Part shown: in pieces, positions 1-40,482 of the stretch | Layout: each line of letters opens with the position of its first letter | Position numbering within the stretch: the first letter of the stretch is position 1 | Assembly (NCBI GenBank): GCA_021739635.1 | Contig: JAIPBH010000019.1 | Coordinates: 1 to 40,482 of the forward strand | Reading direction: 5' to 3' | Origin: Flavobacteriaceae bacterium | GTDB lineage: Bacteria > Bacteroidota > Bacteroidia > Flavobacteriales > Flavobacteriaceae | DNA length: 40,482 nucleotides | Notes under the pieces: model-generated | The model's input: the letters and a program-made list of their open reading frames with translations, nothing else | Database searches by the model: none | Told to the model about the DNA's origin: nothing | Position numbers and translations under genes: made by a program

Positions 1-139
1 AAGGAAAGCTTTCCATCGGTTTAACTACTTAAACCACTGATATACAACTACATATATCAGCCAACACAACTTCTTTGAAGTGCTAAAAAAAGCCCTATTT
101 TACAGAGCCTTTTTATGCAATTTGCGGTCTGGACGGGAC
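1..139. repeat. attL: left copy of the long terminal direct repeat
   Basis: Positions 1-129 are identical to 40354-40482, base for base, and the repeat may extend beyond both window edges. It holds four short inverted repeats in a row: GGAAAGCTTTCC (3-14), GGTTTAA/TTAAACC (18-35), CTGATATA/TATATCAG (37-60) and ACTTC/GAAGT (69-81). It ends in a tRNA-like 3' end. Position next to the integrase gene and perfect identity with the other end argue for the attachment site duplicated by integration, and for a recent event. The exact crossover cannot be seen. Confidence 0.9.
123..139 (-). tRNA. displaced 3' end of a tRNA (probably tRNA-Asp)
   Basis: Read on the minus strand this is GTCCCGTCCAGACCGCA. 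It fits the end of a T loop, a T-stem 3' strand CCCGT, an acceptor 3' strand CCAGACC, discriminator G and CA. The match to the tRNA pattern stops at position 140, where TCGAACC would be expected, so only a fragment remains here. Integration into a tRNA 3' end is usual for tyrosine recombinases. The complete tRNA should lie just past the right edge, where the same sequence begins (40476-40482). Assignment to Asp is from memory of flavobacterial tRNAs and is tentative. Confidence 0.55.
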
Positions 140-187
140 GGATGCGTTTGATTAAATAATTGATTTTCAATATTTTAACTATAAAAA

Positions 188-226
188 TTTTATTTTATAA
201 AATAAAAAAATTATTTTATAAAATAA
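188..226. repeat. AT-only palindromes in the left end
   Basis: TTTTATTTTATAAAATAAAA (188-207) is a perfect 20-bp palindrome, followed by the 16-bp palindrome TTATTTTATAAAATAA (211-226). The same 20-bp core recurs at 40040-40059 in the right end and at 31921-31940 in the internal end copy, where each is the centre of a 26-bp perfect palindrome. Conservation at the ends suggests a binding site for integrase, an accessory factor or a host bending protein rather than a terminator. This is inference. Confidence 0.6.
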
Positions 227-288
227 GTTTAATTAAATGATTATCAATATTTTATTTTAAAAAATAAAAATTCAAAAAAACTGCCTAT

Positions 289-317
289 GGCAAAAACGTC
301 CCCGGAAACGTCCCCGG
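289..317. repeat. GC-rich tandem decamer, left end (possible arm site)
   Basis: ACGTCCCCGG occurs twice (296-305 and 308-317) with a 2-bp spacer, preceded by GGCAAAAAC. The same block, in the same orientation, lies at 40287-40316 next to the right attachment repeat. It is strikingly GC-rich in an AT-rich element and sits directly upstream of the integrase promoter. Arm-type integrase binding sites, possibly also used for autoregulation, are the likeliest explanation. Confidence 0.65.
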
Positions 318-326
318 TTTTTTTCG

Positions 327-334
327 TATATTTG
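327..334 (+). promoter_or_regulatory. integrase promoter -7 box
   Basis: TATATTTG matches the Bacteroidota -7 consensus TAnnTTTG and lies 15 bp before the integrase ATG, giving a very short leader. The tandem GTCCCCGG repeat ends 9 bp upstream, over the expected -33 region, so a protein bound there could repress transcription. Confidence 0.6.
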
Positions 335-349
335 TAGCAAAATAAGGCC

Positions 350-1606
350 ATGAGCAAGGTTAGCTTTTTTTTGAGGGACCCAATTGCAACTTTTAACAGT
401 AGCATTCATCTGGTATGTCATTTTAATGGAAAACGCATCAAAATGAGTACTGAGCTAAGTATCAAACCAACCATGTGGATACAAAACTCCATGAGGGCCC
501 GTATACACGCAACTTTTAAAGAGGCTAAAGACATCAATGAAAAATTAGACAAGTATGAAGCAGCCGTCAATAAAATCATTTACGATTTAAAGGAAAAGAA
601 TCTGTCCGTATCAAAAGCTGATTTCAAGGAGCGTATTCATAGAGAAGTTCTTTTAAACAGTTATACAAAGGATGGTAAATCATTCTGGTTCTATTATGAC
701 GAATTTGTAGAACATCAGAAACTTCATTTCTGCCCGTCAATATATAAAGATTATAACAACTCTCTTAGAAAACATTTAACCACTGTAGAAACCCTGTATG
801 AGACCAGTATAACCTTTTCTTCGTTAAAACAATCCTCTGATAGCTTATTCCATAAGTTTTATAATTACCTGGCCTATGAAGCTCTTAATAAAGATGGAGA
901 AAAAGGGTTAGCTATAAATACTATTGGTAAAAACGTGAAATGCTTAAAAGCCTTTCTTCACTTCTGTTTTGACCGTGACATCTGTATTCCATTCTCTTTA
1001 AAACACATGGTGGTTGAACAAATTGACACAGACACCGTTTATCTTACAGAAGACGAAATAAAAAAACTTTTTGAACTCAAGAAATTAAACGCCAAGGAGA
1101 AAATAGTGAGAGACCTTTTTATTATTGGTTGTGAAACGGGTATGCGGTATTCCAACTTTACTAAGCTACAAAAAGACAATTATCAATCTGGAAATCTGGT
1201 GTTTTCACAAGTTAAATCTACAGGACTGAAATCTAAAATAATCATTCCTTTAAGTCAAAACCATAAAGCCATAGCGGAATCATATAACTATGAACTTCCA
1301 AATCCAAATATCACTTGTTTTGAATTTAATCAAACTATTCGCAGTCTTTGTAAAGATGCAGGAATGACCAATAAAATTTTAATTCAGAAGTTAACCAAAA
1401 AGAATACAACTAATATTAGTTACGAAAAACACCTACTGGTCTCCTCTCATACTGCCCGTCGCTCCTTTTGCACCAATAAGTTCTTAAATGGTATGCCTGT
1501 ACCCGCCATTATGAAATTCTCGGGACATAAAACGGAACGCTCTTTTATGAAATACCTAAAATTGGATGCTGAGATTACTGCTCTAAAATTCAAAGAGTAT
1601 TTTTAA
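350..1606 (+). CDS. int: tyrosine recombinase / integrase
   Basis: Site-specific recombinase of 418 aa, a normal length for Bacteroidota integrases with an arm-binding N-terminus, a SAM-like core-binding domain and a catalytic domain. Catalytic residues are visible: Arg266 in GCETGMRYSN, His367 and Arg370 in SHTARRSF, His393 in SGHKTERS, and the nucleophile Tyr402 in MKYLKL. It should catalyse integration and excision between the terminal direct repeats, probably at a tRNA 3' end. The start at 350 is supported by the TATATTTG box 15 bp upstream. It is the only recombinase in the window, so it presumably serves both the whole island and the internal end copy at 32 kb. No excisionase is recognised, although a broken ribbon-helix-helix gene at the right end could once have served. 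Confidence 0.95.
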   Translation: MSKVSFFLRDPIATFNSSIHLVCHFNGKRIKMSTELSIKPTMWIQNSMRARIHATFKEAKDINEKLDKYEAAVNKIIYDLKEKNLSVSKADFKERIHREVLLNSYTKDGKSFWFYYDEFVEHQKLHFCPSIYKDYNNSLRKHLTTVETLYETSITFSSLKQSSDSLFHKFYNYLAYEALNKDGEKGLAINTIGKNVKCLKAFLHFCFDRDICIPFSLKHMVVEQIDTDTVYLTEDEIKKLFELKKLNAKEKIVRDLFIIGCETGMRYSNFTKLQKDNYQSGNLVFSQVKSTGLKSKIIIPLSQNHKAIAESYNYELPNPNITCFEFNQTIRSLCKDAGMTNKILIQKLTKKNTTNISYEKHLLVSSHTARRSFCTNKFLNGMPVPAIMKFSGHKTERSFMKYLKLDAEITALKFKEYF

Positions 1607-1688
1607 GAAAGCCATAACATTAATAGCTAAAGTCAAGCAAACAAAGATTGAATACTATTTAGATATTTGATTCTCTTTTAAGTTGCTT

Positions 1689-1704
1689 TTACTGCATACC
1701 GTAA
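1689..1704. promoter_or_regulatory. 16-bp palindrome, TTACnGnnTnCCGTAA type
   Basis: TTACTGCATACCGTAA lies in the 388-bp gap (1607-1994) between the integrase and the exported-protein gene. It matches three other sites in the window (24802, 27787, 27912), all in gene-free stretches upstream of accessory genes. A transcription-factor site is likely; the factor is unknown. Apart from this and one arm of an inverted repeat at 1908, I see nothing in the gap. Confidence 0.5.
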
Positions 1705-1907
1705 CATTATTCCTTAGATAATTTATAGTTTTATTAAATCCTTACTTAACATGAAGGATTGATATTTATCATAAAATACTTTCAACAAGTATTGTAATTT
1801 TAATTTTGAAAAAAGATTATTTAAGTTATAAATTTTAATTAGGTAAATTATAGCAAAAATAAATTGATGTTCTTTAGTTTAAATATAACTACTTGTAAAC
1901 ATATCTG

Positions 1908-3148
1908 TTTGTTGTGTGTAATTAAAAAATACCCGTTAATAGGTATGTTTTTAGTATAAATAAATTATTATTTTTATAATCTAAAACATTAGATATGAGA
2001 AATTTAACCATAATCCTATTTCTATTAACAACGTATTGTTCTTTTTCCCAAAAGTATGAGACTCTAAGCAAAGTTTGGATACCTGATAATGCTACAATTA
2101 TTAAAACAGTAAAAGTTAAAGATTGTGAAACTAAAATCGATTCTGGCTACATCGTAAAAACGGAATTTACAAAAAAGAGTGGGGAAAAAACATATACTTT
2201 TACCAAAACTGATTCTCTAAAAAAACCGACAGAATATAAAATTGATAAAGAAATAAAAGTAAATCTTAAGAATTTTAGTGGTTACGCCAATTTATCTATT
2301 GACGAAAAAGATAAAACTAAACTTTTAGTAAATTATTGGCTAAATGATAAACATATTTTACCAAGTAAGACAAAAATTAAAATTATAAAAAAATCACTTC
2401 AATGCCCAAAAGGCAAAGAAGCTATAGAAGGAGATTATAAAATAGAAGAAACAACTAAAACTTTAGAAAAGGACACAATATTTAGATTATGGAAAGTCCA
2501 AAATAAGTCATTAGAGGAACTAAAAAAATTAGACTGGTTTATACATACTGACTCAATAATTGAAGTATATAACCAAAAAAATGAGATTGAGTACTATTTA
2601 GTAAATAAGTATGATAGAAATGCAAATTATGAATTAAAATTAAAAAATCGAGAGTTCATTTCTTATAGAAAAAAGAGTGTCGAATTTGGACCACTTACAA
2701 TACCATTCAAATATAGATTTGGATATTCCAATGATAGTATCAAAGTTAAACAAGAGTTCAATGCTGATTTAAATATTGGCTTTTTTGGTGGTTATAGATT
2801 TGGCAAATATAGAATTAGATATGAGGGAGATAGCTTTAAACAATTAGCAAATATTTCTGGAACAATAGGAGGATTTTTAAGCCTGTCATCTGCAACATTA
2901 GACAAGACATCAACAACTGCTGGAAAAAAACCATTCACCGCTGATGAAAAATCATCAATTGGGATAATATCGCCTGGAGTGGGAATAATGTTAGATGTTT
3001 ATAATGTCAATTTTGGTGCTTTTCTTGGTTGGGACATTGGCTTTGGAAACGAAGCTAAAAATTGGAATTTCAATAATAAACCTTGGGTTGGTTTAGGAAT
3101 TGGATATAATTTAAATGGATTTTGGAAGAAATAACTGCACACAACAAA
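1908..3148. repeat. inverted repeat bracketing the exported-protein gene
   Basis: TTTGTTGTGTG (1908-1918) and its exact complement CACACAACAAA (3138-3148) enclose the single gene at 1995-3134. The right arm begins 3 bp after the stop codon. The layout is that of a one-gene cassette or of a small unit acquired in one step, but an 11-bp match alone is modest evidence. Confidence 0.45.
1995..3134 (+). CDS. exported protein of unknown function
   Basis: The 379-aa product starts with a clear signal peptide (hydrophobic residues 4-16, cleavage likely after CSFSQ), so it is exported from the cytoplasm. The middle (about 20-230) is rich in Lys, Glu and Thr. The last 120 residues alternate glycine and aromatic residues, with stretches such as GFFGGYRFGKYRIRYEGD and WVGLGIGYNLNGFWKK, which look like outer-membrane beta-strands with a C-terminal aromatic. 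I do not recognise the family. It is the only gene on the plus strand in the left half other than the integrase, has its own upstream region with a 16-bp palindrome at 1689, and is bracketed by an 11-bp inverted repeat. It could be a cell-envelope lysogenic-conversion-type gene; that is a guess. Confidence 0.75.
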   Translation: MRNLTIILFLLTTYCSFSQKYETLSKVWIPDNATIIKTVKVKDCETKIDSGYIVKTEFTKKSGEKTYTFTKTDSLKKPTEYKIDKEIKVNLKNFSGYANLSIDEKDKTKLLVNYWLNDKHILPSKTKIKIIKKSLQCPKGKEAIEGDYKIEETTKTLEKDTIFRLWKVQNKSLEELKKLDWFIHTDSIIEVYNQKNEIEYYLVNKYDRNANYELKLKNREFISYRKKSVEFGPLTIPFKYRFGYSNDSIKVKQEFNADLNIGFFGGYRFGKYRIRYEGDSFKQLANISGTIGGFLSLSSATLDKTSTTAGKKPFTADEKSSIGIISPGVGIMLDVYNVNFGAFLGWDIGFGNEAKNWNFNNKPWVGLGIGYNLNGFWKK

Positions 3149-3245
3149 TTACTGGGGTTAAAAAACAAACGATTTTAAGCTAATTTTGAAATAAAGTTTT
3201 CATCGTATGCTGGTTTAGAGAGCAGAAGCTATAAAATAAAAACAA

Positions 3246-5657
3246 TCATTTCTTCTTGATTTCCCTTAACCAATTAAGAAAATAAGGTCTATCGTTATTA
3301 GTAGGTTGCTCATACCATTCGGAGCAAATAAAATAGAAGTTACCTTTAATCTTAACCTTGCCTGCCCAATATCTCTGTATATTATTTGGGTCAGATTTCA
3401 AAGCTAATTTTAAAAGAGGATATTGAATATGCAAATGTTCTCTGGAATAATCAGCCCGTTGTAAATTAATTATTTCCCTCTCTGTTATTAAATCTTTTTC
3501 TATAAGTTCCCACATTTCCTTCTTAACCAATTTTCCAATTTTCAGCTTATTTGATGGAGGCTCACTAGTTTTCCATTCTATCGCCATTTGTAATTTATCA
3601 ACGACTTTAGGCTTATTGCTTTTTATTTCTGCACTCTTCTTAGACTCTAATTTATAAAACTGAAAACTAGTTTCATTAAAAGGCTTTTCTTTTAGTTCAG
3701 AGATTCCTATTTCTTTTAAGAACATATAGGTCTCATCGTAAAATGCTTTAGGTCTTGTAAAATCAATATTAGAACCTTCAGGCAGAAAAATCACAATACC
3801 TTGCCTTGCCCTTGTTAATAATACCCGATACGTGTTTTTTAAATATTGTTTTGTCACATCCTGATTGATACTTTGCCAGCCGGTTCCTTTAAAACTTTGA
3901 TAGTTCCAGCTATTACCTTGAATATGGAAATCTGCTCCCCAAGCCATACAAACCCAATCAATTTCTAAGCCTTGAATATCATATTCTGTAGCAACAACTT
4001 CTAGAAAATATGAAGACCTTATATCATCTTTCCCATTTAAAAACCAATCTGATGGCGAAATTTCATTTTTAACATCAACACTATGAGTTCGTAATCGTCT
4101 TGCTCCAGATGAACCAACAATGCCTGTTCGCTCTGTTCCTTTTGCCATGCCTCGCAACCAATTTTTAGCAATATCTAAATCTCTTGTTAAAACTATAGGA
4201 AAATCTGCTTTTATACTATCGTAAAGTTTCTTCGCCAATTCTAAATTTAATTCTAATAATTCGTGTATAAAGCTTGATAATTTCTCTGACCTAAATGAAC
4301 GTATAGAAACCGCTAGATGTAAATCTGTTTTACTAAATCCGTTAGTTGTAATCCAGGACCTTAAATTATTGTTTTTGACATATAAAGCATTTTGTTTTAT
4401 TAGCTCCGAAAAATGAATGTCCCAATGGGTATAATGAGATTTTAAAGATTCTATCCATTCTTCCAATCCGGCTTCACCCGTATTAATTTCTTGTCCACCT
4501 CCAATTAAACACACAATAACGCACCAATCTTGATGCCTATTCATTACATCAATTAAAAATTCAGGCTCAGACATATTGAAGTCGTCTTTCCCTTTTTTTA
4601 TCTTCATAAAGGAGCTCGCTTTTTCTTTATTCCATGCTCTTTGCGCTTCATCAAAAACGACTACTTTCTCTATCGGTGCCTTGATTGATATTAAATTATC
4701 ATCTCTAAAATGATGAATGTTTTGAATAAATGCATTCGCCTTAATTGCGGCTTGTTTTTTTGTGATAGAATCTCCTTTTTCTTTTGCAGTTAACACCTCA
4801 TCTCTAGTCAACGCTTCCCTCAGAACCTCAACAAGTGGTCCATTTCCAGATAGAAACACCGCATGTTCATCTTCATCAGATTTCATACGTTCATTAGCAA
4901 TATTGAGTCCTGCTAACGTTTTTCCAGCACCGGGAACTCCAGTAACAAAACAAATTGATTTTTTTTGATGTTGTTTTGAATCTTCAATTATGGCATTTAA
5001 ACAAGCTGCCGTTTTGGATAAATTTATAGCTCCAGAATCTGAACGAGAAATTTCCTTTACATTATGACCTTTATATAATGCTTGTGCTGCTTCAACAATT
5101 GTTGGTGTTGGTTTATAAATTGAGTTTTCCCAAGCCAGAGCATCTATCACATTTCCAGTAGAATTTTCTACAACTTTTTTAAGATAAGCACCTAAATTAT
5201 GTTTATTCGTTTTTGCTGCGGTAATATAAGAATCTACATAAATCTGTTTGTTTTCAATATCCTCGGCATTAGTAGATACGATTACCGGAATTAACGTTGA
5301 ATGATGACTCCCTTCATGAAAGTTTTTTAAATCTAAGGTGTAATCAATTACCTGTTCTATAGCATGATTGCCATAGGTATTATCGCCAACCTTAAATTCA
5401 ATAACAAAAATAATATGCTTAATAATGACAATAACATCAACGCGTTTACCCATTCTTGGAATAGCAAATTCAAAATAAATTTGACCCTCTTGAAATTCCC
5501 TTAATTGGTCTTTTAAAACATCTATCTGGCCAACCCAAGCATTGCGTTGTAGTTCTTCTAAGGCGTGTGAATGTGACAAGCTTAATTCACCTAAAATTTT
5601 TGACGAGTCATCCTCAAAGAATTTTTTAAAAGTATTAGAGTAATAAGCTCGTTTCAT
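3246..5657 (-). CDS. DUF2075 (Schlafen-type) ATPase with N-terminal nuclease-like domain
   Basis: The 803-aa protein has two parts. Residues 60-100 contain a PD-(D/E)xK-like core: KRVDVIV with an Asp, then FVIEFKVGD with the E-x-K pair. From about 230 it is a superfamily 1-like ATPase of the DUF2075 family, with Walker A GVPGAGKT (240-247) and Walker B VVVFDEAQRAW (332-342). Arginine-rich motifs near TRARQGIV close the helicase core, and an extra 150-aa tail follows. Proteins of this type are common in defence islands; the predicted activity is ATP-driven remodelling or cleavage of nucleic acid. It is the last gene of the minus-strand cluster, 114 bp after the UvrD gene, with a weak terminator-like hairpin between, so it may have its own promoter. 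Confidence 0.85.
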   Translation of the reverse strand: MKRAYYSNTFKKFFEDDSSKILGELSLSHSHALEELQRNAWVGQIDVLKDQLREFQEGQIYFEFAIPRMGKRVDVIVIIKHIIFVIEFKVGDNTYGNHAIEQVIDYTLDLKNFHEGSHHSTLIPVIVSTNAEDIENKQIYVDSYITAAKTNKHNLGAYLKKVVENSTGNVIDALAWENSIYKPTPTIVEAAQALYKGHNVKEISRSDSGAINLSKTAACLNAIIEDSKQHQKKSICFVTGVPGAGKTLAGLNIANERMKSDEDEHAVFLSGNGPLVEVLREALTRDEVLTAKEKGDSITKKQAAIKANAFIQNIHHFRDDNLISIKAPIEKVVVFDEAQRAWNKEKASSFMKIKKGKDDFNMSEPEFLIDVMNRHQDWCVIVCLIGGGQEINTGEAGLEEWIESLKSHYTHWDIHFSELIKQNALYVKNNNLRSWITTNGFSKTDLHLAVSIRSFRSEKLSSFIHELLELNLELAKKLYDSIKADFPIVLTRDLDIAKNWLRGMAKGTERTGIVGSSGARRLRTHSVDVKNEISPSDWFLNGKDDIRSSYFLEVVATEYDIQGLEIDWVCMAWGADFHIQGNSWNYQSFKGTGWQSINQDVTKQYLKNTYRVLLTRARQGIVIFLPEGSNIDFTRPKAFYDETYMFLKEIGISELKEKPFNETSFQFYKLESKKSAEIKSNKPKVVDKLQMAIEWKTSEPPSNKLKIGKLVKKEMWELIEKDLITEREIINLQRADYSREHLHIQYPLLKLALKSDPNNIQRYWAGKVKIKGNFYFICSEWYEQPTNNDRPYFLNWLREIKKK

Positions 5658-5737
5658 TCAATATAGTTAAGAAAGTGATTATATTATTTATTCCCTTTTT
5701 TGGATTACACTGTTTTTATATCTTTTCAGTTTCTTGT

Positions 5738-5771
5738 ATAAAAGTGTCTTCATAAAAACATAATGACACCT
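5738..5771 (-). terminator. weak hairpin after the UvrD gene
   Basis: On the minus strand GTGTC and GACAC pair around a 16-nt loop and are followed by CTTTTATAC, immediately after the UvrD stop codon. The stem is short and the U-run weak, so it may attenuate rather than end transcription. Confidence 0.3.
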
Positions 5772-8180
5772 CTATTGTAAATCTAAAAACTTAATTCTTG
5801 CTTCAATTCCACCTAAACTTCTTCCAAAAATCTCACATAAGTCAGCTAAGTCAAAATCCATATGGCATTTTCTCAATATTTCATCCTCTTCAACAGACCA
5901 TGATTCATATGCCCTAAAATGCATTTGTCTAGCTTCTAAAACTTGTTCATTATCTGCTTCTTTTTCTAGTGGTAGTGCCTTTATTAATTTCACTACATCT
6001 TCTTTCTTATTAGTAATAGAGTTCTTATCCTTTGTTTTGGTTAAATCATATGCACACTCTGAACAGAATTTATGATGTAACTCAACTTTAGAATTACATT
6101 CTGGGCAAAGAATTATATCGTTTGTAGGAATAATATTTTTGTTATTATCATTATTAAGAAATTCTTCAGGTATATCTTTTATAAAATCTGAAACTGCTCC
6201 TTTTAGAGATATTAAATATAAATAATCCTCTGCTCTAGTTAAGGCAACGTAAAAAAGCCTTCTTTCCTCCTCTAATAAGTAATCGTAATTGGTGGGCTTT
6301 ATAACTTGATATATTTTATCTTGAAGCCATGGGTCCGGAAAACCTCCTTTGTTTGAATGCAGGCCCAAGACAAATACGACTTTAGCTTCTAAACCTTTTG
6401 CACTATGGATAGTCTTAAATTGAATTTTATGACCAATATCTTTTAATGCCTGTTTCAAATCTGAAGCCATTGCCGATCTTCTATATAATACAAGTATTTC
6501 TTCCGGGTTTATGCCTTCGGCAACATGGGTTTCAATAGTTTCCCAAATAAAAGAATGTGACTGTCCTTCTTGCTCTTCATAAAAAACTTTAATTTTTTGC
6601 CCCCCTTTTTTAACAGCTTTTATCTCTTTAGGAATTTGAAACTTATTCTTTTTAATGGCCTCTGTTGATGCACAAACAATAGGGTCCGTACTTCTGTAAT
6701 TTAAATTCAGTGTTAATAATTCTGAATTAGAAAAATGGTTATTAAAATTTACTATATATCCTATTTCTGAACCTCTAAAGCCATAAATACTCTGCCAGTC
6801 ATCACCAACACAAAACAACTGGGTGTCTTTTCTTGTAAGTAGGTTAATTAATTTAACCTGTAGATTATTGACATCCTGAAACTCATCTACCAAAATATAT
6901 TTATATTTTTCTTGATATCGTTCTCGAATATTAGGATACTCTTCCAATAATTGAATGCTCTTGGTTAATAAACCATCAAAATCTAAATACGACCTGTTAA
7001 TACAGTAATCATTAAATGCATTAATAATAGGAACCGCAAGTGTATAGAACATACGGACCCGTTCATGGGGGCTTTTAGATGCTTCCTCCATGATTTGCTC
7101 AATGGATTTTTCTGAATTAACAATTTTATTTCTTACCTCATTGACCTCTCTAAAAAAGCGTTTTATTTCTTTTCTGAAATTTGAGAACTCTTCATCATAG
7201 TGTAAGACTGTGGCAGAAGACAAGTCAGAACTTATTCGGCCTTTAATTATACGGTCTAACACTTCATTAAAAACAGCAGAATTATGAGTTGCTTTATCAT
7301 ATGTTTTTATACATGTATTACCTGCTATTTTCATTTTACCTTCTTTCCAAAACGTAGGATGACTTCTATTGCTAACATGCTCGATATAGATATTAGCTTG
7401 GGGGATAAAGAAGTCCGGATGAAAGGATGAGCCTTCTACTTTTACTTCTGGCTCATAAACATAGTCTATACTATTTCGGTATAACCAATCTGCAATATAT
7501 TGTTCGGATTTTGAACGTACCTTATCACCTTTTAAACATGTAAAGTATTTTCCCTCTGGCCTATATTCTTCTTGTTTCTCATCTTCACGTATATTGTCTA
7601 CAAAAAAATCTAGTATATAACGCTTTAACTTTAAAATAAAATCTTTATTTTTTGAAAGATTTATGGTAACTTTTTCTATAATTTCGCTTACCGATTCGTC
7701 GGCCGTATTCCCCTGAAATTCGCTGTCTGATTTTTGTTCTTCCACTATTTTGAACTGATTATCAAAAACATGCACTCCATCCATTTTTATGATTTGATAA
7801 CATAAGCTATGAATAGTTTTAATAGTCAGTCGATTTAGCCAAGGAAATTTATTTAAATAGTTTCTACGTTCTTTATTTCTCTCTACAAAAGTGATTCCCT
7901 TGGTACTTAAAAACTTCTCATAATAACCTGATTTGTCTACCGCCAATATCATTCTATCTAACATTTCATTTGCCGCATTTTTTGTAAATGTTACGGCTAG
8001 AATATTTTTAGCATCTACAAGTTTGTCATCTATGAGATAGTTTATTTTGTGAAGTAACGTTTTTGTCTTTCCTGAACCTGCTCCTGCTAGTACCAGGAGA
8101 CGTTTACTTTCAGATAGAACAGCTTCACGCTGTTTGTCATTTAACGAAGTTAAATCAGTTTTCGTTGATATTCTTTCCAT
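5772..8180 (-). CDS. UvrD/Rep-type helicase with inserted nuclease-like domain, zinc ribbon and Myb-like C-terminus
   Basis: Superfamily 1A helicase, 802 aa. Walker A AGAGSGKT is at 32-39, motif II DEFQD at 432-436, motif III GDDWQSIYGFRG near 459-470, motif V IHSAKGLEA near 591 and motif VI VALTRAED near 645. Residues about 205-300 form an insertion between motifs Ia and II with SKSEQ, HPDFFIP and YIEHVSN, the pattern of the Vsr-like nuclease or DNA-binding domain seen in helicase IV-like proteins. A four-cysteine zinc ribbon follows (C692, C695, C706, C709), then a SANT/Myb-like segment (about 755-800, WSVEEDEIL). It starts 11 bp after the RNase HI stop codon, so the two are very likely co-expressed. 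Joint action on RNA-DNA hybrids or R-loops is inference. Confidence 0.9.
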   Translation of the reverse strand: MERISTKTDLTSLNDKQREAVLSESKRLLVLAGAGSGKTKTLLHKINYLIDDKLVDAKNILAVTFTKNAANEMLDRMILAVDKSGYYEKFLSTKGITFVERNKERRNYLNKFPWLNRLTIKTIHSLCYQIIKMDGVHVFDNQFKIVEEQKSDSEFQGNTADESVSEIIEKVTINLSKNKDFILKLKRYILDFFVDNIREDEKQEEYRPEGKYFTCLKGDKVRSKSEQYIADWLYRNSIDYVYEPEVKVEGSSFHPDFFIPQANIYIEHVSNRSHPTFWKEGKMKIAGNTCIKTYDKATHNSAVFNEVLDRIIKGRISSDLSSATVLHYDEEFSNFRKEIKRFFREVNEVRNKIVNSEKSIEQIMEEASKSPHERVRMFYTLAVPIINAFNDYCINRSYLDFDGLLTKSIQLLEEYPNIRERYQEKYKYILVDEFQDVNNLQVKLINLLTRKDTQLFCVGDDWQSIYGFRGSEIGYIVNFNNHFSNSELLTLNLNYRSTDPIVCASTEAIKKNKFQIPKEIKAVKKGGQKIKVFYEEQEGQSHSFIWETIETHVAEGINPEEILVLYRRSAMASDLKQALKDIGHKIQFKTIHSAKGLEAKVVFVLGLHSNKGGFPDPWLQDKIYQVIKPTNYDYLLEEERRLFYVALTRAEDYLYLISLKGAVSDFIKDIPEEFLNNDNNKNIIPTNDIILCPECNSKVELHHKFCSECAYDLTKTKDKNSITNKKEDVVKLIKALPLEKEADNEQVLEARQMHFRAYESWSVEEDEILRKCHMDFDLADLCEIFGRSLGGIEARIKFLDLQ

Positions 8181-8191
8181 GAATTGATGAT

Positions 8192-8893
8192 TTAAAACAT
8201 ACTATTATTTTGAGGTAAATCTCGCTTAGCTTCTTCTACCATGTACATTGTCTTACAATTAGGGCAAAATAAATAATACTCATAATAGTAATTTTGGGTT
8301 GGTTTTACTTTGCGCTTTTTAGGACTCTTTCTAACTGTTGGTATGTCACACTTTCTGCATAAATCACCTTCTTTTTCTATTTTCTGCTCTTGGTAGTACT
8401 CAACATTATCTAAGTACTCTAAGTAGCCTTCATCCTTGATTTTATGCTCTGAGTTAATGCCTTGATTAGCTAAAACATCACAGCGTTCATTTTCTTCATG
8501 ACCTGCGTGCCCTTTTAACCAATTAAATGTTACTTCATGTTTATCTATTATATTAAGTAATCTTTCCCATAAATCCTTATTGAGCACTAAATTACCCTTT
8601 TTGCGAATCCAATTGTTCCTTTCCCAATTTACCGCCCAACCTTCTTCTATACCATCAACAACATATTTAGAATCTGAGAAAACAGTTACTTTAGCTTTAG
8701 TTTTAATTCTTTCTAAACCAAAAATCACTGCCATTAACTCCATTCTGTTATTAGTAGTTAATTCGTAACCTTCAAAAAATTCTTTTTTTCTACCCTTATA
8801 ACTAAGTATTACGCCAAAACCACCTTTACCAGGATTGGGTTCGGCACCTCCATCTGTAAAAAGTTCTATTTCTGGTATTTCTGTGCTTTTCAT
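8192..8893 (-). CDS. RNase HI with C-terminal zinc finger
   Basis: Type I RNase H, which cuts the RNA strand of RNA-DNA hybrids. All four metal-binding acidic residues are present: Asp14 (LFTDGG), Glu52 (RMELMAV), Asp74 (FSDSKY) and Asp139 (ERCD), as is His129 (LKGHAGH). The catalytic domain ends near 145. The remaining 90 residues hold a CxxC pair (C179, C182) and a second (C210, C213), probably one zinc site, separated by a lysine-rich stretch. The 233-aa length exceeds a housekeeping RNase HI (about 155 aa). It lies between a GIY-YIG nuclease gene (41 bp upstream) and the UvrD helicase (11 bp downstream), which points to an accessory rather than housekeeping role. Confidence 0.93.
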   Translation of the reverse strand: MKSTEIPEIELFTDGGAEPNPGKGGFGVILSYKGRKKEFFEGYELTTNNRMELMAVIFGLERIKTKAKVTVFSDSKYVVDGIEEGWAVNWERNNWIRKKGNLVLNKDLWERLLNIIDKHEVTFNWLKGHAGHEENERCDVLANQGINSEHKIKDEGYLEYLDNVEYYQEQKIEKEGDLCRKCDIPTVRKSPKKRKVKPTQNYYYEYYLFCPNCKTMYMVEEAKRDLPQNNSMF

Positions 8894-8934
8894 GAAATAT
8901 TTTTAGACATATTACATTTTAAATTCTTCTGACT

Positions 8935-9774
8935 TTATTTTCTTTTTAATTCATCCAATGTTTTACCGTTTTTATCTTTCCAAGAAGTCCAACCATTAGC
9001 AGAACGCGCCAAAACAGTGGCAGCAGCAGCACTTGGTGAATTAAAAATGTAGTCTTGCTGAAATACATAAACATTGTTTTCTTGTGTAAGAATACCTTCT
9101 TCTAGTAATTTTTTGCGTAAAATACCAATCCATTTATTCATGCCACGTGTTTCTTCAATGTTAGATTTCCCATCCTTATAGACTAAAAAACCATCATCTG
9201 TGAGTTCTCCGACTGCCGATGCATCTTTTCCTGTACAGTATAATAATTCTTTGGAGCTTTTAGCTTTACGCTTTTCCTCAAAAATAGGATAGCCTAATGT
9301 TGCTAATAATATTTTTGCAGTATCAAAATGATCTAACAAATCATGTTCTCTACTTTCTGAAATAGACTGTCTATTAGAACCGGTATCATTATCTAGAATG
9401 TACCTACCAATTTCTTTAGTTTTACCCATACAATAATGCTCTAAAAACTTACTATCTGCTTTATTGTAATCATTTGTTTTAGATGCTATAATAATACAAT
9501 GCGTCCAAAAATCTTTAATTCGGTTATGAGATTGAATACGCTTAAAACAATCTTCTCCTTCTCCAATATAAACCATTGGTTTTGTTCCATCTTCAGAATT
9601 ACCAAATAGAAAGTAAACCCCTGTGTAATGAACCACATCGCGTTGACTAACTTCTTGCATTTTATTTCTAGGAAACAAAATGGCTTTTACTAATCTACTT
9701 GTTATTTCTGCTTCACGAATACTGGTTGGTGAACCATCTGGTAAAAATATTTGTATGGTTTGTGGTCTAGTCAT
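8935..9774 (-). CDS. GIY-YIG nuclease with DUF4357 domain
   Basis: The 279-aa protein carries a GIY-YIG endonuclease core: TGVYFLFG at 51-58, VYIGEGED at 68-75, an Arg at 79 and a Glu at 112 (KFLEHY) suited to metal binding. The C-terminus (about 225-275, SAAAATVLARSANGWTSWKD) is the DUF4357 domain usually found on this family. Such proteins are often encoded beside type I restriction systems, as here. The start is 16 bp after the HNH gene stop, consistent with one transcript from the ATPase/HNH pair through to the helicase. The target is unknown. Confidence 0.88.
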   Translation of the reverse strand: MTRPQTIQIFLPDGSPTSIREAEITSRLVKAILFPRNKMQEVSQRDVVHYTGVYFLFGNSEDGTKPMVYIGEGEDCFKRIQSHNRIKDFWTHCIIIASKTNDYNKADSKFLEHYCMGKTKEIGRYILDNDTGSNRQSISESREHDLLDHFDTAKILLATLGYPIFEEKRKAKSSKELLYCTGKDASAVGELTDDGFLVYKDGKSNIEETRGMNKWIGILRKKLLEEGILTQENNVYVFQQDYIFNSPSAAAATVLARSANGWTSWKDKNGKTLDELKRK

Positions 9775-9790
9775 TGTCTTTTTATTCTAA

Positions 9791-10609
9791 TTAAAAATAA
9801 ACATTACTATTTGTCATTGCTTTAATGAGTACAATTTTCCAATTATTAATACCATCTCTAGCTTCAATTTTTGAATAGTGGTTTTGAATAAATTTTTGAA
9901 GTTCCATATCATCAATATTTGAATCTCTACAACTTGAAATTAGTATATCTAATTCTGAAATAACTTCATCAGAATCTTCTCTAAATCGTTGTAATAAATC
10001 CAATTTATCATAATGACTCTCTATAACATTAAACAAGTTTGAATCGATATTCGATATGTTTTTCAATTCAAATGTAAATTCCGTCTTAGATACTATATTA
10101 ACAAATAAATATTGCGAGTTAGGTATAGTCGCGGAGTATAGGTTTAAAAACAATAGGTTTTTATCACCTTTCCAATTCTCCTTCTTTTTTGAATTACAGG
10201 TTGAACAACAAGGAATTAAATTTATTGGATTAACTGAAAACTCTGGAAATTCATTCTTTGGGATATAATGATCTAACGACGCAACTTTTTCTATTGTGCA
10301 ATTAGGGCAAGTATTTATTCTTTGATTAAATTCATTTGTAGTCAACTCCTTTTTGAGTTCTATAATAGATTTTCTTTGAGAAGAATAAAGATTTAGAAGG
10401 TTTGTTTTATCCTCACCATCAAAACCATGGGCTGAAATGGCAAACAAATTATTATTGTCAAATTTATCCTTATAATCAGAATAAGTTTGAGTTATCGTAA
10501 CTTCGTTTTTTAATAAATTATCTTTAACAACTCCTTTATTCAGACTATCACTTACCAAATTTTTATGAAAAGACAGAGCATCTCCTTGATAACACTTTAT
10601 ATTTTTCAT
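9791..10609 (-). CDS. ptuB: HNH endonuclease, PtuB-like partner of the ATPase
   Basis: The 272-aa protein has an HNH nuclease core with structural zinc ligands: C101/C104 (TCPNC), catalytic-type D113-H114 (SLDHYIPK), N130 (PINLIPC) and C135/C138 (CSTC, then N139). It overlaps the upstream ATPase stop codon by 4 bp (ATGA), a sign of translational coupling. An AAA ATPase followed by an HNH nuclease is the composition and order of the Septu anti-phage system (PtuA then PtuB), in which the ATPase holds the nuclease in check until infection. The assignment rests on this pairing and the motif order. Confidence 0.82.
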   Translation of the reverse strand: MKNIKCYQGDALSFHKNLVSDSLNKGVVKDNLLKNEVTITQTYSDYKDKFDNNNLFAISAHGFDGEDKTNLLNLYSSQRKSIIELKKELTTNEFNQRINTCPNCTIEKVASLDHYIPKNEFPEFSVNPINLIPCCSTCNSKKKENWKGDKNLLFLNLYSATIPNSQYLFVNIVSKTEFTFELKNISNIDSNLFNVIESHYDKLDLLQRFREDSDEVISELDILISSCRDSNIDDMELQKFIQNHYSKIEARDGINNWKIVLIKAMTNSNVYF

Positions 10610-12525
10610 ACTAATTTACTTTTAATATAAATTTTAGCATTTAAACTTAAAGAAAGATTATCATTTTCAATCTTTTCAAGTATTGTTTCATAGTTGTAAT
10701 ATTGCTCAATCATTTTATCAAGCATAACTTTGTAGTGTTTGTTTATCTCACTATTAGAAAAAACATCCTCTGTTAATACCGTTAAATTTTCTCCAAAACT
10801 TTCAACACCTATCTTTCTTATGAAAGGAATATTATTATCCTTTTCCATAACATAGACATTTTTTCCAAATATGTTTTGAATAATAATTGGAGAATGCGTT
10901 GTAATTAAGCAATAAGAATCAAATGATTCAACTAATTCGTATATTGAACTTATAAGCTGAGAAATTGCATTGGGATGTAAATGTGTTTCTGGTTCGTCAA
11001 ATAGAATTAAAGAGTCATATCTAATGTTTGCTATTATTTTGGTCATTATTTCTAACATTATACCTTGACCAGAACTTAATTTATCTATTAGCTCCAAAAA
11101 TTTACCTTCAATTATTTTGAACTCATTATGATCACCGGGAACGCGTAAACTATTATTAACAAAAACATCTTTTAGAACATCTTCACCTAAAAAGTTGAAT
11201 AAAATATGCTTCCATTTTTCAATTCTATTATGGTGTTTAATTTTTTTATAGGCTTCAAGTAGGTTTTGACCTTTCTCAGTTTTTGAAGGAAGGTTCTTGT
11301 CTTTGTTAAGCAAACCACAAAACACATAATTAAAATCAACTTTTTGATTGGGTAAATCAAAAGTATCAAACACACTATAAGATACAGCTATGACTTTACT
11401 AAATATTGGTTTATGAGGTTTAAATGAACTTAACTTTGATTCAGATATATCTAACGGTAGATTAGTTATTAATTGGGTTTTTCCTGCTCCGTTTTTTCCA
11501 ATTACAGCAAAAATTCTATCAGAATATTCTAATGCGTTATTGTAGTTTAATTCTATTTCTATGGAAGTATCAGAATAGTTCGGAATGAAATTATAAGTAA
11601 AGTTATATTTATTTTCTAAGCTTCTTCCTTCTAAAATAAACCTTATGTTTCTTGAAAGTTGCTCAACTTCATCATCTCTAATTAACGAGTTAACGAAAAT
11701 TGGATTTGAAGCAAACTTATCATTTATTTCTGTGAAATAAGATGCATCCTTTAATGCATATAATATACTCCCTGTATTAATGCCAAAATAAGCTTGAATA
11801 CCCTTATAATAACCTTCTTTTTGACCTACAGAGCAAAACGAATCGTCTAATGTCACAAACTTTGTTTTAATGACAAGTTTCGTCATTTCCGATATACCAT
11901 CTGTTATTTTCACAGTACCAAAACTGTAATAATCCTTCACTCCAGTATAATATGTTAAATAAAAAGTGGTTTTACTTCCAAAATCATCCCAATTCCCCGA
12001 TTGCAGATGGAAATAAGGATATTCTTCGTTATGGTAATCAACTACAAAAGGTACGAAATTTTCTAATATGTGAATTTTATCATTTTTTGTAACTCTTCGA
12101 ATACTATAAATAGGTAAGTCCTCCTTATAGCTTGAAACAGCCAACGTAATATCAATACTGGATAATTCCGCATTAATGAGAGTTACATAAAATTCTATTT
12201 CTGGTAAATCATTCCTAAAATCGGGATGTACAACTGTTTCTAAAAATTTAGTAAAATCCTCATCTTTTTCTAATAATTTAAATCTGTCTAAAAAGGTGTA
12301 TTCAATAGACCAATCATCATTATTCACTAAGTGTTGAACAGCATCATCATAAGCATTAGACCATCTAGTGTCTTCTGGAGAAGGCATTGCTTTTAAATCC
12401 CAAATATTATTTAAGAAAAGTATAATTCCATTATTCCATCCATCATCTTTTACATTAAAAGCATTAGGATTTTTATTTATAATATTAAATATTTTGGACT
12501 TTAAATGTTGGGCGTATTTTATCAT
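10606..12525 (-). CDS. ptuA: ABC/OLD-type ATPase, PtuA-like, with long N-terminal extension
   Basis: The 639-aa protein has its ATPase core at 330-560: Walker A GKNGAGKT (343-350), signature LSSGQG (483-488), Walker B LILFDEPE (506-513) followed by THLHP, and an H-loop TTHSP (542-546). The segment KVIAVSYSVFDTF with YVFCGL after it is typical of the AAA proteins of Septu and Gabija-like defence loci. About 330 residues precede the ATPase domain; they show no family I recognise and make the protein longer than a minimal PtuA. They may form a sensor or a scaffold. It overlaps the HNH gene by 4 bp. The 192-bp gap upstream contains a decayed hsdS tail. Confidence 0.85.
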   Translation of the reverse strand: MIKYAQHLKSKIFNIINKNPNAFNVKDDGWNNGIILFLNNIWDLKAMPSPEDTRWSNAYDDAVQHLVNNDDWSIEYTFLDRFKLLEKDEDFTKFLETVVHPDFRNDLPEIEFYVTLINAELSSIDITLAVSSYKEDLPIYSIRRVTKNDKIHILENFVPFVVDYHNEEYPYFHLQSGNWDDFGSKTTFYLTYYTGVKDYYSFGTVKITDGISEMTKLVIKTKFVTLDDSFCSVGQKEGYYKGIQAYFGINTGSILYALKDASYFTEINDKFASNPIFVNSLIRDDEVEQLSRNIRFILEGRSLENKYNFTYNFIPNYSDTSIEIELNYNNALEYSDRIFAVIGKNGAGKTQLITNLPLDISESKLSSFKPHKPIFSKVIAVSYSVFDTFDLPNQKVDFNYVFCGLLNKDKNLPSKTEKGQNLLEAYKKIKHHNRIEKWKHILFNFLGEDVLKDVFVNNSLRVPGDHNEFKIIEGKFLELIDKLSSGQGIMLEIMTKIIANIRYDSLILFDEPETHLHPNAISQLISSIYELVESFDSYCLITTHSPIIIQNIFGKNVYVMEKDNNIPFIRKIGVESFGENLTVLTEDVFSNSEINKHYKVMLDKMIEQYYNYETILEKIENDNLSLSLNAKIYIKSKLV

Positions 12526-12585
12526 TTACACAAAAAATAATAGTTTATTAATAAAAATTAAACCTCTACCGTTTTACTTTCTCCT

Positions 12586-12700
12586 TCAAAAACCTCCCGC
12601 AAACAAACTTTGAATGTATTGCTTTATTTGGGTTTGGTTGTTATCTATATATTCTTCCAACAATCTAATAAGGCCATTAAACAATTAACCTTATTAACGA
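12586..12700 (-). pseudogene. decayed 3' end of a second hsdS
   Basis: On the minus strand one frame gives VNCLMALLDCW, and after a frame change LLEEYIDNNQTQIKQYIQSL followed by FAGGF and stop. This matches the C-terminal pattern of type I specificity subunits (VNxLMALCDxLE ... QSLLxxVF) and aligns at DNA level with the last 35 bp of the intact hsdS at 13222. The fragment is frameshifted and lacks everything upstream. It suggests that the present hsdS plus GIY-YIG gene replaced, or was inserted beside, an older specificity gene. Confidence 0.7.
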
Positions 12701-12717
12701 TGTTTTTTTATATTGGT

Positions 12718-13203
12718 TTAATTTATAAAATTTTCCAATTTAATGTTATTTTTTACTAAATATTGCTGAGCTTCAATACGCTCAAATATACCATACTGTC
12801 CATTTAGAGGTGGTAGTTCTCCAAATTGACTAACATACTCTTCTATAAGATAGCTTTCGGTATACAAAATACTTTCATAAGATGGTAGAACAATAATTTT
12901 GATAGTCATTTTAGAGGTGTCCAAATATCTTTGAATTCTAAATACTTTCTTACTTAACGATTGGTGTCCTTTTATTTTAGCTTTATCACTATTATTATAA
13001 TTAGCAAGTACTGATTGTTGTAAAGAAGCTACTCTATTATAAAGATTATCTGCTTTACCAATGTATAAAATACCGTTGGTGTCTGTTTTGCCTAGTCTTG
13101 CTATTGGTTTATTTTGAAACAGAATATAACAAGCCCATGGATTAATAACATCTTTAACTACTTCTGATAAGGTGTCATTAATATGTAATTGGAATATTTG
13201 CAT
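12718..13203 (-). CDS. small GIY-YIG nuclease-like protein
   Basis: The 161-aa protein has a GIY-YIG core: ACYILFQN at 24-31, GILYIGKAD at 44-52 and an Arg at 57 (YNRV). A possible metal-binding Glu lies in TESYLIEEY, near residue 120. No second domain is visible. It starts 18 bp after the hsdS stop codon and so travels with the restriction-modification genes, but it is a different branch from the longer DUF4357 protein at 8935. It may act as an extra nuclease of the restriction locus; nothing in the sequence proves that it is active. Confidence 0.8.
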   Translation of the reverse strand: MQIFQLHINDTLSEVVKDVINPWACYILFQNKPIARLGKTDTNGILYIGKADNLYNRVASLQQSVLANYNNSDKAKIKGHQSLSKKVFRIQRYLDTSKMTIKIIVLPSYESILYTESYLIEEYVSQFGELPPLNGQYGIFERIEAQQYLVKNNIKLENFIN

Positions 13204-13221
13204 CTATACTAGACTTATATT

Positions 13222-14826
13222 TTAATTAAAAACCTCCTTCAAACAACTTTGCATTAATTGCTCACTTTGTTCTTGGCTTTGTTGTACTACTTGCTCTAAC
13301 TCATCACAAAAACCGATTAAAGCATTTACTTTTTGGACGATGGCTTTTTGTTCTTCTAATGAAAAAATTGGAACCACAACTTTTTTCAAATTAGTTCCAT
13401 TTATACTAAAATTACCTGCTGTAGTAGAGCAAAATTTATCTAACTGATATCTTGCTGTTTTAGAATTAATAAAGATGGCTAAGTAACTTGAATCAATTAT
13501 TTTATACAAAGGTCTAACTTGAATCAATGAGTCTGAAAATATTAGCTTGTCATCATCTCCATAGTAAACGGCAGCTTTACCAACAAAATTTAGATTACCG
13601 TTTTGACGGCAAATAAATACATCTTGATTTTTAACAAAATAATTTTCTTTCTTATTCTCAGGTACTTCAATATATTTTGCTAATGCTTCATTTAATTTAA
13701 TGAAACTAGTTTGAGTTACTGTTTCAATACCTAATCGTTTTAATCCAATTTCAGCATCATTTGGCCTTCCAGTAAAACCGTTTTTTGTAAATTGTATTAT
13801 ATTTCCAATGCATTCAGAATATGGCTCATTAGTCTTTGTGAGTTTGCCTTGAACGGCTAATTGTAAAACGGTTTCTCGTAATTTTTTAATGTTTGTGGTT
13901 TCATTAAAGAACATAGCAAAATGGTCTTGTAAAAACGCCCATTCTTTTTTGGCATTGTTGGTGGTAAGTTGGTTCAAAGCAGAGGCCGCAAATTTTTCTT
14001 TTAATGAAATACGTTTAACCGTTAATTGCTCTAATTGCTCAACTTCTTTGAATAAGGTTTCTACAACTTTAACGATTTCTTTTTGTTCTTCTAGTGGTGG
14101 TAATTCTAATATTATATCTCTAATTGCCTTTGTCGATAAACTTGGTTGCGCAGTAGTTGTAACGGATTTAAATATCTCTTTTTGTCCAGAATAGGACAAG
14201 AGGTAGAATACAACATATTGGAAATCTAAATTTGTGTTTAGATTATTAAAAAGCTCAAGTTTTGCCGTATTAGCAGCCAAATGCCATCTTTCTTTTTTGT
14301 CAAAAATTGCAACATCACCAATACCAGCACCAATTGACGTAATTAAAACACAAGGTTTAGTTAAGGCTGACCTTTCTAGTATTAAGGACACATCAAGATT
14401 AATATACTTAACTATCTTCTCTTTAATTTTATTCTTTCCAATATTTCGAGCCATAATTACTGGAACTTCACCTGAATCTGCAAGTCTTATGTATTTAGTA
14501 TTTTCAAATCCTGCTAATTTGGTTGTAAACCCTGCATCTATTAATTTAATTTGCCTCCATTCTTTTGGTGAAACACTTTGATATTCACTTTTATATATAA
14601 CGCTTTCTCCTCTTGGTCTTTTAATAGACTTATTCCTCATTAATTCTTCTTTTTCTGCTTTGATACGCTCCAATAAAATTGAGGAAGATTCAACATCAGG
14701 ATTTTCTTTTCTCCATTTTCTAGTTAATTTCCCTTGAACAGCCAATTGTAAAATCAAGCCTTTTAACTCTTGGGCATTTTTAGGATTAACAGTGAGGTCT
14801 TTAAAATGTTTTAGTAGGTGTTTCAT
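13222..14826 (-). CDS. hsdS: type I restriction-modification specificity subunit
   Basis: HsdS gives the type I complex its DNA target through two recognition domains. The protein (534 aa from this start) shows the expected twofold layout: the conserved helix ELKGLILQLAVQGKLT near the N-terminus and KLRETVLQLAVQGKLT in the middle each precede a variable recognition domain, and each domain ends in PLEEQKEIV or SLEEQKAIV followed by a coiled-coil helix. I chose ATG at 14826 (MKHLLKHF). An in-frame GTG at 14847 adds seven residues, but it falls inside a REP-like repeat, so the longer form is less likely. It lies between hsdM and a GIY-YIG gene. A decayed tail of another hsdS lies 500 bp downstream. 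Confidence 0.95.
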   Translation of the reverse strand: MKHLLKHFKDLTVNPKNAQELKGLILQLAVQGKLTRKWRKENPDVESSSILLERIKAEKEELMRNKSIKRPRGESVIYKSEYQSVSPKEWRQIKLIDAGFTTKLAGFENTKYIRLADSGEVPVIMARNIGKNKIKEKIVKYINLDVSLILERSALTKPCVLITSIGAGIGDVAIFDKKERWHLAANTAKLELFNNLNTNLDFQYVVFYLLSYSGQKEIFKSVTTTAQPSLSTKAIRDIILELPPLEEQKEIVKVVETLFKEVEQLEQLTVKRISLKEKFAASALNQLTTNNAKKEWAFLQDHFAMFFNETTNIKKLRETVLQLAVQGKLTKTNEPYSECIGNIIQFTKNGFTGRPNDAEIGLKRLGIETVTQTSFIKLNEALAKYIEVPENKKENYFVKNQDVFICRQNGNLNFVGKAAVYYGDDDKLIFSDSLIQVRPLYKIIDSSYLAIFINSKTARYQLDKFCSTTAGNFSINGTNLKKVVVPIFSLEEQKAIVQKVNALIGFCDELEQVVQQSQEQSEQLMQSCLKEVFN

Positions 14827-14836
14827 ATAATTTAAT

Positions 14837-14869
14837 GAGATTGCCACGTCGTGCCTCCTCGCAATGACA
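14837..14869. repeat. REP-like palindromic element between hsdM and hsdS
   Basis: The 33 bp read TGTCATTGCGAGGAGGC at one end and GTGGCAATCTC at the other (minus strand), with TTGCxxxG and its complement as an imperfect hairpin. This closely resembles the widespread REP-type sequence TGTCATTGCGAGG...GCAATCTC found between genes in many bacteria. Its place within an operon gap of 44 bp suggests insertion between two co-transcribed genes; it also supplies a spurious GTG start to hsdS. Confidence 0.7.
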
Positions 14870-14870
14870 T

Positions 14871-16301
14871 TTATTTTAAAGCTTCGGTTAATACATTAAT
14901 AATTTCATCTTGTATAGAAGCGATTGTATTTTCAATGGTATTAAATTTTTCTAATAACACTTCTGGTTTTGCTAAGGTATCTACTTCTTGATGTGGGTTT
15001 TTAATATCTAAATTATAACCTCGTTTTTTAATGTCTTCTATAGACACTTTCCACGCATATTGGTTTTCTTCACGGTTGTTCCACCACGCCTTTTCTAAAT
15101 CAAACTCTTTAATATTAATGGGTTTGGTTTTGTTATAGCTTACCACACCTTCTGGATATGGATGCTCAAAATACCAAACGTCTTTAGTAGGTGTGCCTTT
15201 TTCAAAAAACAATAAGTTGGTTTTAATACCTGTATACGGGTTAAATACGCCATTAGGCAACCTAACTATGGTATGTAGGTTACAACGCTCTAACAACTCT
15301 TCTTTTAAACGTGTTTTCATGCCTTCGCCAAACAAGGTGCCATCGGGTAATACTATAGCGCAACGCCCATTGGTTTTAAGTAACTTAACAATTAAGGCTA
15401 AAAATAAATCGGCCGTTTCTTTAGTTCTAAATTTTTGTGGGAAGTTGGTTTCGGTACCATCTTCTTCCACTCCACCAAAAGGCGGATTGGTTAAAATTAT
15501 GTCTAACTTATCATTGGCTCCCCAATCGGCATAGGGTTTGCTTAATAAATTATCTCTGCGTACTGCTGGCAAATCGAAACCGTGTAGCATTAAATTGGTA
15601 GTACATAGTAAATGCGGTAAGGGTTTTTTTTCAATACCTCTAATAGAAGTTTGCAGAATATCACGGTCTTTTGGCGTTTTTACTTGTTCACGCATATGGT
15701 CTATAGTACAAGTTAAAAAACCGCCTGTACCACAAGCAGGGTCCAAAATACTTTCTCCCAATTGCGGGTTAATCATATCTACCATAAACTGCGTAACCGC
15801 TCTTGGTGTGTAATATTCCCCAGAAGAACCAGCTGATTGTAGTTCTTTTAAAATGGTTTCGTAAATATCATTAAACAAATGACGCTCTGTGGTGCTATTA
15901 AAATCTATTTGATTAATCACATTAATAACTTGACGGAACAAGGTTCCGTTTTTCATGTAGTTATAGGTGTCATCAAATACCGAACGAATTATATGCGCTT
16001 GTGGACTTATGGTTATATCTAAGTCTTTAAGTGTTGGAAATAATTCAATTTCAATAAATTCCATTAAGGCATCACCTGTTAAGCCTTCATCATTTGCCGC
16101 CCAGTTTTGCCATTTAAGTTTTTCAGGAATTGGAGACTCATAACCTTCTATAGTAATTTCCCATTCTTCTTCTTTATCGGCAAAAATCTTCATAAAAAGC
16201 ATCCACACCATTTGAGAAATGCGTTGTGCATCGCCATCTACTCCTGTATCCTTACGCATGATGTCGCGTATGCCTTTTATGTTTGTTGTTATGTTGCTCA
16301 T
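14871..16301 (-). CDS. hsdM: type I restriction-modification methyltransferase
   Basis: N6-adenine methyltransferase subunit of 476 aa, using S-adenosylmethionine. The N-terminal HsdM domain is followed by the SAM-binding motif DPACGTGGF (187-195) and the catalytic motif NPPFGG (272-277). It should combine with HsdS to methylate the target and with HsdR to restrict. It starts 38 bp after the hsdR stop codon and ends 44 bp before hsdS, so R, M and S are probably one transcript. Length and motifs look intact. Confidence 0.97.
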   Translation of the reverse strand: MSNITTNIKGIRDIMRKDTGVDGDAQRISQMVWMLFMKIFADKEEEWEITIEGYESPIPEKLKWQNWAANDEGLTGDALMEFIEIELFPTLKDLDITISPQAHIIRSVFDDTYNYMKNGTLFRQVINVINQIDFNSTTERHLFNDIYETILKELQSAGSSGEYYTPRAVTQFMVDMINPQLGESILDPACGTGGFLTCTIDHMREQVKTPKDRDILQTSIRGIEKKPLPHLLCTTNLMLHGFDLPAVRRDNLLSKPYADWGANDKLDIILTNPPFGGVEEDGTETNFPQKFRTKETADLFLALIVKLLKTNGRCAIVLPDGTLFGEGMKTRLKEELLERCNLHTIVRLPNGVFNPYTGIKTNLLFFEKGTPTKDVWYFEHPYPEGVVSYNKTKPINIKEFDLEKAWWNNREENQYAWKVSIEDIKKRGYNLDIKNPHQEVDTLAKPEVLLEKFNTIENTIASIQDEIINVLTEALK

Positions 16302-16339
16302 ATATTTTTATTCCTTCTTTTATGTTTATTTCAACTTAC

Positions 16340-18712
16340 TTATCCCGCGTTATAAATTTCATTTTCTAAATCTTTTATTGCTTTATCGAAGTCCTTCTTT
16401 TTACCAAAGGCGCGAACCAACTCAACGGGAGAACCTATTTCGTTTAACGGTTTCACCTTTAACACCGAACCATGTTCTATTGAAGTAATGCCTTCGTTTT
16501 CGTATTTCTCTAATAAGCTATTTATAACTTTTTGAGCTGTTTCACTATACTTACCAAAATAATTACGTTTACGAACATTATTAGCGCGTTCTTTTCTAGT
16601 TAAAGCAGGTTGGTCGAAAGCAATATGGCATATCAAATCAAAGTCATCTAAATCTTGTCCCACTTCTTCTCGCAATGCTTCCAGTAAAATGCCATGCTCT
16701 GCAAATTCAGAGATTAACTCTTCTTTCTTTTTAGAAGCATGCCACTTTTGAATAAAATCATCTAAAGAAGCAAACTCATTTTCTATATTTTTTCTTGAAT
16801 AATCTTTTAAGGATTCTGTAATTAACTTACCGTCTTTACCGTAATACTGTACTCGTTCGTTAATTACAGAAACTGGAATATTATTCACATAAAATTTTCT
16901 AATGATTTCCTCAGTCTCATCTATGTCTATATTGGGTCGAGTAGGTCCAAAATCATCAGATGGGTTTAAATTATCTGATTCTGATTCTGGAACGTAATCC
17001 TCGTCATCAATTGGCATCACCGGGTCATCAGGTGCCGGCTCATAGATTTGTACTGGGTCCCCATCAAAATCTGGCCTAGCAAAAATATTGGTTGCCTTTC
17101 TAAAATCCATAATGGTAAAATAGACTTTTCCTTCGGCTTCTCTTATTCGTGTTCCTCTACCAATAATTTGTTTAAATTCTGTAACGGATTGAATATTAGA
17201 TTCTAAAACAATAAACTTTACCATTTTTGTATCAATACCTGTGGTCAACATTTTAGAAGTAGTAGCTATTACAGGAAAATGCTCTTCTACATCGGTAAAA
17301 TTATCGAGTTCTTGTTTTCCTACTTCATCATCTCCAGTAATTTTTACACAGTAGTTCCAGTGCTTAGCAACCAAGTCTGCATTTTCGTTAATTAACGCTT
17401 GACGCATTCGGTTGGCATGGTCTATATCAACACAAAAAACAATAGTTTTTGCAAAACGGTCTGTTGCCTTTAAATATTCGGTTATTTTTTGAGCAACCAC
17501 TTGTGTGCGCTCATCAATAGCTAAAGTCTTATCGTAATCTTTTAAATTATAAATTCGGTCAGCCACTTCGTTCCCATACTTATCTAATAAGCCAGAAGTT
17601 GGTCTCCAACCATCGTCCACATTCGTTGTAATTCGTACGACTTTATAAGGAGCTAAAAATCCATCTTCAATACCTTGTTTTAAGGAATAAGTATACACAG
17701 GCTTACCAAAATAGTCCATATTAGAAACATCTTTTGTTTCTTTAGGAGTTGCCGTTAGACCAATATGAGTTGCAGAATTAAAATACGTTAAAACATCACG
17801 CCATGCAGAGGCTTCGGAAGCACTTCCACGATGACACTCATCAATAACAACCAAATCGAAGAAATCTCGACTAAATTCTTTATAGGCATTTTTCTCTTCG
17901 TCATTGCTAGTAAGCCCTTGATATAAAGCAAAATATATTTGATAGGATTTATCAATTTTCCTATTTTTAATAATATGCATGATGTCGTTTCCAAAAGGAG
18001 AAAAATCACCGTTCTTTGTCTGTGTCAACAAGGCATTTCTATCAGCTAGAAACAGTATTCGTTTCTTTACCCCCGTTTTCCATAATCTCCAAATAATATT
18101 AAAGGCTGTATACGTTTTGCCTGTGCCTGTAGCCATTACTAAAATAATTCGGTCTTGACCTTTAGCAATTGCTTCAATGGTTCTATTTATGGCATTTTGT
18201 TGGTAATAACGTGGACTCATGCCGCTGTCATCAACAAAGTAATCTTGCTGAACAATATCTTGGGCTTGTGGAGTTTCTAATTGGTTATACTTTAGATATT
18301 TCTGCCATAAAAAATCAGGTGAAGGGAAACTATCTAAAGGAATTTCTTGTTCGGTAGCTCCATTCTGATTTGTTTTATCGTGAAACACAAATGAATCTCC
18401 ATTGGAAGTAAACACAAATGGAATTTGTAGAATTTCAGAATATTCTAAGGCCTGTTGCATCCCTGAACCCACAGGCTTTTTATTGTCTTTTGCCTCTATA
18501 ATTGCAATGGGGACATTAGGCATGTAATAAAGGATATAATCTGCTCTTTTTGATTTCCCTCGTGTATATAATTTACCTTGAACAATAATACGACCATCTG
18601 TAAAGGATACTTCTTCTCGAACTTGCTTTTTTATATTCCAACCTGCTTTCTCAATAGCTGGGCTAATAAATTTGGTGCAGATATCTCTTTCTGAAAGGTC
18701 TTTTTTGTTCAT
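16340..18712 (-). CDS. hsdR: type I restriction endonuclease subunit, EcoEI-like
   Basis: The 790-aa motor and nuclease subunit of the type I complex. The N-terminal nuclease motif is visible as RADYI (Asp58) and IIEAKDNKK (E73-x-K75). Walker A ATGTGKT is at 194-200 and the DEAD-like box DECH at 291-294. Helicase motif III-like ATPKE and motif VI-like QIIGRGTRIRE follow, then a C-terminal domain of the EcoEI R type. It is the first gene of the minus-strand cluster. The 519 bp upstream hold a repeat copy and no gene. No clear TAnnTTTG box is seen before it. Confidence 0.96.
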   Translation of the reverse strand: MNKKDLSERDICTKFISPAIEKAGWNIKKQVREEVSFTDGRIIVQGKLYTRGKSKRADYILYYMPNVPIAIIEAKDNKKPVGSGMQQALEYSEILQIPFVFTSNGDSFVFHDKTNQNGATEQEIPLDSFPSPDFLWQKYLKYNQLETPQAQDIVQQDYFVDDSGMSPRYYQQNAINRTIEAIAKGQDRIILVMATGTGKTYTAFNIIWRLWKTGVKKRILFLADRNALLTQTKNGDFSPFGNDIMHIIKNRKIDKSYQIYFALYQGLTSNDEEKNAYKEFSRDFFDLVVIDECHRGSASEASAWRDVLTYFNSATHIGLTATPKETKDVSNMDYFGKPVYTYSLKQGIEDGFLAPYKVVRITTNVDDGWRPTSGLLDKYGNEVADRIYNLKDYDKTLAIDERTQVVAQKITEYLKATDRFAKTIVFCVDIDHANRMRQALINENADLVAKHWNYCVKITGDDEVGKQELDNFTDVEEHFPVIATTSKMLTTGIDTKMVKFIVLESNIQSVTEFKQIIGRGTRIREAEGKVYFTIMDFRKATNIFARPDFDGDPVQIYEPAPDDPVMPIDDEDYVPESESDNLNPSDDFGPTRPNIDIDETEEIIRKFYVNNIPVSVINERVQYYGKDGKLITESLKDYSRKNIENEFASLDDFIQKWHASKKKEELISEFAEHGILLEALREEVGQDLDDFDLICHIAFDQPALTRKERANNVRKRNYFGKYSETAQKVINSLLEKYENEGITSIEHGSVLKVKPLNEIGSPVELVRAFGKKKDFDKAIKDLENEIYNAG

Positions 18713-18998
18713 AAAAATTTTCGCTCAAAGGGGGCTTAATATAAATTTGTGCTATTAATTTTTTAGGAGAATTTAAAGATATAAAAAGATGTTTAATCTA
18801 ACCCCATAGGATATCATATTTATCTTATAAAATATTAGAAATTCCATAAGGATTTAATGTTCTTTTAAAAGTTTAACAGCTTAAATAATTTATATGTCCT
18901 ATCCAGTTTTAGAATTCAAATCCCAAGTATTTTAAGGTAATTTAACTTTAATTGTGATTTTTGCATCATTAAGAAATTATTACTATCTCTATAGCATA
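18713..18998. other. gene-free stretch upstream of hsdR
   Basis: AT-rich sequence with stops in every frame. It must hold the promoter of the restriction cluster, but I find no convincing -7 box or operator. It borders repeat copy 1 on the right. Confidence 0.5.
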
Positions 18999-19152
18999 TT
19001 GCAAAAAACGGTTAAAGTGAACAACTGAAAAACGGAATTTTTTGAACCACTTTAAAACTCTTTTCAGCCTAAGCTATTAAAAGGATTTGCAATAATTATT
19101 GTTATGCCCACTTTTATCCGCTGTAGGTAGCTCAACTTGTCCGCCCTATTCA
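18999..19152 (+). repeat. module-border repeat, copy 1
   Basis: About 150 bp, closely matching 24830-24980 and, over the first ~120 bp, 26407-26558, all in one orientation. It starts TTGCAAAAAACGGTTAAAG. Internal inverted repeats include TTAAAGTG/CACTTTAA, CTGAAAA/TTTTCAG and GGAT/ATCC around AATAATTATT, so single strands could fold extensively. It separates the restriction cluster from the kinase/phosphatase module. No coding frame is conserved. Confidence 0.85.
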
Positions 19153-19231
19153 GGTTTAGTTCTAATCGGTTAAACTCGTATAAGTTCATTTAATTTTCGT
19201 AAGTAAGCTTGAGTTGATAAAATAGTATAAA

Positions 19232-22165
19232 TCATTTTGTTTTCATATTTAACATTTCATAAGTTTCAACTAAGTACATTTCATTTATATAACCTATTTT
19301 ATTCAAATACTTTACTTCATAATAATTATCATAATATGACAAAACTTTAATTGATGCTCCTTTTGGAATTAATATAAGAATATATGAAAATATGCCAGGT
19401 TTATCTCTTAGTTTTCCTTCCATTTTCAAAGTTGTACTTAAATTTTTATTATTAGAATTTGAATTTGTATAAATTGATGTGTTACTAGAAACTTTACCTT
19501 TTAAAGAATTCATTTCATTAGTTTCAACTAAGTAAATTTCATTTATATAACCTATTTCATTCAAATACTTTACTTCATAATAATTATCATAATATGACAA
19601 AACTTTAATTGATGCTCCTTTTGGAATATATTTAATTATATTTGACATTGGGATGGGTTTATCTCTTAATTTCCCATCAATTTTCATAGTTGTTCCATAC
19701 GTTTTATTTGCATCAAAATTACTAGTAACCTCACTTTTTGTATCGGTATAGTCAACCGTTTTTTCTGTGTCATTTTCGGGATAACTAATATTTGCATTTA
19801 TTACCTCTCCATTAAGATAAATATCTGATTGCTCTAAGTCTCCATTTTCATAATAGGTAGTATAAAAACCATCTAACTCTCCATTTTTAAAATTCCCCTT
19901 CTGTTTTATATTCCCATTCTTATAATACCAAATACATATTCCTTCCATTACAATATTATGTTCATAATAGGCTGAAGACAATTCACTAATTTCCCCCTCA
20001 AAATATAAATGTCCTGAAATATAATATTCCTTAACTTTGCCAATAGGTTTACCGCTTTCATCTAAAGTGATTTTTCTATAATATTCTGCTGATTCTGGAT
20101 AACAAATCTCCCAATAGTCATTATAAAATATCTTTTTTTCAACGTATACTTTTTCATTTGAATTTTCAATTCCATAAGTTTCAATAATTTTGCCTTTACC
20201 ATCAAAGATGTATCTAACAATACTATTTGATGATGATAAATCTTTTTTATTAAGATTATAGTATTCATATTTAGTATATAAATCGTATGTGTTGTCTGAT
20301 ATTTTTTCTATTTTTTGCACAAAATTCCTAGAGGACATGGTAAACCCCCAAATGTATTCATACCTTTTTTTTATGCTATTGGATGAAGGATTATTTAAAT
20401 CCCAATATCGAGAAATATTAGGAGAAAAATAGGAATAAATTTTTTCAAAATCCCTCTGTTCTTCAGCAGTAAGTAAATCATTAATAATTTGAAAATAATC
20501 CTCTGAATTGAATCTATTAGATATTATTTCTTTTTTTTCATCATTATTAAATCCTCCAAAATAGTATATTGAAGAAACTATTGCTAAAATAAAAAGGATT
20601 CCAATGATAACAAAAATGCGAAACAGTTTTAATTGATGCTCTCTTTTCTTTTTTTTTTGTTTCAATTTAGCAGCTTCTTCAAACGCTTTTTTTTCAGTTT
20701 CTATCCTTAAAACCTTTTCTTTTTCTAACCTAGTATTTTCATCTCGAATTTCTTTTTGTCTTTTTAAATTAGAAGCTTCATCAAGTGCCTTCTTTTCCTT
20801 TTTCTCTTTTTCTTTTCTTTTTTTTTCTAGTTTCGCAATTTCAGCTCTAATTATTTTCTGTCTGTTTGAGACAAGGTCTTCCTCTTGCTCACTATTTTCA
20901 TATTCATTTGAATTACCACTCGGTTTTTTTTTTAGAGAATTATCAATATTTTTGCTTTTCTTTTCTTTACTAAAATCTACTTCTATAAAGTTTTGATGAC
21001 TAGTTAATAATATTTGCTTTATCTCTAATCCATTAGAAATTATTATTGTCTTGCCTGTATAAAGATTCTTATCTAATTCTAATGGGGTGTTGCCAATTTT
21101 TTCAAAAGAGGAAGTTAAAACAACGGCTTCCCCCTCAATTGAAATGATCTTGTACTTATCTTTTAATAAATTGTGTGCTATTAACGACTCTCCTAAATCA
21201 TTTTTTTGTATTATTTGTGAGATAGATGTGTAATTTGATTTTAAAGCTTGATTTTCTAGTCTAGGTTTTTCAATAAGAGAAATATCATTATTACAAAACT
21301 GCTTTAAATTGTCTAAATAAAAGTTTAAAGAAGATGAATTAATTTTGTAAAGGCGATTAAATAATTTCGATTGATTTGGGTTTAAAAAATCTTGTACTGT
21401 GAATAAAAAATTATCCAGAGTATTAAATCCCCCCTGCATAACTTCTAGCCATAAAGACTTGTCATGTTTTAAAGCTTCTAAAGCTGTTAATATAACCCAA
21501 AATGAAAACCTGTCTATTTTTTCATTATAAAAATTTATATCTCTTTTTGGATGTTGAAATTCACTTCTTCCAGTTTCAACAGATTTTTTATTAACCAGTT
21601 CAGGGACATACATACCATCATAATCTATTAAGCGGATTTGAAATTTACTGGAATCTCCTGTTATTATTATATTTCCACATTGCAAATCACCATGTCCAAT
21701 CCCATGACTTTCTAAATCATTTGACATATCAACCAATTTCTCCTGTATTTCAGAAATTAAGTGTTTATTATTCAAATGTTTAGTGATAAAGTTATTAATT
21801 AAATTTCCTTCAACCCATTCCATTTTTAATATTGGAAAGGATTTACCGTTAACCATTATTTCATAATCAATAAATTCACAATCTGTTTTCCATGTTGAAT
21901 TTATTTTTTTTACATAATCACATATAATTTTATAGCGTTCAATCGTATTTTTTTCAATTGTCAAAAAACATCTAATAGCATATATTTTTCCGTCATAACT
22001 TCCTTTAAAAACGGCAGCAAAAGCACCAGAACCAAATAGAAAAACCTTAATTGGCGTAGTTCTTACAGGAATCAAAATCATACCTTTAAGAGAGCGGAAT
22101 GCATCTCCTCCTTTTTTTTGAATGAGTTGATTATATTCTCCTATTGTTGGGAAGTTAATTTGCAT
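19232..22165 (-). CDS. membrane protein kinase of a TerY-P-type triad, with MORN-like and SH3 repeats
   Basis: The 977-aa protein has a Ser/Thr kinase-like domain at the N-terminus: glycine loop FGSGAFAAVFKG (44-55), catalytic loop HGDLQCGN (158-165) and DYD (181-183) in place of DFG. The usual ATP-binding VAIK lysine appears as AIR (Arg65), a departure to check. A Lys/Glu-rich coiled coil (about 430-510) leads to one membrane helix (about 515-535). The far side holds a probable NTF2-like segment, MORN-like YYKNG/YYENG repeats (about 750-800) and two almost identical bacterial SH3 domains (about 840-900 and 910-970). Kinase, PP2C and vWA genes together form the TerY-P triad named by Anantharaman and Aravind. 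It is the last gene, 42 bp after the phosphatase. A role in signalling of envelope stress or infection is inference. Confidence 0.85.
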   Translation of the reverse strand: MQINFPTIGEYNQLIQKKGGDAFRSLKGMILIPVRTTPIKVFLFGSGAFAAVFKGSYDGKIYAIRCFLTIEKNTIERYKIICDYVKKINSTWKTDCEFIDYEIMVNGKSFPILKMEWVEGNLINNFITKHLNNKHLISEIQEKLVDMSNDLESHGIGHGDLQCGNIIITGDSSKFQIRLIDYDGMYVPELVNKKSVETGRSEFQHPKRDINFYNEKIDRFSFWVILTALEALKHDKSLWLEVMQGGFNTLDNFLFTVQDFLNPNQSKLFNRLYKINSSSLNFYLDNLKQFCNNDISLIEKPRLENQALKSNYTSISQIIQKNDLGESLIAHNLLKDKYKIISIEGEAVVLTSSFEKIGNTPLELDKNLYTGKTIIISNGLEIKQILLTSHQNFIEVDFSKEKKSKNIDNSLKKKPSGNSNEYENSEQEEDLVSNRQKIIRAEIAKLEKKRKEKEKKEKKALDEASNLKRQKEIRDENTRLEKEKVLRIETEKKAFEEAAKLKQKKKKREHQLKLFRIFVIIGILFILAIVSSIYYFGGFNNDEKKEIISNRFNSEDYFQIINDLLTAEEQRDFEKIYSYFSPNISRYWDLNNPSSNSIKKRYEYIWGFTMSSRNFVQKIEKISDNTYDLYTKYEYYNLNKKDLSSSNSIVRYIFDGKGKIIETYGIENSNEKVYVEKKIFYNDYWEICYPESAEYYRKITLDESGKPIGKVKEYYISGHLYFEGEISELSSAYYEHNIVMEGICIWYYKNGNIKQKGNFKNGELDGFYTTYYENGDLEQSDIYLNGEVINANISYPENDTEKTVDYTDTKSEVTSNFDANKTYGTTMKIDGKLRDKPIPMSNIIKYIPKGASIKVLSYYDNYYEVKYLNEIGYINEIYLVETNEMNSLKGKVSSNTSIYTNSNSNNKNLSTTLKMEGKLRDKPGIFSYILILIPKGASIKVLSYYDNYYEVKYLNKIGYINEMYLVETYEMLNMKTK
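19253..19629. repeat. recent intragenic duplication of the SH3 domain
   Basis: The segments 19253-19371 and 19511-19629 are nearly identical direct repeats, 258 bp (86 codons) apart, so the duplication keeps frame. They encode the ASIKVLSYYDNYYEVKYLN part of the two SH3 domains. The high DNA identity marks either a recent duplication or ongoing gene conversion, and gives a site where one repeat could be lost or gained. Confidence 0.85.
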
Positions 22166-22207
22166 TAATTGTTTTATTGAGTTTTTTGTATGGACACACT
22201 ATTTTAC

Positions 22208-23359
22208 TTATTTCTTTTCTTCTTTTCCTACAGGCTTCGTAAGTTCTTGTATTTGTGAAGTTTTACTCCTAAGCTGCTTCTTTAAAGATTTAATGTCAGA
22301 TTCTAAATTCTTATTCTTTTTTTCTAAAGTTTTAATTATTAAATTTTCAGAGGCTTTATTAGTTTTTTGATGGTCTATAGGTCTAAACCAAAAAATAAAA
22401 AGTAGACATAATAAGATTAAACTAAGTGCAGACATTAATAACACTGATATCAGTTTTATCTTTTTTTTGACTTCAAAAAAATCATGAGCAACACCATTGA
22501 ATTGATTTCTTATTTCTTGCATTTGCATATCATTAAATTTTATTGATGTTATTTCTGTAACTTGAGTTGGTTTAAACTCTTCTTCATTCTTTTTGGGAAA
22601 TGAAAAATTATTTGGTGGATGAATTATTTTAAGATGGCTTGTTTCTTCTATATTTATAATTATTGCAGAAATATCATCTTCTTGTAATTCTTTACTTTCC
22701 CAATATTTTAAACAAAAGTTATGAAAGGATTCAAAATCACTTAATATAATTAACTCATTAAATACCTCTGGTTTTTGTAAAATCAATCTGCTTAATGCAT
22801 CAGTTGCTAAAATCAAATTATCACCAGGCACAATATCAATAATTTTTTGATTGAAAAATTTTTCATCAATATTACCTTTAATTAAATCTATAGAATTCAG
22901 AAAATAATTATTACTATCTAGACTTTCAATATCTGAATAAGGAAAAGAACTTATTAGATTTTTTGAATTGTATACAAAAAGGTTACTATCTCCGCAAGAA
23001 ATTACATTAACCTTATTATTTTCTGAAAATTGAAGGCCAATAAAAGTAGCTGTACCACCCTTGGCTTGTTTAGTCTTTTCTAAAGATGCTTTCGCAGGAT
23101 TGGAGCTAAATTCAAAATTTACACCGTTATATTGTTCTACACTTTTAGATAAATTTGAAATTAATTCTATTGGGATAAAAGTTGTTTTATTTATAAAATT
23201 TCTAGTAATTAATTCCGCCCAAATTTCAGATTTAAAACTCTGAGTGGTTCCATCGGCCAAAGCAAAAACCTTTTTTTTTGGATTAATAGCATATTTATCC
23301 TGTATAAATTTATATTCATAAGAATCTCTTTTATGCAGCTGTAAAATGGTTGTGCTCAC
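22208..23359 (-). CDS. PP2C-type protein phosphatase with membrane anchor
   Basis: The 383-aa protein shows PP2C metal-binding motifs: FALADGTTQS (near 31-40), GGTATFIGL (near 100), ISCGDSNLF (near 120), LATDALSR (near 183) and EDDISAI (near 228). A membrane helix follows at about 303-325, then a coiled coil to the C-terminus (ENLIIKTLEKKNKNLESD). It probably reverses phosphorylation by the neighbouring membrane kinase. It starts at a GTG that overlaps the last base of the vWA gene stop codon (TAGTG), so translation is coupled. It would be cytoplasmic and membrane-tethered beside the kinase. Confidence 0.87.
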   Translation of the reverse strand: MSTTILQLHKRDSYEYKFIQDKYAINPKKKVFALADGTTQSFKSEIWAELITRNFINKTTFIPIELISNLSKSVEQYNGVNFEFSSNPAKASLEKTKQAKGGTATFIGLQFSENNKVNVISCGDSNLFVYNSKNLISSFPYSDIESLDSNNYFLNSIDLIKGNIDEKFFNQKIIDIVPGDNLILATDALSRLILQKPEVFNELIILSDFESFHNFCLKYWESKELQEDDISAIIINIEETSHLKIIHPPNNFSFPKKNEEEFKPTQVTEITSIKFNDMQMQEIRNQFNGVAHDFFEVKKKIKLISVLLMSALSLILLCLLFIFWFRPIDHQKTNKASENLIIKTLEKKNKNLESDIKSLKKQLRSKTSQIQELTKPVGKEEKK

Positions 23360-24165
23360 TATTGAGGTGTTCCAATATTTAAAAAATTAATTAAATCCGT
23401 TGCATTTCCATTAAACACATATCCTTTTGCAAAGTTATTTATATTATATCCTTTCTGTTGGGCTATTCTAACCATATTTTCATCAAGAACTGAAGATAAA
23501 TCAAACAATAATCTTCCAAATCTATCTCCTGTAGTAACATCGCTTGGAAATAGAAGTTTGTCCCCGGCTGTAGTAGATATATGAATGTTTAATATTTTAG
23601 TTGCCCCATAATTAGTATGCAATGTTTTAATTTGTTCAACCTCTTTTTTTAAAGCACTAAAACTACTACCTGAATCAGTTGCTTCACCATCTGTAATATT
23701 TATTACTATAGGAGGATGACAATCTCTATGGTTTCCCCAGTTTATCCAATCATTACAAAGTCTTTTTGCGTTTTCAAATGCTTTGGTCATAGGGGTATTA
23801 CTCCCAGCATATGGTTTTATCCATATAGGCTTTTCATTCTCTTGCCCAAGTGGATAATCAAATATGTTTTTAATAGGGACAACCCATTTTCCAGATAACT
23901 GACCTTCCCATCCAGACTGGACTGTATTTATGTCTTTTCCATAGCCAATTATTGCTACCTCAAAACGATTTTTAAGTTCCCCTCCACTTCCAATACATCT
24001 AAGCCCTACTTCGTATAAAATATCATTTATAGCTTCAGCTACTTCAACAGCTTTTGTATGTGATGCATTGCCAAATGTCTCAGTCATCGAACCACTTTGG
24101 TCAATTAAATATACTAGCAAACAAGGATTTGTACTACTAATAGTTAGATTTCTTAAATCGTGCAT
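23359..24165 (-). CDS. TerY-like von Willebrand factor A domain protein
   Basis: The protein (268 aa from this start) is almost entirely a vWA domain. Its metal-ion-dependent adhesion site is complete: DQSGSM near the N-terminus, a Thr in GSNTPMTKAF and an Asp in NITDGEATD. vWA proteins of this TerY type occur with PP2C phosphatases and kinases. I chose ATG at 24165 (MHDLRNLTIS), 10 bp after the DUF805 stop. The open frame continues up to 24399, but the extra 78 residues overlap the DUF805 gene and are low-complexity shadow sequence. The stop codon overlaps the GTG of the phosphatase gene. Confidence 0.88.
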   Translation of the reverse strand: MHDLRNLTISSTNPCLLVYLIDQSGSMTETFGNASHTKAVEVAEAINDILYEVGLRCIGSGGELKNRFEVAIIGYGKDINTVQSGWEGQLSGKWVVPIKNIFDYPLGQENEKPIWIKPYAGSNTPMTKAFENAKRLCNDWINWGNHRDCHPPIVINITDGEATDSGSSFSALKKEVEQIKTLHTNYGATKILNIHISTTAGDKLLFPSDVTTGDRFGRLLFDLSSVLDENMVRIAQQKGYNINNFAKGYVFNGNATDLINFLNIGTPQ

Positions 24166-24175
24166 TATTTTTTTT

Positions 24176-24682
24176 TTAGTTATATAAATCCCCATCTTTA
24201 TAACCTTCTTGGTTTCCAGAATTAGTTTGATTAGTATTCGTTCTTGTAGAATCATTAATCGTGTTTGGATTATTATGCCCTCCGTTATAGCCACCCTGAT
24301 ATGTAGAAGAAGAACTAGCGCCTCCTGTATTACCTTGATATGTTTGAGGTGGTTTTTGATACTGAGCATTATTTTCTTTTGGATCTTCGCCGTATTCATT
24401 TCTACCTCTTTGCCCTTCTTGGAATAATAACCATAAACCGTAAAAGGGTATTAATTGCCAAAAACCACTATTTCCTAAATCATGGCATCGTTTTGCTCCT
24501 TGCGCCCAAATAAACCAAAGCATAGGTATGAGTATTATAAAAAGTACAGGAATCGCTTCTTCTCCTCCAATTGCTCCAATAATTCCTATAGTAGTTATAT
24601 ACGCAATAGTGTAAATTAAAATTGATAAACCGTATTCAGTTCTTCTAATACGGCCTTCAAATGAAAAAGGGTTTTTGAACAT
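24176..24682 (-). CDS. DUF805 membrane protein with Gly/Asn/Thr-rich tail
   Basis: The 168-aa protein begins with the DUF805 pattern: FSFEGRIRRTEYGLS, then hydrophobic helices at about 18-38, 44-62 and 78-90, with the family motif GAKRCHDLGNSGFWQLIP between. Residues from about 103 form a disordered tail rich in Gly, Asn, Thr and Gln, ending NQEGYKDGDLYN. It is the first gene of the kinase/phosphatase module, 10 bp before the vWA gene. The family has no settled function; here it may be the membrane component sensed or modified by the triad. Confidence 0.87.
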   Translation of the reverse strand: MFKNPFSFEGRIRRTEYGLSILIYTIAYITTIGIIGAIGGEEAIPVLFIILIPMLWFIWAQGAKRCHDLGNSGFWQLIPFYGLWLLFQEGQRGRNEYGEDPKENNAQYQKPPQTYQGNTGGASSSSTYQGGYNGGHNNPNTINDSTRTNTNQTNSGNQEGYKDGDLYN

Positions 24683-24801
24683 AATTTTTGTGTTTTATTA
24701 ATAATTAAATTTAATTCAATCAATTATAGTGTTTTATGACAAAAATCATGTTTGTCAAAATTACTTACATAACAATGTTAAAAATAATCTTAGAAATAAT
24801 C

Positions 24802-24817
24802 TTACGGTTTACCGTAA
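24802..24817. promoter_or_regulatory. 16-bp palindrome upstream of the DUF805-vWA-PP2C-kinase operon
   Basis: TTACGGTTTACCGTAA has perfect 7-bp arms with a 2-bp centre. It lies 120 bp upstream of the DUF805 start and beside repeat copy 2. The same pattern, TTACnGnnTnCCGTAA, occurs at 1689, 27787 and 27912. It may be an operator of this operon. Confidence 0.55.
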
Positions 24818-24829
24818 ATACCTTTTCTA

Positions 24830-24980
24830 CAAAAAACGGTTAAATTAAACAACTGAAAACGGAATTTTTTGAACCACTTAAAAACTCTTTTCAGCCTAAG
24901 CTATTAAAAGGATTTGCAATAATTATTGTTATGCTCACTTTTATCCGCTGTAGGTGGCTCAACTTGTCCGCCCAATTCAG
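24830..24980 (+). repeat. module-border repeat, copy 2
   Basis: It matches copy 1 over its whole length (CAAAAAACGGTTAAA at the left, GCTCAACTTGTCCGCCC at the right) with scattered changes. It lies between the TerY-P-type module and the nucleotidyltransferase/HTH pair. It shares copy 1's right end, which copy 3 lacks. Confidence 0.85.
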
Positions 24981-25017
24981 TAGCGTTCCACACTGTTTAT
25001 TTCGTTAAAGCCCATAT

Positions 25018-25704
25018 TTAACCAGCTATTATATTTTCAAATTTTTCTGTTATTATTGGTAATCTATCTTGGTAAATTAATGGATGTATATGACATGACA
25101 TAATTTCTTCAAAATTAGATTTAGTATAGACCTTCTTTAATTCTTCTTTTAAAAATAGCCGAATACTTTCTGGTTCCATTTTTATTTCTTCTACTATGGT
25201 TGTTCTATTATCTAAGACATAAATAATATCTTCAAAATCATGACTGGTTCTATAATCGGTACCTCTATCTTTAAATGCTTCAAATTTGGTAGCAAGAAAA
25301 CAACCAGTAGATAACATTTTTATTTCAATGCCCTGAATAGTTACGGCCCATAAATTATCAAATCCTACTTCATACCATTTATTTGCAGGCCCCATAGGAC
25401 CATCTTTTGAAGGCATTATATCTACTGATATCTCTTTATATAAATAACTACAAATGGCATGTCCGTTTGGGTCTGGACTAAAGCCAAGTGAAGCCAACCG
25501 TTCTTGCATTTGTGCCCAAGCAGCATAATTCACTAGGTTTATAGTTAAATCGACATCTCCAGTTGGTCTTATGTCGTCGGCAGAAGCATCATTAGTATAC
25601 AAACTTACTACGGCTCCACCTACAAAAATCATTTTGTCTTTAAGCTCTTTAAGCGCTGTTGCAATTTCTGCAACGGTAGCGATGTTTATAATTTTATTTT
25701 TCAT
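25018..25704 (-). CDS. nucleotidyltransferase, AbiEii-like toxin candidate
   Basis: The 228-aa protein has a nucleotidyltransferase core: MIFVGGAVVSLY (25-36) followed by RPTGDVDLTINL with the paired Asp residues that bind metal, then an Asp-containing strand SVDIMPSKD. This is the fold of AbiEii-type toxins and related minimal nucleotidyltransferases. The upstream HTH gene ends one base before this start, so the pair is co-translated. A small regulator followed by a nucleotidyltransferase is the layout of type IV AbiE toxin-antitoxin loci, but the partner here is not a standard AbiEi, so the assignment is by analogy. Confidence 0.78.
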   Translation of the reverse strand: MKNKIINIATVAEIATALKELKDKMIFVGGAVVSLYTNDASADDIRPTGDVDLTINLVNYAAWAQMQERLASLGFSPDPNGHAICSYLYKEISVDIMPSKDGPMGPANKWYEVGFDNLWAVTIQGIEIKMLSTGCFLATKFEAFKDRGTDYRTSHDFEDIIYVLDNRTTIVEEIKMEPESIRLFLKEELKKVYTKSNFEEIMSCHIHPLIYQDRLPIITEKFENIIAG

Positions 25705-26253
25705 CTAAAACATGCTTTCATTTAAGTTTGAATCCTCATTTAAAATGCGTGATTTCAGTTCTTTTATGGCCATCTCTTTTTCTCTTGCTCTTCCTACCCT
25801 TAATGCATCGACTAATGCCAGAAGCTCATGTAACTTATCATCTTTTAGTACTGCTTCAATTATAGATGGATATAATGGTGTAATGGCTTGTCCTCTTACT
25901 TTCCCTTTGCCACTAGGCCACACATAATGTTCTTCACTTACAATAATATTGTTTAATGGTGGCGCAGAATGCGCCGTGGGAATACCACGTACTATGGCTC
26001 CTGGTTGTTGTGGAAATGCGTACTTAATGCCATATTGTAAAAACTCTAACAAAGCCATTTTAAACACTTTTTTTCCTGACCCATCTATTAAACCTGCAAA
26101 TTTTGAACGTGCTAATGATTTACTGACTTCTGATTGACTGATATACAAAGCCACTGCCAATTGTTCTTGTTTCCAAGGTGCATTAGCATAGCTTACTATT
26201 TTTAATAACACCACGATGTCTAGTGGGCTCATTATGGGTTGTTTTGCTTTCAT
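25705..26253 (-). CDS. winged-helix regulator, putative antitoxin
   Basis: The 182-aa protein starts with a winged helix-turn-helix (about 8-70): LDIVVLLKIV, then WKQEQLAVALYISQSEVSKSL as the likely recognition region and a wing near GSGKKVF. The rest, containing VWPSGKGKVRGQAITPLYPS, is unassigned. It directly precedes the nucleotidyltransferase gene. Two near-identical 24-bp operator candidates lie 10 and 75 bp before its start codon, so it probably represses its own promoter, as toxin-antitoxin regulators do. Confidence 0.75.
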   Translation of the reverse strand: MKAKQPIMSPLDIVVLLKIVSYANAPWKQEQLAVALYISQSEVSKSLARSKFAGLIDGSGKKVFKMALLEFLQYGIKYAFPQQPGAIVRGIPTAHSAPPLNNIIVSEEHYVWPSGKGKVRGQAITPLYPSIIEAVLKDDKLHELLALVDALRVGRAREKEMAIKELKSRILNEDSNLNESMF

Positions 26254-26262
26254 AATTATAAA

Positions 26263-26286
26263 TATTCCATATTCGAATACGCAATA
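26263..26286. promoter_or_regulatory. operator candidate, proximal copy
   Basis: Begins TATTCCATATTCGAATAC and ends GCAATA. It differs from the copy at 26328 at only two of 24 positions and lies 10 bp before the HTH start codon. Confidence 0.65.
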
Positions 26287-26327
26287 TTACAAAATTAACA
26301 ACTAATTATTAATTATTTATAATAATA

Positions 26328-26351
26328 TATTCCATATTGGAATACGGAATA
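26328..26351. promoter_or_regulatory. operator candidate, distal copy
   Basis: TATTCCA and TGGAATA form perfect 7-bp arms around TAT, followed by CGGAATA as a third half-site. It is paired with the proximal copy 65 bp away (about six helical turns), which would allow cooperative binding by the HTH protein. Confidence 0.65.
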
Positions 26352-26406
26352 TAATTTATAATTTGACATCCTTCTTTACATGTTTAGTAAAATCAAACCC
26401 AGTGCC

Positions 26407-26558
26407 TGCAAAAAACGGTTAAAGTAAACAACTGAAAACGGAATTTTTTGAACCACTTTAAATATCTTTTCAGCCTAAGCTATTAAAAGGATTTGCAATA
26501 ATTATTGCTATGCTCACTTTTATCCGCCTAGGGTGGTATTGTCTTGACGTTTTTTGCA
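26407..26558 (+). repeat. module-border repeat, copy 3, with terminal inverted repeats
   Basis: This 152-bp copy starts TGCAAAAAACG and ends with the exact complement CGTTTTTTGCA. The first ~120 bp match copies 1 and 2, and the right ~30 bp differ. It contains the palindrome GCAATAATTATTGC. The 11-bp terminal inverted repeats suggest a small non-autonomous mobile element or a recombination site. It separates the nucleotidyltransferase pair from the small exported proteins. Confidence 0.85.
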
Positions 26559-26630
26559 ATAGGTTAACTCTAATACTTCCCAATTATGCAAAAGTGTAAT
26601 TAGTTTATTTGTAATAAGTATTTCATGAAA

Positions 26631-27005
26631 TTAATCAAAACTAGGCGAACACCCTAAAACATCACTGTAAGGTTGAATATGCTTCCAAAAGGCTTTTCCT
26701 GCACTATCATAATGGTCTAATGAATAATTAAGTTTTGTATTTGAGCCAACTTGATATATGTATTCATTACAAGAATAAGAGTATTGTTTTTTAAAGCATA
26801 CAATAGCAAAATAAAGTGTCTTGTAATCAACATTTACAGTATAAAACGTTACTCTAGATATTGCTTCACTATCATAACTCGTGTAAGTTGTTCCATAACT
26901 TTTAGATTTTACGAATTCCATTATTTCTTCACAAGATTGTGCATTTAAATTATAAGTTCCAAAAACAAGAATTAAATAAAGTAGAAATTTTTTCATTTTA
27001 TTCAT
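26631..27005 (-). CDS. small exported protein, possibly KTSC-like
   Basis: The 124-aa protein has a signal peptide (about 1-22, ending NLNAQ) and a mature part of about 100 residues with four or five cysteines, suited to disulphides outside the cytoplasm. The segment SEAISRVTFYTVNVDYKTLYFAI...SAGKAFWKHIQPY resembles the KTSC fold, where a short sheet ends in a Gly-x-x-F-x-x-x-I motif. That match is by eye. It stands alone, with a weak terminator-like hairpin upstream at 27072. Confidence 0.65.
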   Translation of the reverse strand: MNKMKKFLLYLILVFGTYNLNAQSCEEIMEFVKSKSYGTTYTSYDSEAISRVTFYTVNVDYKTLYFAIVCFKKQYSYSCNEYIYQVGSNTKLNYSLDHYDSAGKAFWKHIQPYSDVLGCSPSFD

Positions 27006-27071
27006 TTTAAAAAAAATTCACGAATATTAGTTATATCTAATCACCTTGGAAGAGAAAATAAGGTTAATATA

Positions 27072-27104
27072 AGACGCCTAACCATTTAAATTAGAAAGGC
27101 GTCT
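27072..27104. terminator. hairpin after the lipoprotein gene
   Basis: AGACGCCT (27072-27079) and AGGCGTCT (27097-27104) form a perfect 8-bp stem with a 17-nt loop, 8 bp past the lipoprotein stop. No long U-run follows on the minus strand, so termination may be partial. Confidence 0.5.
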
Positions 27105-27112
27105 CAAAATAA

Positions 27113-27610
27113 TTACTTTTCAATCAAAACTAAATGATTGGACCAATCAGAAGGTATTTCATTAATATCTAAAACTTTAAGTTCATCTTTAATAAGATTA
27201 GCCGTAGAAATAGCTAACGTTTCGTTCAAAAACTCTGTATCTAATTTGTACATAGCTCCAGTTGCAGGATCGACTATTAGCATTCCTATAATTCCTCCTA
27301 ATAAAATATTACCAAAATACCATCCGTCTAATTTAAATTGTACTGGTACTGTCTTTGGGTCATACCCGTTTTTAGTAAATTTTACTTGATATTGTGCTTT
27401 GGCAAAAAATCCAGACCCGGCTTTTAACTTTACAGTAGCAGGAGTATTTCCACTATAAACTTCCATACCATGTTTGTCAGTGATAGTTATTTTTGCTTCA
27501 GAAGGTGAGCTGTTAATAGAAATAGGATAATTACTTTTACTTACTATACTTGCACAACTTGAAAATAGTACAATAAAAGATAGCAATACAACAGTTAATT
27601 TGATTTTCAT
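27113..27610 (-). CDS. PEGA-domain-like lipoprotein
   Basis: The 165-aa protein has a lipoprotein signal: a hydrophobic N-terminus followed by LFSSCAS, with the Cys at about 19 as lipidation site. Next comes a PEGA-like beta domain (YPISINSSPSEAKITITDKHG...GNTPATVKLKAG), then a glycine-rich hydrophobic stretch (WYFGNILLGGIIGMLIVDP). Proteins of this kind sit in the outer membrane or periplasm. Two TTACnGnnTnCCGTAA palindromes (27787, 27912) lie upstream, together with the terminator of the two-component genes, so it appears to be a separate unit. Confidence 0.75.
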   Translation of the reverse strand: MKIKLTVVLLSFIVLFSSCASIVSKSNYPISINSSPSEAKITITDKHGMEVYSGNTPATVKLKAGSGFFAKAQYQVKFTKNGYDPKTVPVQFKLDGWYFGNILLGGIIGMLIVDPATGAMYKLDTEFLNETLAISTANLIKDELKVLDINEIPSDWSNHLVLIEK

Positions 27611-27786
27611 TTTAAATTTAAATTTTAATTTTGCCTACTTCTGTTTTAAGTCTATTTTCGGCTTATTCTGACTTTGAATTTTTCAAAAATATTCATTTAT
27701 CTGTATTCATTTTATGACAAATGTTTGCTTTAAATACATTTTAAAGTTTTGATATTTCAAAGTTAAAACCTTAAAAAAATATATCC

Positions 27787-27802
27787 TTACGGCATTCCGT
27801 AA
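27787..27802. promoter_or_regulatory. 16-bp palindrome upstream of the lipoprotein gene
   Basis: TTACGGCATTCCGTAA, 6-bp perfect arms; same family as the sites at 1689, 24802 and 27912. It lies 177 bp before the lipoprotein start. Confidence 0.5.
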
Positions 27803-27805
27803 TAC

Positions 27806-27836
27806 AAAAAAACTCTGCACCAAATCGAAGCAGAGT
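27806..27836 (-). terminator. rho-independent terminator of the two-component operon
   Basis: On the minus strand ACTCTGC and GCAGAGT form a 7-bp stem with an 11-nt loop, followed by seven T's (27806-27812). It stands 105 bp after the response-regulator stop codon. Confidence 0.75.
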
Positions 27837-27911
27837 ACCTGAATAAATCTCCCTAAGATTTATTAACTAATTAATAGCACCACAAGATTATAAGAAAGTT
27901 GTGAAATATCT

Positions 27912-27927
27912 TTACTGTTTTCCGTAA
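27912..27927. promoter_or_regulatory. 16-bp palindrome after the response-regulator gene
   Basis: TTACTGTTTTCCGTAA, 14 bp past the response-regulator stop and 300 bp before the lipoprotein gene. It has the same right half, CCGTAA, as the other three sites of this family. Confidence 0.45.
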
Positions 27928-27940
27928 TTGAATTAAAAAT

Positions 27941-28606
27941 TTAGATAAGTCCTAAATCTTTAACGGTAGCCACTAAGTGAATGGCATTATTGGCTTTGAA
28001 ATCTATTCGCAGTTTATTTAGCCTTTTTTCAATGGAGCTTAAACTACTTGGTGTTTTTTGATTTTCCTTCATATATTGGCTAATCTCTTCTTGTGACAGC
28101 CCTTTAGACAACTGTGTCAATAATAGAATATCATAATCATCAATTTCTAAAGTGTTTTTTGTACTAAGCGCCTGAGATACTTCGGGAGATAAGTACTGCT
28201 TATTTTTATAAATAGCAGCAATAGCCTTTGTTAATTCTAAAAGGCCTCTTCTGGTTTTACAGACATAGCCATTTATATTATAATTAGATATCATGGAGCG
28301 AACTTTTTGGATTCTGACTTCAATAGAATACACTATAATCTTAAGGTTTGGAAACTCTTTTTTTAAAACACTAATTAAATCTTCACCAGATTGAATGTTT
28401 TGTTCTCGCCAGTCTGATTTAAATGACAAATCCGTAATTACCAATTCAAAAGGAGCTCCGTCTGCTTGCGCCTTTTTAATTTTTAAAAGGGCATCATCAC
28501 AATATTGCACCTCATGTATTTCTTGAATACCCAATTCACAAAGGGTTGTATGAACTCCTTTGTTGATGTCCTGCATATCTTCTGCAATTAAAACCTTTTT
28601 AAACAT
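27941..28606 (-). CDS. NarL-type response regulator
   Basis: The 221-aa protein has a receiver domain (about 1-125) with acidic pocket residues near IAEDMQD, phospho-acceptor Asp59 (VITDLSF) and a conserved Lys in YVCKTRRG. The output domain (about 150-221) is a LuxR-like helix-turn-helix: LLTQLSKGLSQEEISQYM, then SSLSSIEKRLNKLRIDF as recognition helix. It starts 3 bp after the histidine kinase stop codon, so the two are a cognate pair. A terminator follows at 27806. Confidence 0.92.
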   Translation of the reverse strand: MFKKVLIAEDMQDINKGVHTTLCELGIQEIHEVQYCDDALLKIKKAQADGAPFELVITDLSFKSDWREQNIQSGEDLISVLKKEFPNLKIIVYSIEVRIQKVRSMISNYNINGYVCKTRRGLLELTKAIAAIYKNKQYLSPEVSQALSTKNTLEIDDYDILLLTQLSKGLSQEEISQYMKENQKTPSSLSSIEKRLNKLRIDFKANNAIHLVATVKDLGLI

Positions 28607-28609
28607 GAC

Positions 28610-30295
28610 CTAAACATTTATCTGGACACTAAATCCTTTAGTTATCTGAGAATCAAATGTAATGGTTCCGTTAACAGATTCTATACGGTTTTCCGTATTG
28701 GTTAAACCATTGTGCTTAGTCAGATTGCAACCAAGTCCGTTATCTTTGTATGTAATAGATGTTTTTTGCTTATTTTGATTAAACGTTAACACAACTAAGG
28801 TTGCCTGACTGTGTTTACGCATATTAGTCATGAGTTCTTGTAAAACTCTGTATAATGCAATTTTTTTTGTTTCATTTAGAGAACTCCAGTTTACCTTATT
28901 GATATCTTTGGTTATGATGTTTACTTGTTCTGACTTATAACTTAATAGCAAATCCTTCAAATGACTCTCAAAATCATTATTGACATCAATTAGACTATTT
29001 TCCTTTGAAATATCTCTTGTCTTGTTATAAACACCTTCTAAGTCATCTAAGATGTCATTTTTTACGGTGTTGTTTTCTTGCAACATGGTCATGATATGAT
29101 ACACATCGTTGGCTACTTCATCGTGCACTTTTTTTGATATGCGAACTTCTGTATTATAGACTTGTTGCAGTTTGTCTTTTTTATGTTTTGCTTTGATTAA
29201 GAAATAAAATAAAACAGAAACTAAAAGACCAAATACTGCTATGGATTTAAATATATAGCTGTTAAACTTTTCTTTTTCAGCTTTAATCTGACTGTCCTTA
29301 ATTTGTAATTGAAGTTTTCGTGCTTCATTTTCTTTCTCTTCATAATTGTATTTAATGGCAGCGTAATTATTTTCCTGTAGTTGCTTTTTATGTTCAATTT
29401 CTTTGGCTAGCTTTAAATAACTGGTGAAATCTGGATTATCCTGTAACTTGAGCTGTAACTCCATGGCTTCCAATTTAAAAACAGGAGAGTCTATCGTGTC
29501 TGCCAACTTTGCCATGTTGTTTGAATAGATTATGGCTTTTGCTTTGTCATTTGTTTCTAAATAGAATAAGGATAAATGCCTATAACTTGAAAATAAAGCC
29601 ACCATATCTTTTAAATCATCTTTTATTTTTAAACCCAATTCCATGTTTTTAAGGGCATCTGTTTCTCCTATTTTAGACTGATAAAATCCTAAATTATCAA
29701 GATATATGGCTTTAATACTTGAATTTTCTAATTCTAATACCTTTTCATAAAAGGGTATTAAAACGTCAACAGCTTTCTTGTAATCATAGGTGTCAGCATA
29801 GGTATTTGCTATATTATTTAGGATAGCTACTTTATGTGTTTGATTATCATTAAGTTCTAGGGCTTGATTGTAAAATGTGATGGCATGGTCATAATCGCTA
29901 ATTTTTCTATAAATCATGCCCAGTTGATTACTTAATCTTTTTCTTGGTTCAATAGTTTCTATTTTGTCCCTCATGTTATCTATCAAGGCATAGGCCTTTA
30001 CAGCTGTTAGCTCACTATCATGAGTAAATCCCATTTTAAACTGCCCCAAGGCAATTAATTCAAGATAGTATGCAGCATTAATTGTGTCATTTTGATTTAA
30101 GGCTATTTCAACCTTTTTATTAAAATAATCAAAGGCTTTACTTGTTAGGCTAATATCTTTAATTTCAAGGATAGATTTGTAGTAAAGGGAAGTACTGTCC
30201 TGAGCATTTTGAGAATGAATATTACTTTTAAAAACACAAATAATGTTAAGCAATACAAAACAAAAAAAGAGGAATGATAATTTGTATCTTTTCAT
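28610..30295 (-). CDS. TPR-containing NarL/HisKA_3-type sensor histidine kinase
   Basis: The 561-aa protein has a signal-like hydrophobic N-terminus (7-24), then tetratricopeptide repeats (about 50-300, e.g. YDHAITFYNQALELND), a coiled coil (about 300-345) and one membrane helix (348-368). The HisKA_3-type dimerisation segment carries the phospho-acceptor His391 in KKVHDEVANDV. The ATPase domain follows with an N box in LQELMTNMRKHS and a G box in YKDNGLGC. The TPR region would face the periplasm and sense a protein or peptide. This architecture is common in flavobacteria. The gene lies beside a 1.6-kb repeat-rich non-coding region. Confidence 0.92.
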   Translation of the reverse strand: MKRYKLSFLFFCFVLLNIICVFKSNIHSQNAQDSTSLYYKSILEIKDISLTSKAFDYFNKKVEIALNQNDTINAAYYLELIALGQFKMGFTHDSELTAVKAYALIDNMRDKIETIEPRKRLSNQLGMIYRKISDYDHAITFYNQALELNDNQTHKVAILNNIANTYADTYDYKKAVDVLIPFYEKVLELENSSIKAIYLDNLGFYQSKIGETDALKNMELGLKIKDDLKDMVALFSSYRHLSLFYLETNDKAKAIIYSNNMAKLADTIDSPVFKLEAMELQLKLQDNPDFTSYLKLAKEIEHKKQLQENNYAAIKYNYEEKENEARKLQLQIKDSQIKAEKEKFNSYIFKSIAVFGLLVSVLFYFLIKAKHKKDKLQQVYNTEVRISKKVHDEVANDVYHIMTMLQENNTVKNDILDDLEGVYNKTRDISKENSLIDVNNDFESHLKDLLLSYKSEQVNIITKDINKVNWSSLNETKKIALYRVLQELMTNMRKHSQATLVVLTFNQNKQKTSITYKDNGLGCNLTKHNGLTNTENRIESVNGTITFDSQITKGFSVQINV

Positions 30296-30759
30296 TTCTC
30301 TAAAATACTAAGTAAACTTTATTTTATTTTTCTAAATAATAATTTATTTTTTATTTAATAAAGATTATTAAATTATTGATATTATATCCTCTAATTTGTT
30401 TGTCTTATTTTTAGAATAATATTAAGTTCCAATATTAAAATTATTATTAAAAACCTCAATTGTGTTCTTAATAAAATATGATAAAACCATATTGATGATT
30501 TTTCTATAATTATTATTCATTTCCACTACGTGAACAAAAAAGTATATTCCGTGATTTTACTGCATACATCCAATATTTAAATCAGTTAATTTATAATATA
30601 ATTCACCGAATAAAACAATCCATGTTAATCCGTTGTTCTACAATATGCATTCAAAGGTTAATATGCCTTAGAAAAAACAATATTTTATTATAAAATATAA
30701 ATTGTTATTTTTCCTTTAAAGACTATTATTTCCTATATAAAAACTAAATACACATTCTT
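30296..30759. other. gene-free AT-rich stretch upstream of the histidine kinase
   Basis: No open frame of note. It should contain the promoter of the two-component operon. Diverged monomers of the adjacent array seem to begin around 30535 (TATTCCGTGATTTTACTGCAT). Confidence 0.5.
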
Positions 30760-31850
30760 TCATGGTTTATCGATAATTAATATACCTTTTACACACCGTA
30801 ACTAAAAAAGCGTTAGTTCGGAATTTTACCGTAGTATAAACCACTAGTTCCATACGGTAATTTATTATACTGTTTGCTATATAAAAATTAACCATATTAA
30901 CCCTGTATTTTCCATCTATGTTTTTAAATATAAATCCACCGAAAAATGTTCGTGATTTATCTATAATTAATATATCCGTTTTACCGCATAACAAAAAAAG
31001 TGATTATTCGTGATTTTACCATATAAACTATGCGTTTTTGATAAAATCAAATATATGTAAGTTCGTGGTTTATCGATAATTAATATACCCTTTACACACC
31101 GTAACTAAAAAAGCGTTAGTTCGGAATTTTACCGTAGTATAAACCACTAGTTCCATACGGTAATTTTTTATACTGTTTGCTATATAAAAATTAACCATAT
31201 TAACCCTTTATTTTTCAACAATGCTTTTAAATATAAATCCACCGAAAAATGTTCGTGATTTTACCGTATAAACCATGCGTTGCTCAACGATAATTTATTA
31301 TAATATTCGCTAAATAAAAGTAATTAGTATTAACACAATACTTTTCTACGCTTTTTATATATGAATACCCTCGAAGAACATCCATTATTTTAGTACAATA
31401 GATAAAATTTAATTCTTCCTTTAAAAACCGTTAGTTTTTGATAAAACTAAATATATGTGAGTTTGTGGTTTATCGTTAAATAATATACCTTTTATACATC
31501 GTAACCAATAAAGCGTTAGTTCTTGTTTTTACCTTACAAACCATGTGTTTCCCCAAGCTTATTAATTATAACATTCTCTAAATAAAAGTGATTAGTATTA
31601 ACCCTATGCTTTTTAATCAGGAATCCCACCAAAGAACATGAATTATTTTATTATAAAAAAGATAAAATTTTATTATAATAGCGGAAAAAAAGTAATTTGT
31701 ATTAACGCTATGATTTTCTACGCTTTTTATATATGAATCTCCCCGAAGAACAATCAATTATTTTATTACAAAAGATAAAATATTACATCATATTGGTGGT
31801 AATTTAATGCCAATATTAATACCCCTTTGCTTTTCAACCAAAAGCAGCAA
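30760..31850. repeat. non-coding array of diverged tandem repeats
   Basis: Two long copies of one unit start at GTTTATCGATAATTAATATA (30765 and 31068, a 303-bp step), followed in both by CACACCGTAACTAAAAAAGC, TTACCGTAGTATAAACCA, ATACGGTAATTT and ACTGTTTGCTATATAAAA. A degenerate third copy starts near 31468 (GTTTATCGTTAAATAATATA). Inside are smaller monomers of about 100 bp of the form ATTAACCCTATGCTTTT...ATATGAAT...CGAAGAACAT (near 30895, 31195, 31325, 31595, 31695). TACCGTA/TACGGTA pairs inside make hairpins. No frame is conserved, so this is not coding. Confidence 0.8.
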
Positions 31851-32025
31851 TTAATAAAATTTATAGTTTTTCAAAAATCAAGAACCAAAAAATAACTTTA
31901 AAGTTATTTTAAAGAATAATTTTTATTTTATAAAATAAAAATTTGAATGCCATAAAAATTTTAAAAGAATTGATTATACTGAACTACCCAAAAAATGGAC
32001 AAGTTTAAAAATAAAATATATTAAG

Positions 32026-32033
32026 TATATTTG
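32026..32033 (+). promoter_or_regulatory. -7 box of the RNA candidate, internal copy
   Basis: TATATTTG fits TAnnTTTG and is conserved in the other copy (40145-40152), 5 bp before the outer arm of the hairpin structure. No open frame follows. Confidence 0.5.
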
Positions 32034-32038
32034 AATAG

Positions 32039-32096
32039 TTGTCTGTAGATTGAAGTATTGATTAAAAATTTAGCTGTTCAGGCTAAAAAAAGACAA
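32039..32096 (+). ncRNA. hairpin RNA candidate, internal copy
   Basis: An outer pair TTGTCT (32039-32044) with AGACAA (32091-32096) encloses an inner hairpin TTTAGC-TGTTCAG-GCTAAA (32069-32087). The copy at 40158-40215 keeps both stems. With a promoter box just upstream, a short structured transcript is plausible. In this copy it would run on into the attachment-repeat hairpin ACTTC/GAAGT and then a T-run (32139-32153), which could end it. No known RNA family is recognised. Confidence 0.4.
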
Positions 32097-32129
32097 TCAG
32101 CCAACACAACTTCTTTGAAGTGCTAAAAA
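32096..32129. repeat. internal partial attachment repeat
   Basis: 34 bp identical to 56-89 of the left repeat and 40409-40442 of the right repeat, including the ACTTC/GAAGT inverted repeat. The match ends at 32130. Its position right after a right-end copy marks an old junction between two elements. It also narrows the functional att core to within these 34 bp, if it was made by recombination. Confidence 0.75.
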
Positions 32130-32206
32130 GCTCCGATTTTTTTAATTTTTTTTTGAAACTCTTTTCGATTCATAAAAAAATATTTAACACCTATGCTTTC
32201 TTAAAA

Positions 32207-32575
32207 TTAATCCTCAAAACTATTCATAACCTCACGGTACTTTTTAGATGAATACGGTTTATGGCTTTCATAAAAATCTTCATCGGTAAGGTAATCAGGG
32301 TGTTTTATATCAATATAATATTCCTCAGCCCAATTTCTTGTAACATTAAATTCGTCACCATCAATTATTAGGTTAACTGTCATGGTTCCAATCCAGATAT
32401 CATTCCCATTTTCGTTTTTAATGTATTTATCCGTTCCTATAACTTCTATTTTTTCTGGCATCAAGTTGAAATCAATTAAGAAATCATCCATAATAGCTTC
32501 TTCAAGCCCTTTGGCTGAGCCTTCTATCAGACCAAATAAATAATCAACAACAAATTTTTTAAATTTTATTTCCAT
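32207..32575 (-). CDS. unknown acidic protein
   Basis: The 122-aa product is acidic (many Asp and Glu), with no signal peptide, membrane helix or motif I recognise. It contains GNDIWIGTMTVNLIIDGDEF, a likely beta hairpin. It starts 14 bp after the stop of the 190-aa gene upstream, so the two form an operon behind the operator at 33207. Size and acidity would fit an immunity or inhibitor protein, but that is only a suggestion. Confidence 0.65.
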   Translation of the reverse strand: MEIKFKKFVVDYLFGLIEGSAKGLEEAIMDDFLIDFNLMPEKIEVIGTDKYIKNENGNDIWIGTMTVNLIIDGDEFNVTRNWAEEYYIDIKHPDYLTDEDFYESHKPYSSKKYREVMNSFED

Positions 32576-32589
32576 TTCATTATGAGTTA

Positions 32590-33162
32590 TTAAATAATTT
32601 TAAAAGTTGGGTCCTTTTGTTCAAGAAAAGATTCTATTTCCGTTTTGTTCTCATAGTAAATAATGAGAATGGAAAGAGCAAACGCTGGTAGCAAAGCAGA
32701 AGGAACCAATTCACTTAAAAGCATCATGTCTAGGCCCTCCATAACAATTTGATGCACATCGGTTTCAATAATAAAAAACTCAGAAAAAGATTCTGTTAGC
32801 TTATCCCATTTTGGGGCAATTAAAATGTTAGTTCCAAGTTTTTCCATGTATGTAGGACGAAAGTCTTCAAAAGTACTTTCCCACTTTAAAAAATCTGTAG
32901 AGTTTTTATGCCTTTTCCCCCAATATTGCTTTTGATACCTAAAATAATGGACTCCTAGATTATGAATCATATTGACTTGCTCCATGGGGAATTTTGAATC
33001 AGAAAACTCCTTGAATAATTTAAAATTTTCCTCTGGATTGGTTTCTAGGTTATGATTGAAATAGGTTGTGAACTCTTCGGCAAAACCCTCATACCTATTA
33101 TCAAATAGAATTTGAAAGTATGGTATTTTTAAAAAAAAGGATGGTCGTAATGGAAGTTTCAT
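32590..33162 (-). CDS. unknown 190-aa protein, paralogue A
   Basis: The product is a paralogue of the one at 34156-34728 along its full length: both begin MKLPLRP, share IPYFxxLFxxRxEGFxExF, NPExNFKLF, NLGVxYxRYQKxYWGKR and LLPAFALSIL, and end in KDPTxKII. The shared start sets ATG at 33162; the open frame runs on to 33411 but that part is the upstream regulatory region and a pseudogene. No known domain is recognised; the pattern of Trp and aromatic residues suggests a compact helical fold. An operator and a -7 box (33189-33196) precede it. Confidence 0.75.
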   Translation of the reverse strand: MKLPLRPSFFLKIPYFQILFDNRYEGFAEEFTTYFNHNLETNPEENFKLFKEFSDSKFPMEQVNMIHNLGVHYFRYQKQYWGKRHKNSTDFLKWESTFEDFRPTYMEKLGTNILIAPKWDKLTESFSEFFIIETDVHQIVMEGLDMMLLSELVPSALLPAFALSILIIYYENKTEIESFLEQKDPTFKII

Positions 33163-33188
33163 ACGAGTTTTATAGTTTAATAATGGCG

Positions 33189-33223
33189 CAAAGCTAAACC
33201 CTAACCTAGACAAATATTGTCTA
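33189..33223 (-). promoter_or_regulatory. WYL-regulon promoter/operator A
   Basis: The palindrome TAGACAAATATTGTCTA (33207-33223) lies exactly 10 bp upstream of a minus-strand -7 box TAGCTTTG (33189-33196). The same spacing is found at operators B and C. It drives the 190-aa/122-aa operon. Confidence 0.75.
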
Positions 33224-33270
33224 TCATAAATTAAGATTTTATATCTTAATACAAACTCAGACCAAGCTTT

Positions 33271-33348
33271 ATGGCAACTTGCCCAGCAATAGAAGGTCAA
33301 GAGATTATAAAGGAATACATCAATGGCATATACAGAACAAAAAACTAA
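33271..33348 (+). pseudogene. truncated 5' end of a second WYL regulator gene
   Basis: The 25 codons read MATCPAIEGQEIIKEYINGI YRTKN then stop. The intact regulator at 35147 begins MANYPTIERQEIIKDYINGI YRTKK. DNA similarity covers about 170 bp (33176-33345 versus 35052-35221), including the operator and the divergent promoter. The module of operator, divergent regulator and 190-aa gene was therefore duplicated, and this regulator copy was cut off. Confidence 0.85.
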
Positions 33349-33638
33349 ATCGTTTAAACCTGACCCCAAAAAGAGGTTTAGGATACCATAACTGGAGATT
33401 TCGATGGACACTTAAAATTGCACGAAGAAAATAATCCTAAAGAATGATGGTCATGAACCGTTTAAAATATTTGAAACAAGAGCTCAAGAAAATTAGTAAA
33501 GTCTAACCTTCTTTTTTAGGTACGGAAGAGGGAAATTAAATTCTTAGTTGGGATTTGTTGATATGGACTATTATTTAGCAAAAGAATTTACAGATGATTT
33601 GCCTTTTTAGTGCTTTATTACACAATATTGTTTCTTTT
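33349..33638. other. decayed stretch without an intact gene
   Basis: Short interrupted frames only. It follows the truncated regulator copy and precedes the end of the 171-aa gene, so it is probably the scar of the deletion that removed the rest of the duplicate. I cannot assign the fragments. Confidence 0.5.
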
Positions 33639-34154
33639 TTATTTTAAGTTATCAATAGAGTAGGATTTTATATAGCCATAATTAATCTGTATTGTAGGTG
33701 TAATATTTATACCCTCTTCTTTTTCTAAGCTTCTGGTCAACGGAATGCCATTTAACCAATTTACGGTTTCATAATTATCTTCAGCTAAATAAAGAATGCT
33801 TCCTGGCTCAAAAGATTCTTGGGCAAACGTATGATTTTCCTTGTTTACTTCCTTAATTACCTTAAATACTTTGGGAAATATCTTGTACACATTTAAAAAA
33901 TTTCCTGAACTATCAAATTCCACCCAAAGTTTGAAATGGTGCCTTACAATAACAAGTAATGCTGGTAAATCTTGTTCTAGGTAATTATAGGAAATATAAT
34001 CTTCTTCAAAATATAAGCCACGAAAATAGCCATCAAGCAGATAATTGAGCCTGTCCTTTGTGATAACATAATTTAATCTTTCCCCAAATTTTATTGGCCT
34101 TCTTTTATTTTTGTCTTTTGATAGTTCTTTCTGGAATTGTTCAAATGGTGTCAT
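33639..34154 (-). CDS. unknown 171-aa protein
   Basis: A cytoplasmic-looking protein with no signal peptide or membrane helix. The N-terminus is basic (SKDKNKRRPIKFGERLNYVI) and the middle beta-rich (LLVIVRHHFKLWVEFDSSGNF). I do not recognise the family. It starts 1 bp after the stop of paralogue B and so is the third gene of the 94-aa/190-aa/171-aa operon. Paralogue A has the unrelated 122-aa gene in the same position. Confidence 0.68.
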   Translation of the reverse strand: MTPFEQFQKELSKDKNKRRPIKFGERLNYVITKDRLNYLLDGYFRGLYFEEDYISYNYLEQDLPALLVIVRHHFKLWVEFDSSGNFLNVYKIFPKVFKVIKEVNKENHTFAQESFEPGSILYLAEDNYETVNWLNGIPLTRSLEKEEGINITPTIQINYGYIKSYSIDNLK

Positions 34155-34155
34155 T

Positions 34156-34728
34156 CTATATGATTTTATAAGTTGGGTCTTTTGTTTCTAGAAAATCTTC
34201 TATTTCAATTTTGTGTTTATAATAAACAACAAGAATGGATAAGGCAAATGCGGGCAATAACTCTCTTGGAACGGTTTCGTCCAAAAACATCATGTCAAAT
34301 CCATTTATTATATATGCATTGAAATCAGGTTCCGCAATAATGAATCTAGAATAACTTTCGGTTAGTTTTTCCCATTGAGGACCAATTAAAATATTGGCAT
34401 CAAAGGATTCATTATATGTTGGGAGCAAGGTTTTGAAGCTTTCTTCCCAAACAAGAAAATTATATGTACTATCGGGTCTTTTACCCCAATAGTTCTTTTG
34501 GTACCTATAATAGAAAACACCAAGATTATTAATGATTATCTTTCTTTCTAAATCGGTTTCTGATTGATAGAGGTCTAAAAATAATTTAAAGTTGTCTTCA
34601 GGATTAGTCTCCAGTACATGGTTAAAGTAGGTTGCGAAATCTTCCTCAAAACCTTCAAATCTGGAGTTGAACAACACTTCAAAATATGGAATTTTCATTA
34701 AGTATGTTGGACGTAAGGGTAGTTTCAT
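34156..34728 (-). CDS. unknown 190-aa protein, paralogue B
   Basis: Full-length paralogue of the product at 32590-33162, with the same first residues MKLPLRP and last residues KDPTYKII; the match fixes the start at 34728, 27 bp inside the longest open frame. Conserved blocks include YWGKR, a central LIGPQWEKLTESYS and AFALSILVVYY. No domain is recognised. It is 10 bp after the 94-aa gene and 1 bp before the 171-aa gene. Duplicated copies with different downstream partners resemble the pattern of polymorphic effector or immunity sets; this is inference. Confidence 0.75.
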   Translation of the reverse strand: MKLPLRPTYLMKIPYFEVLFNSRFEGFEEDFATYFNHVLETNPEDNFKLFLDLYQSETDLERKIIINNLGVFYYRYQKNYWGKRPDSTYNFLVWEESFKTLLPTYNESFDANILIGPQWEKLTESYSRFIIAEPDFNAYIINGFDMMFLDETVPRELLPAFALSILVVYYKHKIEIEDFLETKDPTYKII

Positions 34729-34738
34729 ATGGGTTATA

Positions 34739-35023
34739 TTATTTACAAATTTCAATTTGGATTTTTTTTAAGGAATAATTGGAAAGGTGTTTTTTAATTG
34801 AGATAAAAAACTTTTCTTCATTTAATAAGTGTTTTTTAAGTTCACTTTTCGGGTTTTCCAAAGTGAGGATACTTTTTTTAAAATTGCCATTAGGATAATA
34901 GTAAGTGATGAGAAACCATCTTTTATATTTTGGTAACTCTTTAATAAATTGTTGGTAGTTGCTGATGGAACTGCCTCTGTTTAATTTTAGCTCAAAAGTT
35001 TGTTCAATTTTAAGTGTTGCCAT
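34739..35023 (-). CDS. unknown 94-aa protein
   Basis: The product (MATLKIEQTFELKLNRGSS at the N-terminus, ending KIQIEICK) is short, basic and predicted alpha/beta. I chose ATG at 35023; an in-frame start at 35089 would begin inside the operator and upstream of the expected transcript start. The gene is absent from the duplicated module A, where the 190-aa gene directly follows the promoter region. Function unknown. Confidence 0.62.
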   Translation of the reverse strand: MATLKIEQTFELKLNRGSSISNYQQFIKELPKYKRWFLITYYYPNGNFKKSILTLENPKSELKKHLLNEEKFFISIKKHLSNYSLKKIQIEICK

Positions 35024-35064
35024 GGAATTTTGAATAATAAATGGTTTATAATTTAATAATGGCG

Positions 35065-35100
35065 CAAAGCTAAAACCAAACATAGACAAATGTTGTCTAT
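35065..35100 (-). promoter_or_regulatory. WYL-regulon promoter/operator B
   Basis: ATAGACAAATGTTGTCTAT (35082-35100) has perfect 8-bp arms and a 3-bp centre. A minus-strand -7 box TAGCTTTG (35065-35072) lies 10 bp from the 17-bp core. The site lies between the divergent 94-aa gene and the WYL gene (start 35147), so the regulator probably controls both directions. Confidence 0.8.
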
Positions 35101-35146
35101 CATAAATGAATATTTCTTATCTTAGTACAAACTCAGACTAAGCTTT

Positions 35147-36073
35147 ATGGCAAATTACCCAACAATTGAACGTCAGGAAATTATCAAAGATTACATCAAT
35201 GGTATATACCGAACAAAAAAAGAAATCATACAACGGCTTAAAGAGTCAGATTTAGGCGTAGTACCTAAAACTGTAGAACGTGATTTAAAATTTCTTAAAA
35301 ACCAAGGTTATGAGATAGAATATATTCGTGGAAGTGGATATATTTTGAAACACTCTGAAGAATTTGTAAGCGAGTTATTGAATAGAATTAAAAAGGTGTC
35401 AAAACTCAAAAAAACTATGGATGATAAAACAGGATTATCTGAATATATTTTAGATAATTCTGTACAAATGGAAGGTATAGATTTGATTCCTGAGATATTT
35501 AAGGGACTTGAAGAAAAAAGGTATATAGAATTTGTTCACACAAAACATGGTTCACAAACATCCAAAGATTACAAAGTTATTCCGTTGTGGTTAAAAGAAT
35601 ATGATGATTATTGGTATATAATTGCCTTACCAATTGGAGAAAAAATAGTGAAATCATTTGGCTTAGACAGGATAAAACATTTAAAGCTTATGAATCTTTA
35701 CGATGAATCACTTATCACAGAAGATATTACAGAACAAATAGATAATTATAATTATCGCCTTGGGGTTAGTTATCCAACGTTTCGTGAAAATCCCAAAAGA
35801 GAAATTATAAAACTGGCTGTATCTGATTTTCTATTACCCTATTGGAAAAGTAAACCTGTTCATCAAACACAACGGATAACAAATGAAAAAATCGAAACAA
35901 AAATTCAAAATAAATTAAAAGGGTATACTATGGTGTACTTTACTTTAATTCCAAATTTGGATTTAATAAAATTAATAGTTTCAGGGGTTGGAGACATTAA
36001 GTTGATTGAACCAAAACACTTAAAGGCATTTATTCAAAAAGAGTATAAAGGGCTGATGAAGGATATATTTTGA
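35147..36073 (+). CDS. WYL-domain transcriptional regulator
   Basis: The 308-aa protein has an N-terminal winged helix (about 5-68): ERQEIIKDYI, then KKEIIQRL and VPKTVERDLKFLKNQGYEI as the recognition region, with a wing near RGSGYIL. The WYL ligand-binding domain follows (about 118-185), with YIEFVH, a core YWYIIALP in place of the classic WYL triad, and SFGLDRIKHL. A C-terminal extension (200-308) is typical of the dimeric defence-associated regulators such as BrxR and CapW. It is encoded beside operator B, and two further identical palindromes lie at 33207 and 39606, so it probably controls all three operons, sensing nucleic acid or a nucleotide. Confidence 0.9.
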   Translation: MANYPTIERQEIIKDYINGIYRTKKEIIQRLKESDLGVVPKTVERDLKFLKNQGYEIEYIRGSGYILKHSEEFVSELLNRIKKVSKLKKTMDDKTGLSEYILDNSVQMEGIDLIPEIFKGLEEKRYIEFVHTKHGSQTSKDYKVIPLWLKEYDDYWYIIALPIGEKIVKSFGLDRIKHLKLMNLYDESLITEDITEQIDNYNYRLGVSYPTFRENPKREIIKLAVSDFLLPYWKSKPVHQTQRITNEKIETKIQNKLKGYTMVYFTLIPNLDLIKLIVSGVGDIKLIEPKHLKAFIQKEYKGLMKDIF

Positions 36074-36083
36074 TTTAATTTGA

Positions 36084-37358
36084 CTAATCTTCCAATGGAT
36101 ATATAATATTTTTATCTATTAAAAACTGAATACATTCATCATGTGTTGGGAATTTAGTTTTATATTTTTCTTTAGTACCAGATTTTGTATTGCCTTCTTC
36201 CCAATTCAATTCGTGAGAACCTAATAATTTTTTCAAATCTTCACTTGCACACAGCCAACCTTTAAAATCTACATATCCTACTTTTTCCCCCTTTTTTTTG
36301 GAGTCTTTCTTTATATATAGTCCTCTATATTCTTTCTTTTTAATAGGATGGAAAGGTGGTTTAGGAACATTACTATTAATTACATTAGGTTGATTGCGTG
36401 TTAAAGGAATATTATTTTCTCTTTGTATATTATTGTTACTTTTATTTTTTTTTGAAACTTTATTTTGGGATGTTTCAGTTTTGATTAATTTTTCCTTTTT
36501 AGCTTTTTTTGATAACTTTAAACCCTTGGTTAATCCCCATTCTGTATATTCATTTCTTGGATTGTATAAATTATTCTTTTTTGAAACTGTTCTATCTGTT
36601 CCAAAAAGTTTCTCTTCCAATTCAATTACATTAATTTTATTTTCCAAGGCTAATTTCTGCATATACTTGATATAGGATTCATATGCCAAAGGTTTTTTTC
36701 TTTTTAAGGTGCCATCAAATAAATTTTTATTTTTACCCCCATTACACCTATAATAACTGTCGTAAACAAGAGTATTATTATTTATAGTGCCATCTATTGC
36801 GCACCATGCCATACTTAACCATTTGTCTAATATTAAATATGTTTGTTTTTTTGGAACTAATGCTTCTCTGTAAAAGAAAAATAATTTTGTAAAATATGGA
36901 TAATCAATTCCAGGAATTTTAAAAGCTTCTATACCGTCTTTAAACTCCGTTTTCCCTGGGATTTTATGCTTTTTTGTTTTTGGGTCTTTATATCTTTTTG
37001 AAAATTTTTTGAATAAATCTGAAGGTGAGTCTGAGTCAATTATTTCTTTTTTGGCAAAATTCATGAAATCATCAAAAATACCACTATTAATGAATTTCAA
37101 AAGAGAATTTTTTGCGTTTTTTTTTGCTGATAAAAAAAAGACACCCCAAAATAATATTGCTAAAAATTCAGTTTTATTATTATATTTTTTATTTCTAATA
37201 AGTTCAATTACTTCACTCTTACTTATTTGATTTTTGTTGATTAAAAAATTGGGTAGTTGTCCATAATCCTTTTCATAATCTTTATTATATCTCTTCTTTT
37301 GTTCCTCAATGTTAAAAGAAGATGGAAAATCTGGTGATTCTAAGATTTGTTCTATCAT
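36084..37358 (-). CDS. OGG/HhH-GPD-like DNA glycosylase candidate
   Basis: The 424-aa protein has a helical N-terminal domain and, at 148-180, IPGIDYPYFTKLFFFYRE followed by YLILDKW. The order of hairpin-like IPGI, a Lys (K158) and an Asp (D178) recalls the helix-hairpin-helix/GPD region of OGG1-type glycosylases, where Lys and Asp are catalytic. Residues about 285-340 are low-complexity Lys/Asn, and the last 80 form a separate domain ending in IQFLIDKNIIYPLED. It starts 6 bp after the nuclease stop codon, so both act in one operon. Removal of modified bases from phage DNA, with cleavage by the partner, is a hypothesis; the family match is by eye. Confidence 0.6.
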   Translation of the reverse strand: MIEQILESPDFPSSFNIEEQKKRYNKDYEKDYGQLPNFLINKNQISKSEVIELIRNKKYNNKTEFLAILFWGVFFLSAKKNAKNSLLKFINSGIFDDFMNFAKKEIIDSDSPSDLFKKFSKRYKDPKTKKHKIPGKTEFKDGIEAFKIPGIDYPYFTKLFFFYREALVPKKQTYLILDKWLSMAWCAIDGTINNNTLVYDSYYRCNGGKNKNLFDGTLKRKKPLAYESYIKYMQKLALENKINVIELEEKLFGTDRTVSKKNNLYNPRNEYTEWGLTKGLKLSKKAKKEKLIKTETSQNKVSKKNKSNNNIQRENNIPLTRNQPNVINSNVPKPPFHPIKKKEYRGLYIKKDSKKKGEKVGYVDFKGWLCASEDLKKLLGSHELNWEEGNTKSGTKEKYKTKFPTHDECIQFLIDKNIIYPLED

Positions 37359-37364
37359 GTGTTT

Positions 37365-39323
37365 TTATTTAATAGTAATTATTTCTTTTAAATGCTCATA
37401 AATCATCACCATAGCTAAGGTATCTAATTCACAGTATTTAAGCAAGGCTTGTTCAATTTTATTACGCTCTAAATCAGTCATATCTGAATACTGCGTCAAT
37501 CCATAAGCGGTCATAGCTGCTCCACCATTATTGATATCCTCAATATCGCTCACTCTTTCAAAAGTATCATCCCAATCTTTGAATGGTTTATCCAATGATT
37601 TATAAGGGTCGATAACTTCACCATTTTCTATTTTAAGCCAGACTTTATCTGGTTTAAAATTAAATGAGCTAAGTTCAATTTCATTAATTGGTTGCGTATA
37701 TTTAGTTCTTATAAATTCGCTAGTTTTAAAGGTTGCTGGTAAAATATCTTTGATGGAGTTGCTGCCTTTTGCGTAAGGATTATAGTAATAAGCTTTAATT
37801 ACTTCACATAGGTCTACCATACCTCTTGTTGGCGCCCATAGTTCACCATTATAATCTTTACTCTTTGGAGGCGTAGTAATTGATTTAATAAAGTCTATTA
37901 ATTCAACTCTATCTTGTTCACCAGATTGTTCTAATTGTACTTTAACCTGATTTAGTGTGGTATTTTCATAGGGTGAAAATTGAAAAATGGTACCATTATT
38001 TTGTTCCAATGCTAATTTCAATTTTCTAACAAACTCAAAGTTTGGAAACTCCCCAGCTTTTATGTTGATATATTCATTGGCGTGTTCGACTTTGCCGTCT
38101 TCTTGATATATATGGTGTGAAAACTGAAAAACAACCTTTTCATAAGGATGCTGACCAGAATAAAAAGGTAATGGAGATGTTGAAGCTTCAAAATCAATAA
38201 AGTTCAGTGGAAACTTCCAAGTGTCCATTTCAGCTTTCAATTCAGGGATTAAAGTATGAGGTTCATAATCATTTACTAAAGCTTTATGCTTTTGAGTAAG
38301 CTGTCTTCCAACTCTTGACATTTTACCGTCTTCATCTTTAATCTCCCCAAATAATTCGTCATCAATATCTTCAAGCTTGATTATACTCTTATCATTAAGA
38401 TGCTTCCATCGTCTGAAATCCCAAATTTCAAATGCAGTTGGGTCTTTAAAATCATCTTCATTCCAACCTAATTTCCTAGTAAAGCATTCTTTCACTCCAG
38501 ACTTTAAGTTCTCATTATCATCCTTTGTTCTAAATTCACATTTTTTGCAGATTTGAAAGTTTAAATCATAATCAAAATAACGGTTTTCCTCATAAGTTTT
38601 AGCCAAGACTTGAATTGAGTTTTCAAAAGTAAATTTATCCAATATTCTATATTCGCTCAACTCTATTTTTTTGATTATATCAGAAACATCAATCAATGAC
38701 AAAACCGATTGTTTTTCAGGATTATCAAGTTTATGTATTTTTAATTCTATCCCAGTACGATTATCAGATGTTTTAGAAACTCTGAATAGCTGATTTAAAC
38801 CAGCTATCGTTGTTGTCTTATCCTTATCAGCCAACATTAAAAAAGGTTTTACAATAAACTGAGGAAATGCCTTTTCAATAACATATTTCTGAAAAGCCAC
38901 ATCGAATAAATAGAATTTCCAATCAGAATTATACTTTACATCATCTTTTCTAAAGGATTTAGCCTTTACCTCAATCAAATTGATTTGGTCACCTTTTTTT
39001 TCTAAAATATCAACTCTTATAAATAGGTTTTTAAACATGAAAGCCGCTTCAAAAATCACAACATTATCATGTTCTAACAATTTTGAAGTTTGATTCACCT
39101 TTTCTTCATAATCATAGCGGTCATCAGAATTTTTATCTTCAATAAGGTTACCATCAGGATAATGTAATCGGGCCAATTCCTCTACTTGAAAGCCACCTGA
39201 AGCAAGTGCTTGTAAAAAAGGGTCTTCTTGCTTTTGATTAGCGTACTCCTTTTTACTGGTGTAAAATAGTTTGTTGGGACATTCTAGCCCAAGTTTGTAG
39301 CGTGATTTAGAAAGTACTCTCAT
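37365..39323 (-). CDS. RecB-like nuclease fused to DEDD exonuclease domain (DUF2779)
   Basis: The 652-aa protein joins two nuclease folds. The first has PD-(D/E)xK residues Asp105 (RVDIL), Glu118 and Lys120 (LIEVKAK) and Gln145, plus Cys15, Cys259, Cys262 and Cys280 placed as in the Fe-S nucleases AddB and Cas4. The second, from about 370, is the DUF2779/TM0106-like RNase H-fold: FIDFEA (Asp377, Glu379), MVDLCEVIKAYYY (Asp504) and CELDTLAMV (Asp634) fit a DEDD 3'-5' exonuclease. It probably degrades DNA. It is preceded by a 68-aa membrane protein and followed 6 bp later by the glycosylase-like gene, behind operator C. Confidence 0.82.
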   Translation of the reverse strand: MRVLSKSRYKLGLECPNKLFYTSKKEYANQKQEDPFLQALASGGFQVEELARLHYPDGNLIEDKNSDDRYDYEEKVNQTSKLLEHDNVVIFEAAFMFKNLFIRVDILEKKGDQINLIEVKAKSFRKDDVKYNSDWKFYLFDVAFQKYVIEKAFPQFIVKPFLMLADKDKTTTIAGLNQLFRVSKTSDNRTGIELKIHKLDNPEKQSVLSLIDVSDIIKKIELSEYRILDKFTFENSIQVLAKTYEENRYFDYDLNFQICKKCEFRTKDDNENLKSGVKECFTRKLGWNEDDFKDPTAFEIWDFRRWKHLNDKSIIKLEDIDDELFGEIKDEDGKMSRVGRQLTQKHKALVNDYEPHTLIPELKAEMDTWKFPLNFIDFEASTSPLPFYSGQHPYEKVVFQFSHHIYQEDGKVEHANEYINIKAGEFPNFEFVRKLKLALEQNNGTIFQFSPYENTTLNQVKVQLEQSGEQDRVELIDFIKSITTPPKSKDYNGELWAPTRGMVDLCEVIKAYYYNPYAKGSNSIKDILPATFKTSEFIRTKYTQPINEIELSSFNFKPDKVWLKIENGEVIDPYKSLDKPFKDWDDTFERVSDIEDINNGGAAMTAYGLTQYSDMTDLERNKIEQALLKYCELDTLAMVMIYEHLKEIITIK

Positions 39324-39364
39324 TGAAGTTCTAATTTAATTATTTAAGTTGAGTTAACTTTAAA

Positions 39365-39571
39365 TTATGATTGTTGTTTTAATAATTCTTTCACCAAGAA
39401 ATAGCAGATGCTACAAAATAGTATGGGCCAGAGTAAAATTACCAGATGTGGACTAACATCTTTGTCATTATCTTTAACCTCATTATAGGTCTGAATTTTA
39501 TCTAATTCAGAAATTGCGTAGTTAAGTAAAAGACCAAAAATTAAGTAGGTGATTATAAAATATAGAGCCAT
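39365..39571 (-). CDS. small two-helix membrane protein
   Basis: The 68-aa product has two hydrophobic helices (about 2-20 and 43-62) joined by a charged loop (ELDKIQTYNEVKDNDKDVSP). The start codon lies 16 bp after the -7 box of operator C, so it is the first gene of the operon that leads to the double nuclease, 41 bp downstream. No family is recognised. A membrane-linked sensor or an effector that depolarises the cell are both possible roles. Confidence 0.65.
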   Translation of the reverse strand: MALYFIITYLIFGLLLNYAISELDKIQTYNEVKDNDKDVSPHLVILLWPILFCSICYFLVKELLKQQS

Positions 39572-39587
39572 GATGTATAATTTGTCA

Positions 39588-39622
39588 CAAAGGTAAAGAC
39601 CAAATTAGACAAATATTGTCTA
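39588..39622 (-). promoter_or_regulatory. WYL-regulon promoter/operator C
   Basis: TAGACAAATATTGTCTA (39606-39622) is identical to operator A. A minus-strand -7 box TACCTTTG (39588-39595) lies exactly 10 bp away. It controls the membrane protein/nuclease/glycosylase-like operon. Confidence 0.78.
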
Positions 39623-39753
39623 TATAAAATTATTGTGTAGTGTAGCTATATTTAACATATTATCAGAAATAAGATAATCTATTTGCTTTTTTTTAATTAA
39701 AACTAATTTTAATATGAATTAAGTCAGGTATACCTCAATAATATTTAAATATC

Positions 39754-40031
39754 ATGGAACAAAACAATAACAATCGTACAATAAATATTTTGTGCAAAAA
39801 TAACGACCCAAGAAAAAATAAGATTTAATGAGATTGCTAATTCACATAGTATAAGTACCTCTGAATGGGTTGCTAGCATTTTAAATATTTATCAAAATGG
39901 TTACCGAAGTAATAAACTAACTCCTGAACGAGAACAAGAACTATTAGCTAAAATTGACAAACTAGAGAAACAAGTTGAACGATTAAAGGGTTTAAATAAA
40001 GAAATGAATGATGCACAAAAATTATTTTAAA
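39754..40031 (+). pseudogene. frameshifted ribbon-helix-helix protein gene
   Basis: The ATG frame reads MEQNNNNRTINILCKNND and stops after 24 codons. Shifting by one base at about 39790 (TTTTGTGCAAAA) restores a frame to 40031: AKITTQEKIRFNEIANSHSI, then STSEWVASILNIYQNGY and a coiled-coil tail. The RTINI strand plus two helices is the ribbon-helix-helix pattern of small DNA-binding proteins such as MobC-like or excisionase-like factors. The stop codon falls inside the right-end repeat. Either a true frameshift or a sequencing error in the short T-run explains it. Confidence 0.65.
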
Positions 40032-40144
40032 GAATAATTTTTATTTTATAAAATAAAAATTCACAGAATCTAATATTTTAAATCAATTGAATAATACTGA
40101 ACTACTCAAAAAATGGACAAGTTTTAAAAATAAAATATATTAAG

Positions 40145-40152
40145 TATATTTG
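40145..40152 (+). promoter_or_regulatory. -7 box of the RNA candidate, terminal copy
   Basis: TATATTTG, same distance from the hairpin arms as in the internal copy at 32026. Confidence 0.5.
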
Positions 40153-40157
40153 AATAG

Positions 40158-40215
40158 TTGTCTGTTGATTGAAGTATTGATTAAAAATTTAGCTGTTCAG
40201 GCTAAAAAAAGACAA
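40158..40215 (+). ncRNA. hairpin RNA candidate, terminal copy
   Basis: TTGTCT (40158-40163) pairs with AGACAA (40210-40215), around TTTAGC-TGTTCAG-GCTAAA (40188-40206). The sequence between differs from the internal copy only slightly, and both stems are unchanged. No terminator as clear as that of the internal copy follows, so this copy could also simply be a protein-binding site. Confidence 0.4.
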
Positions 40216-40286
40216 TAAGTTCTTCTAAATAAAAAAATAACGGTTCCGAATTATTTTTAAAAATAATAATTATTTTTTGTTACATA

Positions 40287-40316
40287 GGCAAAAACCGTCC
40301 CCGGAAACGTCCCCGG
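40287..40316. repeat. GC-rich tandem decamer, right end (possible arm site)
   Basis: GGCAAAAACCGTCCCCGG followed by AAACGTCCCCGG, the same block and orientation as at 289-317 with one inserted C. It lies 37 bp inside the right attachment repeat. Confidence 0.65.
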
Positions 40317-40353
40317 TCAAACAAAAAAGCATCCCAATTTTCTGTAAAGAAAA

Positions 40354-40482
40354 AAGGAAAGCTTTCCATCGGTTTAACTACTTAAACCACTGATATACAA
40401 CTACATATATCAGCCAACACAACTTCTTTGAAGTGCTAAAAAAAGCCCTATTTTACAGAGCCTTTTTATGCAATTTGCGGTC
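40354..40482. repeat. attR: right copy of the long terminal direct repeat
   Basis: All 129 bp are identical to 1-129. The last bases, TGCGGTC, are the start of the tRNA-like 3' end on the minus strand; the complete tRNA should continue to the right of the window. The repeat may extend past the edge. Confidence 0.9.

Follow-up and report, generated by a model that had tools for sequence, protein, structure and literature searches.

The described systems closest to the present locus are BREX under the control of BrxR and CBASS under the control of CapW, which share with it a WYL regulator, an inverted-repeat operator near the controlled genes and a defence-island setting (PMC9122601; for CapW, PMC10693628). 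The BrxR boxes, as given in the available part of PMC9122601, consist of 11-bp repeats with a 5-bp spacer, whereas the operator described below has 6-bp arms with a 5-bp spacer. Plain BREX was rejected since no brx core genes were found beside the WYL gene: PADLOC, run on the nine proteins of the locus, recognised the WYL protein alone, and Pfam covered the other genes of the element. The statement of an earlier note that no described system has this gene set agreed with the PADLOC and literature searches, which gave none; no paper containing both "WYL domain" and "DUF2779" was found in the literature search.

Brig1 and Brig3 resemble the locus in that a putative DNA glycosylase stands in a defence setting. 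Brig1 had been named as a precedent for the 424-aa protein of the locus; however, Brig1 and its later relative Brig3 are linked, according to the available parts of their descriptions, to the uracil-DNA-glycosylase superfamily and not to the OGG group, whereas the 424-aa protein has a PF21790 match and a nuclease as its operon partner. A Brig homologue was rejected since PF21790 was the sole Pfam match of this protein at E values up to 1, with no match to the uracil-DNA-glycosylase superfamily. The PabI family of base-excision restriction enzymes may share with the locus a way of attacking DNA, in which a base is removed and lyase activity nicks the strand (PMC10273834, available in part), but PabI has a HALFPIPE fold, which differs from the sole PF21790 match of the 424-aa protein.

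The window, which is the whole 40,482-nucleotide stretch of DNA analysed, represents one 40.5-kb integrative element at tRNA-Asp. The features of the element and the locus were as follows.

1-129, no strand: left element end, with the same sequence as 40354-40482
350-1606, plus strand: tyrosine integrase of the carrying element (PF00589, 5.3e-11)
32004-32129, plus strand: internal copy of the repeats (97-bp D6, 34-bp D13), with further copies at 40123-40219 and 40409-40442
32207-32575, minus strand: 122-aa protein, with a relative last in the G071 operon (phmmer 2e-63)
32590-33162, minus strand: 190-aa paralogue, with a relative second in the G071 operon (phmmer 9e-108)
33189-33223, minus strand: predicted operator and promoter 3, exact pattern match
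33271-33348, plus strand: WYL gene-start remnant left by the promoter-region duplication, with its remnant ATG at 33271
33639-34154, minus strand: 171-aa protein, with relatives in the Robiginitalea operon and in locus L147 (phmmer 5e-28 and 3e-24)
34156-34728, minus strand: 190-aa protein of unknown function, whose 199-aa frame likely starts at 34728, with a G071 relative (7e-78)
34739-35089, minus strand: first ORF of the second operon, longest frame 116 aa, likely start about 35023
35065-35099, minus strand: predicted operator and promoter 2, separating the WYL gene from the operon of the 116-, 199- and 171-aa frames
35147-36073, plus strand: WYL-domain transcriptional regulator (PF13280, 5.4e-8)
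36084-37358, minus strand: OGG-like putative DNA glycosylase (PF21790, 2.1e-5) with K158, D178 and an extra C-terminal region
37365-39323, minus strand: DUF2779 nuclease (PF11074, 2.5e-21) with Cas4/RecB-like PD-(D/E)XK and DEDD 3'-5' exonuclease-like parts
39365-39571, minus strand: 68-aa two-helix protein, with two hydrophobic stretches by hydropathy only
39588-39622, minus strand: predicted operator and promoter 1, exact match, preceding the main operon
40354-40482, no strand: right element end, with the same sequence as 1-129

The ORFs of the main operon and the WYL gene were found at the positions noted before, with lengths of 68 aa and 424 aa for the two-helix and OGG-like proteins. The WYL gene lies on the plus strand and promoter 2 on the minus strand; the regulator is divergent from one operon, as proposed. 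A common promoter architecture of the three operons had also been claimed, and it was borne out: each was preceded by TAGACA-N5-TGTCTA-N10-TAnnTTTG, with the 17-bp palindrome exact at 33207-33223, 35083-35099 and 39606-39622. The bare palindrome without its tail is not very rare at three mismatches, since six matches (three sites, both strands) were obtained where 1.5 would be expected, and six were also reached in 2 of 100 shuffles. The tailed pattern gave three exact matches in the window, all on the minus strand, and five matches with up to three mismatches, two of which were the same palindromes read on the plus strand, against 0.09 expected; none of 100 shuffles reached five. Because the frames at 32590-33411 (273 aa) and 34739-35089 run into their own operators, later starts (33162 and about 35023, respectively) are likely.

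One of the promoter copies is plainly a duplication, as promoter 3 is part of a 183-base duplication (repeat D4) including the WYL gene start, and the repeats D6 and D13 flank the 8.3-kb cassette on both sides. These features would fit unrelated island genes whose promoter became common by duplication only. This explanation is highly improbable, since the same families with the same operator type occurred in other genera, and in G071 relatives of the 190-aa and 122-aa proteins, the latter 124 aa long, stood in one operon with the nuclease and the small protein. Because G071 holds genes of the window families in one operon, the operons of the window look like one regulon.

The exact operator pattern was present at five sites in 3 of 397 genomes of the family (reversed control, 0), all of them in loci with the WYL lineage of the window. 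When 84,980 species were searched for the operator, 15 matches were obtained, and the WYL profile found a gene in two of these operator tiles (Muriicola and Robiginitalea) and none in the other 13, which were dropped after their surroundings had been read. The regulator itself belonged to the WYL family by PF13280 (33.2 bits, cut-off 21.8) and had an HTH_11 match of 4.4e-4, but below its own cut-off. It was 35% identical to the Muriicola regulator, and the WYL profile had three matches in the PDB, the best at 5e-5. Taken from sequence comparison, the conservation of the WYL regulator and its predicted operator across genera supports a real conserved regulon.

The system is known from four loci only. 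In Muriicola jejuensis the order was WYL, two NT5C genes, two-helix protein, OGG-like protein and DUF2779; here the OGG-like and DUF2779 genes, whose co-occurrence elsewhere had been proposed as a check, stand together in another genus, with the WYL gene, the two-helix protein and the same operator. In G071 (locus L084) the WYL gene was followed by a variant operator that keeps the N10 spacing, then by the two-helix protein and the 190-aa, DUF2779 and 124-aa relatives. Robiginitalea aurantiaca (L040) kept the switch with a different nuclease and no OGG, its operon containing PDDEXK_1 and NADAR. A two-helix candidate of Robiginitalea was not found by pairwise search; it was recognised only from its position and size, from its hydropathy and with a profile in which it is itself included.

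Signs of mobility accompanied all of these loci: an integrase with tRNA-Asp in the window and with tRNA-Met in the Muriicola locus (L018), tRNA-Asn in L084, and in L040 an integrase at a distance of about 6 kb from WYL. Two other contigs of the genome also carry the sequence of the element ends at their own ends, in one case at tRNA-Asp. In addition to the locus, the element encoded HsdR/M/S, AbiJ-like and AbiEii-like proteins and a Schlafen-type helicase by Pfam. No match to the cassette was found as DNA in plasmids, and the window proteins had weak matches only in PHROGs, to groups of unknown function.

The locus could also represent a DNA-damage response of the element, in which the WYL protein senses ssDNA and base excision plus an exonuclease repair the DNA of the cell or of the element itself, with no immunity. 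PMC10693628, as far as its available text goes, describes DNA-damage genes under the control of WYL regulators and, in PafBC, DriD and SiwR, members of this class that bind ssDNA when damage has occurred; a glycosylase and an exonuclease make up a repair parts list, and the NT5C and NADAR of the sister loci suit nucleotide clean-up. We consider this reading unlikely because of the sporadic presence of the locus (the close WYL lineage in 4 of 378 genomes of the family and 1 of 3 listed genomes of the genus), its place on integrative elements with restriction-modification and Abi-like genes, and the swapping of enzymatic parts between loci.

The nuclease was a member of DUF2779 by Pfam (PF11074, 76.7 bits, cut-off 23.3), a family whose placement in the Cas4/RecB-like PD-(D/E)XK and DEDD superfamilies follows the available part of PMC3985635. 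Residues D105, E118 and K120 and residues D377, E379, D504, Y630 and D634 were invariant in all 30 aligned DUF2779 proteins, a truncated 209-aa copy being left out of the 31, and judging from this alignment both active sites, PD-(D/E)XK and DEDD, are kept. The nuclease had no match in the PDB at E up to 1 and none in viral contigs; its NCBIfam match (UU173_fam, 3e-7) was far below the cut-off.

The small two-helix protein had relatives in Muriicola (L018:9668-9853, phmmer 5e-7) and G071 (L084:9273-9479, phmmer 1e-22), and a WP motif was common to the three. Its gene was either first in the operon or directly 3' of NT5C. This conservation and position would also suit abortive infection, with the two-helix protein as a killer pore and the nuclease, OGG-like protein and NT5C as sensors or controllers. 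The membrane role is backed by hydropathy only and the nuclease active sites are intact, which make such an arrangement quite improbable.

The assignment of the 424-aa protein as a putative glycosylase comes from the Pfam OGG match, which was weak in the window (24.8 bits against the 27-bit curated cut-off of PF21790) and strong in the Muriicola relative (L055:6369-7250; 1.6e-19, 70.8 bits). The proposed OGG likeness held in K158 and D178 of the hairpin region, conserved in all eight aligned relatives including the window protein, and in the Muriicola relative, and fell short in the score of the window protein. An AlphaFold2 model had a mean pLDDT of 37.7 from a 3-row alignment, and when the PDB was searched by profile with five OGG sequences, no match was obtained at E up to 1. 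The window protein found itself only among 299 genomes of the family by sequence, and had no match in plasmids, phages or viral contigs. An order-wide profile search (395 genomes) added two weak partial matches, G345 and G583, whose stretches had no WYL, DUF2779 or two-helix match. Outside the present system, four of six OGG relatives had recognisable defence genes next to them or in their vicinity (HsdR in two cases, a PvuRts1I-like nuclease and type I-E cas genes), a count without the matches of G118 and G127, which lack the lysine and are below the cut-off.

Base removal plus degradation had been offered as the mode of action. It is not the common denominator, since of the four loci that have this WYL lineage, OGG was present in the window and Muriicola and missing from Robiginitalea and G071. 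The constant core would be the switch, the small two-helix protein and a RecB/Cas4-type nuclease, whereas the glycosylase, NT5C pair, NADAR and others appear exchangeable.

DUF2779 was also found outside such loci. A WYL gene of this family was in the stretch read at 7 of 28 DUF2779 places (199 genomes) and not in the stretch at the other 21. Among 28 plasmid records with relatives, eight DUF2779 stretches were read, with WYL in two and neither OGG nor the two-helix protein in any; DUF2779 therefore works elsewhere too. In context, 23 of the 26 WYL matches of the family search were read. Sets in which WYL adjoins DUF2779 or lies one gene from it occurred in another five genomes of the family, and Aliarcobacter butzleri and Rhodoferax antarcticus have such sets on plasmids. 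They resemble the present system in this pair and differ in that the stretches read had neither a two-helix nor an OGG match and, in four of the five and Aliarcobacter, in a PDDEXK_4 nuclease close by. NT5C near DUF2779 in L141 and L147 was rejected as the same system, there being no accompanying WYL or two-helix match.

The locus is best read as a mobile nuclease module that is switched by WYL and whose DNA-attacking parts can be exchanged, and we infer for it a role in defence. We give a probability of about 0.55 to a WYL-repressed anti-phage or anti-mobile-DNA module on an integrative element. The earlier proposal of a WYL-controlled defence system holds in part: in its conserved regulon, in the recurrence of WYL, two-helix protein, OGG and DUF2779 in another genus and in a mobile element that also bears restriction and Abi-like genes, with defence as its presumptive part. 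A WYL dimer bound to TAGACA-N5-TGTCTA, which lies immediately upstream of the -7 box, would hold the three promoters off, and release may come from a nucleic-acid signal of infection or DNA damage, as ssDNA for some WYL proteins. The OGG-like protein would then remove a base, probably modified, and may nick the abasic site via K158; the Cas4-like/DEDD nuclease would resect from the nick, and the two-helix protein may anchor the complex at the membrane or act as a last-resort membrane effector. More tentatively, and with some doubt, the loci may represent an immune system of a new type, in which a chassis of WYL and small membrane protein bears interchangeable DNA-attacking parts; one version would use a restriction glycosylase of the OGG group (helix-hairpin-helix) to remove a modified phage base and pass the abasic site to the Cas4-like/DEDD nuclease. 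If true, a group of defence glycosylases would be added that is distinct from Brig1 and Brig3 and their uracil-glycosylase superfamily, and the uncharacterised DUF2779 nucleases would gain a role. One regulator lineage that changes its enzymatic cargo but retains its operator and the small protein would amount to a modular immune chassis, and the very specific operator would let further regulon members be sought by DNA pattern alone.

In the second and third operons, the products of 34156-34728 and 32590-33162 were paralogues with 59% identity; the AlphaFold model of the 190-aa protein had a pLDDT of 40.7 from a 2-row alignment. The ORF at 34739-35089 had no relative in the stretches compared. 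The L147 relative of the 171-aa protein adjoined an HNH nuclease (HNH, 6e-8).

The earlier note had proposed a WYL-controlled nuclease and glycosylase defence system whose three operons share one promoter architecture, and its gene order and coordinates of the WYL cassette were found to be correct when the open reading frames were checked. The palindrome TAGACAAATNTTGTCTA was exact at 33207, 35083 and 39606 of the window, and with N10 and TAnnTTTG it formed three exact promoters, all on the minus strand, which bore out the shared architecture. With up to three mismatches allowed, the palindrome alone gave at least as many matches in 2 of 100 shuffles as in the window. The full architecture at the same tolerance had five matches in the window, of which two are the same palindromes read on the plus strand; 0.09 were expected, and none of the 100 shuffles reached five.

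This operator is a sharp, testable feature of the system. As a search probe, the exact 35-base architecture was found at five sites in three of 397 family genomes (three in the window, one in Muriicola and one in Robiginitalea aurantiaca M39), and the reversed-pattern control gave 0. The operator pattern had 15 matches across a set of 84,980 species and 0 in viral contigs. A WYL profile run on the 15 tiles matched the gene in the Muriicola and Robiginitalea tiles and gave no match in the other 13, five of which fall in one gene that we take to be murC. Of 378 family genomes, 24 had matches to a profile of the three regulators (26 matches in all, at E up to 1e-20); its three builders scored 552, 538 and 475 bits, followed by genome G071 at 204 bits and the others at 121 or below. 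In the 23 WYL neighbourhoods covered of these 26 matches, DUF2779 was present in eight and a two-helix match in four, the two-helix profile having been built from the same four proteins that it matches; a pairwise search does not find the Robiginitalea two-helix protein.

A Pfam search for OGG matched seven of 299 family genomes, counting that of the window, and in four the match exceeded the cut-off. Among the matched genomes was Muriicola jejuensis KCTC 22299 (Flavobacteriaceae), and its locus was compared with two others:

L018 (Muriicola jejuensis): WYL gene; divergent from it, two NT5C genes, a 61-aa two-helix protein, the OGG protein, a 162-aa protein and DUF2779
L040 (Robiginitalea aurantiaca M39): WYL gene facing an operon of two NT5C relatives, a 73-aa two-helix protein and further genes described below
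L084 (genome G071): WYL gene; divergent from it, a 68-aa two-helix protein, a 190-aa protein, DUF2779, a 232-aa protein and a 124-aa protein; tRNA-Asn adjoining

The Muriicola WYL protein is 35% identical to that of the window and its two-helix protein 33% identical to the 68-aa protein; the OGG protein (PF21790, 1.6e-19) and DUF2779 (6e-47) were matched by Pfam, and the 162-aa protein is without family. The stretch separating the WYL gene from the operon contains TAGACATGATTTGTCTA-N10-TAAGTTTG, the window's architecture again, and tRNA-Met and a tyrosine integrase lie beyond the WYL gene. A DndB-like gene (DNA phosphorothioation-associated, 6.6e-17; L018:12864-14138) is convergent with the DUF2779 gene. 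Besides unknown genes, the Robiginitalea operon also encodes a protein related to the 171-aa product of the window (5e-28), a NADAR protein (2e-22) and a PD-(D/E)XK nuclease (PDDEXK_1, 1.5e-14); its exact operator sits between the two NT5C-like genes, with a half-site carrying the same N10-TAGATTTG ahead of the first. In both NT5C pairs (L018:8702-9169, L040:9867-10325) the first copy lacks the first Asp of DxD (NID and SID versus DMD and DLD), which the second copy keeps; under the WYL operator each locus would pair an inactive nucleotidase with an active one.

The G071 locus has relatives of the window's 68-aa (1e-22), 190-aa (9e-108) and 122-aa (2e-63, the 124-aa protein) products and the nearest relative of its DUF2779. 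In the operator of this locus, TGGACGTTATTTGTCCA-N10-TAATGTTG, both arms are altered together with length and spacing unchanged, and the -7 box has one mismatch. Because G071 joins relatives of both in one locus, the main and third operons of the window are one system, and the second operon is tied in through the 171-aa relative in Robiginitalea. The recurrence of the system is well supported. The co-occurrence of the nuclease with the OGG-like gene, which the earlier note had proposed as a check, held in Muriicola but did not extend to the G071 and Robiginitalea loci, neither of which has an OGG match.

The window, a whole contig of 40,482 bases, belongs to a 3.36-Mb genome of 29 contigs. The first and last 129 bases of the window are identical. 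It shares 139 bases with the end of one other contig and 139 with the start of another, the site of a tRNA-Asp(GTC) gene, and has a tyrosine integrase gene at its left end; the window is therefore most simply a single integrative element at the tRNA-Asp gene. Also among the cargo are a type I restriction-modification system (HsdS, HsdM and HsdR), an AbiJ-like ATPase and an AbiEii-like nucleotidyltransferase, helicases of the Schlafen and UvrD types, RNase H and GIY-YIG proteins. Repeats (32004-32129 versus 40123-40219 and 40409-40442) flank the 8.3-kb WYL cassette, and one of them also forms part of the element ends, suggesting that the cassette entered the island as a unit. The AT-rich intergenic DNA at 30719-31763, between two-component genes and the cassette, holds an array of direct repeats of 95 to 219 bases that have diverged, and a remnant reading frame was seen by eye at 39757-40030 between the cassette and the element's right end.

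Among the nine cassette proteins, PADLOC recognised the WYL protein alone (Pfam 5.4e-8). The 68-aa protein has two hydrophobic stretches. The nuclease belongs to DUF2779 (PF11074, 2.5e-21), and the residues of both its active sites are invariant across 30 aligned proteins, the window's among them; the available excerpts of PMC3985635 place DUF2779 among RNase H-like 3'-5' exonucleases and note for this family a DUF83 domain resembling PD-(D/E)XK nucleases. The 424-aa protein matched PF21790, "putative 8-oxoguanine DNA glycosylase OGG-like", with 24.8 bits under a 27-bit cut-off and no other Pfam family at E up to 1, and its structure predicted from a three-sequence alignment had a pLDDT of 37.7; its assignment as a glycosylase is uncertain. 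None of the remaining six proteins had a Pfam match over cut-off.

The cassette would work like the WYL-controlled defence loci of BrxR and CapW, but none of their effectors was recognised by PADLOC among its proteins. The available excerpts of the descriptions of Brig1 and Brig3 link these proteins, unlike the OGG-like protein, to the uracil-glycosylase superfamily, and readings as a Brig protein or a PabI-type restriction glycosylase were ruled out by Pfam. Two recent surveys, one on BREX-related and the other on YprA-helicase systems, do not mention DUF2779, glycosylase or OGG in their main texts. The system has one regulator lineage, a fixed-spacing operator, a common small protein and an intact nuclease, and is carried in a mobile defence island. 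The WYL protein would repress the operons, and nucleic acid would lift this repression, as ssDNA binding by PafBC, DriD and SiwR suggests (available excerpts of PMC10693628); the nuclease would then degrade foreign DNA, the OGG protein may open modified DNA, and the small two-helix protein may act at the membrane. We put the probability that the cassette is a defence module of this kind at roughly 0.55, and its base-removal version is rather doubtful.

A lysine and an aspartate are common to eight OGG relatives, the window's included, of which two (window and Muriicola) belong to the cassette system and six lie outside. By our reading, recognisable defence genes stand beside or near four of these six. 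The relatives in L016 and L017 adjoin HsdR of type I systems, and at L016:627-2815 the OGG gene is flanked by a reverse-transcriptase gene and the HsdR gene. On the Vibrio echinoideorum plasmid NZ_AP025485.1 (L106:7142-9191), with two WYL genes nearby, the relative immediately follows a nuclease that carries an AbaSI family annotation and has a PvuRts1I-like match short of the cut-off (1.3e-5) and a DUF559 match above cut-off; the two genes are possibly a system against modified DNA. The strongest hint of modified bases comes from this pair, since AbaSI and PvuRts1I enzymes cleave DNA carrying modified cytosine. The others are near type I-E cas genes on a Streptomyces plasmid, in a viral contig, and in a chromosome (L019) with no clear partner, the gene of an AAA_21 ATPase being about 4 kb away. 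A literature search returned no paper naming PF21790, OGG fold or OGG-like.

DUF2779 was found at 28 places in 25 of 199 family genomes, and a WYL gene of the cassette's family, the only kind counted, was present within stretches of up to about 8 kb on either side at seven and absent at 21, against a chance expectation that we estimate at about 0.0003 per place (378 genomes, each of some 3.4 Mb, with 26 matches between them). In five further family loci (L085, L089, L090, L092 and L096) WYL adjoins DUF2779 or is one gene away; a PDDEXK_4 nuclease is close by in all except L089, and also near in an Aliarcobacter butzleri plasmid (L027). This combination appears to be a broader nuclease set, as yet undescribed, and no paper naming both "WYL domain" and "DUF2779" was found by literature search. 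Eight of 28 plasmid records with DUF2779 relatives were covered; two had an adjoining WYL gene and none an OGG or two-helix match, and the two closest relatives by identity, on Prosthecochloris and Comamonas plasmids, had neither WYL nor these matches. Elsewhere, a gene whose product is related to the 171-aa protein of the window overlaps an HNH nuclease gene (L147:2530-4006), likely as a two-gene unit.
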